From Staphylococcus sp. (GTDB lineage: Bacteria; Bacteroidota; Bacteroidia; Bacteroidales; Muribaculaceae), in contig JAMPDC010000001.1 of assembly GCA_023665865.1 (NCBI GenBank), forward strand, positions 2,113,921-2,177,920: a DNA stretch of 64,000 nucleotides, given 5' to 3'. Every line of letters starts with the position of its first letter. Position 1 is the first letter of the stretch. The notes under the pieces are model-generated. The model worked only from the letters and a program-made list of their open reading frames with translations, searched no databases and had not been told where the DNA came from. The position numbers were made by a program, and so were the translations under genes. This document shows positions 1 to 64,000 of this stretch, in pieces.

Positions 1-90
1 AATTGCCGGACGCTTGGCGAACGCCGGACATTGTCTGTCTCGACAAAAAAAATAGTCGAGGCCGCCAATCATGTTATGAGCAAGAGATAG
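1..90 (+). CDS. 3' end of an upstream gene (possible)
   Basis: Frame 1 is open from the window edge to a TAG at 88-90 and encodes 29 residues. It ends five bases before the ATG of the next gene, which is the spacing expected of an operon partner. The fragment is too short to assign a family and could be chance. Confidence 0.3.
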   Translation, partial: NCRTLGERRTLSVSTKKIVEAANHVMSKR

Positions 91-95
91 GCATC

Positions 96-665
96 ATGGG
101 GAAAAGCTACAATTTCATCTATAAGAAATTGGTTACGGATGATAACGATCTTATCGGTTTGATAGCTTATGGTTTATACAAACAGCATAAGATAGAGTTT
201 ATCAGGTCCTATCGGGAGAGCCATAATGACTCTGATCCATCCGAGTCTGATTGTGAAGCTTTCGCACTTTCATCATGTGCCCCTACACAACTTAAACAGT
301 ATCGTGATAGTGCGGAGACTTTACTACAGCAGATCACCCTTGAAGCAACGAGGGAGGAGATAAAATCTTTTGAGGATAATATGCTCCATCAGTATCGTTC
401 TGAAATCGAAAAGGCTTTGACAAGCCGGAACCTTTCTGATGCTATAAGCTCGGCAGTAGAGAAATCCCAGCCAGAATGGTGGCTTTCTGTATTGTGGAGT
501 GTTGTTGGAGCGTTTGTATTCTCACTTATTGCTGCTTTGTTCATCTTTATAGGATCGACTTCTGAGAAGAGTACGGCGGAGCTTGTAAAATATATCATCC
601 AGACATCAAAGACTGTGCCCGCAGAGCAGAAGCCTGCTGTCGATTCGATATGCGCGCCTGAATGA
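96..665 (+). CDS. small single-pass membrane protein, unknown function
   Basis: This 189-residue protein is not recognised. The N-terminal two thirds is charged and probably helical and cytoplasmic. One hydrophobic segment near residues 130-152 (WLSVLWSVVGAFVFSLIAAL at its start) is a clear membrane span, followed by a tail of about 35 residues. The reading frame is open upstream to a TTG at 3, but the ATG at 96 is preferred because it follows the stop of a frame ending at 90 and because the N-terminal extension lacks character. No partner gene reveals its role. Confidence 0.6.
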   Translation: MGKSYNFIYKKLVTDDNDLIGLIAYGLYKQHKIEFIRSYRESHNDSDPSESDCEAFALSSCAPTQLKQYRDSAETLLQQITLEATREEIKSFEDNMLHQYRSEIEKALTSRNLSDAISSAVEKSQPEWWLSVLWSVVGAFVFSLIAALFIFIGSTSEKSTAELVKYIIQTSKTVPAEQKPAVDSICAPE

Positions 666-952
666 CTAATACGAGGAGTTATGGATAAAGCTAATAGCTA
701 AAGTATGTTAAATATCGCCTTGAGATGAATGTTTGTATTATTCATTAAAAATGTTATTGCTTCTACAATAAGTGTGGGCTGTGTCGGATTGTATCTCAAA
801 GCAAGAGACACGGTGTGAATTTTGTTGCTATTTTGTTACTTGACTAATTATGTGCACGTTCTACTTTGTTTGATACTAAGGGGATAGCGTAATTGATTAA
901 AATTTTACGAGTGAGTTCTAATTAATTGATAATAATCATATTATCTCTGAAC
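666..952. other. intergenic, no gene seen
   Basis: AT-rich spacer between the membrane protein and the terminator before the glutamine synthetase gene. I see no convincing ORF, RNA or repeat in it. Confidence 0.5.
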
Positions 953-1012
953 AATCTTATATTTTCATGGCTTTCGTAATTATAGGAGAGCTGTGAAAAT
1001 ATAAGATTTTTT
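953..1012 (+). terminator. rho-independent terminator-like hairpin
   Basis: A perfect 15-bp stem (953-967 with 994-1008) with a 26-base loop is followed by a run of T. It separates the upstream transcript from the glutamine synthetase promoter. Its position upstream of that gene would also allow a leader role, but the promoter at 1049 lies downstream of it. Confidence 0.6.
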
Positions 1013-1048
1013 CATAAAATTGCGGGCATAATGAATTGAAATAATGTT

Positions 1049-1056
1049 TATCTTTG
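1049..1056 (+). promoter_or_regulatory. -7 promoter element of glutamine synthetase
   Basis: TATCTTTG matches the Bacteroidetes -7 consensus TAnnTTTG and lies 41 bases before the ATG. The matching -33 element is weak. Confidence 0.5.
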
Positions 1057-1097
1057 CATCACGTTAACATATAAATCTAAAACAAACCTCTACACCA

Positions 1098-2612
1098 ATG
1101 GAAAGCAACAACAATTATGCCATGAGCCGCAACCATCTCGAGCGGACTCTAGGTAAAGCCTCAAGCAGCTTCACCCGAGCAGATATCATTGACTACGTCA
1201 GTCGTGAAGGCATTGAAATGGTCAATTTCATGTATGCGGCCGCTGACGGCCGTCTGAAGACATTGAATTTTGTCATCAACTCCCGTGAATATCTGGAGAC
1301 TATACTTTCGACCGGTGAGCGTGTCGACGGATCGAGCCTATTTCCCTTCATCGAGGCCGGCAAGAGTGATCTCTACGTGATCCCGCGCTATGCCTCGGCC
1401 TTCCGTGACCCCTTTGCTGAGATTCCTACACTGACAATGCTGTGCAGCTTCTTCGACAAGGATGGCTTGCCTCTCGATTCTGATCCGCGCCGGATACTTG
1501 AGCGTGCATGCAAGGAATTCACAGCCGTTTCCGGTTTGGAATTTGAATGTATGGGCGAGCTTGAGTTTTATGTAATCGGTACTGATCCCGGCACTTTCCC
1601 CGCTACAGATCAGAAAGGCTATCATGAATCGGCTCCATTTGCGAAATTCAACGATTTCAGGACCAAAGCCATGTCGTTGATCGCATCGACCGGCGGCCAA
1701 ATCAAATATGGCCACTCAGAAGTGGGTAATTTTAAGCATAACTCTCTCATATATGAGCAGAACGAGATTGAATTCCTTCCGAATCCCGCTCTCCTTGCTG
1801 CTGACCAGTTGCTGCTTGCCAAGTGGATCATACGCGAGCTCGCGGCAAAAGAGGGGCTCGACATCACATTTGCGCCTAAGATCACTGTCGGAAAGGCCGG
1901 TTCCGGTTTCCATATCCATATTCGTCTGATGAAGGATGGCCACAACGTGACGCAGAATGACAGACGTGAACTGAGTGATGAGGCCCGTCGCGCGATTGCC
2001 GGTCTGATGGTGCTTGCTCCGTCGATAACAGCCTTTGGCAATAAGAATCCGACAAGCTACATGCGCCTTGTGCCTCATCAGGAAGCGCCGACCAACATCT
2101 GCTGGGGTGACCGCAACCGTTCGGTGCTTGTCAGAGTGCCCCTCGGATGGACTTCCGGCAAAGACATGTGTGTGCAAGTCAACCCTTCTGACCGTTGCGA
2201 GGTGGAGACATTTGCAAAGCAGACTTTCGAGATGCGTTCGCCCGATTGCTCGGCTAATGTCTATGAATTGATGGCAGCTCTCTGTGTCGGAGCCCGTCTC
2301 GGCTTTGAGATGGATGAAAAAGAGGCTCTTGATATTGCCAAACGCACTTATGTCGATGTTAATATCCACGCCAAGGAAAATGCCGCACGCCTCGCCAAAC
2401 TCGACACTCTACCCACATGTTGCGTTGAGTCGGCAGATTGCCTTGAGAAGCAGCGTGCTATCTTTGAGTCGCGCGATGTGTTTGCCCCGGCGATGATTAA
2501 TAGCACCATCAAGCAGCTTCGTGACTTTGACGATAAGAATCTTGCCGTCCGTTTGCAGGCGGATCCGATAGAACTTCAAAAAGTTGTAGGCCGCTACTTC
2601 TATTGCGGCTAA
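1098..2612 (+). CDS. glnA: glutamine synthetase
   Basis: Glutamine synthetase makes glutamine from glutamate, ammonia and ATP in the cytoplasm and is the main entry of ammonia into the cell. The 504-residue length fits a type I enzyme. The sequence shows the N-terminal beta-grasp region, the metal-binding GELEFYV segment near residue 155, the GSGFHIHI ammonium/glutamate-site motif near 275, and the ATP-binding NRSVLVRVP motif near 345. The adenylylation-loop tyrosine region of enteric enzymes is not obvious. It stands alone with its own promoter and ends 43 bases before ligA. Confidence 0.93.
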   Translation: MESNNNYAMSRNHLERTLGKASSSFTRADIIDYVSREGIEMVNFMYAAADGRLKTLNFVINSREYLETILSTGERVDGSSLFPFIEAGKSDLYVIPRYASAFRDPFAEIPTLTMLCSFFDKDGLPLDSDPRRILERACKEFTAVSGLEFECMGELEFYVIGTDPGTFPATDQKGYHESAPFAKFNDFRTKAMSLIASTGGQIKYGHSEVGNFKHNSLIYEQNEIEFLPNPALLAADQLLLAKWIIRELAAKEGLDITFAPKITVGKAGSGFHIHIRLMKDGHNVTQNDRRELSDEARRAIAGLMVLAPSITAFGNKNPTSYMRLVPHQEAPTNICWGDRNRSVLVRVPLGWTSGKDMCVQVNPSDRCEVETFAKQTFEMRSPDCSANVYELMAALCVGARLGFEMDEKEALDIAKRTYVDVNIHAKENAARLAKLDTLPTCCVESADCLEKQRAIFESRDVFAPAMINSTIKQLRDFDDKNLAVRLQADPIELQKVVGRYFYCG

Positions 2613-2655
2613 ACATATCTTTTTTACCCCTCACATTAAAATTTCCTTCTGATAT

Positions 2656-4674
2656 ATGAACTCTGCCGAACAAAGGATCAAAGAGCTGCGCGAAGAGCTC
2701 GAACGTCATAATCATTCCTATTATGTAGACAATAGACCTTCCATAAGTGACTATGATTACGATATGCTTATGAAAGAGCTTGAAGGTCTGGAGTCCGAAC
2801 ACCCGGAGTTTGACGATCCTTTGTCGCCGAGCCACCGTGTCGGGTCCGATATCACGAAGGGTTTCGTGCAGGTGGCACATGTGCGTCCGATGCTTTCGCT
2901 CGGCAATACCTATAGTGTAGATGAGGTTGATGAGTGGGTGTGCCGCTGCAATGATTCGCTTGGCAATACAGCCGGCCTGAAATCGGTGCCGATTGTCGGT
3001 GAGATGAAGTTTGATGGCACAAGTATCTCGTTGATCTATGAGAACGGCAGGCTTGTGAGAGCTGTCACCCGAGGTGACGGCGAGAAGGGTGACGATGTTA
3101 CAGAAAATGTAAAGACTATCAGGAGTATCCCTCTCACCCTACGGGGGGAGGGATACCCCTCTTCATTTGAAATCCGTGGAGAGATTGTACTTCCATGGAA
3201 ATCGTTTGATAAGTTGAACGAGGAAAGGGCTTTCAATGAGGAGCCTCTCTTTGCCAATCCACGCAATGCGGCGGCCGGTACGTTGAAACTCCAGAATTCC
3301 GCTGAAGTTGCGCGTAGAGGTCTTGATGCCTATTTTTATTATTTGATTGCAGATGAACTTCCCTGCGATACGCATTATGACAATATGCTAAAGGCTAAGG
3401 AGTGGGGATTCAAGGTGAGCGACCTTATGACATTGATGGACTCCATTGACGAGGTTGATTCCTTCATCACACGTATGGACGTGGAGCGGAAGGAGCTGCC
3501 GGTAGCTACCGATGGTCTTGTCTTCAAGGTCAACAATCTGCGTCAGCAGTTAAACCTCGGTTACACTGCAAAGTCTCCACGATGGGCAATCGCTTACAAA
3601 TTTGCTGCCGAGAGAGCCCTTACGCGCCTGCGTTTTGTATCATTTGAGGTAGGACGCATGGGGATTGTCACTCCTGTGGCTAACCTTGAACCGGTTTTGC
3701 TATCGGGTACCATTGTTAAACGCGCCTCACTCCACAATGAGGATATCGTGAAGACTCTTGGCATCCATGAGCATGACATGCTATATGTCGAGAAAGGAGG
3801 TGAGATCATACCTAAAATTACCGGCGTCGACGAATCAGTGCGCGAGAAAGATGCCGAGCCGATCAAATTTGTCACCCATTGTCCCGACTGTGGTACTTCT
3901 CTCGTGCGTATTCCCGGCGAAGCATCCTGGCAATGTCCGAACAAATATGGTTGCCGCCCTCAGCTCATAGGCCGACTTGAGCATTTTGTCGGACGCCATG
4001 CGATGGATATCATCGGTGTTGGCGAGGAGAACGCAGCCTTACTCTATGATGCAGAGCTCGTCAGAGATATTGCGGATTTCTATGATTTGAAGGCCGACGA
4101 ACTTGAATCGCTCGATCGACTCGGTGCCCGGTCGGCCCGCAAGATTCTGGACGGCATCGAGGCTTCGAAAAGTGTGACCTTTGACCGTGTGGTCTACGCG
4201 CTGTCCATTCCGTTTGTCGGTGAGACAGTAGCACGGAAACTTGCAAGAGCCGTTGGCGACATGGACACACTCATGAGCCTTGGGCGCGATCAACTGACAG
4301 AGATCGATGATATAGGGCCGCGAATTGCCGATGCGATAATTGAGTTTTTCGCGCTGCCTTCAAACCGTGAGATTGTTGAGCGCTTGCGTGAGGCCGGAGT
4401 ACAGATGGCAATGCCAAAAGAAGATAAATCCGAGTATTCAGATCTGCTCGATGGCAAGACCATCGTCATCAGTGGCGTCTTCTCACGTCATTCACGTGAG
4501 GAATATAAAGAAATGATTGAAAAGAATGGTGGAAAGAATTCCGGCTCTATCTCAAAGAAGACCTCATTTGTACTCGCCGGCGACAACATGGGGCCGGCCA
4601 AACTTGAGAAAGCAAAATCGTTAGGCGTCCCGGTCATTGACGAGAACGAATTCCTATTCATGCTCGGCAAGTGA
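2656..4674 (+). CDS. ligA: NAD-dependent DNA ligase
   Basis: LigA seals nicks in duplex DNA during replication and repair, using NAD as the adenylate donor. At 672 residues it has normal length. The domains are in the usual order: Ia domain (1-60), adenylation domain with the nucleophile in KFDG (K118), OB fold, four-cysteine zinc finger (CPDCG then CPNKYGC, near residues 415-440), helix-hairpin-helix repeats, and a C-terminal BRCT domain (about 595-672). The gene ends at a strong terminator. An internal inverted repeat (GTATCCCTC/GAGGGATAC, near 3126-3155) lies within coding sequence. Confidence 0.97.
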   Translation: MNSAEQRIKELREELERHNHSYYVDNRPSISDYDYDMLMKELEGLESEHPEFDDPLSPSHRVGSDITKGFVQVAHVRPMLSLGNTYSVDEVDEWVCRCNDSLGNTAGLKSVPIVGEMKFDGTSISLIYENGRLVRAVTRGDGEKGDDVTENVKTIRSIPLTLRGEGYPSSFEIRGEIVLPWKSFDKLNEERAFNEEPLFANPRNAAAGTLKLQNSAEVARRGLDAYFYYLIADELPCDTHYDNMLKAKEWGFKVSDLMTLMDSIDEVDSFITRMDVERKELPVATDGLVFKVNNLRQQLNLGYTAKSPRWAIAYKFAAERALTRLRFVSFEVGRMGIVTPVANLEPVLLSGTIVKRASLHNEDIVKTLGIHEHDMLYVEKGGEIIPKITGVDESVREKDAEPIKFVTHCPDCGTSLVRIPGEASWQCPNKYGCRPQLIGRLEHFVGRHAMDIIGVGEENAALLYDAELVRDIADFYDLKADELESLDRLGARSARKILDGIEASKSVTFDRVVYALSIPFVGETVARKLARAVGDMDTLMSLGRDQLTEIDDIGPRIADAIIEFFALPSNREIVERLREAGVQMAMPKEDKSEYSDLLDGKTIVISGVFSRHSREEYKEMIEKNGGKNSGSISKKTSFVLAGDNMGPAKLEKAKSLGVPVIDENEFLFMLGK

Positions 4675-4695
4675 GGAATAGCGGTACATAAGTAA

Positions 4696-4744
4696 CAACA
4701 ATGCCATGTCATCTTACATGAAAATGACATGGCATTGTTGTTTT
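4696..4744 (+). terminator. terminator of ligA
   Basis: A perfect 17-bp stem (4696-4712 with 4724-4740) with an 11-base loop is followed by TTTTAT. It lies between the convergent ligA and SGNH genes and may serve both strands. Confidence 0.85.
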
Positions 4745-4756
4745 ATCTGCGATCTT

Positions 4757-5611
4757 TCAGCGAAGAGTCGGTGCGATTGAATTGAGTCGGGCCTGGATGG
4801 TGCGGGCGATGCGGTAGTGACCGTTGTCGTTAGGGTGGAGGAGATCCATGTCTCCGCTGTGGAAATACCTGGTGTGGTTTTCCTCCATCGGGAAGAGTCC
4901 GCTCTCGGAATAGAGATCAATCACAGGGACAGCCCAGATATCGGCGGCCTCGCGCAGAGTGCGGATATAGCTCTCTATGTAGAGTCCGAGGCCGTTGGCA
5001 TAGTTTTCATCCGGCTGCACATTCTTATCGTTGAATTTTGCATAAGCGCGGTGGATGGGTGTCATTATGATTATCTGCTTATCAGGATAATTGTGTTTGA
5101 GATATGACATGACGCGGTTGATATTGCCGCAGAAGGTTGACTCATCCATCAGCGGCTCTCTATGTTTGCGCAGTTCCATGTTGCCGTTGAAATTCACGCT
5201 GTCCATCTTTTCAGTGAAGAAGGATCCCGGGGGGATGCTGTGGTTGTAGTCGTTTGTTCCAGCCCATATCACAATGGCATCCACGGAGTCGCCGAGAGTC
5301 TCGTGCATCTCCACTGCTTTTTTGTATATGCCATCCCACTTGTAGCCGCTGCGGGCGAAGACGTAAGGCTTGATGCCGGTGAGAGTCTCAAGATAGCTCC
5401 AGTAGTGTTGCTTCGTGCTCTTGTTTTTCGGGTCTGTCATCGAATCGCCGAGAAATGCCACCCGTTTACCTTTCCAGAGAGTGTCGAGGTGGATATCGGA
5501 TGCCGGGACATCGACCACAGGCGCATGCTCATGTCCATCATGGGCCGAGAGAGTCGCAGTTGGTGTGAGAAAGAGCAAGAGGGAAAGGGTTACGGGGGTA
5601 ATAAATTTCAT
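4757..5611 (-). CDS. exported SGNH/GDSL hydrolase
   Basis: A 284-residue protein with a signal peptide (residues 1-23, ending LSA). The SGNH blocks are visible: GDSMTD near residue 54 (nucleophile Ser), a Gly in block II, GTND near residue 118 (oxyanion Asn), and DLLHPNDNGH near residue 262 (catalytic Asp and His). Such enzymes are periplasmic or surface esterases that remove acyl groups from polysaccharides or lipids. The substrate cannot be read from the sequence. A His-rich stretch follows the signal peptide. It lies downstream of the RNase P RNA on the same strand. Confidence 0.85.
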   Translation of the reverse strand: MKFITPVTLSLLLFLTPTATLSAHDGHEHAPVVDVPASDIHLDTLWKGKRVAFLGDSMTDPKNKSTKQHYWSYLETLTGIKPYVFARSGYKWDGIYKKAVEMHETLGDSVDAIVIWAGTNDYNHSIPPGSFFTEKMDSVNFNGNMELRKHREPLMDESTFCGNINRVMSYLKHNYPDKQIIIMTPIHRAYAKFNDKNVQPDENYANGLGLYIESYIRTLREAADIWAVPVIDLYSESGLFPMEENHTRYFHSGDMDLLHPNDNGHYRIARTIQARLNSIAPTLR

Positions 5612-5685
5612 GGCGGTTGAAAAGTGTTGTGGGATATTGATTAGATGAAGCGTAGAAAAAACAGCGGAAGAGAAAAAATAAAAAA

Positions 5686-6141
5686 GGTAGCAGGACTATA
5701 AGCCGGGTTATGTCACTGCGGGACTTCTGTCAGGGTCAAGCCCTGAAGGTTGCCGCAGCGCCCGTGTCATTTATCTAAGCGGTGCCTCGCTTTGCTTCGG
5801 CACTCGAGCAGCCTACCCCTCGGCGATGGACGAGCAGCCCATTGTGACCTCCACACAGGAGATTGTGTCACGTGCCGATATACATGGCCTTGCAACCCAT
5901 AAGACGTGCGGCATGTCGTGTCGCCACGACACCCGGTGGGCTCTTACCCCACCTTTTCACCATTGCCCGACGCGGCGGCCGAAGCCGTCAGCATGATGTC
6001 GGGCTGTTGTTTTCTGTCACGTTACTCTACCGTCACCGATAGCTCACTGTTAGAGAGTATGGTGCTCTGTGTTGCCCGGACTTTCCTCTTGCCGCTCCGG
6101 AGATCAACTCCATCAGCAAGCGACACAAGCGTCCTGCTACC
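5686..6141 (-). ncRNA. rnpB: RNase P RNA, bacterial type A
   Basis: This is the catalytic RNA that trims the 5' ends of pre-tRNAs. On the minus strand the 5' region carries the conserved AGAGGAAAGTCCGGG (complement of 6075-6089). The central region has the conserved GGTGAAAAGGTG...AAGAGCCCACCG block (complement of about 5932-5961). The 3' end has ACATAACCCGGCTTAT. The ends pair through an 11-bp P1 helix (GGTAGCAGGAC at 6141-6131 with 5696-5686). The length of 456 bases is slightly above the typical 350-400. Confidence 0.95.
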
Positions 6142-6146
6142 GATTA

Positions 6147-6154
6147 CAAAGTTA
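6147..6154 (-). promoter_or_regulatory. -7 promoter element of rnpB
   Basis: Read on the minus strand, TAACTTTG matches TAnnTTTG and ends five bases before the first base of the P1 helix, which is the right distance for the transcription start. The -33 element is not clear. Confidence 0.6.
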
Positions 6155-6172
6155 CAAATAAATTTCAAATCT

Positions 6173-6204
6173 TTTGCCATTGATGAGGAAATATTGTATT
6201 TTTG
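6173..6204 (+). promoter_or_regulatory. priA promoter
   Basis: TTTG (6173-6176), a 20-bp spacer and TATTTTTG (6197-6204) match the Bacteroidetes primary-sigma consensus. It is divergent from the rnpB promoter, and the two occupy a shared region of under 60 bp. Confidence 0.65.
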
Positions 6205-6247
6205 AAGTCTTATATCGTCTTCTAACCCTCCAATATTCCGTCTCGCC

Positions 6248-8716
6248 ATGAGCTTTGCCGATGTCCTTGTCCCGGTCCCCATTATGGGATCATTTACCTA
6301 TAGTATTCCTGACGAACTTTCAGCTACTCTACGTGTAGGGCACCGTGTCATAGTCCCTTTCGGTCGGAAAAAGTTCTATACCGGCATCGTCACGGGTATC
6401 CACAACATTGCACCGGAAGGCTATGAGGTCAAGGATGTGACGTGTGCGCTCGACGATAGCCCTATAGTGCGACATCCTCAGTTGAAATTCTGGAATTGGG
6501 TGGCTGACTATTATCTCTGTACGCCTGGCGAGGTCATGAGGGCTGCACTCCCGGCGGGACTGAAGGTTGAGAGCGAGACATTCATTCAGCCTGTCCCTGA
6601 CTATGAGGAGAATCCCGATGATAGGTTGAACCAACGGGAACTCTGTGTGATGGAGGTGATTCTGACGTCCGATAAGAAAATGCCCCTCGATGTCCTTGCC
6701 AAGAAAACCGGTTTTGCAAATATTGCAAACGTTGTCTCGTCGCTGCTTGAGAAAGGAGCTGTGATGATTTCCGAAAATCTTGTTGAGAGATATAGGTCGC
6801 GTAAGGAGACTTATGTCAGGCTGACGGCTGAACAAGGTGATTCAGACGCTCTTCATGCCGCTTTTGACAAAGTGCGTGGCGGAGGCAAGCAGGAGAAGGC
6901 ACTTCTGGCGCTTATCGAGCTCTCCGGGTTCATGAGGCAGATAGGAGATGTGAAGGAGGTTACCCGGTCGGAGCTTCTCGAACGGTCGGGAGTTACGACA
7001 ACTGTCGTGGCTGCCATGGCAAAGAAGGGGATTCTCGAAATTTATACGCGGGAGGTGAATCGGTTCAGCTATTCCGGGCTTGTCAGTGGCGAAGTGCCAT
7101 CGTTGACTGAAGCCCAGTCCACAGCTCTCGACTCTATCCATAAATCATGGTTTAAAAATGACATCACTCTTCTCCACGGAGTGACATCGAGCGGGAAGAC
7201 CGAGATATATATCCATTTGATAGACTATGTGTTGAAAAACGGTCGTCAGGCGCTCTATCTTGTTCCTGAGATAGCGTTGACCACTCAGTTGACATCGAGA
7301 CTGCAACGGGTATTTGGTGACAAGGTCGTGATATATCACTCGAAATTTTCCGACAATGAACGCGTTGATATCTGGAAGAAACTTCTCGCTTCATCAGAGC
7401 CATGCGTAGTCATCGGTGCACGTTCGTCGGTCTTCCTTCCTTTCGCTTCGCTTGGACTTGTCATTGTCGATGAGGAGCATGAGAGTGCTTATAAGCAGCA
7501 GGATCCGGCTCCACGCTACAATGGTAGGGATGCAGCAATAGTGCTCGCCTCGATGCACGGAGCTAAGACTTTGCTTGGGAGCGCCACTCCATCGGTTGAG
7601 ACATACTTTAAGGCTAATGAGGGGCGTTTTGGCCTTGTGGAGCTGACAGAGCGTTTCGAGGGTATGAAATTGCCTGAGATGCGGTTGATCGATATGTCGC
7701 AGGCGAGGAAGAAGGGGCTCGTGAGCGGTACCTTTGCTTTTGAGACCGAGCGCTTGGTCAACGAAGCGCTTGCGAAAGGCGAGCAGTCGATCTTGTTTAT
7801 AAACCGACGCGGTTATGCCCCGATAGCGCGCTGCAAACTTTGTGGCTACGTACCGAAATGCAATAATTGTGATGTGTCGTTGACTTACCATCGTCATGCC
7901 GATAAACTCGTCTGCCACTATTGCGCCACACCTTACTCGGTGCCTGATGTCTGTCCGGCCTGTAAGGAACCTGGAATAGAGGTGCTCGGCTATGGTACGG
8001 AGCGTGTTGAGGAAGAGGTGGAATCATTGTTTCCAAAGGCCACTATAGCGCGTATGGATCTCGACACTACCCGCAGCAAGGATGGCTATGAAAATATCAT
8101 TGATAATTTTTCGAAAGGAAAATCGCAGATCCTTGTTGGTACACAGATGGTCACAAAAGGTCTTGACTTTGACCATGTCAGTACAGTCGGTGTCATTAAC
8201 GCTGACAGTGTGATAAATTTCCCGGATTTCAGAGCATCGGAGCGTGCTTTCAACATGCTCGAGCAGGTGGCGGGCCGTGCGGGCCGAAGAAATGACAATG
8301 GGCTCGTGGCGATACAAACTTACAATCCGGCGCATCCGATTTTCCCATTCTTGATCAACCATGACTATAAGGCTTTCTACGCCCACGAACTTGCAGAGAG
8401 ACAAACATATAACTACCCACCGTTTGTGCGTGTAATCTATGTCTATCTTAAGCATAAAGATCAGGCGGCCGTGTCGGCGATAGCTTTTGAATATGCCACC
8501 CGTTTGCGTTCGCTACTCGGCAACAGGGTCTCCGGGCCTGACGAGCCATACGTAGCGCGGATACAATCGCTGTATATAAGGCGCATAATGCTTAAAATCG
8601 AGACAAATGCCTCGATAACAAAGGTCAAGAAACTACTCAACGATGTGAGAATTGAGATGACCAATTCAAAACTACTTTCAGGGGCGGTGCTTTACTACGA
8701 CGTCGATCCAATGTAG
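6248..8716 (+). CDS. priA: primosomal protein N' (PriA replication-restart helicase)
   Basis: PriA recognises stalled forks and D-loops and starts reloading of the replicative helicase. The 822-residue protein shows the N-terminal 3'-end-binding domain, a helicase core with Walker A GVTSSGKTE near residue 311 and DEEH near 407, and the characteristic zinc module with eight cysteines (CKLCG, CNNC, CHYC, CPAC) at about residues 528-572. Its 3' end overlaps the convergent VanZ-like gene by 39 bases. Confidence 0.97.
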   Translation: MSFADVLVPVPIMGSFTYSIPDELSATLRVGHRVIVPFGRKKFYTGIVTGIHNIAPEGYEVKDVTCALDDSPIVRHPQLKFWNWVADYYLCTPGEVMRAALPAGLKVESETFIQPVPDYEENPDDRLNQRELCVMEVILTSDKKMPLDVLAKKTGFANIANVVSSLLEKGAVMISENLVERYRSRKETYVRLTAEQGDSDALHAAFDKVRGGGKQEKALLALIELSGFMRQIGDVKEVTRSELLERSGVTTTVVAAMAKKGILEIYTREVNRFSYSGLVSGEVPSLTEAQSTALDSIHKSWFKNDITLLHGVTSSGKTEIYIHLIDYVLKNGRQALYLVPEIALTTQLTSRLQRVFGDKVVIYHSKFSDNERVDIWKKLLASSEPCVVIGARSSVFLPFASLGLVIVDEEHESAYKQQDPAPRYNGRDAAIVLASMHGAKTLLGSATPSVETYFKANEGRFGLVELTERFEGMKLPEMRLIDMSQARKKGLVSGTFAFETERLVNEALAKGEQSILFINRRGYAPIARCKLCGYVPKCNNCDVSLTYHRHADKLVCHYCATPYSVPDVCPACKEPGIEVLGYGTERVEEEVESLFPKATIARMDLDTTRSKDGYENIIDNFSKGKSQILVGTQMVTKGLDFDHVSTVGVINADSVINFPDFRASERAFNMLEQVAGRAGRRNDNGLVAIQTYNPAHPIFPFLINHDYKAFYAHELAERQTYNYPPFVRVIYVYLKHKDQAAVSAIAFEYATRLRSLLGNRVSGPDEPYVARIQSLYIRRIMLKIETNASITKVKKLLNDVRIEMTNSKLLSGAVLYYDVDPM

Positions 8717-9079
8717 CATGTAGCAAAGCGGGACAGCTGCGAATGCTCCGATGGCATCTGCTATGCTGTCGGCTATGTCGCCGGAGCGGCCGAGATGCAT
8801 GGCTTCCTGGATAAATTCGACAGAGATGCCGTAGGCAGTGACAGCGGCGGCGACGATCAGCGCGCCGGAAAGAGTCAAAGGTTTACCTATACGCTTACGT
8901 TCGAAAATGAAAGTCAGCGCCAATCCTCCGAACATGCAGCAGTGCGCGATTTTGTCAGCTCCGGGAAATAAAGGAAGATCCTCCTCCCCGAAAGGTTTGG
9001 GAAGGAGGGTCAGATATAAAATGACGAGAGCGACGGCCAAAGTCAGTTGATAGGCCGGGATCCATCGTAGTCTTGTCAT
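8678..9079 (-). CDS. VanZ-like membrane protein
   Basis: A 133-residue protein with about four hydrophobic segments. It carries the VanZ-family pattern of a short polar stretch with DKIAHCCMFGGLAL (near residue 42) and a later SVEFIQ motif (near 87). VanZ-like proteins in Bacteroidetes are common and mostly uncharacterised, so teicoplanin resistance should not be assumed. The last 13 codons overlap the 3' end of priA on the other strand. Confidence 0.8.
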   Translation of the reverse strand: MTRLRWIPAYQLTLAVALVILYLTLLPKPFGEEDLPLFPGADKIAHCCMFGGLALTFIFERKRIGKPLTLSGALIVAAAVTAYGISVEFIQEAMHLGRSGDIADSIADAIGAFAAVPLCYMLHWIDVVVKHRP

Positions 9080-9095
9080 TGTTTAGCGTTACTTT

Positions 9096-9644
9096 TTAGC
9101 GTGCTGCCATGAGGCTGCTGTTGATCATGTCACGATATGCGAGGAGGCCGTTGTCGGAAAGTTCGACGATGCTGCGCTCACCGTTTAGACCTGGCATTGA
9201 CACGTGGGACTCATCGATGAATGTCATGAATTCGTAGCTTTCGCCTGAAGGAAGCGCAACGCTCCAGCTCTGGTCTTCTTTGTCGAAGTCGAGGCGTACA
9301 ACAGATTTGTCGTTTTCAGAGGTGATGGTGTAGCCTTTGCCGTCACACTCGACGATATAGCGGCCATCTTTGCCGTCAATCACTTTTTTGCCTGAAGCAA
9401 CAGGATTGTCACCACTCCAGAATTCGATTGAGTTTATGACAAGTACATCGGCGAGAGCTGAGACCTCGTATACAGGAAGAATCCAGAATGCGATGAACAC
9501 AACTTCGTTGACAAATTTGTTGCCTACCTGCTGGTTCCAGCTGAGAAGCTTGTTGGTGAGAGCAAAGCTGCCGATACAAGAAGTTGAAAGCATTGACCCA
9601 CAGAGCGTGAGCACGATAGCTACGGGTAGAAAGCGTTTCTTCAT
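9096..9644 (-). CDS. DUF3332 lipoprotein
   Basis: A 182-residue protein starting with a lysine-rich signal sequence and a lipobox-like LSTSC with Cys at about residue 23. It also has the N-terminal family signature GSFALTNKLLSWN and a hydrophobic segment near residues 47-65. This matches the DUF3332 family as I remember it. The function is unknown, and it is probably an inner- or outer-membrane lipoprotein. It precedes the VanZ-like gene by 16 bases, so the two are probably cotranscribed. Confidence 0.75.
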   Translation of the reverse strand: MKKRFLPVAIVLTLCGSMLSTSCIGSFALTNKLLSWNQQVGNKFVNEVVFIAFWILPVYEVSALADVLVINSIEFWSGDNPVASGKKVIDGKDGRYIVECDGKGYTITSENDKSVVRLDFDKEDQSWSVALPSGESYEFMTFIDESHVSMPGLNGERSIVELSDNGLLAYRDMINSSLMAAR

Positions 9645-9714
9645 TAGGGTTGATAAATTAAAGTTTATAAGTAAATGTTGAATGGATGATGTTGTATTTC
9701 TATGATTGTTTTAT

Positions 9715-11103
9715 TCAGGCTTTTGTTTGTGCCTTATTATAGAAGTTGTAGACTCGGTTGACGTAGTCGTATGTCTCTCGACCTCTGGAATAACCATATT
9801 TTACCACCGGGTCCCGGTAGTATTTTGGATTTGATTTCCAAAGGATGGCTCGTGCAACGTTGTTATCCCATTTCTGAGGATTCAGACCGTATTTCCTGGC
9901 CAGATTGATTGCATCGTAGACATGAGCGATGCCTGAGTTATAGGCGGCGATGACAAACTTTTTGCGTTCCTTCTCATCGGGAACCTTATTTGCAAGTTGC
10001 TTATCAAGGTCGCGCAGGAGTTTGAGTGCTGTTTCGATTGCCACATCATTTTTCATCACACTCTTGGCTGTCTGTCCATATCCTTTGGCCGTTTTGGGCA
10101 TGATCTGCATCAGACCGCGAGCACCGGCCCATGAGACTGCTGTCGAGTCAAACTTGCTCTCTACATAAGCCTGGGCAGCAAGTAGCTTCCAGTCCCAGTC
10201 ATAGTCTGATGAGTATTGTTTGAACAGATGGTCAAACGGAGTGACACAATTCGGATTACTGCGATATATCTTAGAAGCCGGATCATTTTTGCTGAGCTCG
10301 AAGTAGCGCTTCAGCAACTGCGCCTGTTCAGTCCTCTGGGTGTCTGTGTTAAGCCATGCGTTGATGCTGTCACCGAGCCACGCTTTGGATGGCGCTACAG
10401 CCCAACTGGAACGTTGCTCGAAACTCAGGGGGAGAGTAATGTCGAGATCGTTGTAGTATGTCTTGTTTATGCGTGCGATATCACTGTCGACTACGGTCAA
10501 AGGGATGGAACCTTCGCTGACCATCGCTATGAGATCTTCGGTAATCATCGTGTCGCGGCTGACAGTGTGAATATTGATACCTCCGCCAACTTCCTGATTG
10601 AGATTTCGGATGCGGGCTTCATATTTAGACTCGGATTCGACATAGACATCCTTTCCGACAAGGTCAGTTACGTCAGTTATTAGCTCTGTCTCGCCCTTTT
10701 TGGGTTGAACGAGCACCTGGGTGGTGACGTTTTCAGGACCGCAGGCCACAACTCTGTCCTTATATTCTGCTGTGACAGGTACTTCATAGGCGATAAGGTC
10801 TACGATGCCTGAGTCGAGCATCTCGACAGCGCGTGATAGTGTAGGCGCTATCTCCATTTTTAGAGTCATGCCTTTGTCTGCCGCGAGAGCCGTGACGAGT
10901 TCGTAGTCGTAGCCCATCTCCTGACCTCTATATATGAAGTAGGCTTCAGGGCTGTAGAGTGTTGCTACTCTGAGTGTGTCAGGCAACTTGTGGTGTGCTG
11001 AATCCTTGTCGGCAGAGTTTTGCCGTGTGGAGCCTGCACCGCAGGATATTACTGCGGTGCAGACTGCTGAGACTATTAAACCAAAGAGAATCCCTCTTCT
11101 CAT
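9715..11103 (-). CDS. mltF: MltF-like lytic transglycosylase with substrate-binding domain
   Basis: The 462-residue exported protein has a signal peptide with a lipobox-like VISC (Cys about residue 21). A family-3 solute-binding domain (about 40-270) is followed by a family-1 lytic transglycosylase domain (about 295-450). The transglycosylase hallmark AYVESKFD (catalytic Glu near 315), the GARGLMQIMP motif and the AYNSG motif are all present. MltF enzymes cleave peptidoglycan glycan strands, and the solute-binding domain acts as a regulator. The gene is separate from its neighbours. Confidence 0.9.
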   Translation of the reverse strand: MRRGILFGLIVSAVCTAVISCGAGSTRQNSADKDSAHHKLPDTLRVATLYSPEAYFIYRGQEMGYDYELVTALAADKGMTLKMEIAPTLSRAVEMLDSGIVDLIAYEVPVTAEYKDRVVACGPENVTTQVLVQPKKGETELITDVTDLVGKDVYVESESKYEARIRNLNQEVGGGINIHTVSRDTMITEDLIAMVSEGSIPLTVVDSDIARINKTYYNDLDITLPLSFEQRSSWAVAPSKAWLGDSINAWLNTDTQRTEQAQLLKRYFELSKNDPASKIYRSNPNCVTPFDHLFKQYSSDYDWDWKLLAAQAYVESKFDSTAVSWAGARGLMQIMPKTAKGYGQTAKSVMKNDVAIETALKLLRDLDKQLANKVPDEKERKKFVIAAYNSGIAHVYDAINLARKYGLNPQKWDNNVARAILWKSNPKYYRDPVVKYGYSRGRETYDYVNRVYNFYNKAQTKA

Positions 11104-11188
11104 AAGTAAAAGTGTTGTATTATATTAGTATAATCTTTTACGCTGTGGAGCGAGACTGAGGGATTGACTCTTCAGACGATGTGAGGAA

Positions 11189-12355
11189 TCAATACTCGAA
11201 AGTCCCGGCTTCCGATTTGATTGTCAAATGATTTTCATTAGCGTCTTCGACCCGGCCGATAATACGCGATTCGATGCCAAACGAAGAAGCTATGTCCATG
11301 ACCTTCTGAGCGACTTCAGGACGGACGTAGATTTCCATTCTGTGGCCCATGTTGAAGACCTTATACATTTCGCTCCATGGAGTGCCGCTCTCTTTTTGAA
11401 TGAGATCAAACAGCGGGGGCACAGGGAACATGTTGTCCTTGATGACGTGTTTGTTTTCGACAAAGTGAAGCACTTTCGTCTGTGCTCCTCCGGTACAATG
11501 TACCATACCGTCAATCTCATTGCGCATTTCTGCGAGAAGTTTCTTGATTACCGGAGCGTAGGTGCGGGTGGGGGAGAGAACGAGTTGTCCGGCTGTCAGG
11601 CCTGTCCCTTCGACTTCATCAGTCAGCCGGCAAGAACCGGAATAGACGAGGTCTTCAGGAACTGCTGCATCAAACGTTTCAGGATATTTCTCAGCAAGAT
11701 ATTTTGCAAAGACATCGTGGCGCGCGGATGTGAGGCCATTGCTGCCCATGCCACCGTTGTAGCGATCCTCATAGTTGGCTTTGCCGAATGAGGCAAGACC
11801 TACAATGACGTCGCCATCTTTGATATTGGCGTTGTTGATGACATCGGCACGTTTCATGCGGCAGGTGACAGTCGAGTCTACGATGATTGTGCGGACAAGG
11901 TCACCGACATCGGCAGTCTCTCCTCCAGTCGAGTAGATACCCACACCCATCTCGCGGAGGGTTGCGAGCAGCTCTTCCGTGCCATTTATGATAGCCGAGA
12001 TGACTTCTCCGGGAATCAGGTTTTTGTTACGGCCGATGGTAGAGGAGACAAGAATATTGTCGGTGGCACCGACGCAGAGGAGATCATCGATATTCATTAC
12101 GAGTGCATCCTGTGCAATTCCTTTCCAAACGGAAATGTCGCCGGTCTCGCGCCAGTAGGCGTATGCAAGAGATGATTTGGTCCCCGCTCCGTCGGCGTGC
12201 ATGATGTTGCACCATTCCGGATCACCACCCAGGATGTCGGGGATGATTTTACAGAAGGCGTGGGGATAGAGTCCCTTGTCAACGTTTTTGATAGCGTTGT
12301 GGACATCCTCTTTTGAGGCTGAAACTCCGCGGAGATTATAGCGCTGGTCACTCAT
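11189..12355 (-). CDS. purM: phosphoribosylformylglycinamidine cyclo-ligase (AIR synthetase)
   Basis: PurM closes the imidazole ring in the fifth step of purine synthesis, turning FGAM and ATP into AIR. The sequence shows the AIR-synthase fold: the ATP/substrate segment with HADGAGTKSSLAY near residue 61, QDALVMNIDDLLCVGA near 90, GGETADVGDLV near 155, and a C-terminal half with the ADP-binding CTGGAQTK segment. I chose the Met of MSDQRY at 12355 over the ATG at 12382, whose nine extra residues have no family match. The enzyme is the longer, Bacteroidetes form of about 390 residues. Confidence 0.9.
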   Translation of the reverse strand: MSDQRYNLRGVSASKEDVHNAIKNVDKGLYPHAFCKIIPDILGGDPEWCNIMHADGAGTKSSLAYAYWRETGDISVWKGIAQDALVMNIDDLLCVGATDNILVSSTIGRNKNLIPGEVISAIINGTEELLATLREMGVGIYSTGGETADVGDLVRTIIVDSTVTCRMKRADVINNANIKDGDVIVGLASFGKANYEDRYNGGMGSNGLTSARHDVFAKYLAEKYPETFDAAVPEDLVYSGSCRLTDEVEGTGLTAGQLVLSPTRTYAPVIKKLLAEMRNEIDGMVHCTGGAQTKVLHFVENKHVIKDNMFPVPPLFDLIQKESGTPWSEMYKVFNMGHRMEIYVRPEVAQKVMDIASSFGIESRIIGRVEDANENHLTIKSEAGTFEY

Positions 12356-12416
12356 AGTGTCTCGTAATTGAAAGTTGAACAAATGTGAGGAGTGAATGGT
12401 TTAACTGAATTTTCTG

Positions 12417-12424
12417 CAAAAGTA
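12417..12424 (-). promoter_or_regulatory. -7 promoter element of purM
   Basis: On the minus strand TACTTTTG matches TAnnTTTG, about 62 bases before the chosen start codon. No clear -33 TTTG is present. Confidence 0.5.
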
Positions 12425-12512
12425 CAAAAAAAAGCTGAACCCTCTTAGTTAAGCGGGTATTTTTAAGATCTTATCTCAAGCCTGCCGGAGAGCTCAGGGC
12501 AATGTTTTTATC

Positions 12513-13655
12513 TCAGACAGGGATGGAAAGCATCGGTATGTCGGAGTGGAAAAGGAGTTTGTGGGCCAAAGTGGGATTGAAAAGTCTGGCGAAGATGTTT
12601 TTGCGCGGTGTGGGGACGGCAATCACATCGACATGCAGCTTTTCATCAAGACCATTGAAGTCTTCTACTTCGTGAGAGAGCGAGAGCTGGACGGTCTTAA
12701 ACGAATGGGCCGGATAGTTTTTGCGGCAATATTCGAGGAGGTTTGCAAGCGCAGCGGTGTCGCCGTGTGGCTTTTTTTTCGATGGGAGAGATGCGAGGGT
12801 TATAGAGAGTGATGTCTCGGGCAAAAGACGGTAGAGTGCATCAAGGGCAAGGATGTCCTGCTGTTTGGTAGAGGCAAGATAGACCACTTCACGGATCTCA
12901 TCAATCTTCTTGAAGCGCAACGATTCGGGGACAGTGAAGATGGTCGAGCGGCATGAATCGAGCACTTCTGCTGTCACGCTGCCAAGCATGTCGCGGTTTT
13001 GCTTGTCGCTGCCACGGGTTCCCATGACTATGAGTAGTGGATGTTTAGCAGAAGCATGGTCGTTGATCACCTCCTCGGGAAGACCTTCGCTGATTTCAGA
13101 GGTAAATACTACAGGCGGTATGAGTCCGTCTTTTATTTTTTCGCGCAACTCGGTCTCGAAGTCTGCCATCTGTTTTTTACAGATCGCACTGAGTTCCTTG
13201 TCTTCTTCAATCTGTTCAATAGCGTTGATGCCTTCGCCATCAAAGGTCATGGAATCGGTCAGCTGGAGTGAGGCACTGTTGGTGACAATCGGATCAAAGT
13301 AGGAATGGAGCAGTTTGATGCGTGCTTTGTGGAGCGCGGCGATATGGAAGGCGAGTTGGCAGGCGAGCATGGATGATTTGGAGAAATCGACCGGCACAAG
13401 TATTTCCGGACCATCGGAAGGACACACCTTTTGCGCGTTTGGCGAGAAGATCTCTATGTTTTCGATAAGTCTGAGAGCCATAGGGAGGTCTGATTCCTTG
13501 ATGCGGACTCTGATTCCGGATGAGACTACAGGAGATGTCAGATTGACATTCTGAAGGGTCACCTTGATGCCTTCACATTCGAGGATATTTTTCAATTCGT
13601 GGGCCTTGTCGTAGGTGTGGATGGCGATAGTTATGAGTCGGTCGGTCTGCTCCAT
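12513..13655 (-). CDS. tandem universal stress protein
   Basis: A 380-residue cytoplasmic protein. The first 80 residues resemble the small DUF2007-type domain that often precedes UspA domains in Bacteroidetes. Two UspA folds follow (about 85-235 and 240-380). The first contains the nucleotide-binding pattern GTRGS...LGSVTAEVL near residues 212-230. The second lacks it and is probably degenerate. Universal stress proteins modulate survival under starvation or oxidative stress. It appears to be monocistronic. Confidence 0.85.
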   Translation of the reverse strand: MEQTDRLITIAIHTYDKAHELKNILECEGIKVTLQNVNLTSPVVSSGIRVRIKESDLPMALRLIENIEIFSPNAQKVCPSDGPEILVPVDFSKSSMLACQLAFHIAALHKARIKLLHSYFDPIVTNSASLQLTDSMTFDGEGINAIEQIEEDKELSAICKKQMADFETELREKIKDGLIPPVVFTSEISEGLPEEVINDHASAKHPLLIVMGTRGSDKQNRDMLGSVTAEVLDSCRSTIFTVPESLRFKKIDEIREVVYLASTKQQDILALDALYRLLPETSLSITLASLPSKKKPHGDTAALANLLEYCRKNYPAHSFKTVQLSLSHEVEDFNGLDEKLHVDVIAVPTPRKNIFARLFNPTLAHKLLFHSDIPMLSIPV

Positions 13656-13703
13656 AGATTGTCGGATTGTGGATTATAATAGTGTTGGTAGCTTCATATA
13701 TAA

Positions 13704-13755
13704 AAACGGACGAAAGAACAAAAAGTCGTAGTGAATAGCGCCCTTTTGTCCTTCC
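13704..13755 (-). terminator. imperfect terminator after the small HTH gene
   Basis: On the minus strand ACGGA/TCCGT and AGGACAAAAG with TTTTTGTTCT form a long imperfect stem followed by TTTTTA. It lies downstream of the HTH gene and upstream of the stress-protein gene. Confidence 0.45.
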
Positions 13756-13787
13756 GTCGTTAAATTTTCTTCTTATCTGATTTTCTC

Positions 13788-14048
13788 TTATTCCTCTTTG
13801 TTCTGTTCCTGTATGATTTCAATCGCCATATCATAGATAGTTGTATCATCAAGCACTACGATACCACCGTTGGGGCCCGGTTCGATATGAACACCGCAGT
13901 TTTTACCAAACTCATAATTGGTGCCACCGAAATAATTTCTGACTGTCTGAGGGGTGACATTAAGCTTGTCGGCAATCTGGCGGATTGAACCATCGGGAAG
14001 ACTGTCTTTGATACGGCGCAGATCGTTGAATGAGATAGTTTTAGTCAT
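13788..14048 (-). CDS. small HTH DNA-binding protein
   Basis: An 86-residue protein whose first 45 residues form a helix-turn-helix with the pattern SIRQIADKLNVTPQTVRNYF. The rest (about 50-86) is a short acidic beta-rich tail. The HTH resembles that of LacI or resolvase-type regulators, but no effector domain is present. The gene is conserved-looking and stands alone. Its targets are unknown. Confidence 0.75.
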   Translation of the reverse strand: MTKTISFNDLRRIKDSLPDGSIRQIADKLNVTPQTVRNYFGGTNYEFGKNCGVHIEPGPNGGIVVLDDTTIYDMAIEIIQEQNKEE

Positions 14049-14259
14049 GATACATATAGGTGTTTGAGGGTTAATATTATATTTTAACTGACATTCGTGT
14101 TGAGGATTTTTTTATTTCCACGTCACTAAATTAGAGTTTAATTTCTATTCAGGCAAATATTCTGGATGAAATTTTTTATGTTTAAAAACACCTTTTTATT
14201 TTAAACTTTTTGCCGTTTGATTAACATTTTGAAATGCAATAGTTAAACGGTCACTCAGA

Positions 14260-15039
14260 TCAGATTTTTTCGACTGCTGCGGCGTTGATCCAAGCGCGGT
14301 GGGTGTTGTCGACCTGGACGTCGTACCAGAGAGAATTGATTGAATCGGTGGTTGAACGGACAGAATCGAGGATCTGTACGCGGGTGCCTTCATGGAGCAG
14401 CATCGCTTCCTGCGAGCGGTCGGTGGGCACACGCGGGCTTGTGCTCAGGATGGTCGAGGGGGAGGTGATGATGGCAAGATCGTCGGCTGTGGCGATGGCT
14501 GCGGAGCGGAAAGAGAGATACACGAAACTTCCGCTAAGCAACAGCATGATGAAACCACCGAAAAAACCGATTTTCCTCACAATGATCACTCCGGAAAACG
14601 CATAGGCCAATGCTCCGGCTACCGTGAGGGCAAAACATCCGAAAGCGAGCCATGCCCAGACATTGGAACGAGCTGAATTGGCCGCGCCATCAAGCGCGTT
14701 GCCTATAAAAGTGCCTCGTTCGCCGGGGCGGTCGGCGATGCGGGCGTTGACGAAATCGAGATTGACACGGGCATCGTCAAACGTAGGATCGAGACGCAGC
14801 GCACGTTCGTAGGCGAGTATTGCCTTGCCCATCTCTCCCATCCGGTAGTAACAGTTACCGAGATTGTACTGAAGAGTGGCTGAGTTACCCTCGGTCGCAA
14901 TGACATGGAGATATGTGTCGGCTGCTTCCTTGAAGCTGTCGGCGGTGTAGGCTGAGTCTGCCTGCTGGATGAGGGGGCTTTCTGCCTTGATGCCGAAACT
15001 TGTGGCTACTATGGTGATGAGAATGATAATGTATTTCAT
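14260..15039 (-). CDS. batE: BatE: TPR and SH3-like membrane protein
   Basis: A 259-residue protein with a signal peptide, two to three TPR motifs (about 22-105, including LQYNLGNCYYRMGEMGKAIL), two membrane spans (about 125-180) and a C-terminal SH3-like domain (about 195-259). It matches BatE of the Bacteroides aerotolerance operon by order and architecture. Its ATG overlaps the stop of batD (ATGA at 15036-15039). Bat proteins are thought to build an inner-membrane/periplasmic complex that supports oxygen tolerance or envelope integrity. The biochemical role is unresolved. Confidence 0.85.
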   Translation of the reverse strand: MKYIIILITIVATSFGIKAESPLIQQADSAYTADSFKEAADTYLHVIATEGNSATLQYNLGNCYYRMGEMGKAILAYERALRLDPTFDDARVNLDFVNARIADRPGERGTFIGNALDGAANSARSNVWAWLAFGCFALTVAGALAYAFSGVIIVRKIGFFGGFIMLLLSGSFVYLSFRSAAIATADDLAIITSPSTILSTSPRVPTDRSQEAMLLHEGTRVQILDSVRSTTDSINSLWYDVQVDNTHRAWINAAAVEKI

Positions 15040-16835
15040 TTTTTGTTGCTTTCAAGTTTATTAATAGCATTTACCCCTCTTTCAAACACGCTTTCTGTCT
15101 GGCTGGAACTGTCGGGGGTATAACGGGCCATCTCACAATCGTCGAGGACTGAGACAATGGCGGCCGTGCTCTCTTCGGAGTAGCCTTTTGAAGCGAGGGT
15201 CGCAGAGATATTGTCGCGCGATAATTGTGAAATCGGCATAGACAATTTGTCGGAGAGATAGCCCCACAGTGCACGGAGCATTTCTTCGTAGAACTTGTCG
15301 CTGTCGCCTGATTTCATGAACGATTCAGCTGTCTTGAGTCGGCGACGGGCAACCTTGCTGGCCTTTGCTGTCCTGCGTCCGATCGTGTCGGCATCGAGGC
15401 GTGCTTTGCGGCGGTTGACGATCAAGAGGATAATGGTGAGGACGAAGAGAGCTGCATAAAGCATCCAATACCAACCTTGGAGGACTACAAGCTGATGACC
15501 TTTCTCAGGGTTCTTGTCACCAAGATAGATATGGCGGATGTCGGAATTCTTGTTCTCGACATCTTTCTGATCTGCGGTCACAGGTGCTGAGACACCTTTC
15601 GCAACTTTGATGGGATAGGTCGGGGTGGTGAGAGTCACGTATTGGCGGGTCTGTGGGTTGAAATATACAAACTTGTCACTACCAATAGTGAAGTCACCCA
15701 CACTCTGTGGCACGAAAGTATATTCGACAGTCATTGAACCTGTGACATCATTGCCCTGAACTGTGGCCTGGATATCACTCTTGGGAGTATATTGCTCAAA
15801 TTCGCTCGGGAAGTCGATGACCGGCTCTTTGACATACTTGATGTTACCCGTGCCTGAAATGGTGTAGATTAATGTGGCCGGGTCATTGGTGCGGAATGAA
15901 TTTCCAACAAGACGGCTGTCAATCTCAAATTTTCCTACTGCACCTGTAAACCCTTCAGGCTGCGGCTGAGGGAGGGGAGTAATGTCGATCGACGCGGAGT
16001 TGGAGTTTACCTGTATCTTTGCTTCTTTGGGCTGACGCACCTGGAACATGCCCATATTGACATTTTCATACTGGACTACTGAGATGTCATAGTTTCCGGA
16101 GTTGATGGTCAGTTTGCCGCTCTTCTGCGGGAATATGATGCACTTCTTCAACACGGCAGTCATGTAGTTCTGTCCGTTGTAGGTCTCAGTCTGGTTGAGA
16201 GTCGGTTGCAGGTCGAGTTCCTGAATCAAGAAACCGTCGAAAGCCGGTTGTTTGGTCGGGAGGAAAGATGAGATGCTATATTTGGTATAGAGTTTGATCG
16301 TACATCCGATCGCTTCCTGCTCGTAGGCTGAGGATTTTGAAAGGATGATACGGACAAAAACATCGTTGCTCTTGACCTGACGGCCGGCAGTCTGGGTATC
16401 GACGTCGTCGACATCGACAGGTCGCTGTGAGGCCGGTGTATTGCTGTCGGCAATGTCATGTACTGTGAATGTCACAGCCTTTGTGGTGTAACGCTTGCCG
16501 TCACCTATGATTGAGGCGGCCGGAATGGTGAAAGTTCCGGCCTTGTCTGCCTTATAATAGTAGGTGTACTCGGTCGCGGATGTTGATGATGCTTTACCGT
16601 TTACCACCTGATAGCTTTGCGACTGTGACACGGAAGGACCGTATAGAAGTGTACATCCGTTTATCTGCGAGACCTTGAGGTCAGAGCCGTCGGCATTGGT
16701 CAGTCGGAACGTGACAGGGAAGCGTTGCCCCTCGTAGACTCTGCTCGGTGGCTTCACGGTGAAACTGACTTCGGCATGGATTGTGATTCCGGCTGTCAGT
16801 ATGACAAGAAGTATGGATAAGATGAAACGTTTCAT
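15036..16835 (-). CDS. batD: BatD: exported beta-rich membrane-anchored protein
   Basis: The 599-residue BatD protein has a signal peptide (1-21), several beta-sandwich domains through about residue 440 (including the start SFTVKPPSRVYEGQRFPVTF), one membrane span near residues 455-475, and a basic cytoplasmic tail with a short helical bundle. This layout is standard for the BatD family (oxygen-tolerance protein). It lies between batC and batE and is probably the periplasmic scaffold of the complex. Confidence 0.9.
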   Translation of the reverse strand: MKRFILSILLVILTAGITIHAEVSFTVKPPSRVYEGQRFPVTFRLTNADGSDLKVSQINGCTLLYGPSVSQSQSYQVVNGKASSTSATEYTYYYKADKAGTFTIPAASIIGDGKRYTTKAVTFTVHDIADSNTPASQRPVDVDDVDTQTAGRQVKSNDVFVRIILSKSSAYEQEAIGCTIKLYTKYSISSFLPTKQPAFDGFLIQELDLQPTLNQTETYNGQNYMTAVLKKCIIFPQKSGKLTINSGNYDISVVQYENVNMGMFQVRQPKEAKIQVNSNSASIDITPLPQPQPEGFTGAVGKFEIDSRLVGNSFRTNDPATLIYTISGTGNIKYVKEPVIDFPSEFEQYTPKSDIQATVQGNDVTGSMTVEYTFVPQSVGDFTIGSDKFVYFNPQTRQYVTLTTPTYPIKVAKGVSAPVTADQKDVENKNSDIRHIYLGDKNPEKGHQLVVLQGWYWMLYAALFVLTIILLIVNRRKARLDADTIGRRTAKASKVARRRLKTAESFMKSGDSDKFYEEMLRALWGYLSDKLSMPISQLSRDNISATLASKGYSEESTAAIVSVLDDCEMARYTPDSSSQTESVFERGVNAINKLESNKK

Positions 16836-16871
16836 TCTGAATGGAATTATAAAGTTTTTCAGTCTATGCGC

Positions 16872-17669
16872 TTACCATGGATTGGTGACAGGCTTGCGTG
16901 ATGGAGCTCCTGTCTTCTTCTTCTCGGCGTTGATACGCGCACGGGTTGCATTTTCCTCATTTTCCATAGCCTTCAGGATTTTCTCGGCGTTTTGCTGACT
17001 GATGCCTCCGCCCTGTTGCTGATTCTGAGGCTGCTGTTTCTGATCCTGGTTCTGAGGTTGCTGCTGCTGTTGGTCTTTATTCTCGTCGTTTTTGTTCTGG
17101 TCCTGGTTTTGATCTTGATTCTGATCCTGCTTGTTCTGGTCTTGCTTATCCTGATCCTTGTTCTGGTCCTGATTTTGGTCCTGGTTCTGATCCTGATTTT
17201 GCTGCTCTTCAAGACGCTTTTGGGCAAGACGGAGGTTTTCGCGTGCCTTATCATTGTCAGGATTCTTACGGAGTGCATTTTTATAAAGCTCGACACTCTT
17301 TGAGTAGTCCTGGGCATTGAACGCTATGTTGCCGAGATTGTAGAACGACTTTTCAGCTATTGAGATGTTCTCGGCATCGCGTGTGAGGTTTTGCAGGATA
17401 GTCGTCGCTTCCTTCTCAGTTTCGCCTGAGGCTGAGCCTTGCCGGAGCAGGGATGCCGCGAGGTTAAACTGCGCGATTTCATTCATTGCGTTTTCCTGAA
17501 GCGCCTTGCGGTAGGCAACTTCCGCCTCGGCATACCGCTGTTCGTTGTAGAGCTTATTGCCTTCAACGATATAATTTCGCTCATGGCGTGTGGTCGTTGC
17601 CTTACTTTCAGCCATAACGGCAGGAGATATGGCGAAAGCAGCCATAAGGGTTAATAATATTCCTTTCAT
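16872..17669 (-). CDS. batC: BatC: TPR protein with Gln/Asp-rich repeat
   Basis: A 265-residue exported TPR protein. A signal peptide (1-20) is followed by three TPR units (about 32-145). A low-complexity stretch (about 150-215) built from the tetrapeptide-like pattern NQDQ/NKDQ and poly-Gln follows, and a basic C-terminal tail closes the protein. The repetitive DNA at about 17020-17210 could vary in length by replication slippage. Its start overlaps the end of batB (ATGA, 17666-17669). Confidence 0.85.
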   Translation of the reverse strand: MKGILLTLMAAFAISPAVMAESKATTTRHERNYIVEGNKLYNEQRYAEAEVAYRKALQENAMNEIAQFNLAASLLRQGSASGETEKEATTILQNLTRDAENISIAEKSFYNLGNIAFNAQDYSKSVELYKNALRKNPDNDKARENLRLAQKRLEEQQNQDQNQDQNQDQNKDQDKQDQNKQDQNQDQNQDQNKNDENKDQQQQQPQNQDQKQQPQNQQQGGGISQQNAEKILKAMENEENATRARINAEKKKTGAPSRKPVTNPW

Positions 17670-18730
17670 TTGTTTCCTCCTTCCTCTTTAGTAAAGAAAC
17701 GATACTTTTTGAGCCATGAGATCTTGCGGGTGACAGTGATTGAATAGATCACCAGCAGGATCAAAGAGATCAATGCAAATACGGGGAACTGTTCGCTCTG
17801 TGGCGAGAATGATTTGCGTTCAAATTCTCCCTTTTCAAGCTCATCCATTTTCTCATCGACGGCATTGATTGCCGAGTTTGACGCACCATTGACATATATG
17901 CCATCTCCGGCCTTGGCAATCTCTGAAGCCATTGTCTCGTCGTGGCGGGTGACCACTTCTTCACCGGTCATCGGATTGACCATGTAGTGGCCGTTGCCGA
18001 GCGGAATCTTCGCGCCGCGGTTTGTCCCGAGTCCGATCACATCAACCTGAATGCCGGCGTTTGCAGCCCGCTTTGCAACTTCGACTGCGTTATCCTCGAA
18101 ATTCTCACCATCGGTGATCACGATGATTGCCTTGCCCATATCATCGGTTGGGGTAAAGGAATTCATGGCCATTTCAAGAGCTGCGCCGATGGCCGTACCC
18201 TGTGTCGGCACCATATCTGTTGTGATACCGTTGAGAAACATTTTGGCTGAGATGTAGTCGGACGTTATAGGGAGCTGCGTGTATGCGTCTCCTGCGAAGA
18301 CGATAAGACCGACCTTGTCATTTGTCATCTTGTCGATAAGTTTCTCGAGTATATGCTTTGCTCTTTGCAGGCGGCTGATGCCGCGGTCATCGTCTGTACT
18401 CGATGCAAGCATCGAGTTTGAGACGTCGAGACAGATCATGACTTCCACACCGCTTGATGTTTTGGTCTCGGAAGCGTCGGGTTCGAGTCCACCGGTAGCC
18501 CTCGGTCGGGCTATCATGATGACGAGTGCCGCGATGATGAGCAAGGAGAGGACCATTTTGACCCATGGCATGTATTTTGATACTTCGGGCATAAGGGCTT
18601 CGAGCACTTCCGGGCGGCCGTAGCGCATAAGTTTGCGACGGCGGGTGTAGCGCGACCATACAAACAGGGCGGCCACCAATGGAAGCAGCAGAAGCAGATA
18701 TAGTAGATGTGGATATGCAAACGAAATCAT
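17666..18730 (-). CDS. batB: BatB: von Willebrand factor A membrane protein
   Basis: A 354-residue protein with two N-terminal membrane spans (about 6-26 and 58-78), a VWA domain (about 90-290) with an intact MIDAS motif DVSNSM near residue 100, and a C-terminal span (about 315-335). It is one of the two VWA subunits of the Bat complex, paired with BatA. MIDAS sites bind a divalent metal and mediate protein contacts. Confidence 0.9.
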   Translation of the reverse strand: MISFAYPHLLYLLLLLPLVAALFVWSRYTRRRKLMRYGRPEVLEALMPEVSKYMPWVKMVLSLLIIAALVIMIARPRATGGLEPDASETKTSSGVEVMICLDVSNSMLASSTDDDRGISRLQRAKHILEKLIDKMTNDKVGLIVFAGDAYTQLPITSDYISAKMFLNGITTDMVPTQGTAIGAALEMAMNSFTPTDDMGKAIIVITDGENFEDNAVEVAKRAANAGIQVDVIGLGTNRGAKIPLGNGHYMVNPMTGEEVVTRHDETMASEIAKAGDGIYVNGASNSAINAVDEKMDELEKGEFERKSFSPQSEQFPVFALISLILLVIYSITVTRKISWLKKYRFFTKEEGGNK

Positions 18731-18745
18731 AACCGGTTTGATGTT

Positions 18746-19732
18746 TTAGGGGATGGTTCTGAATACAGTGTAGCGAAGCAAAACTGAAATGCCAAAAAGA
18801 CAGAGTGCTGCTACGGCCCAGGGGAGATAGTCATCTTCGGTGCTTGTGAAGTTTCTAAGATCCATTTTGGTCTTTTCAAGACGGTCGATCTCTGCGAAGA
18901 CTTCCTTGAGCACATTATTGCCGGTAGCACGGAAATATTTTCCTCCGGTGGTTTCAGCGATGGTTTTGAGTGTGGCTTCGTCGATTACAACCGGGAGGTT
19001 GACATATTCGATACGTCCAAACATATTCTCCTGCGGATAGGGGGCGGTTCCGTTGGTACCGATACCGATTGTATAGACTTTTATGCCGAGTTGCTTGGCT
19101 ATCTCAGCGGCAGTGATCGGCGCTACATTTCCGGTATTGTTGGAGCCGTCGGTCAGGAGAATGATGCTCTTTGACTTGGCTTTGCCATCCTTGATGCGGT
19201 TGATTGAGGTCGCCAGACCGTCGCCGATAGCTGTGCCATCCTGGAGCATACCCATTTTTATGTCGCCGATATAATTGGCGATCATAGAGCGGTCGGTCGT
19301 CATCGGAATTGCAGTGAAACTTTCAGCAGCAAAAATAACCACACCGATGTTGTCGCCCTCACGGCCTGCGACGAATTTTGACGCCACTTCCTTAGCGGCT
19401 TCAAAACGGTCGGGTTTGAAGTCGCGGGCGAGCATACTTGTCGAGATGTCCATGGCGAGGACTATGTCAGTACCTTCAACGCTTGAGGTGTTCCACGAAT
19501 CGCGTGTCTGGGGACGTGCCATGACGATGATGACACAGCCGATTGCTCCGAGCTGGAGGATGAACAGGATGTGGCGCAGAACTGCCAGCACTGAACGTGG
19601 TGCGCGTCCAAATGATGACACCGTCGATACCTCCATTGAAGCATACAGCGAACGCTGTTTGTAGACATACCATGCGATCATCGGTATGAAGAGCAGAAAC
19701 AGCCATAGATAGCCGGGATTTGCCAGTAACAT
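18746..19732 (-). CDS. batA: BatA: von Willebrand factor A membrane protein
   Basis: The 328-residue paralogue of BatB. It has two N-terminal spans (about 7-25 and 55-75), a VWA domain with MIDAS motif DISTSM near residue 95 and a matching downstream Thr/Asp pattern (LLTDGSNNTG near 196), and a C-terminal span (about 307-325). It lies 15 bases before batB and is probably translationally coupled to it. Confidence 0.9.
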   Translation of the reverse strand: MLLANPGYLWLFLLFIPMIAWYVYKQRSLYASMEVSTVSSFGRAPRSVLAVLRHILFILQLGAIGCVIIVMARPQTRDSWNTSSVEGTDIVLAMDISTSMLARDFKPDRFEAAKEVASKFVAGREGDNIGVVIFAAESFTAIPMTTDRSMIANYIGDIKMGMLQDGTAIGDGLATSINRIKDGKAKSKSIILLTDGSNNTGNVAPITAAEIAKQLGIKVYTIGIGTNGTAPYPQENMFGRIEYVNLPVVIDEATLKTIAETTGGKYFRATGNNVLKEVFAEIDRLEKTKMDLRNFTSTEDDYLPWAVAALCLFGISVLLRYTVFRTIP

Positions 19733-19741
19733 TGTCGCTTA

Positions 19742-20740
19742 TTATTGTTTGGTGGTTGTTTGTGTTTTGTTTTCGCTATGTTTACCCTCTTCATCCTCCT
19801 CGGTGACGACAGGTTTAGGCTTTGTATCCTCAACAAATTGCATTGCAGAGTTGAAAGAGCGGATGTTGTCGTCTGGGAGGGGACGTACTTTCGCAAACTT
19901 GACAAAGTCAGCCGTCTCGAGCACACGGTTCATATTTTCCTGCGAGAGTTTTGTCTCCTCGTTAGAGTTCAGTATGTGTCGGATCTGGGTTGATGTCATT
20001 TCCATGGCATTGATGCCAAATCGACCCTGTAGATACAGACGGAGTATATCGGTGAGGCGGGTATAGAATTCCTTTTCCTTCCCACTCTCGCAAAGCTTCT
20101 CGCTACGGAGCTTGTTAAGTTCTGAAACTGCTTTCTCGTATGGTGGAACAGGCTTGGGAGCCGGAGCCGCGAAGGGATTTTTGCGGCGCCTGATGAGATA
20201 ATAGGCATAGGCGCCACCTCCGAGGACAATTATTATGGCAAGTATCCACAATCCATAGTCGACGACGAAGTCGGGAAGATAATCGATGAAACTACGGTCT
20301 ATGTCAGCCACGTCAGCATAGTCATGTATGGTATCAAGAGTGTCTACATCAACCGGAAAGACTTTAAGGACAACACGGTTTGAGCGGAAAGTGTCGTTGC
20401 CGATCACATACATGATCGGATTAAGTCGGTAGACACCCGAATCGAAGGATTGCAACACTATGTCCTGTTTGATCTCAACTCTATCGTTGCCGATGTCTGT
20501 TGTGTCGGCTTTAAGCAGGTCGAGGATCTCAACGTTGCCACACATGGAGTCTTTCGGTATGAGCAGCTGTCCGGCAGGGGAGCTTGGCGCGACGACCTGA
20601 AGATGTAAAGGTGTGGTCCGTCCCATCAGAAGATAGGCCGAATCAAGGCTCACTTTTATTGTCGGGGCAGTTGCAGCAGTCGCCGAAAAGCCGAGCAGAG
20701 CTGAAAGACTAATGATTAATATCCTGATGTTTCGAAGCAT
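19742..20740 (-). CDS. Bat-cluster membrane protein with periplasmic beta domain
   Basis: A 332-residue protein with a signal peptide (1-22), a periplasmic beta-rich region to about residue 160, a single span near 168-188, and a cytoplasmic helical region that includes a conserved EKAVSELNKL segment near 205. This is the DUF4381-like component usually encoded between the DUF58 gene and batA. Its function is unknown, but gene order makes membership of the complex very likely. Confidence 0.75.
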   Translation of the reverse strand: MLRNIRILIISLSALLGFSATAATAPTIKVSLDSAYLLMGRTTPLHLQVVAPSSPAGQLLIPKDSMCGNVEILDLLKADTTDIGNDRVEIKQDIVLQSFDSGVYRLNPIMYVIGNDTFRSNRVVLKVFPVDVDTLDTIHDYADVADIDRSFIDYLPDFVVDYGLWILAIIIVLGGGAYAYYLIRRRKNPFAAPAPKPVPPYEKAVSELNKLRSEKLCESGKEKEFYTRLTDILRLYLQGRFGINAMEMTSTQIRHILNSNEETKLSQENMNRVLETADFVKFAKVRPLPDDNIRSFNSAMQFVEDTKPKPVVTEEDEEGKHSENKTQTTTKQ

Positions 20741-20769
20741 AGACAGTATTCATGTTGTTAAGTTATACT

Positions 20770-21645
20770 CTATCTGACACCTCTGTTTTTGAAAAGTGCC
20801 ATCAGTGAGCGGGCAAAATCCTCGTCGGTGGAGATTGATGCGTGGTCAACGCGGCATTTGCTGAGGGTTGCCATCATTGACTGCTGGCGTTCATACCACC
20901 ATTTCCCGAAGGCCTGACGTGTTTGCTTTGACGAAGTGTTGACCCAGCGTGACGTACCTGTCTCAAGATCGGTGACACGCATTAGTCCGACATCAGGCAA
21001 CGATGTGTCACGTTTGTCATAGACCTGTATGGCTATGATATCGTGCTTGTTGCAGGCTATCTGGAGCTGCCGTGTGAAATCGTGGCTATCGATGAAGTCT
21101 GAGATGAGGAAGGTGGTACACCGTTTTTTGAGCGCGTCAGTGAAATATCGGAGGGCTACACCGATATCTGTCCCCGGATTTTCAGGCGTGAAGTCGAGCA
21201 GTTCGCGGATAATCAGCAGGATGTGCTTCTTGCCTTTCTTCGGGGGGATGAACTTCTCGATTTTGTCAGAGAAAAATATGACGCCAATCTTATCATTGTT
21301 AGTGATGGCGGAATAGGCAAGTGTAGCGGCAATCTCGGCAATCATCTCACGCTTCTCCTCGCCGACCGCTCCGAAGAGGCGGCTGCGCGAAACGTCGATG
21401 AGCAACATCACCGTCAGCTCGCGCTCCTCTTCATAGACCTTGACATAGGGATGGTTGTGGCGGGCTGTGACGTTCCAGTCAATGTCACGCACATCATCGC
21501 CATACTGATATTCCCGGACCTCCGAAAAGGTCATGCCGCGGCCTTTAAAGGCTGTATGATACTCTCCGGCAAAGATATTTTGGGAGAGACCGCGGGTCTT
21601 TATGTCAATTTTTTTTACTTTTCTGAGCAGTTCGTTAGCTTCCAT
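20770..21645 (-). CDS. DUF58 protein of the MoxR/Bat cluster
   Basis: A 291-residue cytoplasmic protein with the DUF58 signature GRGMTFSEVREYQYGDDVRD (near residues 35-54) and a VWA-like fold with MIDAS-type DVSRSR near 83. DUF58 proteins always accompany MoxR ATPases. They are thought to be adaptors between the ATPase and its VWA targets. It sits between moxR (27 bases upstream) and the DUF4381-like gene. Confidence 0.88.
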   Translation of the reverse strand: MEANELLRKVKKIDIKTRGLSQNIFAGEYHTAFKGRGMTFSEVREYQYGDDVRDIDWNVTARHNHPYVKVYEEERELTVMLLIDVSRSRLFGAVGEEKREMIAEIAATLAYSAITNNDKIGVIFFSDKIEKFIPPKKGKKHILLIIRELLDFTPENPGTDIGVALRYFTDALKKRCTTFLISDFIDSHDFTRQLQIACNKHDIIAIQVYDKRDTSLPDVGLMRVTDLETGTSRWVNTSSKQTRQAFGKWWYERQQSMMATLSKCRVDHASISTDEDFARSLMALFKNRGVR

Positions 21646-21672
21646 TGTGTGATGGTGCTATTAAAGTGAGAA

Positions 21673-22668
21673 TTAGGGTACCTCAACCTTGTCGAGAATC
21701 TCTGAGATGACCTGGTCGGTGGTGATATTGTTTGCTTCGGCTTCGTAGGTGAGACCGATACGGTGACGGAGCACATCGTGGCATACGGCACGTACGTCCT
21801 CGGGGATCACATAGCCGCGGCCGCGGAGGAAAGCATAGGCGCGAGAGGCTTTCGCAAGACCGATCGACGCACGTGGCGATGCTCCGAAGCTGATCATGCC
21901 GGCAAGATCCTTGAGTTCATATTCGGCCGGGTTACGGGTGGCAAACACAATGTCGACGATATAGCGCTCAATCTTTTCGTCAAGATAAATCTGCTCGACG
22001 ATCTTCTGTACCTCGGTTATTTCCTCGGGGCGGAGGAGGGGTTTGACCTCTACTTTTGTTCCGGAAATATTCTGTCGGATGATTAGCTTTTCCTCTTCTT
22101 TTGAAGGATAGCCGATGATAACCTTGAGAAGGAAACGGTCGACCTGCGCTTCGGGGAGAGGATAAGTGCCTTCCTGTTCGATCGGGTTCTGGGTGGCCAT
22201 CACGAGGAAGGGCTCATCGAGCTTGAAAGTCTTTTCGCCAATGGTCACCTGACGTTCCTGCATGGCCTCGAGTAGCGCGCTCTGCACTTTGGCCGGAGCA
22301 CGGTTGATTTCGTCGGCAAGGACGAAGTTGGCGAAGATAGGACCACGTTTGATCTGGAACTGCTCTTTCTGTACACTGTAGATCATTGTACCGATGACAT
22401 CAGCCGGAAGAAGGTCAGGGGTAAACTGGATTCGGCTGTATTTTGCGTCGATAATCTGCGCGAGAGTCTTGATAGCAAGAGTCTTCGCAAGACCTGGCAC
22501 ACCTTCGAGAAGCACATGCCCGTTTGAAAGGAGTGCGATAAGGAGTGAATCGACAAGGTGCTTCTGACCTACGATGGTCTGATCCATCCCTCGGGTGACA
22601 AGGTTTATAAAGTCTTTCTTTCCGGCAACGAGGTCGTTGAGTTCGCGGATATTTACTGACTCGCTCAT
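21673..22668 (-). CDS. MoxR-family AAA+ ATPase
   Basis: A 331-residue AAA+ ATPase with Walker A GVPGLAKT near residue 56, Walker B LADEINRAPAKVQSALLEAM near 117 and a sensor-1 region ATQNPIEQEGTYPLPEAQVD near 158. These features are diagnostic of the MoxR family. MoxR ATPases act as chaperones that remodel VWA-domain partners, here BatA/BatB and the DUF58 protein. It is the first gene of the eight-gene cluster. Confidence 0.93.
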   Translation of the reverse strand: MSESVNIRELNDLVAGKKDFINLVTRGMDQTIVGQKHLVDSLLIALLSNGHVLLEGVPGLAKTLAIKTLAQIIDAKYSRIQFTPDLLPADVIGTMIYSVQKEQFQIKRGPIFANFVLADEINRAPAKVQSALLEAMQERQVTIGEKTFKLDEPFLVMATQNPIEQEGTYPLPEAQVDRFLLKVIIGYPSKEEEKLIIRQNISGTKVEVKPLLRPEEITEVQKIVEQIYLDEKIERYIVDIVFATRNPAEYELKDLAGMISFGASPRASIGLAKASRAYAFLRGRGYVIPEDVRAVCHDVLRHRIGLTYEAEANNITTDQVISEILDKVEVP

Positions 22669-22738
22669 AGTCTGAATTGTGAAGTTTTCGTTATGTTTTG
22701 TTTATTACTATTCTTAAAGAAATTGATGAAATTGAATA

Positions 22739-22746
22739 CAAAATTA
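22739..22746 (-). promoter_or_regulatory. -7 promoter element of the moxR-bat operon
   Basis: On the minus strand TAATTTTG matches TAnnTTTG, about 70 bases upstream of moxR. The -33 element is not clear. Confidence 0.45.
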
Positions 22747-22837
22747 TATATAACAACAATTAGTCTGTGAAAAAAGTGTGTTAATTTTAGCTATTTTTCC
22801 TTTAACAAACGCAAATATAATGAGGAAAAATGGATAA

Positions 22838-22886
22838 ATATATAGACCCTGCGGACCAATAATTGACAGCCGCAGGGTCTATATAT
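22838..22886 (-). terminator. terminator after the HU-LysM gene
   Basis: A perfect 17-bp stem (22838-22854 with 22870-22886) has a GC-rich core GACCCTGCGG. It separates the HU-LysM operon from moxR, which is transcribed in the same direction. Confidence 0.75.
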
Positions 22887-22915
22887 TGTATAAGAGTTAT
22901 ATAGGAGATATTGTA

Positions 22916-24211
22916 TTATCGTGGATATTTCGAAAGAATCTCGCTGATTTTTGCTTTAGCCTTGCGCAGACTTTCGGCATTGTTGGCATTTATACCATAT
23001 TTTTCCGCTGGGGGGATTACAAGGACCACACCGGGCTGCATCCTGTTAGGATTGCCGATCTTGGCCTTGTTTTCTTCATAGATATAACCCCAGTAATCCT
23101 TGTTGCCGTAGTATTTTTTCGCCATGCTCGGAAGTAGATAGCCTCGACGCACGGTGTCATAGACAATCTTGGGCGCTGCAGGGGCTTCGGGTTCAACTGT
23201 CTTGGCGACCTCAGTCGGTTCAGATGGTGCGGCTTGCGTGCTGTCAGCAGGTTCCGTCTCTGCTGTTGTCACTGAGTCCGTCTCGGCAGGAGTGACTTCA
23301 AGCAATTCAGCGAGCACTTCAGCCTCGATATTATCATTGCTGCTTTCTACAGTGGTTTGTGTCGGGAAAAAGTAGTCGATGGCCAGATAAGCTCCACAGG
23401 CTCCGAGAGCAAGGCCTACGATAATGCCGACAAGCAATCCAAGCCAGAAATTTCCGTTGCCTCCACTCGCATTATTGCGGTTATTCCGGCGGTTGGAGTC
23501 AACATATTCTTCCGGTTCTTCCTCAAGCGGGCGTATGACGGGAGGATTGAGTGTCTGTGTCGGTTGAGGAGCCGCAGTTTTCTCTTCAGGTTGTTTAACT
23601 GTTTCTGTTGCAGCCTCAGCTATAGTTTGAGCCGTTGGCTTTGGCTCGTGGATTGGCTCAGGAGTTGGCTCAGGAGTTGGCTCAGGAGTTGGTTCAGGAA
23701 TAGACTCGGCTGTAACCTCTGCCTGTGCTTCCTCAGAAACAATTTCCGGTTCCGGTTCCGGTATGGTTACATTAGTTGTAGGTGCCGTCGCTTCGGTAAT
23801 TTCGGCAACTGTTTCATCAACAATTTCTGCTACAGGTTCTTCTGTATGTCCGACGCTCTGACTTTCAGTTGGATCCTGAGAGTTGTCAACCAGCTGATCT
23901 TCCTTGCTTACTTCGGTCAACATCTCATCCGATACGGCATCGTTGAGTCTTACAGGCTCAAACATAGCAAAGGGAGCATTGATGGCATCGGCCATATCTT
24001 TGTCGGGGACGAAACTGATATGCTTTTCACCTTCTGTCTCAATGACGGTAAAAGACCCTAAGCCTTTGACCTTTACAGACTCACCGCTGATCAATGATTC
24101 GGCGAGTAGATCGAAGAAATTTCTGACAAATATCTCGGCATTCTCGGCATCGGTGCCGGAAACCGCTGCTATGCGTGACGCAAGATCGTGGAAAGGTATT
24201 TTCTGGTTCAT
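22916..24211 (-). CDS. HU-domain/LysM transmembrane protein
   Basis: A 431-residue protein with an unusual domain order. An N-terminal HU/IHF-type DNA-binding domain (about 1-95, including VKGLGSFTVIETEG) is followed by an acidic, proline-rich linker with EPTP repeats (about 130-215), a membrane span near 262-285, a second linker, and a C-terminal LysM domain (about 360-431). LysM binds peptidoglycan and HU binds DNA, so it could tether DNA to the envelope across the inner membrane. I infer this from architecture only. It overlaps the upstream HU gene by 4 bases (ATGA). Confidence 0.85.
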   Translation of the reverse strand: MNQKIPFHDLASRIAAVSGTDAENAEIFVRNFFDLLAESLISGESVKVKGLGSFTVIETEGEKHISFVPDKDMADAINAPFAMFEPVRLNDAVSDEMLTEVSKEDQLVDNSQDPTESQSVGHTEEPVAEIVDETVAEITEATAPTTNVTIPEPEPEIVSEEAQAEVTAESIPEPTPEPTPEPTPEPIHEPKPTAQTIAEAATETVKQPEEKTAAPQPTQTLNPPVIRPLEEEPEEYVDSNRRNNRNNASGGNGNFWLGLLVGIIVGLALGACGAYLAIDYFFPTQTTVESSNDNIEAEVLAELLEVTPAETDSVTTAETEPADSTQAAPSEPTEVAKTVEPEAPAAPKIVYDTVRRGYLLPSMAKKYYGNKDYWGYIYEENKAKIGNPNRMQPGVVLVIPPAEKYGINANNAESLRKAKAKISEILSKYPR

Positions 24212-24513
24212 TTCGCTAACTTTTTCCTCAAGACAATACTTGTTTGAAATTCCATTGTGACAACCGGAGGATAGAGGGTGCGTTGGCCGCTGGTCTCATC
24301 GGTCACTATCTGTTCGTCTGTTTTAGTCGACTTGAAAGTCCCGAAACTGGGGACCGCTATCGAGTCGAGTTCCGCACCGGCTTCTCTGAAAATTTGAGTC
24401 AAGCCGTCGACAAGCGTAGCCACTGAAGCCGCATCGCGGTCAAGGCGCTTGGAAAGTCGTGTGATAAAAGTCTTATTGTCCAATTTAGTCAAATAAAATG
24501 CTGCGGATTGCAT
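24208..24513 (-). CDS. HU-like DNA-binding protein
   Basis: About 100 residues of the HU/IHF fold: a helical N-terminus (DNKTFITRLSKRLDRDAASV) followed by beta arms with SFGTFKSTKT and a basic tail. The ATG at 24513 is preferred. A longer start at 24552 would overlap the glycosyltransferase by 68 bases, while a TTG just after that gene's stop is also possible. Its stop overlaps the HU-LysM start, which suggests the two HU-type proteins work together. Confidence 0.75.
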   Translation of the reverse strand: MQSAAFYLTKLDNKTFITRLSKRLDRDAASVATLVDGLTQIFREAGAELDSIAVPSFGTFKSTKTDEQIVTDETSGQRTLYPPVVTMEFQTSIVLRKKLAK

Positions 24514-25438
24514 ACCGCGGACGTTGTTTAACTTCGATGAATATTTTCCCAATGTATTCTCCTACGATTCCTATAGCCATGAGGATAAGGCTTCCGAGAA
24601 ACCACACTGAAAGGATTAGTGAAGTCCATCCTGAGGCAAGATGTTCGGAAAAGAGGATTGACGCGACCACATAGGCCGCGACTATTATGTCGATTATCAA
24701 TAGAGCCAGTCCGGTGAAAAACACGATGCGCATCGGACGGGCTGAGAAAGAGGTGATGCCATCGATTGAAAATGACAACATTTTAGCGAGCGGATATTTT
24801 GTCTCACCGGCCAAGCGAGGATGTCGGTCATATCTTACATCCGCATGGCTGAGTCCTATCTGGGGGATGATCCCTCTCAAAAATAGATTTGATTCTCCGT
24901 AGTCGGCGAGAAGCTCAATGGCACGTGCGCTCATGAGGCGGTAGTCAGCGTGGTTGTAGACAGCATCCACCCCCATCATGCGTTGGAACCGATAGAAGTT
25001 CTTGGCGGTAGTGCGTTTGAACCACGTGTCTGATTCCCGTTTGTTTCTGACGCCGTAGACGATCTCTTTTCCGTCTGTGAATTGACGGACCATCTCAACC
25101 ATGGCCTCGGGATCGTCTTGCAGATCCGCATCAATGGATATCGCGGCGTCACATTTCCCACGGACTGCCATAAGCCCTGCGAGAAGCACATTCTGATGTC
25201 CGCGGTTGTGAGCGAGAGATATACCTTTGACGCGGCTGTCGGAGAGATGTAGCCGTTCGATTATCTGCCATGTTGCATCTGTGCTTCCGTCATCGCAACA
25301 GACGATATAGCTGCCGGAACTGACGAGCCCGTCGGCGGTCATGCGGTCGAGGACTGATTGCAGTCGTTCAACTGATGATGCCAGGACGGCCTCTTCGTTG
25401 TAGCATGGGACTATTATTGCGATTTGAGGGCACTTCAT
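24485..25438 (-). CDS. family 2 glycosyltransferase, GtrB/DPM1-like
   Basis: A 317-residue membrane protein. The catalytic GT2 domain (about 5-220) has IVPCYNEE at its start, the nucleotide-sugar DDGSTD motif near residue 49, and SIDADLQDDPEAM (metal-binding DxD) near 96. Two C-terminal spans (about 233-255 and 267-290) lead to a tail with EVKQRPRY. This is the layout of enzymes that attach a sugar to polyprenyl phosphate. Its start overlaps the end of the next gene, which is a likely user of the lipid-linked sugar. Confidence 0.88.
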   Translation of the reverse strand: MKCPQIAIIVPCYNEEAVLASSVERLQSVLDRMTADGLVSSGSYIVCCDDGSTDATWQIIERLHLSDSRVKGISLAHNRGHQNVLLAGLMAVRGKCDAAISIDADLQDDPEAMVEMVRQFTDGKEIVYGVRNKRESDTWFKRTTAKNFYRFQRMMGVDAVYNHADYRLMSARAIELLADYGESNLFLRGIIPQIGLSHADVRYDRHPRLAGETKYPLAKMLSFSIDGITSFSARPMRIVFFTGLALLIIDIIVAAYVVASILFSEHLASGWTSLILSVWFLGSLILMAIGIVGEYIGKIFIEVKQRPRYAIRSILFD

Positions 25439-27060
25439 TTTTTCCAGATAGTATAATCGGGGGTGCTAAGGTACAAAGAAAAACCCTCATTATCTAATTT
25501 AGCAGAGATTTTCTGCCGTTGCGCTTCGTCAAATTCGTAACCGAGATAGATGTAGTCGAAGGAACCTGCTATATTGATAAGCTTATCTTCAACGTCATCG
25601 AAATTATTGTCATCGTGATAGCGTTGGAGTGGATAGCGGTCAATATTGTCTTCACGATGGCCGAGAATATAGTCAAACATATATCTGTCTTGACCAAGGA
25701 AGAGGATTCTATTTCCTGTTGATTCGGTTTCTCTGGCCCAGCGGTAGATCGACGTCCGCCGGTCAACTTCTTCCGGCGAATGTGCTATGCCTCTCAGTTG
25801 TGGGATTTCTGTATATGTTGATTCATAGCGGTTGATCCATTCCCGCGTCCATGGATTCTTTAGACGTAGGGGTATGTAGCACAGTGCGACGACCACTGTC
25901 AGCATGACATAGAAATCGTTTATGCTTTTGGAGTGGCTTTTCAACAAGGGCGCGAGTGCGAGCGGCATGAGTGGCATGCAGAGCATTTTGCTCAAGCCAC
26001 AATCGGATCCTACATACGATACGAGAGCAAAACCCAGCAATGTCAGGCTGAAAAGAGCGGACTTACGGATGTCTCCGTGGTGATGGATGGCCGTGGCGAC
26101 AACCAACGCAAGGGTGAACAGAAATACTTCGATCGGATATGAAGTGATCTCGGCACGTGTGACGCGTATGACGAGCAGCATCGCTATTATCAGTAGTGTG
26201 ATGAAAGCGATGAAGAGCTTTCTGAGCTTTGGTATGATTGCGTCGGTGACGTTCAGGAAATAGATGGCGGAGAAGACTCCTCCCCACATGAAAAAGTAGC
26301 GTAGTGAGATGGGATAGCGTTCCCATACTTGCATGAACATGACGTCATAGAGGCTGCTGTGGCCGGTGATGTAGTTGTCGGCGCTCCATGCTTCTAAAAA
26401 TAAGCTTGGGGAACCCCATATCATGAGGATTATTATTGCTGAGGAGGCTGCTGAACTGAGGAGGAAGAGGCATAGATCTGTTGCAAAGCTGCACAGGTCT
26501 CTGCGCGAGACCGCGATTAAGATCATGACTACCGGAAGCACTGCGATGTCAGGAAGCCGCGAGAATATGGCGAGTGAGGCGAGAAGCCCCGATATGATTA
26601 TTTTCTGTTTAGTCGGTCGATTGAGATAGCTCACAGCTACCGTTGCCCCAAGCGAAAGGAAAAGATGGGCAGTCGTATCCCATTCGAATGAGAAAAGCCC
26701 GTAGAGCGACATGCAGAGCTGCAAGGTCAGAAATACAAGTGCGACTATACATGGCGATTTTACGTGTCTGTAAAGATAGACACAGGGTATGGCAATGGAA
26801 AGGCAGTTACAGAGGTAAGCGAGAATACGGTATGACAATACTGTGTCTGAATCGGTCAGCAATGTCCAGATATGTCCGATATACATCGTCAGCGGAGCCA
26901 GCGGCATATTCAGATAGTCGGATATACACAAGATCTGATACTCTTCATCTTTCCATGGATAGAACCCGAGATGAAGTGTGAGCAGCGGTATGATAAACCC
27001 GAGAATAATGGTAAGCGTCGAAACGCCATACATGACTCTCGGGCTACGCGGTATTGTCAT
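25435..27060 (-). CDS. polytopic membrane protein, GT-C-type glycosyltransferase candidate
   Basis: A 541-residue protein with about ten to eleven hydrophobic segments and a soluble C-terminal domain of about 115 residues. The first periplasmic loop has WKDEEYQ near residue 36, consistent with the acidic catalytic motif of GT-C (PMT/ArnT-like) enzymes. Coupling to the GT2 gene by a 4-base overlap supports a role in transferring a lipid-linked sugar. The acceptor is unknown. Confidence 0.7.
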   Translation of the reverse strand: MTIPRSPRVMYGVSTLTIILGFIIPLLTLHLGFYPWKDEEYQILCISDYLNMPLAPLTMYIGHIWTLLTDSDTVLSYRILAYLCNCLSIAIPCVYLYRHVKSPCIVALVFLTLQLCMSLYGLFSFEWDTTAHLFLSLGATVAVSYLNRPTKQKIIISGLLASLAIFSRLPDIAVLPVVMILIAVSRRDLCSFATDLCLFLLSSAASSAIIILMIWGSPSLFLEAWSADNYITGHSSLYDVMFMQVWERYPISLRYFFMWGGVFSAIYFLNVTDAIIPKLRKLFIAFITLLIIAMLLVIRVTRAEITSYPIEVFLFTLALVVATAIHHHGDIRKSALFSLTLLGFALVSYVGSDCGLSKMLCMPLMPLALAPLLKSHSKSINDFYVMLTVVVALCYIPLRLKNPWTREWINRYESTYTEIPQLRGIAHSPEEVDRRTSIYRWARETESTGNRILFLGQDRYMFDYILGHREDNIDRYPLQRYHDDNNFDDVEDKLINIAGSFDYIYLGYEFDEAQRQKISAKLDNEGFSLYLSTPDYTIWKK

Positions 27061-27073
27061 AGTCTGAAATAAT

Positions 27074-27103
27074 CCACCTGCCGATATGATTGTCGGCAGG
27101 TGG
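27074..27103 (-). terminator. terminator after proS
   Basis: A perfect 11-bp GC-rich stem (CCACCTGCCGA at 27074-27084 with 27093-27103). On the minus strand it lies just downstream of proS and is followed by a short T-rich stretch. Confidence 0.7.
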
Positions 27104-27124
27104 AAGTATTGGTTTTATCTCTGA

Positions 27125-28606
27125 TTAGTAATTGCGGGCGAAGATCACGCGGCGGGCAGACGGCTTGCCGGTGACCATGCAGACACCGGGAGTATCATCA
27201 CCGTCGAGGGGGATACAACGGATGGTTGCTTTAGTCTCTTCCTTGACTTTCTCTTCAGTTTCAGTGGTGCCGTCCCAGTGAGCGAGGATAAAGCCTCCCT
27301 TTTCAATCTCCACCTTGAATTCGTCGTAAGTATCGACTGTCTTGATGAGGGAATCGCGGTGGTTGATTGCTTTCTGGTAGATATTGGCCTGAATTTCCTC
27401 AAGGAGCTTCTGGATGTAGTCAGCGATGCCTTCGAGAGGAGCTACGTGCTTCTCAAGAGTGTCACGGCGCATCACTTCGACAGTGCCATTCTCAATGTCA
27501 CGTGCACCGATTGCGAGACGCACAGGCACGCCTTTAAGTTCGTAGTCGGCAAACTTGAATCCGGGACGTTTGTTGTCAGCATCGTCATACTTCACGCTGA
27601 TGCCAAGCGCGCGGAGCTGATCAACGATCGGGTTGACTTTGGCTGAGATCTCAGCCAACTGCTCGTTGTTCTTGAAGATGGGGACAATTACCACCTGAAT
27701 GGGAGCGAGGTGAGGAGGAAGCACGAGGCCGTTGTCGTCGGAGTGGGTCATTATGAGCGCACCCATGAGACGGGTTGACACACCCCATGAATTGGCCCAT
27801 ACATATTCAGGTTTGTTATCTTTGTTGACAAATGTAACGTCGAAAGCTTTGGCGAAATTCTGTCCAAGGTTGTGGCTTGTGCCGGCCTGAAGAGCTTTGC
27901 CATCCTGCATCATAGCTTCGATAGTATAGGTGTTGAGAGCACCGGCAAAGCGTTCGTTGGCAGTCTTGACACCGATGATGACGGGCATTGCCATGAAGTC
28001 GCGGGCAAATTTAGCATAGATGTTGATCATCTGTACGGTGCGCTTCTCTGATTCCTCAGCGGTGGCATGGGCACAGTGGCCTTCCTGCCAAAGGAATTCC
28101 GATGTGCGGAGGAACATGCGTGTGCGCATCTCCCAACGCATCACATTGGCCCATTGGTTGCAGAGCACCGGGAGATCTCTGTAGCTGTGGATCCAGTTTT
28201 TGTATGTTCCCCAGATAATGGTTTCTGACGTAGGGCGTACAATCAGTTCTTCCTCAAGGCGTGCATCGGGGTCGACAATGACTCCGGTACCGTTGGGGTC
28301 ATTCTTAAGACGGTAGTGGGTGACGACCGCACACTCTTTGGCAAAACCTTCGACGTGCTCAGCTTCACGACAGAGGAACGACTTAGGGATAAGGAGCGGG
28401 AAATATGCATTCTGAACACCTGTTTCTTTGAACATACGGTCAAGTTGATGCTGCATTTTTTCCCAGATTGCGTAGCCGTAAGGTTTGATTACCATACAGC
28501 CTCTGACTGCCGATTGCTCGGCGAGATCAGCTTTCACAACCAGTTCATTGTACCACTGTGAGTAGTTGTCACTGCGTTTGGTTAGATCCTTTAGTTCCTT
28601 TGCCAT
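27125..28606 (-). CDS. proS: prolyl-tRNA synthetase, archaeal/eukaryal type
   Basis: Charges tRNA-Pro with proline. The 493-residue protein is the short form without the YbaK-type editing insertion. The class II motif 2 region [18 protein letters not shown] is visible near residues 153-170, then [10 protein letters not shown], motif 3-like sequence near 265-320, and the C-terminal anticodon-binding and zinc-like domains. This form is usual in Bacteroidetes. Confidence 0.95.
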
Positions 28607-28664
28607 TTTATGTAAGTTAAATTCTTTAAAATTTATGAGATGGTTTTCTATTGATTTCGAGGAG

Positions 28665-28672
28665 CAAAATTA
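28665..28672 (-). promoter_or_regulatory. -7 promoter element of proS
   Basis: On the minus strand TAATTTTG matches TAnnTTTG, about 60 bases upstream of the proS start. Confidence 0.45.
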
Positions 28673-28694
28673 CAAAATTTCTATCTATAGGCTG

Positions 28695-29336
28695 TCATTT
28701 GAGCAAGCCTTTTTGTGCTTGTTCGATCATCTTTGGGCCCGGGACGAGGAAAATTTCTATACGGCGGTTCTCGCTGCGCCCTTTACGGGAATCATTAGGC
28801 ACGAGGGGGTCGGTGTCACCAAATTCGTATGGAATCACGATGAGGTCTTCGCTGACAACGTCGAGCATCCAATCGTAGATCGAGTTGTTGCGCTGGTGGG
28901 AGAGATCCATGTTGTATTTCGGAGAGCCTGTGTTGTCTGTATGGACTGCATAGACAACCTTAAACATATAGGGATCCGAGCAGAGAGCAAGGATGGATTC
29001 CATCTTCTTGGGAGCGGAGGGAGAGAGGAGGGTGTCGTTGGGTAGGAAGATGTCATCGGAGGGGAGCGTCACAAGAATCACCTCATCATTTCGCATGAGG
29101 TCAACGATATAGTTACGTTTGGCCAGATCGCGGCCAAGACGCGTCATATAGCCCTTGATTGCAGCGTGCTCCGGTTTTCCTACTTCCGGTGTCCTAAGGT
29201 TCTCCTCCAGCTCCATATCCATATACACGGTCTCATCATAACCCTTGTAGGGGTTATTGTCGTCAGACTTGGCCATTATAGCGGATGGCAGAGCCAAGAT
29301 TGCCGAAACAAGTGAAGCTAAGAGAATCCTTTTCAT
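28695..29336 (-). CDS. OmpA-family peptidoglycan-binding protein
   Basis: A 213-residue protein with a signal peptide (1-22) and a C-terminal OmpA-like domain (about 85-205). The core motifs are visible: a HTDNTGSPKYNMDLSHQRN segment near 133, matching the usual TD..G....N..LS..RA, and ENRRIEIFLVP near 190. It binds the diaminopimelate of peptidoglycan and probably anchors the outer membrane. The gene stands alone. Confidence 0.88.
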   Translation of the reverse strand: MKRILLASLVSAILALPSAIMAKSDDNNPYKGYDETVYMDMELEENLRTPEVGKPEHAAIKGYMTRLGRDLAKRNYIVDLMRNDEVILVTLPSDDIFLPNDTLLSPSAPKKMESILALCSDPYMFKVVYAVHTDNTGSPKYNMDLSHQRNNSIYDWMLDVVSEDLIVIPYEFGDTDPLVPNDSRKGRSENRRIEIFLVPGPKMIEQAQKGLLK

Positions 29337-29378
29337 TAAATGTCTGTTCTGGTGGTATAATGGTCTCGGCGGAGCGGT

Positions 29379-29687
29379 TTATAACTCTGCGTCGAGCGAT
29401 TGTTCATATCTGAGTTCAGCCATGACAAGCTGCTCCACATCTTCGCGTTTGATGGGTGAGTCGGAGTCTTTGGCAAGCATTTTTCCTACGTGCTTGATGA
29501 GCGCTTCGGTATTTATTTCCTCGTCGTCGGCTTCGGTGTCGATGTCGAGAAGCCCCTGGTCGTCATACCAGTCCCAGATAATGTCTATGACATTGAGCAG
29601 CTCATCGTCATCGTAGAGTTTTGAGTTTTCAGGTGATAACACCGCACGCATGGCCTTGATGGCGTCTTTTTCTTCAAATTCTTTCAT
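29379..29687 (-). CDS. small acidic protein, unknown function
   Basis: A 102-residue, strongly acidic, all-helical-looking protein with no recognised motif. It is spaced 13 bases after rimM and appears to be in the same operon, as is common for small conserved Bacteroidales genes. No function is proposed. Confidence 0.6.
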   Translation of the reverse strand: MKEFEEKDAIKAMRAVLSPENSKLYDDDELLNVIDIIWDWYDDQGLLDIDTEADDEEINTEALIKHVGKMLAKDSDSPIKREDVEQLVMAELRYEQSLDAEL

Positions 29688-29700
29688 AGGTGACGTGTTT

Positions 29701-30237
29701 TTAGGAATTTAGGTCGATCAATCCTGTGGGCAGGTCGGTGGTGATAATGCCAGCCTCGCTGTCAATACTTTCGATAAACTCATCGGCAACAGGGACAAAG
29801 ACCTCGTCGCCGGCAGTGGTCTCGATGATGAAGAGCACATTTTGTGTGCTGTCGTTGATTCCGGTGATGACGCCGATTTCGCCGAGGGTGGTGTCGATGA
29901 CTTTATAGCCTATAAGGTCTGATGCATATAGGCCATCCTCGTCATCATCCTCGTCGTCCGCGGGTAGATCGTTTCGGAGCACGTAAAAGGTCCGGTTGTT
30001 GAATTGCTGAGCCTTGACATCGCTGTCTATACCATCGATGGTGAGCAGACAGGTATCGGCCGTTTTCGGGCGCCATGAACTGATGAAAAAGGGCACAAAG
30101 ATACCATCGACAGAGACAATGATACATTTCACTTCGTTAAGGTCAATATCAATATCGAGCGTGGCAGAGATTTCTCCTTTGATGCCATGGGCCTTGTTGA
30201 AACGACCGGCTTCAGCTATTTCAGACAGTCTTATCAC
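29701..30237 (-). CDS. rimM: 16S rRNA maturation factor RimM
   Basis: RimM assists assembly of the head of the 30S subunit. The 178-residue protein carries the N-terminal RimM motif GRFNKAHGIKGEI near residue 11 and a C-terminal PRC-barrel (about 100-170) with DLIGYKVID. An acidic insertion, DDEDDDEDG, connects the two domains. Confidence 0.92.
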   Translation of the reverse strand: MIRLSEIAEAGRFNKAHGIKGEISATLDIDIDLNEVKCIIVSVDGIFVPFFISSWRPKTADTCLLTIDGIDSDVKAQQFNNRTFYVLRNDLPADDEDDDEDGLYASDLIGYKVIDTTLGEIGVITGINDSTQNVLFIIETTAGDEVFVPVADEFIESIDSEAGIITTDLPTGLIDLNS

Positions 30238-30286
30238 TTTTATGAAATTATTGTTGGGATTGAAATTGGTATTGAGCTCCGGGACG

Positions 30287-30874
30287 TTATCTCTTCTTTT
30301 TCTTCTTATTTGACGGTGGAGCTACGATCTTGAATTCATGCAGGCGTGTGGTCTGCGGATCAAGACGGAGTGCACCGTGGGAATACTCGGCGAGATCCTT
30401 GAATACCTTTGCATCCTCTACACCGTCAGGGTTGACACCAAGGAGGAGTTTCTTCATGTGGTTGGCTATAAGGATCACGAGTTCGTCTCGCTCAGGCCCT
30501 TCATCCATGCTGACCGCGCGGTTGATCATCAGCTCGATATCCTTGCCGTAGTGCCTGTAGCGGATATGCTCGGCTGTATAGGGGACTTTATCGGGTCGGG
30601 AATTGAGATTGTCCGGTTTGACGGTTTCAAACGGATAGTCAATATCAAGTTTGAAATCGCTCATGATAGCGAGATGATCCCAGAGTTTGCGCTGGTAGTC
30701 TTCCTCCTCCTTGATTTTAGGGAAGAGTTTAGCCATGCTCTGGATTATCGTATGGGCGCAACGGGTGCGTTCGTCCCTGTCCTCGATAGAGAGACAGTGG
30801 TCGACCATCTGGTGGATGTTACGTCCGTATTCCGGAAGTACAAGGCGCTTTAATTGAGTGTTGTATGTCAGCAT
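30287..30874 (-). CDS. DUF4290 protein
   Basis: About 195 residues, starting MLTYNTQLKRLVLPEYGRN, which is the family signature. The Met at 30874 is chosen over an upstream ATG because the family begins here. It is probably cytoplasmic and helical, with a basic tail KKKKKR. DUF4290 is widespread in Bacteroidetes with unknown function. It is usually next to murA and rimM, consistent with rimM just downstream. Confidence 0.88.
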   Translation of the reverse strand: MLTYNTQLKRLVLPEYGRNIHQMVDHCLSIEDRDERTRCAHTIIQSMAKLFPKIKEEEDYQRKLWDHLAIMSDFKLDIDYPFETVKPDNLNSRPDKVPYTAEHIRYRHYGKDIELMINRAVSMDEGPERDELVILIANHMKKLLLGVNPDGVEDAKVFKDLAEYSHGALRLDPQTTRLHEFKIVAPPSNKKKKKR

Positions 30875-30902
30875 TAATAGATGTTTGGTTGATATGTTTA
30901 AA

Positions 30903-30941
30903 GACATAAGGGCAGGACCCGGAAGTCCCACACCTTATGTC
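30903..30941 (-). terminator. terminator after fabG
   Basis: On the minus strand GACATAAGG pairs with CCTTATGTC (9 bp) around an inner GGAC/GTCC helix, followed by TTTAAA. It separates fabG from the DUF4290-rimM group. Confidence 0.6.
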
Positions 30942-30959
30942 AGAAACGTTAAAGGCGGA

Positions 30960-31706
30960 TTACATGTTCATGCCACCGTCAACCTGGATAACCTGGCCTG
31001 AGACATAGCTTGACATGTCAGAGGCAAGGAAGGTGGCGACGTTAGCAATGTCATCAACCTGACCGGCGCGACGAAGAGGAATTTTGAGAGCCCACTCCTT
31101 GCGCACTTCTTCGGGAAGAGCTGCGGTCATTGCAGTCTCGATGAAGCCGGGAGCGATGGCATTGGCGCGGATACCGCGTGAGCCAACTTCCTGTGCGATG
31201 CTCTTGGCAAGGGCGATGAGACCTGCCTTTGAGGCTGCATAGTTGGCCTGACCGGCGTTGCCGTGTACGCCGACAACCGATGCCATGTTGATGATGGAGC
31301 CCTGGCGCTGACGCATCATGATAGGAAGGACAGCGTGGATGAAGTTGAATGCGCTCTTGAGGTTTACCGCGATGACAGCATCCCACTGAGCCTCGGTCAT
31401 ACGCATCATCAGACCGTCTTTGGTGATACCGGCGTTGTTGACGAGCACGTCGATGTGGCCGAAATCTTCTTTGACTTTTGCCACTACTTCTTCAGTCTGG
31501 GCAAAATCAGCTGCGTTTGAGGCATAGCCTTTAGCTTTCACACCGAGTGCTTCAAGTTCCTTCTCGGTAGCTTCCATATTTTCGTCGCGGTTGAGATCTG
31601 TAAACGCGATGTCGGCGCCTTCCTGGGCAAATTTGAGAGCAATGCTCTTACCGATACCGCGTGCGGCTCCGGTGATGAGCGCTACTTTTCCTTCAAGTAA
31701 TTTCAT
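30960..31706 (-). CDS. fabG: 3-oxoacyl-ACP reductase
   Basis: FabG reduces 3-oxoacyl-ACP with NADPH in fatty acid synthesis. The 248-residue short-chain dehydrogenase has GAARGIGKS near residue 12, NNAG near 90, catalytic Ser in NMASVVG near 141, Tyr/Lys in YAASK near 155-159, and the typical FabG C-terminus GGMNM. It lies 28 bases after the TetR gene on the same strand. Confidence 0.92.
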   Translation of the reverse strand: MKLLEGKVALITGAARGIGKSIALKFAQEGADIAFTDLNRDENMEATEKELEALGVKAKGYASNAADFAQTEEVVAKVKEDFGHIDVLVNNAGITKDGLMMRMTEAQWDAVIAVNLKSAFNFIHAVLPIMMRQRQGSIINMASVVGVHGNAGQANYAASKAGLIALAKSIAQEVGSRGIRANAIAPGFIETAMTAALPEEVRKEWALKIPLRRAGQVDDIANVATFLASDMSSYVSGQVIQVDGGMNM

Positions 31707-31733
31707 TTTTTCTAATAGTCTGTTTAATGTGAA

Positions 31734-32336
31734 CTATATTGTTGGTTTATTGATGATGATCGTATTGATGAGAAAATTTATGACTTGATGCCTGACCTCC
31801 TTGTCAGTCAGATTGAATTGCGAGAACATCCCACGGAGATGACAGAAGTCTACTCCATGAAAGATCATCTGGTAGACACCCGGCAGGAGTGAAGATTGGA
31901 TTGGATCATAGACGCCGGCTCTGATGCCCTCTTCGATCATCCTGCTGATGAGAATCTGCTCCTTGGCAACAGCAAGGGCCCGGATGCGCTCAAGACGTCT
32001 GTAGTCAAGGGTGAGATAGGAGATGATCTGGCTTGTGGCAGATGACTGTATCGTCTCGTTGACAATATCAAAACGAGCTTCAAGAAAACGCTTTAGCTTT
32101 TCGCCCGGTTCAAGATTTGACGAGACGACATCCCTTAGTTTCTGGACTATGGCTTCGCTCTCGCGTTCGATGACGGCATCGTAGATCTCTTTCTTATTTT
32201 TGAAATAGGTGTAGATAGTGCGCCGCCCCTTGTCGGAGGCAGTGGCAATATCATTCATTGTGGTGCGCTCCACGCCATTGCTGGCGAAGAGTTGCCGCGC
32301 AACGTCCAGGAGTCTTTCACGAGTCTTCGAGGCCAT
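31734..32336 (-). CDS. TetR-family transcriptional regulator
   Basis: About 200 residues. The N-terminal helix-turn-helix is clear (LLDVARQLFASNGVERTTMN then IYTYFKNKKEIYDAVI). A helical ligand-binding region follows. Met of MASKTRERL at 32336 is preferred, with a start six bases upstream also possible. Its position directly upstream of fabG suggests control of fatty acid synthesis, and this is inference from position. Confidence 0.88.
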   Translation of the reverse strand: MASKTRERLLDVARQLFASNGVERTTMNDIATASDKGRRTIYTYFKNKKEIYDAVIERESEAIVQKLRDVVSSNLEPGEKLKRFLEARFDIVNETIQSSATSQIISYLTLDYRRLERIRALAVAKEQILISRMIEEGIRAGVYDPIQSSLLPGVYQMIFHGVDFCHLRGMFSQFNLTDKEVRHQVINFLINTIIINKPTI

Positions 32337-32363
32337 TGTCATAGATTATAATCGTTTCAACGA

Positions 32364-32371
32364 CAAAGGTA
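32364..32371 (-). promoter_or_regulatory. -7 promoter element of the TetR-fabG operon
   Basis: On the minus strand TACCTTTG matches TAnnTTTG, about 27 bases upstream of the TetR gene. Confidence 0.45.
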
Positions 32372-32570
32372 CAAAAAAATCCTTAACTTTTCCACGTTTT
32401 GTATAATCATACCTGTTATTTGAGTTTTAGGACGTTAAAAAACAGTTTGATACGAGGTATTATTGCCAATAGTTATATACCAATTCGGTTAAACCATTAA
32501 AAGTATAAGATTTGATCAGACTCAATGCTAATTTCTTGGTTAATACTCCTCTTGATTCAAAGAAATTTAA

Positions 32571-32578
32571 TATTTTTG
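32571..32578 (+). promoter_or_regulatory. -7 promoter element of the BACON lipoprotein gene
   Basis: TATTTTTG matches TAnnTTTG and lies about 250 bases upstream of the lipoprotein start, so the transcript would have a long leader. Confidence 0.45.
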
Positions 32579-32836
32579 CAGTCGGGTTGAGGCAACTTTA
32601 TCCGCGACATATTGAAAAATAAGAAGCATTATGCTCATCTTGAACTTGAAAACATAGGAAATTTTCAACAATACTCAAAGATTTGGTATGGCGGCTTCCC
32701 TCGCATGGCGTAGGTTGCTGTCACCACATTTGAGTAAAAAGTGTTCCTATGAACATTAAGTTTCGACGTGGCATAGTTAGCTCATGTTTCTTTTCTCTAA
32801 CTTTCCGTAGGGCTGACGGATGATAAATTATTGGAT
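32579..32836 (+). promoter_or_regulatory. long leader with three chained short ORFs
   Basis: The 5' leader holds three tiny overlapping frames: 23 codons at 32688-32759, 24 codons at 32749-32823, and MINYWI at 32820-32840. The second and third, and the third and the lipoprotein ATG at 32837, are joined at ATGA. If translated, they would couple ribosome traffic to the lipoprotein gene. No known riboswitch fold was recognised. They could equally be chance in a 5' untranslated region. Confidence 0.35.
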
Positions 32837-33727
32837 ATGAATAAAACTCTGAAGTATCTAATCATACTTATATGTGTTCTCATCACTGCCTGTGGCAAAG
32901 ACGATGAACCTTCCTATGGTTTGTTTCACCTTACGCTTGGCATGGAAGCTGATGCAGATGTAGCAATGGGCACTCATGATGCAGAAATAACCATCAACGG
33001 TTACGCCAAAGAAATAAGGGTTGGTATTGTCGGTGAGTATGACTCTTTCACTGTTTCCGATGACGTACCGTCTTGGATGACCGTCAAAATAGTTGATGGA
33101 AGAAATTTTATCATAAATGTGTCCGCATTGTCAGAGGTTAACTCCCGTACGGGAAGCGTGGGATTTACTGTTTTGAAGGGAAACAAATCTCAGACCGGGA
33201 CAATAACTGTCGTTCAAAATCTCCTAACTCTTGAAGACTTGCAGAAGACAGAACGTCGTGCGATTAAGTCGTACCTGAGCAAATTTGATGTAATAGATAA
33301 ACTTCCTGCTGTTACAGATATACAGGTCGGCTCAGTTGCTCCATTTTACAAACTTGATAATGATGGTAAAGTGTATATGCAAGTCGTGAAAATGGGAGCA
33401 GAACCAGCGGCAGTTACAGGCGAAAAGATATATTTCCGTTTTCTTCGTTACGACTTGCTTTATTATTTGAACAATGGCTTGCTCCCAAATGGGACAGGCA
33501 ATATGACCGATATTTCCCAAGACGCTACATCTTTTACTCTTGGGTCCGATAACGAGGAAACAAAACAATGGGGCACGGCACTTCCATTGCCAATGCAAAT
33601 TGGACTGCCATTGGGAAGTGAGGTCAATCTTGTTGTTTCATCTGAGGCTGGAATAACAAATGAGATTAGTTCAGTCATTCCATACCTTTACAATATCAGA
33701 TATTACAAGGCTCAAATTCATGAATAA
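32837..33727 (+). CDS. BACON-domain lipoprotein, DUF4827-like
   Basis: A 296-residue lipoprotein with signal sequence and lipobox LITAC (Cys about residue 18). A BACON domain (about 50-130) has the usual VPSWMTVKI and a trailing GTITVVQN strand. The C-terminal domain (about 135-290) resembles the FKBP-like DUF4827 fold by FYKLDNDGKVYMQV and IYFRFLRYDLL, recalled from memory. It is an outer-surface or periplasmic protein, possibly a divergent peptidyl-prolyl isomerase without known activity. The ATG at 32837 is preferred over a TTG two codons upstream. Confidence 0.75.
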   Translation: MNKTLKYLIILICVLITACGKDDEPSYGLFHLTLGMEADADVAMGTHDAEITINGYAKEIRVGIVGEYDSFTVSDDVPSWMTVKIVDGRNFIINVSALSEVNSRTGSVGFTVLKGNKSQTGTITVVQNLLTLEDLQKTERRAIKSYLSKFDVIDKLPAVTDIQVGSVAPFYKLDNDGKVYMQVVKMGAEPAAVTGEKIYFRFLRYDLLYYLNNGLLPNGTGNMTDISQDATSFTLGSDNEETKQWGTALPLPMQIGLPLGSEVNLVVSSEAGITNEISSVIPYLYNIRYYKAQIHE

Positions 33728-33731
33728 TTTT

Positions 33732-33770
33732 TATTCAGCCCGACTAGCAAACTGTTAGTCGGGCTGAATA
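33732..33770 (+). terminator. terminator after the BACON lipoprotein
   Basis: A perfect 15-bp stem (33732-33746 with 33756-33770) with a 9-base loop lies directly after the stop codon and before the convergent RND operon. It may work in both directions. Confidence 0.85.
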
Positions 33771-33886
33771 GTTAATTTTGATGGTTTATATATTTTTATT
33801 GCGATAGTTCATTTAACCACCGAAAAAATATTCTTTGTGTTGAGGAACGGAAGGATTTATTGCCGATCCTTTGGGTTGGGCTTTGG

Positions 33887-36800
33887 TCAAACAGAGCCTT
33901 GATTGTCCGTATCTTCACCCAGTTTTGGGGGTGTAGTTGTGGAGGTGTTGTTTTCAGTTGAGGCGGCAAATATTTTTGAAAGATACTTTTCTCTAAAATT
34001 CTCGAGGAGTTCCCATGTGCCGGGGACAAAGAGCGTACCTACGATGGCGTTGACTGCCATGCCGAAGACAACAGCTGTGCCAAGCGCGATGCGTGACTGA
34101 GCTCCTGCACCCGTTGCAAACAGCATCGGCAATACGCCGAAGACAAAGGCGAGGGCTGTCATCATGATAGGGCGGAAGCGGATCTTGCCACCGTCAGCAG
34201 CGGCTTGGCGTACACTGAGCCCGGACTGGTGGAAATCTCGGGCATACTCGACGATGAGGATGGCGTTTTTAGCTGAGAGACCCAACAGGAGAATCACACC
34301 GATCTGCGTGTAGATTGAGATTGACTGCGACATGAGCAGACAGCCGATGGCTGTGCCAAGTATGGCTGTTGGCATGGCGAGCACAACAGCGATCGGGTCG
34401 GTCCAGCTTTCGTATTGCGCCGCAAGCACAAGGATGGTGATGAAGATGGCGAAGATCAAGACGAAGGCGATCGTAGTGCCTGACTGGCTCTCTTCATAAG
34501 CCTCACCGGTCCATGCGTATGAGAATCGGTCTCCGACAGCTTCCTTGAGGATCTCTTCCATGGCGGTGATGGCTTCCTGGCTGGAGACATGCGCTGCCGG
34601 AGTGCCGGTGATTGCCGCAGTCGTGTACATGTTATAGCGGCTGACTGTCGATTCGCCTATAGTTGGTTGGATCGATGCGAAGGAGGAGAATGGCACCATT
34701 TTCCCGTCGGCGTTTCGGACGGTAAGATGTGGGATCTGGTCGACTGTGCTTCGGGTGACGTTATTGCCACTGAGCGTCACCTGATATGTGCGTCCGAATT
34801 CTACGAAATCATTGACATAGCTGTTGCCCATGAATTGCGAGAGAGTAGTGTATATATCGGAGATTGCCACCCCCATCAGTTTCGCCTTATCGCGGTCGAC
34901 ATTGATGCTATATTGCGGGATGCCGGCCTGGAATTGAGTTGTGAGCTGTGCCAGACGGTCATCTTTCTTCGCCGCATCCTGCATTTGTATCAGAGCCTGC
35001 ATCAGTGCTTCGGAGCCGAGGCTGTTGATGTCGAGAATCTGCATTTCCATACCGGATGTCATACCGAGACCGGGAATCGCGGGCGGATTGATTGAGAAAA
35101 CTATCGGTTCCTGATAGTTGGCAGCTATCTCATTAACCTTGGCAATGACTGAATTTGCATTGTGGGCTTTGCCACGGCGCTCGTTCCATGGCTTAAGAAC
35201 AACAAAGAGCGAGCCCATGTTGCTACCGGAGCCTCCACCCATCATGGATTGTCCCGATATGGCAATGATATCTTTGACTTCCTCGATGTTTTTGATTTTA
35301 TTGCTGAGTTCGTTCACAACCTTTTCAGTTCGGTCAATGGAGGCGCCGTTCGGCAGTTGGATAGAAGTCATGAAGTAACCCATATCTTCCTGTGGTATGT
35401 AGCTTGTCGGGATTTTTTCGAAGCCCCAGAATGCCAGGATACATAGCGCGAAGTATAGGCCGATGGCTACAAACGGACGTTGGAGGAGTTTGCCTATCAA
35501 AGATGTGTAATGTCTTAACACAATTCCGTAGCCGCTGTTAAACCAACGGTAGAGGAAGAAGTGGGGATTTGGATCGGACTTTTTGCGCAGGAAGAGTGCG
35601 CACATTGCCGGAGTGAACGTGAGGGCGTTGAACCCGGAAAATGCTACGGAAGTGGCGATCGTCAATGCAAATTGTTTGTAGAGTTCACCGGTGATGCCAC
35701 TGATAAAAGCTGTAGGTATAAATACGGACAGCAATACCAATACCTCGCCGACTACGGGACCCTGCAGCTCAACCATAGCTTTTTCCGCGCTCTGGCGTGG
35801 CGTCAGCTTCCCTTCCTGCACCAGTCGCGCACAGTCTTCGACTACGACTATAGCATCGTCGACCACTATGGCTATTGCAAGCACGAGGCCGAAAAGTGTG
35901 AGTGTATTTAGTGAGAATCCAAGGAGTTTCATCACTGCAAATGTCGCAATAAGCGAGACAGGTATCGCAATCATCGGTATGATGACTGCACGCCAACTCT
36001 GTAGGAATATCAGGATGACAAGCATCACAATCAGGGTCGTCTCGACAAAAGTCACAAGCACTTCATCAATCGACGCTGTCACGAAATCAGTCGTGTCAAG
36101 GATTACATTATATTTTATGCCTTCCGGGAAATACTCCGAAAGTTCCTGCATCTTATCCTTGACTTTTGTAGCCACTTCGAGGGCATTGGCTCCCGGTAGC
36201 TGCTGCACACCGATAAGTCCGGCCGGCTTGCCGGAGACGCGCGAGACTGTTGAATAACTTTCGCTGCCGAGCTCTACACGGGCCACGTCTTTGAGCCTCA
36301 AAAGGCCTCCGCTTTCATTAGTCCGGATGATGATGTTTTCAAATTCCTTGGCATCCGACAGCAGGCCGGGCGAGGTGAGAGTGAATTCAAATTCCACTCC
36401 GTTTTCGACGGGAGGCATACCTACGTTGCCGGCCGCCACTTCCATGTTTTGCGATTGTATTTTCTCGCTGATGTCGGACGGGGTAAGATTATAGAGCCGT
36501 AATTTATCCGGATCGAGCCAGACGCGCATACTGTATTCACCTGCACCGAAGGCACCGGCTCCGCCAACTCCATCAATACGTGAGATTTCATCAATGATAT
36601 GGAGTTGAGCATAGTTGGTCAGAAATAGCGCATCATATCGGTCACTGTCATCACCTTCAAGTGCGATGAAAAGGATGATGTTTGAAGACTCCGACATGAC
36701 GGATACACCTTGTTCCTTGACCTCGGTTGGGAGGGTTGCTTCAGCGAGCGATACGCGGTTTTGGATTTTTACAGCTGCTTCGTCAAGATCGGTGCCGTTT

Positions 36801-37084
36801 TCGAAGGTGACGGTCAGGTTATACGAGCCGTCGCTTGATGTCGAGCTCATATACATCATGTTTTCCACGCCATTGATCTGTTCTTCGATAGGCACACCTA
36901 CCACTTTGGCAACCGTAGCGGCATCGGCTCCGGGATAGGATGCGGACACCATTACTGTCGGTGGCGTTATGTCGGGGTATTGTGAGATCGGAAGACTTTT
37001 GACAGTCATAAGTCCGACCACAACCATGATGATTGCCAATACGGTGGCAAATATTGGCCGGTCAATGAAAAATTTTGAAAACAT
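33887..37084 (-). CDS. RND efflux transporter, HAE1 family
   Basis: The 1065-residue inner-membrane pump of a tripartite multidrug exporter, AcrB/MexB type. The start FFIDRPIFATVLAIIMVV is characteristic. The proton-relay motif AIVVDDAIVVVED lies near residue 405 and the matching Lys is in GLSAKNAILIVEYA near 950. Two large periplasmic loops are intact. It is the last gene of an operon with the adaptor and outer-membrane channel. The substrates are unknown. Confidence 0.95.
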   Translation of the reverse strand: MFSKFFIDRPIFATVLAIIMVVVGLMTVKSLPISQYPDITPPTVMVSASYPGADAATVAKVVGVPIEEQINGVENMMYMSSTSSDGSYNLTVTFENGTDLDEAAVKIQNRVSLAEATLPTEVKEQGVSVMSESSNIILFIALEGDDSDRYDALFLTNYAQLHIIDEISRIDGVGGAGAFGAGEYSMRVWLDPDKLRLYNLTPSDISEKIQSQNMEVAAGNVGMPPVENGVEFEFTLTSPGLLSDAKEFENIIIRTNESGGLLRLKDVARVELGSESYSTVSRVSGKPAGLIGVQQLPGANALEVATKVKDKMQELSEYFPEGIKYNVILDTTDFVTASIDEVLVTFVETTLIVMLVILIFLQSWRAVIIPMIAIPVSLIATFAVMKLLGFSLNTLTLFGLVLAIAIVVDDAIVVVEDCARLVQEGKLTPRQSAEKAMVELQGPVVGEVLVLLSVFIPTAFISGITGELYKQFALTIATSVAFSGFNALTFTPAMCALFLRKKSDPNPHFFLYRWFNSGYGIVLRHYTSLIGKLLQRPFVAIGLYFALCILAFWGFEKIPTSYIPQEDMGYFMTSIQLPNGASIDRTEKVVNELSNKIKNIEEVKDIIAISGQSMMGGGSGSNMGSLFVVLKPWNERRGKAHNANSVIAKVNEIAANYQEPIVFSINPPAIPGLGMTSGMEMQILDINSLGSEALMQALIQMQDAAKKDDRLAQLTTQFQAGIPQYSINVDRDKAKLMGVAISDIYTTLSQFMGNSYVNDFVEFGRTYQVTLSGNNVTRSTVDQIPHLTVRNADGKMVPFSSFASIQPTIGESTVSRYNMYTTAAITGTPAAHVSSQEAITAMEEILKEAVGDRFSYAWTGEAYEESQSGTTIAFVLIFAIFITILVLAAQYESWTDPIAVVLAMPTAILGTAIGCLLMSQSISIYTQIGVILLLGLSAKNAILIVEYARDFHQSGLSVRQAAADGGKIRFRPIMMTALAFVFGVLPMLFATGAGAQSRIALGTAVVFGMAVNAIVGTLFVPGTWELLENFREKYLSKIFAASTENNTSTTTPPKLGEDTDNQGSV

Positions 37085-37151
37085 CTCGTCGCGCTGTATA
37101 AAAGTGATGTGTAGATGTGTGCTTGTTCAGCCTCTTATATAAAAATAAGGG

Positions 37152-38273
37152 CTATTTGATTAATCGGGGTTTCACTTCCATGCCGTTTCTGACTTTCAGA
37201 AGAGCCGAAGTGACATATTTTGACTCCGGTGTCAGTCCGTCGTAGACCACACGGAGCGAATCGTGGTAGATAGGTCCGGTTTTGATAGGAGTGTAGACGA
37301 TTTTGTTGGAGTCGTTGACAACATATAGATATTTGCCAAGCTGGTCGGTGCTGATCGACGCGTCCCTGACGAGAATAGCTTTGTTGAGTTGGCCGTAGGG
37401 CAGGTCTACTTTCACAAACATGCCAGGGCGGAGTTCGTCGTATGTGTTCTTGATTTTGCAACGTAATTCAAGTGTGCCGGTAGTTGCTTCTATTGTGGGG
37501 GAGACATAGCTTAGATCTCCATAATACTTATGTGAGATACTATCGGAAAAAATCAGTGGAATGTGGGAGAACAACGGTTGGTTTTTCTTTGCATTCTCTG
37601 CTGTCCCTGAAATCATGTTGTCGCCATCGTCGATTGAAAATGTCGCGTTCAGCTCTGATGTATCATAGATAGTGGCGAGAGGTACAGCACCGGCTTCTCC
37701 GTTGATGTAGTTCCCGACGTCAAGCGATGGACTGGAGATCATTCCGGATATCGGAGCTATGATGCGGCAGTAGCTTAAATTGGTTCTGGCGGTCGCCAAA
37801 GCGGCTTGAGCGTTCTTGATGCTTGCTTCGGCCTGATTCAGTGTACTTTCAGCCTGATTCACCTCCATCTTTGATACGGCGTCGCTCTCAAGGGCTTTTT
37901 TAACCGCTGCATAATGACTTTTGGCGTAATCTCTGGCACTGATGGCGGTCGCCAGTTCGGCGGAGGCTTGTTGGACGGCATCGCGGTATTTTGTATCTTC
38001 GATCGTGAAAAGGACATCTCCTTTTCTGACAAACTGGCCACTTGTGTAGTTCTTCGATAACAGTTGACCGCTTACGCGTCCGACAACTGACACTACAGAA
38101 TTACTGCTTAGCTGACCGGGATATGTGTTTCGTAGAGTGATGGAGTCGGTGATAGGAAGCGCTACGTCGACCGTCAATTCGGCGTCATCTGTCGTTTTAG
38201 CTTTGTGGCCGCCGCAGGAAGAGGTGGCGAGGAGGATAGCAAAGAGTGCTGCGCTTGAAAGTTTCATATCCAT
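37152..38273 (-). CDS. RND periplasmic adaptor (membrane fusion lipoprotein)
   Basis: A 373-residue lipoprotein, AcrA/MexA type, with lipobox LATSSC (Cys about residue 20). The order is a lipoyl half (ISGQL, VRKGDVLFTIED near 90), an alpha-hairpin (about 95-160), the second lipoyl half and beta-barrel, and the membrane-proximal domain. It lies 67 bases upstream of the transporter gene. It joins the pump to the TolC-like channel. Confidence 0.93.
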   Translation of the reverse strand: MDMKLSSAALFAILLATSSCGGHKAKTTDDAELTVDVALPITDSITLRNTYPGQLSSNSVVSVVGRVSGQLLSKNYTSGQFVRKGDVLFTIEDTKYRDAVQQASAELATAISARDYAKSHYAAVKKALESDAVSKMEVNQAESTLNQAEASIKNAQAALATARTNLSYCRIIAPISGMISSPSLDVGNYINGEAGAVPLATIYDTSELNATFSIDDGDNMISGTAENAKKNQPLFSHIPLIFSDSISHKYYGDLSYVSPTIEATTGTLELRCKIKNTYDELRPGMFVKVDLPYGQLNKAILVRDASISTDQLGKYLYVVNDSNKIVYTPIKTGPIYHDSLRVVYDGLTPESKYVTSALLKVRNGMEVKPRLIK

Positions 38274-38303
38274 GATGCTTGGAGATTTTTAGTGTGTTTA
38301 ATT

Positions 38304-39716
38304 CTATTCGACAGGGGAGCCGCCGAGAGCTTTATATATGTCGACAAGATCGACCAGCGCGCTTCCTTTGGCTGATATTAGGGATGTGGCATAGGTCCAG
38401 CTGTTGATCTGCGCATCCACAACGTTTGTGAATGATGTTAACCCTTCCTTGTATAGATCTACAGAAAGGTTAAACGATTCGTCGCATTGCTTGATGACAT
38501 TAGTGTAACTGTCAATGGATTCAAGCGATGACCGGTAGGAAATCATTGCGTTGTTGACCTCTTGGACCGCGGTCATAACTGTCAGGTTATAATTCTCGAT
38601 TCCGGCTTTCATCTGCTCACGTGCTTGGTTAAGCGTGTGCTTACGTGAAAACCCGTCAAACAAGGTCCATGAAAGGGTGGGGGCTACGCTATATTCCAAA
38701 CTGTTTTTCTTGAATAGGTCACCTCCGTTGTGAGCGGATACTCCGATAGAACCGTGGATTGACAGATTGGGGAGGAATTCCTTTTTGGCCATTCCGATAG
38801 CCGCGGCATAGGCTGCTACTTCATATTCGGCAGCCACGATATCCGGACGCCTGCGCAGGAGGTTGGCGGGAATTCCGGCGGGAATGAGCTGGTGGTATTC
38901 AGGCAAGGGTGTTTGTATTTGCAGCCGTTCCATAAGTTTCTCGGGATAAATGCCGACAAGTACAGCGATCGCGTTGATAGCCTGTTTGATCGAGGCATCG
39001 AGAGACGGAAGTGATGCTTTGGTGGAATAGTAGACAGTCTTGGCTTGGGCTACGTCAAGTTTGGACACAAGTCCGGCATCAAAACGGGCTTGCGTGATCG
39101 CAACAACCTTTTGTTGTGATTCAAGATGCTCGTTAGTGGCAAAGCGTTGTGCCTGGAATGTGCGAAGATTAAAATAATATTTGGCAATGTCGGCCGATAG
39201 GCTTACCATTGTTGCAAGATAGTCAGCCCGGCTTGCGTTATAGAGCGATTTTTTGTTTTTGACACTTTCTCTTATTTTACCGAAAAGATCAATTTCCCAA
39301 CTCATATCGGCACCGAAGGAAAAGTAGCTTGAGTTGGTGGCCGGGATGTCACTACCTCTGATGGCACCGGAATTCCTTGCCTTGGTGTAGCCCCCGCTGA
39401 TACCGATGGTCGGATAGTAGGTTGACGAGGCTTGGCCGATGGCAGCTTTTGCCATGTTCATACGACTGATTGCTGTCAGTACATTGAAATTATTGTTGAT
39501 ACCTTCTTCTATAAGTGAATCAAGGAGAGGGTCGTTGAAATTTTTCCACCATTGGTCATCACTGGGGAGGGTCTGCTGGATATCGGTTGTATATGTCCAA
39601 CGTTCCGGCAGACTCTCCCTCAGGAGTTTTTGACCTGATTCCTGGGCTGTGACGCTCAGGACGTTTCCCGTCATCATCCCACAAACAATAGTTAAAACGT
39701 AGAGTGCATTTCTCAT
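38304..39716 (-). CDS. TolC-like outer-membrane efflux channel
   Basis: A 470-residue outer-membrane factor of the NodT/OprM group with a signal peptide (1-24) and the internal duplication typical of the family. The LLRRRPDIVAAEYEVAAYAA segment near residue 294 is a strong family signature. First gene of the operon, 30 bases before the adaptor. Together the three form a complete exporter. Confidence 0.93.
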   Translation of the reverse strand: MRNALYVLTIVCGMMTGNVLSVTAQESGQKLLRESLPERWTYTTDIQQTLPSDDQWWKNFNDPLLDSLIEEGINNNFNVLTAISRMNMAKAAIGQASSTYYPTIGISGGYTKARNSGAIRGSDIPATNSSYFSFGADMSWEIDLFGKIRESVKNKKSLYNASRADYLATMVSLSADIAKYYFNLRTFQAQRFATNEHLESQQKVVAITQARFDAGLVSKLDVAQAKTVYYSTKASLPSLDASIKQAINAIAVLVGIYPEKLMERLQIQTPLPEYHQLIPAGIPANLLRRRPDIVAAEYEVAAYAAAIGMAKKEFLPNLSIHGSIGVSAHNGGDLFKKNSLEYSVAPTLSWTLFDGFSRKHTLNQAREQMKAGIENYNLTVMTAVQEVNNAMISYRSSLESIDSYTNVIKQCDESFNLSVDLYKEGLTSFTNVVDAQINSWTYATSLISAKGSALVDLVDIYKALGGSPVE

Positions 39717-39732
39717 AAGGATAGTATAGTTG

Positions 39733-39740
39733 CAAATCTA
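39733..39740 (-). promoter_or_regulatory. -7 promoter element of the RND efflux operon
   Basis: On the minus strand TAGATTTG matches TAnnTTTG, about 17 bases upstream of the channel gene. The short distance implies a very short leader. Confidence 0.5.
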
Positions 39741-39862
39741 ACGTCTCGAATCTGTCAGAGGTTCGACAAAAGAGGGAATTTTATGAGAAAAATCTTATAA
39801 ATTAACGGCTGTATTAACTTTAATTTAAGCGCATGTGCATGAATTTTGCCCATGCGCCGATG

Positions 39863-39870
39863 TAAATTTG
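39863..39870 (+). promoter_or_regulatory. -7 promoter element of the small gene at 39933
   Basis: TAAATTTG matches TAnnTTTG, 63 bases upstream of the next plus-strand ATG. The spacing to the nearest TTTG is short. Confidence 0.4.
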
Positions 39871-39932
39871 CAATGCAATCAGATAGATAGCAAAATATAT
39901 AAAAATAATGACGGATTTAAAATGACAGCGAT

Positions 39933-40235
39933 ATGATTACAGCAATAAACCATACAGATCTTTTGTTTGTGACGGCACTGAGTGGAGGTGTCACCCTTTT
40001 ATCAACAAGCATGCGCGGCGTGTCCTCGATAGGTGATGTGTTCAGATACATACGGTCACTGACAGTCGCTGCCAGGGGCGTTATCACGCTCCATATACGT
40101 AACAGCAGTCAAGGTTGGGCACAACAACACAATATTGTATTGCGTGGAATGTCAGAAAAAACAATGGCGCCACGTCCGGCCGCGGTCAAGGTGGCAGACG
40201 GTTATCCGTCACTTTTCCCCGATGGAGTCATTTGA
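39933..40235 (+). CDS. small conserved-looking protein, unknown function
   Basis: A 100-residue protein with a first half that looks folded (ITAINHTDLLFVTALSGG) and a segment GVITLHIRNSSQGW near 55-68 that I associate with small unassigned Bacteroidales proteins. It has its own -7 element. Its last 8 bases overlap the convergent ssb gene. Function unknown, and the assignment as a real gene is moderate. Confidence 0.55.
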   Translation: MITAINHTDLLFVTALSGGVTLLSTSMRGVSSIGDVFRYIRSLTVAARGVITLHIRNSSQGWAQQHNIVLRGMSEKTMAPRPAAVKVADGYPSLFPDGVI

Positions 40236-40560
40236 TACCAAGCAATTCGAAATTATCCACGTATATTTCGGTTACATTTCGTTTGATGGCGTTACGGTCT
40301 TCCCAGATCCGGTAACGGATTTTACCCTCGACATATAGTTTTGACCCGGTGCGGATATATTTCTCGGCAAATTCGGCAGCGCTGTCCCACATGATGATAG
40401 TGTGCCACTCCGTCCGCTCTGGTATTTTTGTCCCGTCGGGACGGGTGCGTTCATGTTCATTGGTCGCCAGCCGGAAGGTGGCAATCGGTCTGGTCTCAAC
40501 GTAGCGGATTTCGGGGTTGGTGCCTACATTTCCTATAAGTATGACTTTGTTGACGCTCAC
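40228..40560 (-). CDS. ssb: single-stranded DNA-binding protein
   Basis: A 110-residue OB-fold protein beginning MSVNKVILIGNVGTNPEIRY, with FRLATNEH and the WHTIIMWDSAAEFAEKYI segment typical of SSB. It lacks the acidic C-terminal tail that binds partner proteins, so it is a short SSB. It may be a secondary SSB rather than the replicative one. Confidence 0.9.
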   Translation of the reverse strand: MSVNKVILIGNVGTNPEIRYVETRPIATFRLATNEHERTRPDGTKIPERTEWHTIIMWDSAAEFAEKYIRTGSKLYVEGKIRYRIWEDRNAIKRNVTEIYVDNFELLGIK

Positions 40561-40714
40561 GATAGGGTTGGATATCTGTTTTGGTTAGACAATTCGAATG
40601 GTATTGTGTCGGCTGACTCACAAAATTAATATTTTTTTTTGAGGTGACGAAACTAATTTTAACCTTGGGACGTTTATTCTAAAAATAAGTTAACTTTTAG
40701 TTTCGGATAAAATT

Positions 40715-41338
40715 ATGAAAGGTATCATTACATCCTTGTGTCTCTTCGCAACTCTGTCACTCGTCTCATGCGATGAGACTGCCCGTCTTGCCAAAGAGCT
40801 TCCCGGTTCATGGGCTGGCACACCTGAAAACATATCGGACAATTCGTTGGTTACAGCATCAATTATCGAGACTCTCGACATAAATGCCGATAATTCGGTC
40901 GTGGCCAAGGGTTCCCGTGGTGGCGTCATTACTATCGCCGGTATGTTGTCTGTTACAACTCAGGTTGTGAGCGATGAGCCTGATCTCGTTGAGCCGCTTA
41001 GTTTGACAGCTGCTGCAAAGTCGCTTATAAGCGGTACATGGACAGTGATTGACGATGATGAGGTTGTATTGGTGCTCGACCTGTCGACTCTTAATGTCGA
41101 CGTTGACCCCTCGTCACTTGTTGTTACCAATAATCTTGTGACCGCTACCCCAAATCCTAAAGTTGAGTCTCTCAAAGCATCAGTCTTGAATACGATCGGG
41201 GAGAGTATGAAACGTGCGCTCTACAATCGTTACACTTCCATCCGTCGTCTTGATGATGTCAAGGTCAAGGGCCCGTTACTGAAATTTGAGATTGGAAAGA
41301 CTGACTGCGTCTTTACCCGTCAGGGTGATGCGCAATAA
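40715..41338 (+). CDS. lipoprotein of unknown function
   Basis: A 207-residue lipoprotein with lipobox LSLVSC (Cys about residue 19) followed by a beta-rich domain that has alternating hydrophobic stretches (WTVIDDDEVVLVLDL near 110). The layout resembles small lipocalin-like lipoproteins of Bacteroidetes, but I cannot name a family. It lies 60 bases before the thymidine kinase gene. Confidence 0.65.
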   Translation: MKGIITSLCLFATLSLVSCDETARLAKELPGSWAGTPENISDNSLVTASIIETLDINADNSVVAKGSRGGVITIAGMLSVTTQVVSDEPDLVEPLSLTAAAKSLISGTWTVIDDDEVVLVLDLSTLNVDVDPSSLVVTNNLVTATPNPKVESLKASVLNTIGESMKRALYNRYTSIRRLDDVKVKGPLLKFEIGKTDCVFTRQGDAQ

Positions 41339-41349
41339 GAAATTTTTCC

Positions 41350-41357
41350 TACCTTTG
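41350..41357 (+). promoter_or_regulatory. -7 promoter element of tdk
   Basis: TACCTTTG matches TAnnTTTG, 41 bases before the thymidine kinase start, between it and the lipoprotein gene. Confidence 0.45.
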
Positions 41358-41398
41358 CCTGTAAATTCTACCCCTACAACTATTAGATATCTTCAGGA

Positions 41399-42037
41399 AT
41401 GAACAGGAAAGGAAAGCTATACTTCCGATACGGCACAATGGGCTCGGCCAAGACTGCGCTATTGCTGACGACAGCCTATAATTTTGAGGAACGTCACATG
41501 AAATATGTGTGTCTCAAGCCGGTCGTTGATACCAGGGATAAGTCTAACGTGATAAAATCACGTATAGGCATAGAGCGAGAATGTAAGTGGATCTACCACG
41601 ACACAGATCTCTATGAGATGGCTCAGGAGCTTTTTGAGGAATCGCTCGCAGTGATAGATTGGTTTCTCGTCGATGAGGCCCAGTTTCTGACGCCTGATCA
41701 GGTCGACCAGCTCTCCCGCATAGTAGACGACTTCGGAAGCAACGTCATTTGCTACGGTTTGCGTACTGATTTCCAAAGCAAACTCTTCGCCGGCTCCCGG
41801 CGTCTGTTTGAGATCGCCGACACGATTGATGAGATAAAATCGACCTGCACTTGTGGTAGGAAGACTATCATCAATGCTCGAATCGACTCCAACGGAGATT
41901 TTGTCGAAGAGGGAGAGCAGGTGGAGATCGGAGGCGACGATCGATACATAGCAGTTTGCAGAAAGTGTTGGCGCAACAAAAGGATTGAGCAATCCTATCG
42001 TTCGATTTTGCCTTTCCGCGAGCTTTCAAAAGATTGA
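41399..42037 (+). CDS. tdk: thymidine kinase (type II)
   Basis: Phosphorylates thymidine to dTMP for salvage. The 212-residue protein has Walker A GTMGSAKTA near residue 12, DEAQF near 93, the lasso region, and a four-cysteine zinc site (CTCG near 145 and CRKC near 190). The last bases overlap the start region of the DUF3108 gene. Confidence 0.93.
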   Translation: MNRKGKLYFRYGTMGSAKTALLLTTAYNFEERHMKYVCLKPVVDTRDKSNVIKSRIGIERECKWIYHDTDLYEMAQELFEESLAVIDWFLVDEAQFLTPDQVDQLSRIVDDFGSNVICYGLRTDFQSKLFAGSRRLFEIADTIDEIKSTCTCGRKTIINARIDSNGDFVEEGEQVEIGGDDRYIAVCRKCWRNKRIEQSYRSILPFRELSKD

Positions 42038-42054
42038 CATATCTACACATCCTT

Positions 42055-42828
42055 ATGAAATCCAAATTCTTATCGGCCCTTGTCGGCCTTGTTCTGTGTT
42101 CGACAGCTGCACATGCGGTAGAACCGGTTTCGTTGGTTGACGAGACTCTTACATACGATGTCATGTATAAGTGGGGCTTTATCAATAAAGTGGCCGGTTA
42201 TGCCACCATGACTCTCCGCAATGACGGTGATTACTACAAAGCTTCAGTTTTTGCAGAGAATGCACCATGGGCAAATAGTATATATATGCTCCGCGACACA
42301 CTCTATACGACTATGACGAAAGTAGGTCTGTATCCTGTCTCCTATACATATATAGCTCATGAGAATGGGAAATATAAGAAGGATGTGTTAAAGTTCCAGC
42401 GGACCGGAAACACGTTTACTGCGGAAGCCGTGAGATATAAGCAGAAAGTAGCCGGCGAACCTATGACAAGCTCCTCTCTGCATCTTGAAGCCCAAGGCAT
42501 GACGGTCGATATGCTCAGCTCGTTTTTCTATCTGCGGACTCTCGACTTTGACAGTATGCAGAAAGGCCAGAACGTGACAGTCAATATTTTCTCTGGCTCC
42601 AAGAAAGAGAAGTTGAAGATAACCTATATGGGTACAAAAAGCATCACGCTCAACGGCCGTTCGTATCCGACATATTATATCAACTTCACTTTCACTCGCA
42701 AGGGTGTGGAGAGCTCCGAACCGATTTCCGGTTGGATTTCTACGGATTCACAGCGTATACCGTTGAAAGTCGAGGGGTCATTGCCGGTCGGGAAAGTGCG
42801 CGCGCTCTATACCGGGCCGAATCCTTGA
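42055..42828 (+). CDS. DUF3108 exported protein
   Basis: A protein of 257 residues with a signal peptide (1-21) and a beta-rich DUF3108 body (for example LTYDVMYKWGFINKVAGYAT near 32). Such proteins are periplasmic with no known activity. The ATG at 42055 is chosen over the upstream ATG at 42034, which would remove the signal peptide from the N-terminus. Confidence 0.82.
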   Translation: MKSKFLSALVGLVLCSTAAHAVEPVSLVDETLTYDVMYKWGFINKVAGYATMTLRNDGDYYKASVFAENAPWANSIYMLRDTLYTTMTKVGLYPVSYTYIAHENGKYKKDVLKFQRTGNTFTAEAVRYKQKVAGEPMTSSSLHLEAQGMTVDMLSSFFYLRTLDFDSMQKGQNVTVNIFSGSKKEKLKITYMGTKSITLNGRSYPTYYINFTFTRKGVESSEPISGWISTDSQRIPLKVEGSLPVGKVRALYTGPNP

Positions 42829-42866
42829 GACCAGAAATAACCTTAATTTTTTACCGTTAGATCAAT

Positions 42867-44621
42867 ATGGTTGAATTGAAAAAGTATTGTATAGCAATGA
42901 CAATGGCTACCACGCTCCTCGCTTCGGCCCCGGCCGCAGCTGAGGAGCTTACACTTAAAATAGCTGCGACCACCGACGTGCATGGCAACTATTTTCCATA
43001 TAATTTTATCACTCTCACGCCAGGCGAGGGCTCGCTTGCAAGAGTAGCCACGCGGGTGCGCCAGCTACGCGACTCGCTTGGGAAGGAAAACGTGATCCTT
43101 CTTGACAATGGTGACATCCTGCAAGGTCAGCCTACAGCCTACTATTATAATTTCATAAAGACAGACGTGCCGCATCTGACCGCAAGGATGCTGAATTTCC
43201 TTGACTATGATGCGCAGACAATAGGCAACCACGATGTTGAGACCGGTCATGCAGTCTATGATCGTTACCATAAGGATTTGAAAGCCATTCCGTTTCTCGG
43301 TGCCAATGTGATTGATAAGGCAACCGGTAAGCCTTATCTGCAACCTTATGCTGTAATCAATCGTCACGGGCTTAAAATTGTGGTCCTTGGTCTATTGACT
43401 CCTGCTATTCCTGCATGGCTGCCTGAGAATCTGTGGGCTGGTCTTGAGTTCGAGGATATGGTTGAATCTGCGAAAAAATGGGTGCCGTATATTATTGAGA
43501 ATGAAAAGCCGGATCTGCTTGTCGGACTCTTCCATGCCGGAAATGATTCCTCCAAAGTCACGGGCGAATGGCGCGAGAACGCCTCTCTCCTTGTTGCAGA
43601 GCAAGTCCCTGGGTTTGACATTATATTCATCGGCCATGACCATAAGATATTTAACTCTGATGCCGGAGATAAAGTCAATGCGGAGACTATCGTATTGAAT
43701 CCTGCCAACAATGCTGTATTCCTTGCTGAGACAGATGTCACATTTACACTCGAAAACGGCAAAGTGGTCGACAAGAAAATCAAAGGTGCCATCACGCCCC
43801 TCCGTCAACTCGAACCTGATGCCGGGTTTATGGCGGAATTTGCCCCTGAACAACAGGAGATACTTGATTTTGTCAGTCGCAAAATCGGTACGTCGACCGG
43901 CGAATTCTCAGTGCGCGATGCATATTTTGGTCCGTCAGCTTTCATGGAACTTCTTCACGATTTGCAGCTTGAGATTTCAGGCGCTGAGATTTCGTTTGCC
44001 GCACCATTATCATTTGATGCTGTCATCAAAGAGGGTGATCTTCGCATGAGCGACATGTTTACTTTGTATAAGTATGAGAATATGCTTTATACTATGGCTT
44101 TGACAGGACGTGAGGTGAAAGACTATCTTGAGATGAGCTATTCGCTATGGACGGACGATATGAAATCTGCCGATGACAATCTTCTCCTTTTCTCTCCCAA
44201 TAGTGCCGGAGCGGCTAAAGGCGACTATGCGAAACTGCTTAACCCGTCTTATAATTTTGACTCAGCGGCCGGCATAAGATATACGGTAGATGTGACGAAA
44301 CCGCGTGGTGAGAAAATCAATATTATTTCGATGGCAGACGGTACGCCATTTGATCCTGAGAAGACGTATAAGGTTGCGGTCAACTCCTATCGTGGCAACG
44401 GTGGTGGTGATCTGCTGACGAAGGGTGCCGGGATTCCTCACAATGAGTTGAAATCGCGCATACTCAAGGCTACTGACAAGGATCTCCGTTTCTATCTCAT
44501 TAAAGAGCTCGAGAAGCGGGGTACGATATCGCCGGAGGTTACTCCGAACTGGAAGTTTATTCCGGAAGATATTGTCAAGCCTGCAATCGAACGGGACCGC
44601 CGGATTCTTTTTGGAAAATAA
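42867..44621 (+). CDS. 5'-nucleotidase / cyclic phosphodiesterase, exported
   Basis: A 584-residue bifunctional-type periplasmic enzyme of the UshA/CpdB family. After a signal peptide (1-27) the calcineurin-like metallophosphatase domain (about 30-300) shows metal ligands in TDVHGNYF near 37, LDNGDI near 79, IGNHDVETG near 117, and GHDH near 255. The C-terminal nucleotide-binding domain (about 335-560) follows. It dephosphorylates external nucleotides so that nucleosides can be taken up, which fits the neighbouring thymidine kinase. Confidence 0.92.
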   Translation: MVELKKYCIAMTMATTLLASAPAAAEELTLKIAATTDVHGNYFPYNFITLTPGEGSLARVATRVRQLRDSLGKENVILLDNGDILQGQPTAYYYNFIKTDVPHLTARMLNFLDYDAQTIGNHDVETGHAVYDRYHKDLKAIPFLGANVIDKATGKPYLQPYAVINRHGLKIVVLGLLTPAIPAWLPENLWAGLEFEDMVESAKKWVPYIIENEKPDLLVGLFHAGNDSSKVTGEWRENASLLVAEQVPGFDIIFIGHDHKIFNSDAGDKVNAETIVLNPANNAVFLAETDVTFTLENGKVVDKKIKGAITPLRQLEPDAGFMAEFAPEQQEILDFVSRKIGTSTGEFSVRDAYFGPSAFMELLHDLQLEISGAEISFAAPLSFDAVIKEGDLRMSDMFTLYKYENMLYTMALTGREVKDYLEMSYSLWTDDMKSADDNLLLFSPNSAGAAKGDYAKLLNPSYNFDSAAGIRYTVDVTKPRGEKINIISMADGTPFDPEKTYKVAVNSYRGNGGGDLLTKGAGIPHNELKSRILKATDKDLRFYLIKELEKRGTISPEVTPNWKFIPEDIVKPAIERDRRILFGK

Positions 44622-44639
44622 GCCGATAGTCATAGCAAA

Positions 44640-44689
44640 ATATACAGAGAGAGACCGCCGGCCGGCGGTCTCTCTCTGTATATTTTTTC
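44640..44689 (+). terminator. perfect palindromic terminator
   Basis: 44640-44683 is a perfect 44-base inverted repeat centred on GGCC, followed by T6. It lies between the convergent nucleotidase and GH28 genes and should end transcription from both sides. Confidence 0.9.
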
Positions 44690-44717
44690 ATTTCCATTAT
44701 GGAGGGTAGGGAGGAAC

Positions 44718-46034
44718 TCACTCGACAACCACGTTTTCCACAATACAGTTCTCGATGTTAGCTGTGTCAAAAGACTTGGATTTGTCTGATGCATGGATAT
44801 TTTTGAAAACGAAGTTAGAAAGCGAATAGTCATCGGTCTTTTTATCCTTATAAAAATCCCTGGTACATTCGAGTTTGCCGTTGCAGATTGTGATATTGTC
44901 TACGAGCGACGGTGGCATGGGGTTGCGGTCAACCTTATTGAAAAACTGCTTCCATGTTTGTACCTCGACAGCGTTTCTCACGCGCCCGCTGACACCATCG
45001 ATCAACACATTGCGATATTGCTGTGGAGTATCCGGACGCATTTTGAAAAGCAATACATGATATGTGTCTTCAAACTTACAATCTTTCATGATTACATTTG
45101 AACAGTCCCATGCTTCACTCCCAAAAGTCACACCGGCATTTGTTTTACCAAATACGCAGCGGTCAATGATGACATTCCTGACACCACCGTTGCCGGGAAT
45201 TGTATCGACATACGTACCCTTGCCGCCTTTCAGACACACTCCGTCATCATTGACATTCATATAACATCCGCTCACCAGCACGTTTTTGCACACATCAAGG
45301 TCTATTGCGTCGGTGCTTGGGCCCTTGGGATAGCCGTCGGTAGGCGCAAGAATCGTAACGTCGATATACTTCACCCGCTCACAGTTGTAGAGGTGATTGG
45401 TCCAGAATCCGGAATTAACCATCCTGATACCGCTCACGGTGACGTCGTTTGAATTTGAAATATATGCCATGCGTGGACGTAATGCTTCCAGATTGGTACA
45501 TTTGGGATTGACCTTGCGTCTGAGCCAGAACTCGTCATAAAAGCGATGTCCGTTGCCATCAATGGTGCCTTCTCCGGAAATGGTGAACCCATCGCAGTGA
45601 TCGGCATTGATTAGCGCCGCGAAATAGTTTATTGTCTGACCCTCCAGACGAGTCTTGATGATCTCATAGTTAGAGATGGCGTCACTACCCTTGAGTTTTC
45701 CCCCTTTTGAGAGGTAGAGATGTGTTCCGGGCTTGAAGAATAGAGATCCGGTCAGAAATGTTCCCTCTGGGACAACAATTACGCCACCTCCATCTTTAGC
45801 GGCCTTGTCGATTATGGCTTGAATCGCCTTTGTCTGAAGACAAGTGCTATCGTTGAGCACGCCATAGTCTGTTATGACATATTTTTTGCCGAGTTTATCG
45901 GGTGAGGGGACAGAGGTTGAATTAAACCATTCCGGCACAGCAGTCCCGTCGGGAAATTGCTTGAATTCAGCGTGTAATTGGCCCAAGGATGCCACTATGA
46001 CCGCAATGGCCAAAATCCGTTTTGTCAGCTTCAT
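44718..46034 (-). CDS. GH28 polygalacturonase-type glycoside hydrolase
   Basis: A 438-residue exported enzyme with a signal peptide (about 1-22) and a right-handed beta-helix. GH28 active-site loops are seen as STDAIDLDVC (near 227) and VNDDGVCLKGG (near 245), equal to the usual NTD and DD. The GHG loop is changed to VTFGSEAWD and the RIK motif to LFKMRPD. This subgroup occurs in Bacteroides as exo-polygalacturonase or rhamnogalacturonidase, so the target is probably a pectin side chain. The ATG at 46034 is preferred because it starts the signal peptide directly. Confidence 0.82.
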   Translation of the reverse strand: MKLTKRILAIAVIVASLGQLHAEFKQFPDGTAVPEWFNSTSVPSPDKLGKKYVITDYGVLNDSTCLQTKAIQAIIDKAAKDGGGVIVVPEGTFLTGSLFFKPGTHLYLSKGGKLKGSDAISNYEIIKTRLEGQTINYFAALINADHCDGFTISGEGTIDGNGHRFYDEFWLRRKVNPKCTNLEALRPRMAYISNSNDVTVSGIRMVNSGFWTNHLYNCERVKYIDVTILAPTDGYPKGPSTDAIDLDVCKNVLVSGCYMNVNDDGVCLKGGKGTYVDTIPGNGGVRNVIIDRCVFGKTNAGVTFGSEAWDCSNVIMKDCKFEDTYHVLLFKMRPDTPQQYRNVLIDGVSGRVRNAVEVQTWKQFFNKVDRNPMPPSLVDNITICNGKLECTRDFYKDKKTDDYSLSNFVFKNIHASDKSKSFDTANIENCIVENVVVE

Positions 46035-46068
46035 AAGTTTACTTGTTAACATTAGAGATAAGATATTG

Positions 46069-46097
46069 CAAATTTACGAAAACAAAACAAAAACAAA
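46069..46097 (-). promoter_or_regulatory. promoter of the GH28 gene
   Basis: On the minus strand TTTG (46097-46094), a 17-bp spacer and TAAATTTG (46076-46069) lie about 35 bases before the start codon. Confidence 0.5.
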
Positions 46098-46364
46098 AAT
46101 TCTTGAATTGACTTGCAATAGGGAGATACCGAAGCGACAATAATCAATACTATCTTCGTTAGAGGCTTGTTTTGCTATAATAAAGGTAGACGTAGTAGTG
46201 AATCGACTCGGAGCTATAGGTCGTAATATCTGGATGAATGACGATCTGTTTGGTATAATTGGTAATCGATAAATCTCTTGCGGCACTGCCACTGTTAACT
46301 TTATCATCTGTTACTTAACCGGGAGTGTCAAACCGTCGTGCCTCTTCCACATACATCCTAAAAT
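46098..46364. other. intergenic, no gene seen
   Basis: Spacer between the GH28 promoter and the repeat region. No ORF or RNA is recognised. Confidence 0.5.
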
Positions 46365-46400
46365 AGAAGAGGCTGCGTCAATTCTGACACACCCTCTTCT
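46365..46400 (+). terminator. terminator-like hairpin abutting the direct repeat
   Basis: AGAAGAGG pairs with CCTCTTCT (8 bp, extended with mismatches), and the right arm runs into the 136-bp repeat. The second repeat copy is also preceded by a hairpin of different sequence. Confidence 0.45.
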
Positions 46401-46531
46401 GTCTTAAGGATAATTAATGAGTAAGTTGGATAGAAATTTGAGGTATGCCCTAGCTCCATAGATGGGGACATACTTCATGTAATCAAAAACTATTTGCTTG
46501 CTGACAATCTTAATGGATCAACTGCAATCTC
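46396..46531 (+). repeat. 136-bp direct repeat, copy 1, with a DUF5053 gene scar
   Basis: Matches 62666-62801 at 132 of 136 bases in the same orientation. Its right 22 bases retain, on the minus strand, the last six codons and stop of a DUF5053 gene (L-Q-L-I-H-stop), which is intact at copy 2. Copy 1 is thus the 3' end and downstream region of a lost or rearranged DUF5053 gene. It could mark an element boundary or a past recombination. Confidence 0.85.
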
Positions 46532-46612
46532 TTTGCCTAAACACAGGTTTTTTACTATGTGCCCTGTATGAGGCTCGTAAAGTTGTCTGAATTTTGTCTG
46601 AGCCTAAATCCA

Positions 46613-46646
46613 AAAATCCTCATAATCGATTGATTATGAGGATTTT
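46613..46646 (-). terminator. hairpin after the phage repressor gene
   Basis: A perfect 15-bp stem (46613-46627 with 46632-46646) with a 4-base loop. On the minus strand it lies 135 bases downstream of the repressor stop and is followed by T-rich sequence. Confidence 0.6.
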
Positions 46647-46656
46647 GACTTAGTTT

Positions 46657-46674
46657 TGGCGGAGAGGACGAGAC
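46657..46674 (-). other. tRNA-Ser-like 3' end, possible attachment site
   Basis: The minus strand reads CGTCCTCTCCGCCA, like the acceptor 3' end and CCA of a tRNA-Ser, but no complete tRNA precedes it. Tyrosine integrases often leave such 3' tRNA fragments at attL or attR. No second copy is in the window, so this remains a candidate only. Confidence 0.35.
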
Positions 46675-46780
46675 GGTTTTCTCTCTGTTTCACGCCTCAT
46701 ATTACTCATATTCAACATCTTACAAGCGGGATTCCACTTGCTTTTGTCTGATATTTGTCTATGTTTTAGAGACTATTTTA

Positions 46781-47179
46781 CTATTTCGGGTTCTGCATTT
46801 TTAACATTTCTATCATGTCTTTAAGAAGTGTAATGCGTTCTTCCTTTTCATTTAGCAAGGTCTCAAGATTTTGGATTTTTGTCTCAAGTTCTTTTATGTG
46901 TCGCTCTAAATCTTTTTCACATCCGGCATTGACGCTAAGATTGTTTACCTTGTTTCCGGAACCGCCAACAATTATACTATTCTTCACGTCTCGCTCAAAA
47001 AATGTATCAATCGACACTCCGAAGAAGTCGGCTATTTTTTCAAGCTTCGAGACTTTTATGTCCGAATTTATTACAGGAGCAAGAGCACCACTGTGCCCCT
47101 TGGTAACACTGTTGAGAAAGTCAACATTCTTGATCCCTCTCTCTTCAAGTAATTCGATAATTTTCTGAGGATTATACAT
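46781..47179 (-). CDS. phage repressor-like HTH protein with coiled coil
   Basis: A 132-residue protein. Its first 65 residues form an XRE-type helix-turn-helix (IIELLEERGIKNVDFLNSVT, then LEKIADFFGVSIDTFF). The last 45 residues are a heptad-rich coiled coil that probably dimerises the protein. It is divergent from the plus-strand early genes, the position of a lysogeny repressor. Confidence 0.75.
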   Translation of the reverse strand: MYNPQKIIELLEERGIKNVDFLNSVTKGHSGALAPVINSDIKVSKLEKIADFFGVSIDTFFERDVKNSIIVGGSGNKVNNLSVNAGCEKDLERHIKELETKIQNLETLLNEKEERITLLKDMIEMLKMQNPK

Positions 47180-47202
47180 ACTATAACATTATTTAACTAA
47201 GT

Positions 47203-47260
47203 CGCACGTTTGTTTTATGCCAATGTGCGCGTTGGTTTTCTCAATATTTACTTATATTTG
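47203..47260 (+). promoter_or_regulatory. early promoter and possible operator of the phage region
   Basis: TTG (47232-47234), an 18-bp spacer and TATATTTG (47253-47260) form a promoter for the rightward genes. The inverted repeat CGCAC (47203-47207) and GTGCG (47225-47229) just upstream is a candidate operator for the divergent repressor. Confidence 0.5.
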
Positions 47261-47322
47261 CAGTATAAAATTAAACTATTTTTAAATTATTCACAAGTTT
47301 ATATACTATAAATGTTGGGAAA

Positions 47323-47523
47323 ATGATTACTATTGACTATTACAATTCTCTTTCTAAAGATGAGAAAAGATATCTGCGAAATGCAGTTATGGAGGAGACA
47401 GGCATATCTTACGCTACCTTCTATCTCAAGATAAAAAAACAGAGTTTTACAATTTGGGAGAAGAAAAGGATTCAAGCCGTCCTAACAAGTTTTGAAGATG
47501 CTCGAAAGAACAGAGTTTTATAA
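47323..47523 (+). CDS. small phage regulator
   Basis: A 66-residue protein that looks like a compact helical DNA-binding fold (EETGISYATFYLKIKKQSFT in a helix-turn-helix position). It is the first rightward gene opposite the repressor, where a Cro or activator would be. It overlaps the next gene by 26 bases. Confidence 0.6.
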   Translation: MITIDYYNSLSKDEKRYLRNAVMEETGISYATFYLKIKKQSFTIWEKKRIQAVLTSFEDARKNRVL

Positions 47524-48043
47524 TTGTCCCGACGGCAGCATTAATGTGAAGCCTTTCGATAAACCTATGTTTGTCTATGACCAAAGTTGTCGTAAGATTA
47601 CAGAGGAGATGTTGATCGTAATCCGAGATCTTTACCCGGGAGCGTTCACTGCTCTATCAGAGCTATACACTCGATCGGAGAGAAATCGTGAATACTTCGA
47701 GTTTAAGATTGTACACCGATTTATACGGTGTAACTTCGGTGAATATGACGCGCTCTCGTATGATATTAATAGTTCCGGAGAATTCAATTTTGAGGATGTC
47801 AGATGTCCTATGAGAGGAGAATGTCTTTTTGAGGGAGTCATCTGTAAGCCGACTCTTCAGACTCAGCTTTCGGTCCGGGAACAGGAGGTCGCTAACCTTT
47901 TGGCAAAAGGGTTTTGTCCTGCTGAAATCAGCGAGGAACTGTGTATATCCATTCTGACTGTGCGCAATCACATTCAGCATATCAAAGCGAGGCTCAAATT
48001 AAAGAATACCAACCAAATAATAACATATTTCAAGACAAAGTAA
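47498..48043 (+). CDS. LuxR-type HTH regulator in the phage early region
   Basis: 181 residues. The C-terminal 60 residues are a LuxR/NarL-type helix-turn-helix (LSVREQEVANLLAKGFCPAE then ISILTVRNHIQHIKARL). The N-terminal 110 residues are not recognised and contain three cysteines (CPMRGEC and C in GVICKP) that could bind metal. ATG at 47498 is used. A TTG two codons upstream is possible. Confidence 0.7.
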   Translation: MLERTEFYNCPDGSINVKPFDKPMFVYDQSCRKITEEMLIVIRDLYPGAFTALSELYTRSERNREYFEFKIVHRFIRCNFGEYDALSYDINSSGEFNFEDVRCPMRGECLFEGVICKPTLQTQLSVREQEVANLLAKGFCPAEISEELCISILTVRNHIQHIKARLKLKNTNQIITYFKTK

Positions 48044-48044
48044 C

Positions 48045-48266
48045 ATGGCACGATATACTATTAGACAATGGGAAGAGCAGATCGAGAAGCGCAATGACAT
48101 TACTTTTTTCGAATTCAAATTGAGCGAGAGAAAGGTCATAGAGGTTTACGGCTATGTAAATATGACACAACGCCCTGAGAGTGCTTGCTGGATTGAAGAT
48201 GGAAGGTGTTTTGTGAATATGGAACGTAGACCGGAATATGATCTTTTCACAGAGGCTGCTGTATGA
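48045..48266 (+). CDS. small phage early protein
   Basis: A 73-residue protein, not recognised. Its TGA overlaps the ATG of the primase (ATGA at 48263-48266), so the two are translationally coupled. Confidence 0.6.
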   Translation: MARYTIRQWEEQIEKRNDITFFEFKLSERKVIEVYGYVNMTQRPESACWIEDGRCFVNMERRPEYDLFTEAAV

Positions 48267-51200
48267 TTAGCGATAGAGATAAAGAACGATTACTCGACGT
48301 CTGCAACATCGAAGATGTCATAGGCAGATATGTCGAGCTCCGGAAGGACGGACAGAGGCTTAAAGGCTGCTGTCCCTTCCATTCGGAGCGTACTCCGTCC
48401 TTTGTTGTGACTCCCGCAAAAGGAATGTACTATTGCTTCGGCTGCAAGGAAGGGGGCGATGTCATATCTTTCGTCAAGAAGCAATTTAACCTGACATATG
48501 CCGAGGCGGTCAAATGGCTTGCCAAAGAGTATAATGTCGAGATTGAAGATAACAGTGAGAAGGAAACTGCGGAGCAACGTAAGCTCTCGATGGAGCGCGA
48601 GTCGATGTTTGCGGCAAACAAGGCTGCCGCCCGTTTTTTCGCCTCGCGTATAATGGCTGATGACGACCGTGCGAGATTTGCATTGGACTACGCCCGCAAG
48701 CGCTGGGGCTCTAAGTTCGTTGAGACGGAAGGTATCGGCTTCGCACCGGGAAGTCGTGAGCTCATCACAAATCTCACCGATAAAGGGTTCTCGGCTGAGA
48801 TCCTGGTTAAGGTAGGACTGGCCCGAGAAAAGGATGGCCGGATTTATGACGCGTTCTATAATCGCGTCACAATTCCGATAAAAGATCGTACAGGCAATGT
48901 AATTGGCTTTACGGCTCGAGTCCTCGATGACTCGAAACCAAAGTACATCAATTCTTGTGAGAGCCCTATTTACGTTAAGAATAGCTCCATATTCGGCATC
49001 AACAATGCCGTTAAGCAGGGAGCTAAGGAGGAATTGTTTTACCTTGTGGAAGGTGCGCCCGATGTGCTGCGCTTACAATCCCTCGAGGTGTACAACACTA
49101 TCGCGCCTCTCGGTTCTGCATGGACGGAGAATCAATTCAAGATCCTCCGCCGGTTCAACCCGCGGTTGTGCTTTATCCCGGACATGGATCCGCCGAAAGG
49201 TGAGCCATATGGTACTGGGATAACGTCTGTCATTAAGAATGGTCTCGCAGCGATGGAAGCCGGTTTTGCTGTTACAGTGAAGGAAATACCGGTAGAGGAC
49301 CAGGATGAGAAGCAGGATCCCGACAGTTATTTCAAGAGCCGAAAGATGCTTGAAGAACTACCGGAGGAAGATTTCATTCTTTGGTACGCGGGGAAGCTCT
49401 CCATTGGCAAAGCGACGACAGCTGAGAAATCTGAGGTTGTAAAGACAATTTCCGCGCTGCTGGCTAAGATCGACGACAAGTTGCGTGTACAGATGTACGT
49501 TAAGCAACTGTCGAAGTTAGTTAATGTGCCCGCAGGCATCATAACCAACGTAATCAACGAAAAAGTCACTGAGAATGTAATCGGCAAGTCTAAGCGACCT
49601 GACGCTAAATTGCTTGACCGCGAGTTTTATCAGCGCTATGGCTTCGAGGTGCGCGGCAATCAGTATTGGTCTATGTCTAAAGATGGTGATGATCGGGAGT
49701 GGTCCAACTTCGTAATGGAACCACTTTTCCACATTCAGGATCAGATGAACCCGAAGCGACTCTACAAACTCACCAACATTAGAGGCTATGAGAAGATCAT
49801 GGAGTTTCGTATCGACGAGCTTGTATCAATTCAAAGTTTCAGATGCAAGACGGAAGGTGCCGGCAACTTTATTTGGAAAGCCGGAGCTGCGGAGTTGAAC
49901 CGCCTGAAGGAATTCCTTTATGAAAATACAGAGACAGCGACGGAGATCACTCAGCTTGGGTGGCAAAAGAAAGGTTTCTTCGCCTTCGGCAACGGCGTCC
50001 ATTTCGAGGGACAATGGTACCCGGTGGACGACTACGGAATTGTCAGGCTGGGCGACGTCGGGAACTACTATCTTCCGGCCGCCTCTCGGATCTTCCTCGA
50101 GCAACGCGACTTGTTTCAATTCGAGCGACGCTTTGTTCATACTAATTTCTCGACAGTCACTTTCAGGAAGTACACTGACAAGCTACTGGAGGTGTTCGGC
50201 GACAACGGCAAGGTCGGTATATGCTTTTTTCTGGCCACTCTTTTTAAAGACGTCGTTACGGCTGTTACCAAGAACTTCCCAATGCTCAACTTATTCGGGC
50301 CCAAAGGTTCCGGCAAATCAGAACTCGGGCACTCTCTTATGTCGTTCTTCATCATAAAGAATGAGCCACCTAACATATCGACATCCACAGAGGCGGCACT
50401 CGGCGACACTATAGCCCAGTGTTCAAATGCCCTGGTTCACCTTGATGAGTATAAGAACTCGATCGAGCTGCAACGCCGAGAGATCCTTAAAGGTCTCTAC
50501 GACGGCGTCGGCCGAACTCGCATGAACATGGACCGCGATAAGAAGCGACAGACGACGGCCGTCGATTGCGGAATCATAGTGTCCGGCCAGGAGATGCCTA
50601 CCATTGACATTGCTCTATTTTCCAGGATGCTGTTTTGCACGTTCAATAAGACCGAGTTTTCCCAGGAAGCTAAACGACGATTCGACGAGCTTAAACAGAT
50701 GAGAGATGCTGGTTGCTCTCACCTGGTTCTGCAACTACTCAAACATCGCAAGAAGTTTGAGCATGATTTCCCGGGCTTTTATAAAAGCGCTCTGACTGAC
50801 GTCATCGACGGTATGTCGGGAGCCCCGACAGAAGACCGCATACTTCGCAACTGGGTTGTCATTCTTGCGGCCTTCCGAACACTAATGCCGGTCATCGATG
50901 TCGGCTTCGATTATGCGGAAATGCTCAAGGTATGCATCGAATCGATTAAGCGACAAGATGCGGAGTGTAAGTCCACCAATGAAATTTCTGCGTTCTGGCA
51001 AGCGGTAGACTTCCTTCATCAGAACGGCGAGATCTTCTCCGGGTCGGATTATCGCATCAAGTATGAAAAATCATTCTCCGGACGCGGGCTTGTTGAAAAG
51101 ATTGTATGGCCGACTGCACGTCCGATCCTCTACCTCTCGACAAAACGCGTCATGATGCTTTACAAGAAGAATGGTAAGGCCGTTGGCGACACAACACTTC

Positions 51201-51448
51201 CCGTCGAGTCTCTCAGATTTTATCTCGAGAACTCAAAGGAGTATCTTGGGTTCAAAAACTCAGTCAGGTTTCAGAACTACTCCAATCAACGAGAGTCGAC
51301 TGTCACAGTCCCTCAAGAAGCAGGAGGCGTCGGTATCCGACAGACTTCTCGAGTGGACTGGGCTCTCGCTTTCGACTACCTGGCGCTCAAAGAGGCATAC
51401 TGTATCAATCTGGAAGTAGATGTGTATGCGGAAGATGATGATAATTAA
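48263..51448 (+). CDS. phage primase-helicase
   Basis: A 1061-residue replication protein joining three modules. A CHC2 zinc-binding domain (C37, H40, C58, C61) is followed by a TOPRIM/primase catalytic region (ending with VEGAPDVLRLQ near 265). A C-terminal P-loop helicase-like ATPase has Walker A FGPKGSGKSE near 680 and LDEY near 720. It probably initiates replication of the element. It is the largest gene of the region and suggests an autonomously replicating phage or plasmid-phage. Confidence 0.88.
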   Translation: MISDRDKERLLDVCNIEDVIGRYVELRKDGQRLKGCCPFHSERTPSFVVTPAKGMYYCFGCKEGGDVISFVKKQFNLTYAEAVKWLAKEYNVEIEDNSEKETAEQRKLSMERESMFAANKAAARFFASRIMADDDRARFALDYARKRWGSKFVETEGIGFAPGSRELITNLTDKGFSAEILVKVGLAREKDGRIYDAFYNRVTIPIKDRTGNVIGFTARVLDDSKPKYINSCESPIYVKNSSIFGINNAVKQGAKEELFYLVEGAPDVLRLQSLEVYNTIAPLGSAWTENQFKILRRFNPRLCFIPDMDPPKGEPYGTGITSVIKNGLAAMEAGFAVTVKEIPVEDQDEKQDPDSYFKSRKMLEELPEEDFILWYAGKLSIGKATTAEKSEVVKTISALLAKIDDKLRVQMYVKQLSKLVNVPAGIITNVINEKVTENVIGKSKRPDAKLLDREFYQRYGFEVRGNQYWSMSKDGDDREWSNFVMEPLFHIQDQMNPKRLYKLTNIRGYEKIMEFRIDELVSIQSFRCKTEGAGNFIWKAGAAELNRLKEFLYENTETATEITQLGWQKKGFFAFGNGVHFEGQWYPVDDYGIVRLGDVGNYYLPAASRIFLEQRDLFQFERRFVHTNFSTVTFRKYTDKLLEVFGDNGKVGICFFLATLFKDVVTAVTKNFPMLNLFGPKGSGKSELGHSLMSFFIIKNEPPNISTSTEAALGDTIAQCSNALVHLDEYKNSIELQRREILKGLYDGVGRTRMNMDRDKKRQTTAVDCGIIVSGQEMPTIDIALFSRMLFCTFNKTEFSQEAKRRFDELKQMRDAGCSHLVLQLLKHRKKFEHDFPGFYKSALTDVIDGMSGAPTEDRILRNWVVILAAFRTLMPVIDVGFDYAEMLKVCIESIKRQDAECKSTNEISAFWQAVDFLHQNGEIFSGSDYRIKYEKSFSGRGLVEKIVWPTARPILYLSTKRVMMLYKKNGKAVGDTTLPVESLRFYLENSKEYLGFKNSVRFQNYSNQRESTVTVPQEAGGVGIRQTSRVDWALAFDYLALKEAYCINLEVDVYAEDDDN

Positions 51449-51484
51449 ATATATATCCACTCAATTAATTTATACAAAAAGAAA

Positions 51485-51649
51485 ATGATCATAGAGACAA
51501 TCTATCATCCCTCCGACCTCCACAGTGGAGAATGTGAATATTGCGGAGAAAAATCAAACGATCTTATCTTTACTGATGATGGGCAGGAAGTTTGCGTAGA
51601 CTGCATCGAAGAAATTAAGTTTTACCAAGAAACAATAAAAGGAATATGA
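51485..51649 (+). CDS. small zinc-ribbon protein
   Basis: A 54-residue protein with paired cysteines (CEYCG and CVDC, about 20 residues apart) that form a zinc ribbon. Too short for automatic annotation. Its TGA overlaps the next ATG (ATGA at 51646). Confidence 0.65.
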   Translation: MIIETIYHPSDLHSGECEYCGEKSNDLIFTDDGQEVCVDCIEEIKFYQETIKGI

Positions 51650-51909
51650 TCTACTGTATTACACTAATTATCATCATGATTCTTGTCTGTGCCACGCGTC
51701 TTTACCCGGTATGGCTGCGTCACGACTGTAAGCGATACCGCAAGCTCATGACTCTTTTCCAGGAACAGCGAAAGGAAAACATTGAATTGCGAAAAGAACT
51801 GAGACAGACTTATGACCAATGGTTAAATGACTTTAATGAACGCCAAAAAGACCTCAATGAGATTTATGACAAGATTTTTGAAATCTTAGAGAAATTGCCA
51901 AAATCATGA
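51646..51909 (+). CDS. small membrane coiled-coil protein
   Basis: 87 residues: an N-terminal membrane span (about 1-20), then a long heptad-rich helix (about 30-85). It could be a spanin-like or anchoring protein, but function is unknown. Overlaps the next gene at ATGA (51906). Confidence 0.6.
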   Translation: MIYCITLIIIMILVCATRLYPVWLRHDCKRYRKLMTLFQEQRKENIELRKELRQTYDQWLNDFNERQKDLNEIYDKIFEILEKLPKS

Positions 51910-52058
51910 ACCCAAGAGAATGTAAATACTACAACGGAGGTTTCTGTCATCATCCGCTTACAATAGTTATGATTGGTATATACGGAGGTTGTGCTGTGTC
52001 AAAATCTAATCCGTGTCCTCAATATACTACTATGTTGAATCCTAAGACTCATCAGTAA
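51906..52058 (+). CDS. small Cys-rich protein
   Basis: 50 residues with four cysteines and a pair of histidines (C6, C13, H14-H15, C25, C32) in a spacing that suggests a metal site. It is the last of three ATGA-linked small genes and ends 19 bases before a terminator-like hairpin. Confidence 0.55.
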   Translation: MNPRECKYYNGGFCHHPLTIVMIGIYGGCAVSKSNPCPQYTTMLNPKTHQ

Positions 52059-52076
52059 CATTACACGATCCTATTT

Positions 52077-52101
52077 ATCCTCGGCTCTGCCGGGGATTTA
52101 T
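52077..52101 (+). terminator. terminator of the early operon
   Basis: ATCCTCGGC pairs with GCCGGGGAT around a TCT loop (52077-52097), followed by TTATTT. Confidence 0.55.
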
Positions 52102-52111
52102 TTACACGATC

Positions 52112-52141
52112 TTGAGAGTTCGGAAGTTTTCTGTATATTTG
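52112..52141 (+). promoter_or_regulatory. promoter of the secreted protein-nuclease pair
   Basis: TTG (52112-52114), a 19-bp spacer and TATATTTG (52134-52141) match the Bacteroidetes consensus, 35 bases before the next ATG. Confidence 0.6.
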
Positions 52142-52175
52142 TAGTCTATTTTTAAACTACAAAACCAACTTAACA

Positions 52176-52673
52176 ATGAAAAAATATTTGGTTATTATTC
52201 TACTTTCTGCGCTTTCAATTTCAGCACAAGCTCAGCATGTACCAAGTGATAGTATAAATGTTGCTGTTACGGATTCAATCACTGAACGAGAAGTCTACTG
52301 TATGATTTTAGGTCAAGCGACAAACTTACTTGGTATGGGCTCTAAGTGTACCGTACAGGTCGATTTTGGAGAAGGACAAGGGACGTGGACTGGAGGATTG
52401 GACAATACACTCGTTGATGAAAACGGAAAGGCTATAAAGTTTAAGTCTATGATTGATGCTATGAATTTCATGACTAAATTTGGCTGGAGGTTTCTCGATG
52501 CATATGCCATAACTGTTGCTCCTAATAACCATGTTTATCATTGGATTATGTCAAAAACTGTTTACGGAGAAGAATCTGGCCGAGAGGGTATTATTCAACA
52601 TCGAGACAAAAAAAAGAAAAAAGAGAAGAAGAATAATAATACCAAAGATAAATTTGCAGATCCAATTTACTGA
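52176..52673 (+). CDS. secreted protein of unknown function
   Basis: A 165-residue protein with a clear signal peptide (1-20, AQA end). The body is unrecognised and ends in a very basic tail (about 135-160, Lys-rich). It precedes the TerB-nuclease gene and is probably cotranscribed with it. An exported partner of a nuclease is unusual. Confidence 0.65.
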   Translation: MKKYLVIILLSALSISAQAQHVPSDSINVAVTDSITEREVYCMILGQATNLLGMGSKCTVQVDFGEGQGTWTGGLDNTLVDENGKAIKFKSMIDAMNFMTKFGWRFLDAYAITVAPNNHVYHWIMSKTVYGEESGREGIIQHRDKKKKKEKKNNNTKDKFADPIY

Positions 52674-52677
52674 ATCG

Positions 52678-53349
52678 ATGAAGACTGAAAAACAAGTTCT
52701 CGAAATGATGGGACGAGTTGCTATCGCTGATGGGCTGCTCACTCATGAAGAAGAAACCTTAATAAGAGACTATGCTTCTTCTGTCGGTATCGACTGCGAA
52801 GACTATATTGCGCAGCTGCATATCGAGGCGGAAGCGATGGATAGCAATGTTATCGCTGTTCATACCAATGTGCTTAAAGGTATCGAATTTGAGAACTACA
52901 TATTTGATTGCTTAGCTAACTCGAGAAATATAAAAGTCGAGTCTCGAAGCACGGACTTTAAGTTAGGAAAAGGATCTTCGCTTGATCAACGCTCTCTCGA
53001 CCCCGACTTTATGATCTCCCAGGCCATCGGAAGATTCAGGATCGGCTACTGGGTGGAATGTAAGTATAGATCCAAGCCCGGGACTCTGAGCTTTACTTAC
53101 GCCCAGATCGAGCGCTACCGTTCCGCTGAGCAACGAACCGAGCAACCTGTTTTCATCTTATATGGAGAAGGTGGTAGGCCTACCGCCCCTGAAAAAGTGT
53201 ACTTGTTTCACCTCTCGGACATCATCAACAAGGTGGTTGCAGGAATGACAGCCAACGGCAATTATTCCGTCAAACCTAACCGATTGAATACTTACATCAT
53301 AGATGTAATGAACTTCGAAAATATCATACGAAATTTTATGAATTTATGA
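52678..53349 (+). CDS. TerB-like domain fused to PD-(D/E)XK nuclease
   Basis: A 223-residue protein. The first 50 residues match the TerB-type helical domain (MGRVAIADGLLTHEEETLI). The rest is a restriction-like nuclease with the catalytic pattern D...D...ECK: DPDFMISQAIG then YWVECKYRSK near residue 125, with later helices. TerB domains occur in stress and defence systems. A role in DNA degradation, defence or superinfection exclusion is possible but unproven. The ATG at 52678 is chosen. An ORF in another frame extends further upstream but has no family match. Confidence 0.7.
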   Translation: MKTEKQVLEMMGRVAIADGLLTHEEETLIRDYASSVGIDCEDYIAQLHIEAEAMDSNVIAVHTNVLKGIEFENYIFDCLANSRNIKVESRSTDFKLGKGSSLDQRSLDPDFMISQAIGRFRIGYWVECKYRSKPGTLSFTYAQIERYRSAEQRTEQPVFILYGEGGRPTAPEKVYLFHLSDIINKVVAGMTANGNYSVKPNRLNTYIIDVMNFENIIRNFMNL

Positions 53350-53355
53350 TTTTTA

Positions 53356-53387
53356 TTTGGCTGTTCACAAATTTTATCCTACATTTG
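53356..53387 (+). promoter_or_regulatory. promoter of structured leader 1
   Basis: TTTG (53356-53359), a 20-bp spacer and TACATTTG (53380-53387). Transcription would start at or within a few bases of the A1 arm at 53392. The second leader copy has the same spacing. Confidence 0.75.
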
Positions 53388-53391
53388 TAAT

Positions 53392-53589
53392 GCCAAATTA
53401 AAACAGTTTTTACTGCCGGTGAGTCACGGTTAAAGGCTCGACATCTTTTCGGGCATTTTTTATGCCCACACATAACAGCTACGGCTGTCATATCCTTACA
53501 TTTTCCACTCACTGAGCGGTTACTGTTTTAGTTTGGCGACGGGATATGACAGCCGTTTTTCTGTCTACTAATTGCCAAACTAAAACAGT
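53392..53589 (+). ncRNA. structured leader RNA, copy 1 (A1-A'-A2 switch)
   Basis: Three arms alternate: A1 53392-53407, A' 53522-53537, A2 53574-53589. A' is fully complementary to A2 (16/16) and to A1 with one G-U. Helix D (53416-53424 with 53507-53519) nests inside A1-A'. Helix B (53481-53495 with 53542-53556, 15 bp perfect) overlaps it as a pseudoknot and is followed by TTTTT. Two local hairpins (53421-53440, 53451-53467) are shared with copy 2. A2 ends directly at the ATG at 53590. It is not matched to a known family by me. Confidence 0.75.
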
Positions 53590-53781
53590 ATGAACGAGCA
53601 AAAACAAACAGCAATGTGCCGCTTGAGCGCACAACAAGTAATTTCTCTTTTGGCAGGTATCGGATCTGACCTCACTTTGAGTGGTGGGGATGTCAGCCTC
53701 TCGCAAACCGCCTTAGGTATCTGCCTCCATGTAGACGGTGGTATGGTCGAAATCAACTATATTAAGGAAGGAGGTAAATGA
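53590..53781 (+). CDS. small leader-controlled protein, copy 1
   Basis: A 63-residue protein with a helical N-terminus and a C-terminal beta-rich segment ending in GG. Its C-terminus aligns with the protein after leader copy 2 (D-GGMVEINYIKEGGK against L-EGGTINISVNMKGGEA). The last codons contain AAGGAGG, a Shine-Dalgarno for the next gene, whose ATG overlaps the stop (53778). Function unknown. Confidence 0.65.
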   Translation: MNEQKQTAMCRLSAQQVISLLAGIGSDLTLSGGDVSLSQTALGICLHVDGGMVEINYIKEGGK

Positions 53782-54041
53782 TGCATGGTTTAACTGAAGA
53801 TCTTCTCAACTGTGTGGCCGACTGGATTGCCCGAAACTGGGAGAAGCGTGGCAAAAATCTCTCTTATTTTGTGGCGCAGGTTAAAGCTTCCGGACTGACT
53901 GTTGCCAATCTTGACAACTATCTCGCTGAAAAAGGAGACACATGCGTCATCTGCGTAAATCAGGTATTTGCAGCCATCGTCTACGAGGCCGTTCTAAACG
54001 GATCGTATCTCGGTCCGGAAAAGAAAGGAGGCGAAGCATGA
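53778..54041 (+). CDS. small protein, unknown function
   Basis: 87 residues, starting at an ATG that overlaps the previous stop (ATGA). It is helical and acidic, with two cysteines (CVICVNQ). The C-terminus GPEKKGGEA again places AAAGGAGG before the next ATG. It has no counterpart after leader copy 2. Confidence 0.6.
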   Translation: MMHGLTEDLLNCVADWIARNWEKRGKNLSYFVAQVKASGLTVANLDNYLAEKGDTCVICVNQVFAAIVYEAVLNGSYLGPEKKGGEA

Positions 54042-54088
54042 AAAAGATTTTAATATTAATTAACAAATGGGGGGGGGTAAAATCATGA
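54038..54088 (+). CDS. 16-codon ORF across a G9 tract
   Basis: MKKILILINKWGGVKS, whose frame runs through nine Gs (54069-54077). Both ends form ATGA junctions. Adding one G would place it in frame with the next gene and add about 16 residues to it. A phase-variable N-terminal fusion is thus possible. The ORF could also be only a translational coupling relay. Confidence 0.4.
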   Translation: MKKILILINKWGGVKS

Positions 54089-54384
54089 CTTACGAAGAGA
54101 AAATCGAAGCGGTCATCAATGACCCCGCCACACATGGACTCTCGCCGATGGCACCGGTACTGGCTATGTATTTGAAGAATTTTCGACCACTTGATCCTCC
54201 GGTTCATAACGAGGAGAACAGGACGTCGGAGGATATCATGACTTCTCTTGAAAGCATAGGGACATTCACCATCAATGAAATTGCAGCAACAATGGCCTGG
54301 CTCGGATACAGGTTGACAACTGACCAGTCGGAAAGCTACAATTATGGTGCGTGGGTGTGGGCTATGGAATATACAGGAGCCTAA
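54085..54384 (+). CDS. 99-residue protein, unknown, duplicated at the right edge
   Basis: Starts at the ATG at 54085. An in-frame ATG at 54067 would add MGGGKI through the G tract. The gene recurs at 63892, with a long stretch of near-identical DNA. The sequence is helical with conserved tryptophans in the C-terminal half (AWLGYRL, WVWAMEY). Function unknown. Confidence 0.65.
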   Translation: MTYEEKIEAVINDPATHGLSPMAPVLAMYLKNFRPLDPPVHNEENRTSEDIMTSLESIGTFTINEIAATMAWLGYRLTTDQSESYNYGAWVWAMEYTGA

Positions 54385-54420
54385 TCAGCACATTTTTTTT
54401 ATGTTTATTATAGGTTTATG
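54385..54420. other. short spacer
   Basis: Spacer with a T-rich run after the gene, before the terminator hairpin. Confidence 0.5.
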
Positions 54421-54456
54421 GCCGGTTCTGCCGTGAGGCAGGGCCGGCTTTTCTTT
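54421..54456 (+). terminator. terminator after the leader-1 gene group
   Basis: GCCGGTTCTGCC pairs with GGCAGGGCCGGC (12 bp, two G-U) around GTGA, followed by TTTTCTTT. It closes the leader-1 transcription unit. Confidence 0.8.
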
Positions 54457-54510
54457 CCGTTTATCCTCGCGCAAAATTTTTATGAGCAAAAAAAGGAAGA
54501 TATTTTTCAT

Positions 54511-54736
54511 TCTACATTGTCTACATTTTCTACATTACAATATATCAATATTTTAGCTTGTAGAACGCTATTTACATCAATCTACATTTGTCTACATTTG
54601 TAGAAAAGTTGTAGGGATTGTCTACAAAATCTACATTTTTTTGGCCTTTTATGGGGGTAAATCTACATTTGTAGAATTGTTATTGCGCTGATTTATACCT
54701 TAATAGCCTATTTGTAGAACATGTAGACAACGTAGA
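54511..54736. repeat. TCTACA/TGTAGA iteron or operator array
   Basis: TCTACA occurs at 54511, 54520, 54529, 54581, 54591, 54621, 54630 and 54662. TGTAGA occurs at 54559, 54599, 54670, 54713 and 54722, with CGTAGA at 54731. Several copies are 9-10 bp apart and two form the palindrome TCTACATTTGTAGA. The field lies in AT-rich non-coding DNA. It resembles a replication origin iteron array or a cooperative repressor site. Confidence 0.75.
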
Positions 54737-54803
54737 CAGGGTTTTATATGTGCTAAATTTCAAAAAAACAAATATGCACATTGGGTAAAAACAAATATAG
54801 ATA

Positions 54804-54834
54804 TTGGTTTATTGATTAATATTCTGTACTTTTG
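54804..54834 (+). promoter_or_regulatory. promoter of the structural gene group
   Basis: TTG (54804-54806), a 20-bp spacer and TACTTTTG (54827-54834) lie just downstream of the TCTACA array, so array-binding proteins could control it. Confidence 0.55.
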
Positions 54835-54853
54835 TGCTTACAAAGCACTAACT

Positions 54854-55327
54854 ATGAGCCGATTCGTTATTTACATTAATCTTCCTAAATATTTGTCGCA
54901 GTTTTTGAGACATCATTTGGGGTGTCCCGTTGCTTTCCCTCCTTCCTCGAATGAGAATGCCATTATCCGAGCTTTCATTCAAAAACTTCCTCCGGACATG
55001 ACTCCGGAAGTAATGACTGAGGGCGTCACACCCATCGTCATACCTGACTCTGTCTCTAAACCGCCGGAACAGTTCAACTATATCGGAAACCGTGGTAAGC
55101 GAGCAGTCCAGGAGGCGGTGAAAGATCTTTTCCTGCGCTCTCTTTGGTCCGACATATCACCGCTGCGTGATTCGCCTGTCGGACTCAATGCTCTTATCGC
55201 TGCATGGTGTGAGAGCCATGGTATAGAGATTGATCAGATCGAGACCGTGAGACAGTGCTATTATCGACTCCGCAACAGCTATGGCTCCAGGGGTATCAAT
55301 CTCCGAAAAAGTTCACGAAAAAGTTGA
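54854..55327 (+). CDS. phage protein, unknown function
   Basis: 157 residues from the ATG at 54854. The sequence MSRFVIYINLPKYLSQFLRH is not recognised. The C-terminal half is helical and basic (GNRGKRAVQEAVKDLFLRSL, then YYRLRNSYGSRG), so it may bind DNA. The family's role is not known to me. Confidence 0.6.
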   Translation: MSRFVIYINLPKYLSQFLRHHLGCPVAFPPSSNENAIIRAFIQKLPPDMTPEVMTEGVTPIVIPDSVSKPPEQFNYIGNRGKRAVQEAVKDLFLRSLWSDISPLRDSPVGLNALIAAWCESHGIEIDQIETVRQCYYRLRNSYGSRGINLRKSSRKS

Positions 55328-55357
55328 CTATGGCGACGTCACTTTTCAGATTTTCCG

Positions 55358-55411
55358 CACAACTCCACACAACTCCGAACATATTAACACAACTCCACAC
55401 AACTACGAACA
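55358..55411 (+). repeat. two 24-bp CACAACT repeats ending at a start codon
   Basis: CACAACTCCACACAACTCCG-type units occur at 55358-55381 and 55388-55411, 30 bases apart, one base different. Each unit holds CACAACT twice, 10 bp apart. The second ends exactly at the ATG of the next gene, so it forms that gene's initiation region and could be a regulator-binding site. Confidence 0.65.
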
Positions 55412-55828
55412 ATGAAACAACTGCTCCGCAACATTACCAAGGTGTCATATATTGACGCCCGGACACTTCAGGATATAACTGTCATTCCCGGCATGGGCGT
55501 CATACTCGGCGATGATTTTAATTTCATTGCCCTCCGACTTGTTGGCCTTGGTGGTTGTGAGGTGTCATCGGCAACGGATGATAGGGTTCCGGTGTTCACT
55601 TCGGTGCTTTCCTGTCTTCTCTCAGAGGATTTTGACCCTGCTAACAGACCGTTAGCTTTCATGATGACAACTCTTCAAGGAGAGCGCTTCCTGCTGGGTA
55701 CGGCTGAGTCGCCCTTCCCAATCATTACTTCGGTGTCGTCTCTCCCCGATAAGATGTCGGAGCCGTCAGGCTATCGCCTCACGGCAACCTGGTCGACGAC
55801 TCTGGGTTTACTTCGTGTCATAGATTAA
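55412..55828 (+). CDS. phage protein, unknown function
   Basis: 138 residues, beta-rich, not recognised (begins MKQLLRNITKVSYIDARTL). It lies before the head genes and could be a small structural or assembly protein. Confidence 0.6.
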   Translation: MKQLLRNITKVSYIDARTLQDITVIPGMGVILGDDFNFIALRLVGLGGCEVSSATDDRVPVFTSVLSCLLSEDFDPANRPLAFMMTTLQGERFLLGTAESPFPIITSVSSLPDKMSEPSGYRLTATWSTTLGLLRVID

Positions 55829-56001
55829 TTCTCCATAATTCTGTAATAGGTACATATAATAGTTAAGTTAACCATTTGCATTTTGTGATGAGAGGGTGTC
55901 GTTGTCCGTGAGGCTGGCGGCATTTTCTATTTCCCACAGTGGTAATTGCGTCTTTTTATCGTTGAAGTCAGCTGATTACTTTCGCATAAAATATTGATTT
56001 T
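55829..56001. other. spacer before the head genes
   Basis: 173 bases with TACTTTCG (55977-55984) as a possible degenerate -7 element. Nothing else is recognised. Confidence 0.4.
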
Positions 56002-57042
56002 ATGACTTATCAGCTAACGATTGATGACTATATCGGCCGATGGTGCTACTCAAAACAGTGGGCCAGGAAGGAGCTTGCCAAATTCAAGGGCAAGCATGTC
56101 GATGTTTTGATTACATCTCTCGGCGGTGATCTCGACCACGGCCTCGACATCCGGCAGCAACTTATAGACCATGGCGATGTCACTGTCTATCTTACCGGTT
56201 TTGTGGCTTCTTCGGCTACTGTGATCGCTATGGGAGCCAAGCGAGTAGTTATGAGTAAATATGCCATGTTCCTTGTACATAAATGCTCGAATTTTATTGA
56301 CGCTTGGGGCTCTTACAATGCAGATCAGATGCAGCAGCTTATAGATGATCTGACCGCAAATAAGAAGGAGAATGACAAAATCGACGTTGTCCTCGCCAGT
56401 ATGTATGCTAATCGCTGTGGAAAACAGGTGTCAGATATTCTCGATATTCTTAAGGAGGGTAGGTGGCTCACCGCAGAGGAAGCTCTCGATTATGGGTTCA
56501 TCGATGAAATCGCAGACATAAAGGAGGAAGGTAAACTCAATTTTGGTGTGGATCTCAAGAACAAGTTCAATGCTATGGGACTGTCGCTCGTCGGTCTCGA
56601 GCAACTGGCGGATCCTGAGCCGGAACCGGAACCTGAGAAATCAAACCTTCTCACACGCGTAGTCAAATCAATCTTCAGCGCTGATACCAAAGAAAATAAT
56701 ACAGACACTACACCTAACATGAAGAAAACCAATTTTTCTTTTACTGCCCTATGCTCTCTTTTAGCCCTGGAGTCCATCACCATCGATAATGATGGTGATG
56801 TGACTCTCACGGCGGAGCAGATGGAGAAGATCAACAATCGTATCGCTGAACTCGAAAATGCTTCGTCGTCCCTCGATAAGGATATCAAGGAGAAAGACGA
56901 CAAAATCTCGCAGCTTGAGTCTCAGGTCGAGGCATTGAAAAAGGCCCCCGGAGATGAAACAAATGAAATCGAGGATGAAGCGGGTGAAGACACCACCTTC
57001 TCAGTCTCGGATGTGTATAACTCTATTAAATCTATCATCTGA
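56002..57042 (+). CDS. phage ClpP-type head maturation protease with scaffold domain
   Basis: 346 residues. The N-terminal ClpP/SppA-like domain (about 1-190) has the Ser nucleophile in GFVASSATV (S70) and His in FLVHKC (H93). The C-terminal region is an acidic helical coiled-coil typical of scaffold proteins (about 265-310). A Met at residue 240 (56719) heads MKKTNFSFTALCSLLALES and could be an internal start producing the scaffold alone, as in several HK97-type phages. It overlaps the capsid gene by one base. Confidence 0.85.
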   Translation: MTYQLTIDDYIGRWCYSKQWARKELAKFKGKHVDVLITSLGGDLDHGLDIRQQLIDHGDVTVYLTGFVASSATVIAMGAKRVVMSKYAMFLVHKCSNFIDAWGSYNADQMQQLIDDLTANKKENDKIDVVLASMYANRCGKQVSDILDILKEGRWLTAEEALDYGFIDEIADIKEEGKLNFGVDLKNKFNAMGLSLVGLEQLADPEPEPEPEKSNLLTRVVKSIFSADTKENNTDTTPNMKKTNFSFTALCSLLALESITIDNDGDVTLTAEQMEKINNRIAELENASSSLDKDIKEKDDKISQLESQVEALKKAPGDETNEIEDEAGEDTTFSVSDVYNSIKSII

Positions 57043-58049
57043 TGCCTCAGGACACTATCATTCAGGGTGGCAAGACCAAAATCACACCTAACGAACTTGC
57101 TACTTCCGCAGCGAAATTTCGCACGGATCTTCTCAAAATGGCCATGCTTGCGCTTGGCCCGGCTCTTAACTTCTTTACTCTACGTACAGGCATCCGCTAC
57201 GGTGAGACGGTCGGTCAGCTCTCAGGAAGCATGGAGATCGGACCTCACGATCCTTACCGCGTTGACAATGACGATATCGATATCGCCGGCCGTACGCTCT
57301 ATACCTACTTCGGTAGTGCTGTAAAGCGTTTCGATCCTAACACTGTCATCCAGTCAATCTATGGATCCTCCATTACCAAAGGCGAGGGCCTGAAGAATGT
57401 ACCTATCGTCGTTCAGGTGCTCTCGTTCCTTGCGGCGAAAATCGGCAAGGGTTTCGCTCTGCATCTCTTCGACGCTGTGCGCAATGAAAAGGGCGAAAAG
57501 ACTGTCGACCTCTTTGATGGCATCGATACAATCACCGAAAAGGAAATCACAGCCGGGAAAATCTCTACAGAACTTGGCAATCTGTTCGAGTTCTCAGAGG
57601 CTATCGACTCGACTAACGCCGTTGATCTGCTCACTGCTTTCTGTCGTGCCGCCTCCGATGAATTGCTCGAGTGTGAGGATGGCTCAGATTCCAAAGGATC
57701 CGGTCTCAATCTCTATGTCCCGCGCAAGATTATCTATGCTTACCGCGATGACTACAAGGCTACCACCGGTCATTCCCCTATATACGACAAGTTCAATCAG
57801 ACTGTCGTCGAAGGCTTCGACAATATCCGTCTCGTTCCCTTCGCCGGCAAAGCGAAATCGTCCTTCATACAGCTTTCGACCAAACAGAACATGCTAATCG
57901 GTACCGACCAGATGGGTGGTGTAGAGGATATTACTGTCGAGAAACATCATGAGTTCCTTCTCTCGTTCATCGCAACCATGTTCTTCGGTACTAATTATGA
58001 GAGCATCAGTCCCGAGCGCCTTCTTGTAGGTAAGCTCTTTTCTGCTTAA
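57042..58049 (+). CDS. probable major capsid protein
   Basis: 335 residues directly after the protease-scaffold gene, the standard slot for the HK97-fold capsid protein. The sequence is not recognised by motif, but the length, position and the loop-rich, beta-rich composition (GTNYESISPERLLVGKLF at the end) fit. It is the most probable capsid. Confidence 0.75.
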   Translation: MPQDTIIQGGKTKITPNELATSAAKFRTDLLKMAMLALGPALNFFTLRTGIRYGETVGQLSGSMEIGPHDPYRVDNDDIDIAGRTLYTYFGSAVKRFDPNTVIQSIYGSSITKGEGLKNVPIVVQVLSFLAAKIGKGFALHLFDAVRNEKGEKTVDLFDGIDTITEKEITAGKISTELGNLFEFSEAIDSTNAVDLLTAFCRAASDELLECEDGSDSKGSGLNLYVPRKIIYAYRDDYKATTGHSPIYDKFNQTVVEGFDNIRLVPFAGKAKSSFIQLSTKQNMLIGTDQMGGVEDITVEKHHEFLLSFIATMFFGTNYESISPERLLVGKLFSA

Positions 58050-58074
58050 TTACTAACTTTCTAATCTAAGCATT

Positions 58075-58689
58075 ATGTTCCCTACAGATTGCACTACCGC
58101 TGACCTTTATGAGAGCTTGAAGAATTGCAAGGGCAAAACTTCGCTCCCAGGTCTCCGCCCAAAGGCGCTCGGTATTCCGAAAAATCATATCGCAAAATGG
58201 CCTGTGCTCCCTGACATTGATGCCAAGGGTGCTACTATGGCTTCTATCGCAACTTATGACGGTGACTTCGTCCTCGGCGCAGATAAGAAGTTCCTTTTCA
58301 TGGATATTCTTTCTTCTGCATCAAACGTGAAGTCGGATCCTCAGGGTGAAGGACAGTCTAAATCCTATCTCAACACTGTCGTCCTCTATCATCCTTCTAC
58401 CGGCCCTGAAGCTACAGGCTTCGCCCGTATGGCCCTGAACGATGATTTCGTTTGGCTCGTGCAGCAGCGCGATGGCCGTTGGCGCGTTATCGGTAATGAG
58501 ATGATGGAAACTGACACTCAGCCCGCTCAGGACTCAGGCCAGGCCGTAACAGACCAGTCAGGCACCACTTTCACCGCGACTGTCTCTGACGTTTGCCCTG
58601 CTCCGTTCTATGTCGGTAAGGTTCTTACAGAGAAAGGCGTCTATGATTGTGCTACAAATACTCTCGAGGAAATTGCTACCGAGCCTTAA
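58075..58689 (+). CDS. probable virion protein
   Basis: 204 residues, beta-rich, 25 bases after the capsid gene. Could be a decoration, tail-tube or head-tail protein. Not assigned to a family. Confidence 0.6.
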   Translation: MFPTDCTTADLYESLKNCKGKTSLPGLRPKALGIPKNHIAKWPVLPDIDAKGATMASIATYDGDFVLGADKKFLFMDILSSASNVKSDPQGEGQSKSYLNTVVLYHPSTGPEATGFARMALNDDFVWLVQQRDGRWRVIGNEMMETDTQPAQDSGQAVTDQSGTTFTATVSDVCPAPFYVGKVLTEKGVYDCATNTLEEIATEP

Positions 58690-58715
58690 TAACTTCTTTT
58701 CTTGATTTTAACACT

Positions 58716-58760
58716 GGCGCAACCGCAATGCTGTATGCTTGCGCGTTGCGCCTTCATTTT
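58716..58760 (+). terminator. terminator between the capsid group and the next group
   Basis: GGCGCAAC (58716-58723) pairs with GTTGCGCC (58745-58752) around an inner GCAA/TTGC stem, followed by TTCATTTTTTATT. Confidence 0.75.
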
Positions 58761-58768
58761 TTATTCCT

Positions 58769-59626
58769 ATGACTAAACTTGACCCGACATTAACCCGTAA
58801 GGTTCAGGAATGGCTGAATACTCCGGCCGATGAACGTGACATCATCGCCGGCGCTACTCTGTACCTACAGCTTTCTCGCAACAAGGCTCTCTATAACTCT
58901 GTTATAAGCAAGCCTCAAAAGTTCCTTCCTAAACTTGAGTATGAACTGCGTAAGTATCTCCGTATCCGGCTTGATAATATGGCATCTAAGGATATTGTCA
59001 AGCTTGAATCGGAAGTTATGCCGCGGGTGGGAGAAACTGTTGCTCTGCCTCCTATCTCGCCTGACGATGAGTTCCCGGATCCAACCGTTGCACGTGGCCG
59101 ACGTATGGACCATGCTTTTCTCCCTCCCGAGATTCAAGCTCTTTGGGACTCTAACGGCGACCGGTATCAGAAGATTGTTCTTCTCTTTAATGAGTTGAAG
59201 GGGATGGCTGACTGTCCTCCCTGCGACCGCTATGAGAAGTTGGTAATCCTCGACGAGCTCGATAAGAAGTATCGCGCCAATCTTAAACGCTACGACGCTT
59301 ATGTCCTCGAAGCCGACTTCTCTTCCGCTGAGATAAAGTCCGCTTCAGTTGACATCGCTGCGTCTGATGAAGTGGTTGTAGCCGACTCCTCTGCTGCGGA
59401 TGCGGAGCCCGCTACGGGTGTCGATGTAGCACGCAAAATTAGCGCGGCTCGTAAGTATATCTCGTCGAATAAAAAGATTTTGGCGGGGCTTGACCAGTCT
59501 GATCCAAAGGCCCCGGCCCTGCGCACCAAGATTCAGGAGGCCGTTGACCTCGTTCGCACTCTCGGTGGTGGCTTCGCCGCTGCCCAAGAGAGCGAGCTCT
59601 CCCAACTGGGTATTGTCCTGAATTGA
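58769..59626 (+). CDS. phage protein, unknown function
   Basis: 285 residues from the ATG at 58769. It is mainly helical with a coiled-coil-like start and an Ala/Ser-rich linker (about 205-220). It may be a head or connector protein. Family not recognised. Confidence 0.6.
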   Translation: MTKLDPTLTRKVQEWLNTPADERDIIAGATLYLQLSRNKALYNSVISKPQKFLPKLEYELRKYLRIRLDNMASKDIVKLESEVMPRVGETVALPPISPDDEFPDPTVARGRRMDHAFLPPEIQALWDSNGDRYQKIVLLFNELKGMADCPPCDRYEKLVILDELDKKYRANLKRYDAYVLEADFSSAEIKSASVDIAASDEVVVADSSAADAEPATGVDVARKISAARKYISSNKKILAGLDQSDPKAPALRTKIQEAVDLVRTLGGGFAAAQESELSQLGIVLN

Positions 59627-59627
59627 T

Positions 59628-60122
59628 ATGGCGCGCAAGGCTACACCTGACGGCTTGCTGCCTTTGGAAAAATGCGTCGTTCAGCCTTATTTCTCCAATA
59701 GCATACAGCTCGCCGGTGTCATTGATTGGGTCCTTGATCAGACCGGTCCGGCTGATGTAATGATCTCGACCTTCTCTACTTCCGAGGAGTTCCTCAGGCG
59801 CATGGCGCGCCTCAGGGCCTCGGGGAAGGTCGGAAGATGCTCTCTGTTTTGCGACCTGCGCGCAGCACGCAAAACTGCATCTCTATATCATTTCATCAAA
59901 GGCGTTTTTGACACCATAGCCCTTTGCCAAAATCATTCTAAGGTGGTTCTCATCTATAATGATTCCTTCCACATAGCGATTGTTACTTCCCAAAATCAAA
60001 CCCGTGGTGACCGCTTTGAGGCAGGAATCATTACTTCTGACACTCATACTTTTTATAACCTTCGGCTTGGCTTCGACCGCCTCGTTGAAAATTCAATGCC
60101 ATTAGATGTTCTTTTCCAATGA
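59628..60122 (+). CDS. phage protein, unknown function
   Basis: 164 residues with an alpha/beta appearance (DVMISTFSTSEEFLRRMARL near 43). Some similarity in pattern to phospholipase-D-like folds is apparent, but no HKD motif is present. Overlaps the next gene by 17 bases. Confidence 0.6.
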   Translation: MARKATPDGLLPLEKCVVQPYFSNSIQLAGVIDWVLDQTGPADVMISTFSTSEEFLRRMARLRASGKVGRCSLFCDLRAARKTASLYHFIKGVFDTIALCQNHSKVVLIYNDSFHIAIVTSQNQTRGDRFEAGIITSDTHTFYNLRLGFDRLVENSMPLDVLFQ

Positions 60123-60387
60123 AATAATTGAGCAGATAGCCGCCTACGCAGCTGATCTGACACCGGTATCGGAGATTGCTGCTCTTCTTGACCTTAATGA
60201 GGATGCTTTGCGCCTTGCTTTGGCCGACACCGGGTCGGAGGTCCGCAAGGCTTATATCAAGGCTAAGGCGGAGACAGCTCACATGCTGCGACGCCAGGAG
60301 CTCGAGTTTGCTCGAGTGGGTTCACCTCTGGCTGTACAGCTCACCGGCTCATACCTTCGTGAAATGACTGCTGACGAAGATTTCTAA
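60106..60387 (+). CDS. small helical DNA-binding-like phage protein
   Basis: 93 residues with a helix-turn-helix-like N-terminus (IAAYAADLTPVSEIAALLDL then DALRLALADTG). Its position just before the terminase genes suggests a DNA-recognition role in packaging. Confidence 0.6.
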   Translation: MFFSNEIIEQIAAYAADLTPVSEIAALLDLNEDALRLALADTGSEVRKAYIKAKAETAHMLRRQELEFARVGSPLAVQLTGSYLREMTADEDF

Positions 60388-60390
60388 ACT

Positions 60391-61014
60391 ATGCCTTTAC
60401 CCGCTATTGTTGAGATTGCTGAGAAACATCTTTTCTCTGACCGTGACAAGATGGTGGCCGCCGGGATTCCGGAGGCTTCCATCTCTCACCTATTACGACT
60501 TCGTGACATTTATAATTACTGGTTGTCATTCCCAAATAAAAAGGACCGCGATATCGTATCTATACTTAAGTCGAGATATGGCATCTGCGACTCAACCGCT
60601 CGATCTGACCTCAAGCTCATTAAGATACTTCTCGGAAATATGGAGCAAGCCACTAAGGAGTATCATAGGTATCGATTTGTGACTATCATAAATAGGGCTA
60701 TCGAGCTGGCGGAACTTCAGAATAATCCGGAGGCTCTTATCAAGGCCGCCGATAAGTATGCCAAGTATATGCAGCTCGATAAGGATGATGAGCGCATCAA
60801 TGTCCTCGATAAGCTCGTTCCTCTACGCCTTGCCTTTACTGATGATCCTGAAGTTATCGGCATATCTCGCGTTCCTAACGCCAAGGAGAAAATCAAGGCT
60901 GTCAAGGAGCGGTATTGGACCGATGAGACTGTCGATGTTGAGTTCGAGGAAATTGATGCCAATATCGATGAATTGTTTAATTCTGGAAGCTTTAGTCATG
61001 GAGATGCAGGATAA
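60391..61014 (+). CDS. probable terminase small subunit
   Basis: 207 residues, helical, with a helix-turn-helix-like segment (DIVSILKSRYGICDSTARSD near residue 55). Immediately upstream of the large terminase, which it overlaps by 17 bases. Small terminases recognise the viral DNA for packaging. Confidence 0.7.
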   Translation: MPLPAIVEIAEKHLFSDRDKMVAAGIPEASISHLLRLRDIYNYWLSFPNKKDRDIVSILKSRYGICDSTARSDLKLIKILLGNMEQATKEYHRYRFVTIINRAIELAELQNNPEALIKAADKYAKYMQLDKDDERINVLDKLVPLRLAFTDDPEVIGISRVPNAKEKIKAVKERYWTDETVDVEFEEIDANIDELFNSGSFSHGDAG

Positions 61015-62623
61015 GAAGGTCTATCTGAATTATCCACAGTGGGATATCGCAAGCGTAGTCCAGGCGCGGCAGACCATCCTGGTTGCCGGGCGTGCTTTTG
61101 GCAAAGGTATGATTCACGCGCTTTGGAACCGGCGAAACTTTGAGCGCATGGAAGGTTCAATCACCGGTATTGTATCTGCTAATACGAAACGCGCGCTTAC
61201 AAATACGCTCCCTTCTATGCTCGTGCACTGGGAGAATTGGGGCCTGAAACGAAACATACATTGGTCTATCGGAATAAAGCCTCCTAAAGCATGGGGATGG
61301 AAGGAACCTATCTTCCCGGTGCAGAATTACGAGAATGTGCTCGCTTTCTGCAATGGCTCTGTTGGCTACATAATCTCTCAGGACCGCTCCGGTACTTCTA
61401 ATTCGCAGTCTTACGACGCTCTCGATGTGGACGAGGCTAAGTTTATCGACTTTGAGCAATTCAAGGATGAGACACTCCCTGCCTTGCGTGGTAACCGCCA
61501 GTATTTCGGTAAGCATTTCTTTCATCACTCAATGCTTATTTCCTCAGATATGCCGGTTACCAAGAAAGGTTCCTGGTTTCTTGACTATGATAAGAAGTGC
61601 AATCCGGAGGTCATTGAACTTATACGAGGCCTCGTCTATGAGATAAACACAATCGAGCGGCGTGTTCGTGCTATGCGATCTAAAGGTGTGCCACCTCCAC
61701 CTTATCTCAAGGATCATTACAAGAGTCTCAATCGTGAGCTATGTCGCCTTCGTCATGTGGCTGTCGACTACCGTGAGGTCTCTACCATTGACAACCTGGT
61801 TGTCTTAGGCGAGGCTTTTATCAAGCAGTTGAAGCGCGACCTTCCTCCCTTAACCTTCCAAACCTCTGTGCTTTGCAAGCGCATAGGCATTGCCCGTGAC
61901 GGCTTCTATTCTTCGATGAGAGAGTCTCATAAGTATTCTGCGACGAATTTCTCTCACCTCGATAACTGTGAATATGACTTCGATAAGCTGAAGGATGCTT
62001 CTTCTCTCATGGATGCTGATGTCGATCCGAAGCAACCTATCTGCGTGGCCTTTGATTATAATGCTAATATCAACTGGCTTGTGGCGGGTCAACCTCGCGG
62101 CCGAAAGCTGCTGGTCCTTAAATCTTTCTTCGTTAAATTTGAACGAAAGCTCGAGGAGCTTGTTGATGACTTCTGCAAGTATTATCGCTATCATGCCAAT
62201 AAGAGAGTCATCTTCTACTTTGATAATACTGCAAAGCAGGGCGCATACGCTGTGGATGACCGCACTTTCGCTACTGTCATATATAATGCGTTCAGATCTC
62301 GCGGCTGGATGGTCACTAACGTTGATATTGGCCCGGCTATGAATCAGATGGTGAAGCATCTTCTGATTAACCGTATGTTCGCCGGCCAAGCGAAGCTCAT
62401 ACCGATGATTAATCGTGAGAATAATGAGGATCTACTTATTTCAATTCAGACGGCTGGTGTCTACAATGGTAAAAAGGATAAGCGTGGCGAGAAACTCGCC
62501 GAGTCGGAAGAAAATCTCCTTGAGTCGAGAACGGATGGCTCGGATGCTTTTGATACTCTCTGTATCGGATGTGAGAATCATCCTCGCTCTTCGTCCATCG
62601 TTTCGGTGACTTCATCGTGGTAA
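60998..62623 (+). CDS. terL: terminase large subunit
   Basis: 541 residues. The N-terminal ATPase domain has a Walker A-like GRAFGKG at residues 31-37 and Walker B LDVDEA near 147. The C-terminal RNase H-fold nuclease has acidic residues in VAFDYNANINW (near 350), YFDNTAK (near 410) and DGSDAFD (near 515). TerL powers DNA packaging. ATG at 60998 is used because a longer frame from 60758 is antisense-like noise. It ends before the second 136-bp repeat. Confidence 0.88.
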   Translation: MEMQDKKVYLNYPQWDIASVVQARQTILVAGRAFGKGMIHALWNRRNFERMEGSITGIVSANTKRALTNTLPSMLVHWENWGLKRNIHWSIGIKPPKAWGWKEPIFPVQNYENVLAFCNGSVGYIISQDRSGTSNSQSYDALDVDEAKFIDFEQFKDETLPALRGNRQYFGKHFFHHSMLISSDMPVTKKGSWFLDYDKKCNPEVIELIRGLVYEINTIERRVRAMRSKGVPPPPYLKDHYKSLNRELCRLRHVAVDYREVSTIDNLVVLGEAFIKQLKRDLPPLTFQTSVLCKRIGIARDGFYSSMRESHKYSATNFSHLDNCEYDFDKLKDASSLMDADVDPKQPICVAFDYNANINWLVAGQPRGRKLLVLKSFFVKFERKLEELVDDFCKYYRYHANKRVIFYFDNTAKQGAYAVDDRTFATVIYNAFRSRGWMVTNVDIGPAMNQMVKHLLINRMFAGQAKLIPMINRENNEDLLISIQTAGVYNGKKDKRGEKLAESEENLLESRTDGSDAFDTLCIGCENHPRSSSIVSVTSSW

Positions 62624-62636
62624 TAACCTTCATAAA

Positions 62637-62668
62637 AAGCCACCCCTGCATGATTGCAGAGGTGGCTT
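62637..62668 (+). terminator. terminator-like hairpin after terL
   Basis: AAGCCACC pairs with GGTGGCTT, and CTGCA with TGCAG, around a 4-base loop with one internal mismatch. The right arm merges into the 136-bp repeat, as at copy 1. Confidence 0.55.
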
Positions 62669-62801
62669 CTGTCTTAAGGATAATTAATGAGTAAGTTGGA
62701 TAGAAATTTGAGGTATGCCCTAGCTCCATAGGTGGGGACATACTTCATGTAATCAAAAACTATTTGCTTGTTGACTATCTTAATGAATCAACTGCAATCT
62801 C
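62666..62801 (+). repeat. 136-bp direct repeat, copy 2
   Basis: The intact context: the right end overlaps the stop and last six codons of the DUF5053 gene (minus strand). The region holds an inverted segment (TATGCCC with GGGACATA) in its middle, so the 3' UTR of that gene may be structured. The distance to copy 1 is 16270 bp. Confidence 0.85.
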
Positions 62802-63187
62802 ATGGAGCCTAATTTTATAGACAGATCTGAAAGTGCGGAGTTAAAGATCTTTATCTCATCGGGGGTGAATGTCGCCTCTCTACCGTTGACCTTGTTGCCG
62901 TTTATTCGCTGATAAAGCCAATCCTTAGACTTACCGAAATAATGACGTGCAATCGCAGAGAGATTGATAAAATCCGAAATCTCGGCCAGTTGCATTCGGA
63001 TACTCAAGTCTTCAGCAATCTCTTCAGCATGGGAATACATCTTTTCAACATATTCACTTATTAGTTTGCGCTCTTCTTCACTTTTATATGTCTCGTTGAT
63101 CTTTGAAAGCTGCGAATCAAAAAGAGAGTCGTCGCCATCTCTGAACGCTTTCAGAAGAAGGTCCAGGTCTATTCTTAAATCTTCCAT
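62780..63187 (-). CDS. DUF5053 phage protein
   Basis: 135 residues. The C-terminal part has the family pattern ISDFINLSAIARHYFGKSKD and WLYQRINGNKVNGR near 90-105. An N-terminal coiled-coil-like helix precedes it. DUF5053 proteins are common in Bacteroides prophages and of unknown role. The fold of the C-terminal part looks like a DNA-binding HTH. Confidence 0.82.
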   Translation of the reverse strand: MEDLRIDLDLLLKAFRDGDDSLFDSQLSKINETYKSEEERKLISEYVEKMYSHAEEIAEDLSIRMQLAEISDFINLSAIARHYFGKSKDWLYQRINGNKVNGREATFTPDEIKIFNSALSDLSIKLGSMRLQLIH

Positions 63188-63204
63188 AAATGTATTTCTT
63201 TTAA

Positions 63205-63226
63205 TGCCTGCCCCGAAGGGCAGACA
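63205..63226 (-). terminator. short hairpin between the two minus-strand genes
   Basis: CTGCC pairs with GGCAG around a short loop. On the minus strand it follows the 52-residue gene and is followed by TTAAAAG. Weak. Confidence 0.35.
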
Positions 63227-63230
63227 TTGG

Positions 63231-63389
63231 TTAATCTTTTCCTAATTTTTTCACTATTGAATTGTATTCATCCAAAAGTTTATTCAATCTATCTTCGTAA
63301 AGAATCCCCATTACTTTATGGATTTTCATGAGGTTCCGGATTGCAGATTCAAGCTGCAGCTTCCTGAAAAGGAGTTTATCTTTATCCAT
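63231..63389 (-). CDS. small helical protein
   Basis: 52 residues, entirely helical (MDKDKLLFRKLQLESAIRNL start) with heptad spacing. It lies 44 bases upstream of the DUF5053 gene on the same strand, so probably in the same operon. Too short for standard gene finding. Confidence 0.55.
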   Translation of the reverse strand: MDKDKLLFRKLQLESAIRNLMKIHKVMGILYEDRLNKLLDEYNSIVKKLGKD

Positions 63390-63462
63390 CTGTCTATCGG
63401 TTTTTGATTACAATACAAAGATAATAAGTTTTTGCTTATTAAACAAGTTTTTTATCGAAAAG

Positions 63463-63494
63463 TTTGCTAACTTAATTTCTTTGTCGTAAGTTTG
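63463..63494 (+). promoter_or_regulatory. promoter of structured leader 2
   Basis: TTTG (63463-63466), a 20-bp spacer and TAAGTTTG (63487-63494), matching the copy 1 promoter in spacing and in distance to the A1 arm. Confidence 0.75.
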
Positions 63495-63498
63495 CAGT

Positions 63499-63706
63499 GC
63501 CAAATAGTCCGATGGTCACACCATCCCGCAGAGCCACGGTTAGAGGCTCGGACATTCTATTCGGGCATTTTTTGTGCCCTTACATACACAGCTATAGGCT
63601 GTCATATCCTATCAATTCTTGACTCTGCGGAGTTAACCATTGGACTGTTTGGCGACAGGGATATGGCAGCCCTTTTTCTGCCTGTAACGCCAAACAGTCT
63701 AATGGT
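63499..63706 (+). ncRNA. structured leader RNA, copy 2 (A1-A'-A2 switch)
   Basis: A1 63499-63516, A' 63636-63653, A2 63689-63706, ending at the ATG at 63707. A' pairs with A1 (two G-U) and with A2 (one G-U). Helix D is CCGCAGAG (63526-63533) with CTCTGCGG (63623-63630), an 8-bp perfect pair of different sequence from copy 1. Helix B (63597-63609 with 63659-63671) has one G-U and is followed by TTTTT (63673-63677). Only GCCAAA of the arms is shared with copy 1. Confidence 0.75.
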
Positions 63707-63895
63707 ATGAACCCAAACAATCAATCAAACCGTGTGGCCTCTGAAAAGGTACGCGGCATCCTCTCAGAACTCGCCGATGCAATCTGCAATGCTCAGGACA
63801 AGGTCACACTCGGTCTATCGGGCAACACTTTCGAAATCCATCTCGAGGGTGGAACAATCAATATCTCTGTAAACATGAAAGGAGGTGAGGCATGA
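63707..63895 (+). CDS. small leader-controlled protein, copy 2
   Basis: 62 residues, related in its last 20 residues to the protein after copy 1. The end MKGGEA encodes AAAGGAGG before the next ATG, whose ATGA overlaps this stop (63892-63895). Confidence 0.65.
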   Translation: MNPNNQSNRVASEKVRGILSELADAICNAQDKVTLGLSGNTFEIHLEGGTINISVNMKGGEA

Positions 63896-64000
63896 CCTAC
63901 GAAGAGAAAATCGAAGCGGTTATCAATGACCCTGCAGCACAAGGCCTCTCGCCGATGGCACCGGTACTGGCTATGTATTTGAAGAATTTTCGACCACTTG
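63892..64000 (+). CDS. second copy of the 99-residue gene, cut by the window edge
   Basis: The first 36 codons match the gene at 54085, and the last 55 bases of the window are identical to it. Synonymous and a few non-synonymous differences lie near the start. No G tract or 16-codon leader ORF precedes it here. Confidence 0.75.
   Translation, partial: MTYEEKIEAVINDPAAQGLSPMAPVLAMYLKNFRPL

Follow-up and report, generated by a model that had tools for sequence, protein, structure and literature searches.

The described systems closest to the RNA leader considered here are (i) the CI RNA of phage P4, (ii) the C4 antisense RNA of phages P1 and P7 (RF01695), (iii) IsrK of Gifsy-1, and (iv) the classical attenuators. 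In P4 and P1 there is a single such RNA per element, and the CI RNA of P4 is made by processing. C4 is transcribed ahead of icd and ant in an a1b1/a2b2 layout, heteroimmune versions of C4 differ in their pairing segments, and a C4-type RNA is defined by a downstream target at the translation start of the first gene. The ant gene of P22 and symE are also held by antisense RNA. One account places the P4 CI RNA between the flanking segments seqA and seqC and ascribes control in the lysogenic state to premature termination; it also describes the short IsrK RNA of Gifsy-1 as an activator of its own translationally silent read-through mRNA, with an antirepressor-like gene downstream (PMC4825925). 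C4, whose motif bears the name c4-a1b1 in another source (PMC2864571), is described as an antisense RNA with icd and antirepressor (ant) mRNA as its targets, P1 ant being held by it (PMC8201110, PMC8546580, PMC10695390).

The window, that is, the whole stretch of 64,000 nucleotides analysed here, holds two copies of a leader in which one segment, A′, is complementary to both an upstream arm (A1) and a downstream arm (A2). Copy 1 lies in a prophage-like stretch, between genes for a DnaG-type primase (48263-51448) and a head maturation protease (56002-57042), and is made up as follows.

53356..53387, + strand: predicted Bacteroidales promoter (TTTG 53356-53359, 20 nt, TACATTTG 53380-53387), from the sequence against the consensus
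53392-53407, + strand: arm A1, 5′ end of the predicted transcript; pairs with A′
53404..53415, + strand: P1 hairpin (CAGT-TTTT-ACTG), which shares bases with the 3′ end of A1; recurs in relatives by eye
53416..53439, + strand: core pseudoknot, with S1 (CCG 53416-53418 / CGG 53427-53429) and S2 (GAGTC 53421-53425 / GGCTC 53435-53439)
53436..53461, + strand: T1, a predicted early intrinsic terminator (GCTCGA 53436-53441 / TCGGGC 53449-53454, T6 53456-53461) that excludes S2
53451..53467, + strand: hairpin H, GGGCAT / ATGCCC around the T run; a covariance-model helix
53481-53495, + strand: 5′ strand of helix B; pairs with B′ at 15/15 positions
53508..53516, + strand: hairpin C, CTC-ACT-GAG; together with 53517-53519 it doubles as the 3′ strand of the long-range helix D
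53522-53537, + strand: arm A′, complementary to both A1 and A2
53542..53560, + strand: B′ (53542-53556) and T run (53556-53560); with B, a second terminator-like element
53548..53565, + strand: hairpin E, GACAG 53548-53552 / CTGTC 53561-53565; excludes B-B′
53574-53589, + strand: arm A2, ending at the start codon (ATG 53590)

The TAnnTTTG box stands immediately 5′ of A1, with TTTG 20 nt upstream, an arrangement that fits the Bacteroides consensus (TAnnTTTG / TTTG) as one source gives it (PMC7366714); the start of the copy 1 transcript at A1 is predicted from this box. On recomputation of the complementarity, all three arms lie where a first-pass annotation had placed them, and A2 does abut the ATG at 53590. 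A1 and A′ are 94% complementary over 16 nt at a spacing of 114 nt, the single mismatch being G·U, and A′ and A2 match at 17 of 17 positions, counting the first base of the ATG; as proposed, A1 and A2 are rivals for A′. The 15-bp helix B followed by T5 also holds (15/15 paired, T5 at 53556-53560), and B-B′ with its T run is conserved in relatives. Folding energies are far below those of shuffled sequences on the + strand (z −4.68, 0/200) and likewise on the − strand (z −4.83); because the − strand folds as well as the + strand, folding energy alone cannot pick the strand.

Searches of Rfam, at gathering thresholds and at E up to 10, find no RNA family (C4, the riboswitches, and Bacteroidales-1 included) at the window leaders or at 8 relative loci, in keeping with the first-pass annotation, which had recognized no known riboswitch, retron, or ribozyme class; the sub-threshold matches in the window are few, unrelated, and far below the thresholds. 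Descent from the C4 lineage (RF01695) is set aside for want of a match at these same loci. An ordinary class A bacterial RNase P RNA lies elsewhere in the window (5683-6140, − strand). Among the titles listed by a literature search, run mostly outside subscription journals and without preprints, none concerns this RNA.

The leader resembles P4 CI, as the account of that RNA depicts it, in that one transcript carries an antisense segment between two segments that both pair with it. In contrast to CI RNA, which is made by processing, the leader here has its end predicted at a T run; further differences are up to five copies per genome, private arms, an A2 that abuts the start codon, and the lack of an Rfam match. 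With C4 of P1/P7, which the sources cited above describe as aimed at antirepressor mRNA, it would share an antisense mode of action. The C4-type target at the translation start of the first gene is also found, an ATG lying within −5 to +7 nt of the end of A2 in 106 of the 108 leaders that keep all three arms. The hosts, however, are different, most operons here carry small genes without known function, and no Rfam match links the two. IsrK, according to one source, shares a short stopped RNA alongside a silent read-through mRNA, one promoter, and two exclusive folds, but it activates, and its pairing partner is described as lying inside orf45 and not as an arm at the start codon (PMC4825925). 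Classical attenuators share the opposition of an antiterminator (here the S1/S2 pseudoknot) and a terminator (here T1), whereas this leader goes on to another terminator-like helix and a block on the start codon, both formed from shared strands. The best reading is that the leader would work like P4 CI and P1 C4 while being, by Rfam, no relative of theirs. The first-pass annotation overlooked this likeness to phage self-antisense immunity RNAs, as well as the choice between T1 and the pseudoknot and hairpin E, which makes B′ two-faced.

Copy 2, in which all three arms are replaced in concert relative to copy 1, has the following parts.

63463..63494, + strand: predicted promoter of copy 2 (TTTG 63463-63466, 20 nt, TAAGTTTG 63487-63494), from the sequence
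63499..63706, + strand: copy 2 leader, with A1 63499-63516, A′ 63636-63653, and A2 63689-63706
Interior of copy 2, + strand: T1 63546-63566, T run 63568-63573, B 63597-63609, B′ 63659-63671, and E 63665-63682
63707..63895, + strand: first gene of copy 2, 62 aa

The arms of copy 2 (A1 GCCAAATAGTCCGATGGT, A′ ACCATTGGACTGTTTGGC, and A2 GCCAAACAGTCTAATGGT) pair mutually, and their likeness to the arms of copy 1 is concentrated in the conserved GCCAAA/TTTGGC end. Pairing with A′ departs from complementarity at three positions, each a G·U on the + strand, and A2 ends at the ATG at 63707. The three-arm plan is not a product of chance, since it recurs in this second window copy and in 124 distinct leaders in all.

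These 124 leaders, both window copies included, come from Bacteroidales genomes and some viral contigs. In the first model search, 57 of 114 matches were used, namely 56 of the 64 at 38 bits or more together with L061_2798; 8 duplicates and the other 49 matches (all at most 32.2 bits, for the most part echoes from the opposite strand) did not enter the set. Adding L020, L024, L031, and the two window copies brought it to 62, and removal of identical cores to 59; without L061_2798, which was dropped as a false positive, 58 remain. A later model search supplied 68 of 79 matches, 3 duplicates and 8 opposite-strand echoes being dropped. A DNA search of the family is positive in 23 of 198 genomes, the window's own included. 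The covariance model R1, built from 28 sequences and cropped to omit A1 and A2 save a few bases, matches 71 of 397 genomes in the window's family and 3 of 395 across the phylum, again with the own genome counted, and 9 of 393 across the order (the own genome plus 8 in 8 other families). Of its two matches outside the order, L207 has the arms, with a short A2, and is the sole positive among the 31 genomes searched in its family; the other, L208, is a tRNA-like stretch and not a leader. Genomes with more than one copy are common: by R1, five copies occur in G161, a genome of the window's own genus, and four each in two others (G011 and G041).

Among viral sequences, a pattern scan of IMG/VR gave 13 stretches, 12 of them with a model match; L070, without one, was rejected. 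A protein-first search of IMG/VR for relatives found none, and an exact-core scan of the same database gave 2 stretches, neither of which shows a leader on inspection. The GTDB pattern scan gave 39 stretches, those from unrelated phyla being mostly left out of model scoring. Reference phages and plasmids yield only short, weak blastn matches (2 and 3 records, respectively); one of the phage records, from human faeces (L119), is a genuine relative at 89.1 bits by the covariance model, and the other (L120) has no covariance-model match.

Variant leaders with a different interior (core GTTCCGTCCCGTGTGGAG) and the same plan were drawn in by iterated HMM search. In L043, L053, and L066 such a variant follows an ordinary leader in tandem, and intermediates exist; across the leaders compared, the three-arm plan thus reads as conserved beyond sequence. 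Tandem leaders a few hundred bases apart are seen in L043 (9260-9900), L053 (8674-9330), L066, L069 (11537-12039), L048 (7643-8218), and L171 (1956-3280). In L043 and L053, the open reading frame of the first leader crosses the second leader and stops overlapping or beside the second ATG. L207 (1490-1944) combines a different-core leader with a SymE toxin gene whose ATG overlaps A2.

All three arms are kept by 108 of the 124 leaders, which pass both pairing scores with at least 10 shared A′ positions, so that one segment finds its complement on either side of it in the same transcript; the A1-A′ score is passed by 115 and the A′-A2 score by 112, and 16 leaders fall short of the three-arm standard. 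A TAnnTT[TAC]G box stands 3-4 nt 5′ of the A1 helix in 78 of the 108, none being found in 18. Since the A′ 16-mers have a mean pairwise identity of 36% (61% for B′; 103 leaders), the arms drift fast yet stay complementary. In a cognate-pairing permutation test on 51 of the 58 leaders, which like all permutation and shuffle statistics given here ignores kinship among sequences, the mean score is 30.5 for cognate against 15.7 for non-cognate A1-A′ and 32.8 against 16.6 for A′-A2 (0/20000 permutations each). The cognate arm is the strict best partner in 37 of these 51 representatives for A1-A′ and in 42 for A′-A2, and the same-sense control, A1-A2, gives no signal among them.

The departures from perfect pairing carry information on the strand. 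Transition differences between A1 and A2 keep both A′ pairs on the + strand in 179 of 198 cases and on the other strand in 19; 40 further differences are transversions. Because this first alignment rewarded G·U, the strand test was repeated with G·U and A·C scored alike. Under such neutral scoring, A1-A′ has 143 G·U against 27 A·C (116 of the 124 leaders), with 77 leaders showing more G·U than A·C, 5 fewer, and 34 equal, and A′-A2 has a weaker asymmetry of 49 against 28 (116 leaders). Since the non-Watson-Crick departures of A1/A′ are mostly G·U and not A·C, it is the + strand RNA that pairs; a minus-strand function is disfavoured by the same counts, although that strand folds well. The sequence comparisons show three arms that pair at the RNA level, with A2 meeting the start codon.

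The interior helices B, S1, S2, H, and C were assessed in 53 aligned leaders. B, S2, H, and C were part of the model behind the alignment, and their figures therefore lean in their own favour: 96.6% of cells are paired in B, where 12 of 15 pairs have changed in both strands, 96.2% in S2, with double changes in all 4 counted pairs, 87.7% in H, and 96.7% in C. S1, which lies outside the model, has 90.8% of its cells paired. Hairpin E, also outside the model, forms 5/5 pairs in 45 of 56 leaders (0/5000 permutations; 56 of the 58 leaders entered, with a few wrong anchors kept as misses). The block A′-(4 nt)-B′ has two partner sets, A1 and B upstream or A2 and E downstream, and all four helices covary.

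T1, again outside the model, was noticed through a terminator scan, which found 4 terminator-like sites in the stretch where 1.0 would be expected and which, with a loop limit of 8, did not list B-B′. Its stem extension covaries in the 103 of 124 leaders with anchors found (anchors that include a T run of at least 4), shuffles reaching the observed value in 0/3000 for each of pairs 1 and 2 and in 53/3000 for the third, with no signal for the fourth. In a second test, the paired cells and the covariation score of T1 beat the shuffles (0 and 1 of 500), and the counts of doubly changed pairs and of pair types do not. T1 and S2 share GCTC and so are mutually exclusive; at the level of sequence, the leader thus possesses the hallmark of a transcription attenuator, a leader terminator (T1) with a conserved, exclusive antiterminator (S2). 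The T run after B′ averages 7.4 T in 12 nt (115 of 124 leaders). For helix D, which the first-pass annotation had nested inside A1-A′, the GTGAG/CTCAC pairing is indeed present in copy 1, but its conservation is weakly supported: the inner pairs are matched by 5/5000 shuffles in two tests, one of them on 43 of 124 leaders, and the cognate-pairing permutation test on the 51 representatives gives no signal. A further candidate, helix F (AGCC/GGCT, 5′ of B), is frequent but without covariation and is not claimed. The comparisons as a whole establish exclusive partner sets, a choice between T1 and the pseudoknot, and a B-B′ helix followed by a T run in the predicted RNA. The proposal of an attenuator or antiterminator, or of a switch that hides the start codon, had been staked beforehand on covariation among homologues, on the lack of an Rfam match, and on a transcript starting near 53392; the helices do covary and no family matches, which supports it, a start at that place is predicted from the promoter box, and the function is what we infer from the sequence.

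Computed energetics bear on the order of the two folds. Nested folding, by a program that cannot score pseudoknots, predicts A1·A′ in 106 and B·B′ in 2 of the 108 leaders when the RNA ends in the T run; for the RNA through A2, it predicts A′·A2 in 82, A1·A′ in 26, and B·B′ in none of the 108. The A′:A2 duplex is stronger than A1:A′ by a mean of 2.6 kcal/mol, and in 82 of 108 leaders. The nested folds and duplex strengths are such that A1 can be the first to hold A′ and, in most leaders, then loses it to A2. A1·A′ and B·B′ together form a pseudoknot, because B lies inside the A1-A′ span and B′ outside it; given the 4-nt linker and the free 5′ end, this arrangement appears sterically reasonable. 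Non-cognate arms within one genome pair at −12 to −13 kcal/mol against −27 to −30 for cognate ones. Non-cognate arms from different genomes pair at −11/−10 kcal/mol, so those of the same genome (−12/−13) are not weaker, and the orthogonality of the arms may therefore be drift. Two of the G161 copies could cross-pair (−20 to −23 kcal/mol).

We favour, with moderate confidence, a self-antisense attenuator leader that silences phage-borne operons and is like P4 CI and P1 C4 in its working. Such a leader probably keeps virus genes quiet, much as the known phage immunity RNAs do; we infer both the direction of control and the action in trans. Transcription would start at A1, and the choice between the S1/S2 pseudoknot and T1, both of which need the same GCTC, would come first. 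RNAs that stop after B′ would be leader RNAs of ~170 nt carrying A′, and read-through RNAs would be folded by A′·A2 such that the start region is hidden. In cis, A1 may delay or relieve the A′·A2 block; pairing of A′ in cis cannot set T1, because A′ is made after it. In trans, A′ of a finished leader RNA would bind A1 of a nascent copy, whereupon helix D could open the pseudoknot and allow T1 to form. The net outcome would be a silenced operon, and because the arms differ between copies, the silencing would be private to each copy. Several findings count against parts of this scheme: nested folding, blind to the pseudoknot, favours A1·A′ over B·B′, helix D, which the trans step requires, is weak, and the multi-copy state (up to five per genome) departs from the P4/P1 parallel of one RNA per element.

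A sensor that acts purely in cis is unlikely. In it, a ligand or phage protein bound by the S1/S2 pseudoknot would settle both whether T1 forms or transcription reads through and which of the two folds is taken, with no trans RNA. The pseudoknot core (CCG..GAGC..CGGTTA..GCTC) is well conserved and placed exactly to exclude T1, each partner set draws on strands of the other, and many copies have this core in common, as expected of a single sensor. Such a sensor leaves unexplained, however, the fast drift of three long complementary arms and their privacy to each copy; the downstream genes vary, and some relatives keep the arms around a quite different interior.

Trans-activation in the manner of IsrK, with A1 of the stopped leader capturing A′ of the silent mRNA, freeing A2, and turning translation on, seems rather unlikely: 106 of the 108 predicted folds of the stopped RNA already have A1 engaged with A′, and in 82 of 108 leaders A2 is the tighter binder of A′. 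This reading draws on the near-identity of A1 and A2, on the predicted silence of the long RNA in 82 of 108 leaders, on the antirepressors encoded in some operons, and on the precedent of Gifsy-1, for which one source reports an antirepressor-like gene downstream (PMC4825925).

The operon that self-antisense silencing would control behind copy 1 comprises the following.

53590..53781, + strand: opening gene of the operon (63 aa), in a BLAST cluster of 17 and without a match in Pfam or PHROG
53781..54384, + strand: two further small genes, the first (86-87 aa) with an SD-like GGAGG ahead of it, the second of 99-105 aa
about 54420..54456, + strand: strong intrinsic terminator (predicted) closing the cassette, with 13 pairs, 9 of them G-C, and a T-rich tail; from the terminator scan

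With its own predicted promoter and strong terminator, the window cassette resembles a moron. Across the relatives, first genes are short (median 84 aa, n=107). The Pfam set began with 107 first genes plus a single second gene, a first gene of 30 residues being omitted; a further 9 proteins contributed 6 more first genes, each the first open reading frame of at least 45 aa downstream; L197, L198, and L203 stand outside the scanned set. Among the 113 first genes, 8 have a Pfam match (Rha 1, AntA 1, Bro-N 2, KilA-N 2, SymE toxin 1, DUF4379 1), 6 are of antirepressor type, and L074 has Rha as its second gene. Because 105 of the 113 are without a known domain, the link to antirepressors rests on few cases.

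Shine-Dalgarno sequences are unusual for Bacteroidota. Operon-internal genes here carry AAAGGAGGTGA-like ones (53764-53783 and 54021-54040 in the window, and also in relatives), and the first gene is without such a site. Of the 108 scanned proteins, 69 have GG within their last six residues. The third small gene of cassette 1 (MTYEEKIEA..., 54085-54384) recurs almost unchanged behind the first gene of cassette 2 (63892-64000), so cassettes share or swap genes. Downstream of cassette 1, the segment 54505-54740 is dense in CTACATTTGTAG-like direct and inverted repeats and looks iteron- or operator-like by eye. HicA/HicB-like small gene pairs, also recognized by eye, adjoin leaders in L044 (15350-16830), L108, and L041 (6286-7006), a helix-turn-helix domain being found for one of these pairs only.

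The gene content also bears on a type I toxin-antitoxin-like addiction cassette, in which a small toxin, mostly hydrophobic, would be encoded by the first gene and countered by the leader RNA as antitoxin. A strongly hydrophobic 19-residue stretch is present in 60 of the 108 scanned proteins, and SymE is the first gene in one relative outside the order. As SymE is the one toxin recognized, the first genes of the window itself fall in a non-hydrophobic cluster, and 0 of the 108 scanned proteins match a PADLOC defence family, we consider such a cassette very unlikely. A DNA-level element is hardly credible: its 16-18 bp direct and inverted repeats around the promoter-proximal segment, in several copies and some in tandem, could suit recombination, inversion, or protein binding with RNA pairing incidental, but the mismatches are G·U on the + strand (179 against 19 of 198; 143 G·U against 27 A·C with neutral scoring), an asymmetry on which recombination repeats are rejected, A2 meets the ATG in 106 of 108 leaders, and the interior helices covary.

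Self-antisense silencing, carried over to the relatives, leads to a wider proposal, which we offer tentatively and judge to fall somewhat short of probable. The leaders may constitute a large Bacteroidia phage RNA superfamily of private, fast-diversifying self-antisense switches, each with its own trans-repressor RNA, two terminators, and a start-codon lock, in which orthogonal copies side by side would set immunity (or addiction) groups; it would be an independent, multi-copy counterpart of the P4 and P1 RNAs. As far as found, this superfamily is unnamed, and as a way of working it would be a variant of the phage self-antisense attenuators.

To our knowledge, gene silencing in temperate phages of gut Bacteroidales is little understood. 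The leader is an RNA device both compact and widespread (present in 71 of 397 family genomes, its own included) that comes with exact predictions of pairing partners, so that RNA-based control and superinfection immunity in gut Bacteroidales phages become directly testable, and its copy-specific arms would lend themselves naturally to use as mutually orthogonal RNA switches in Bacteroides.
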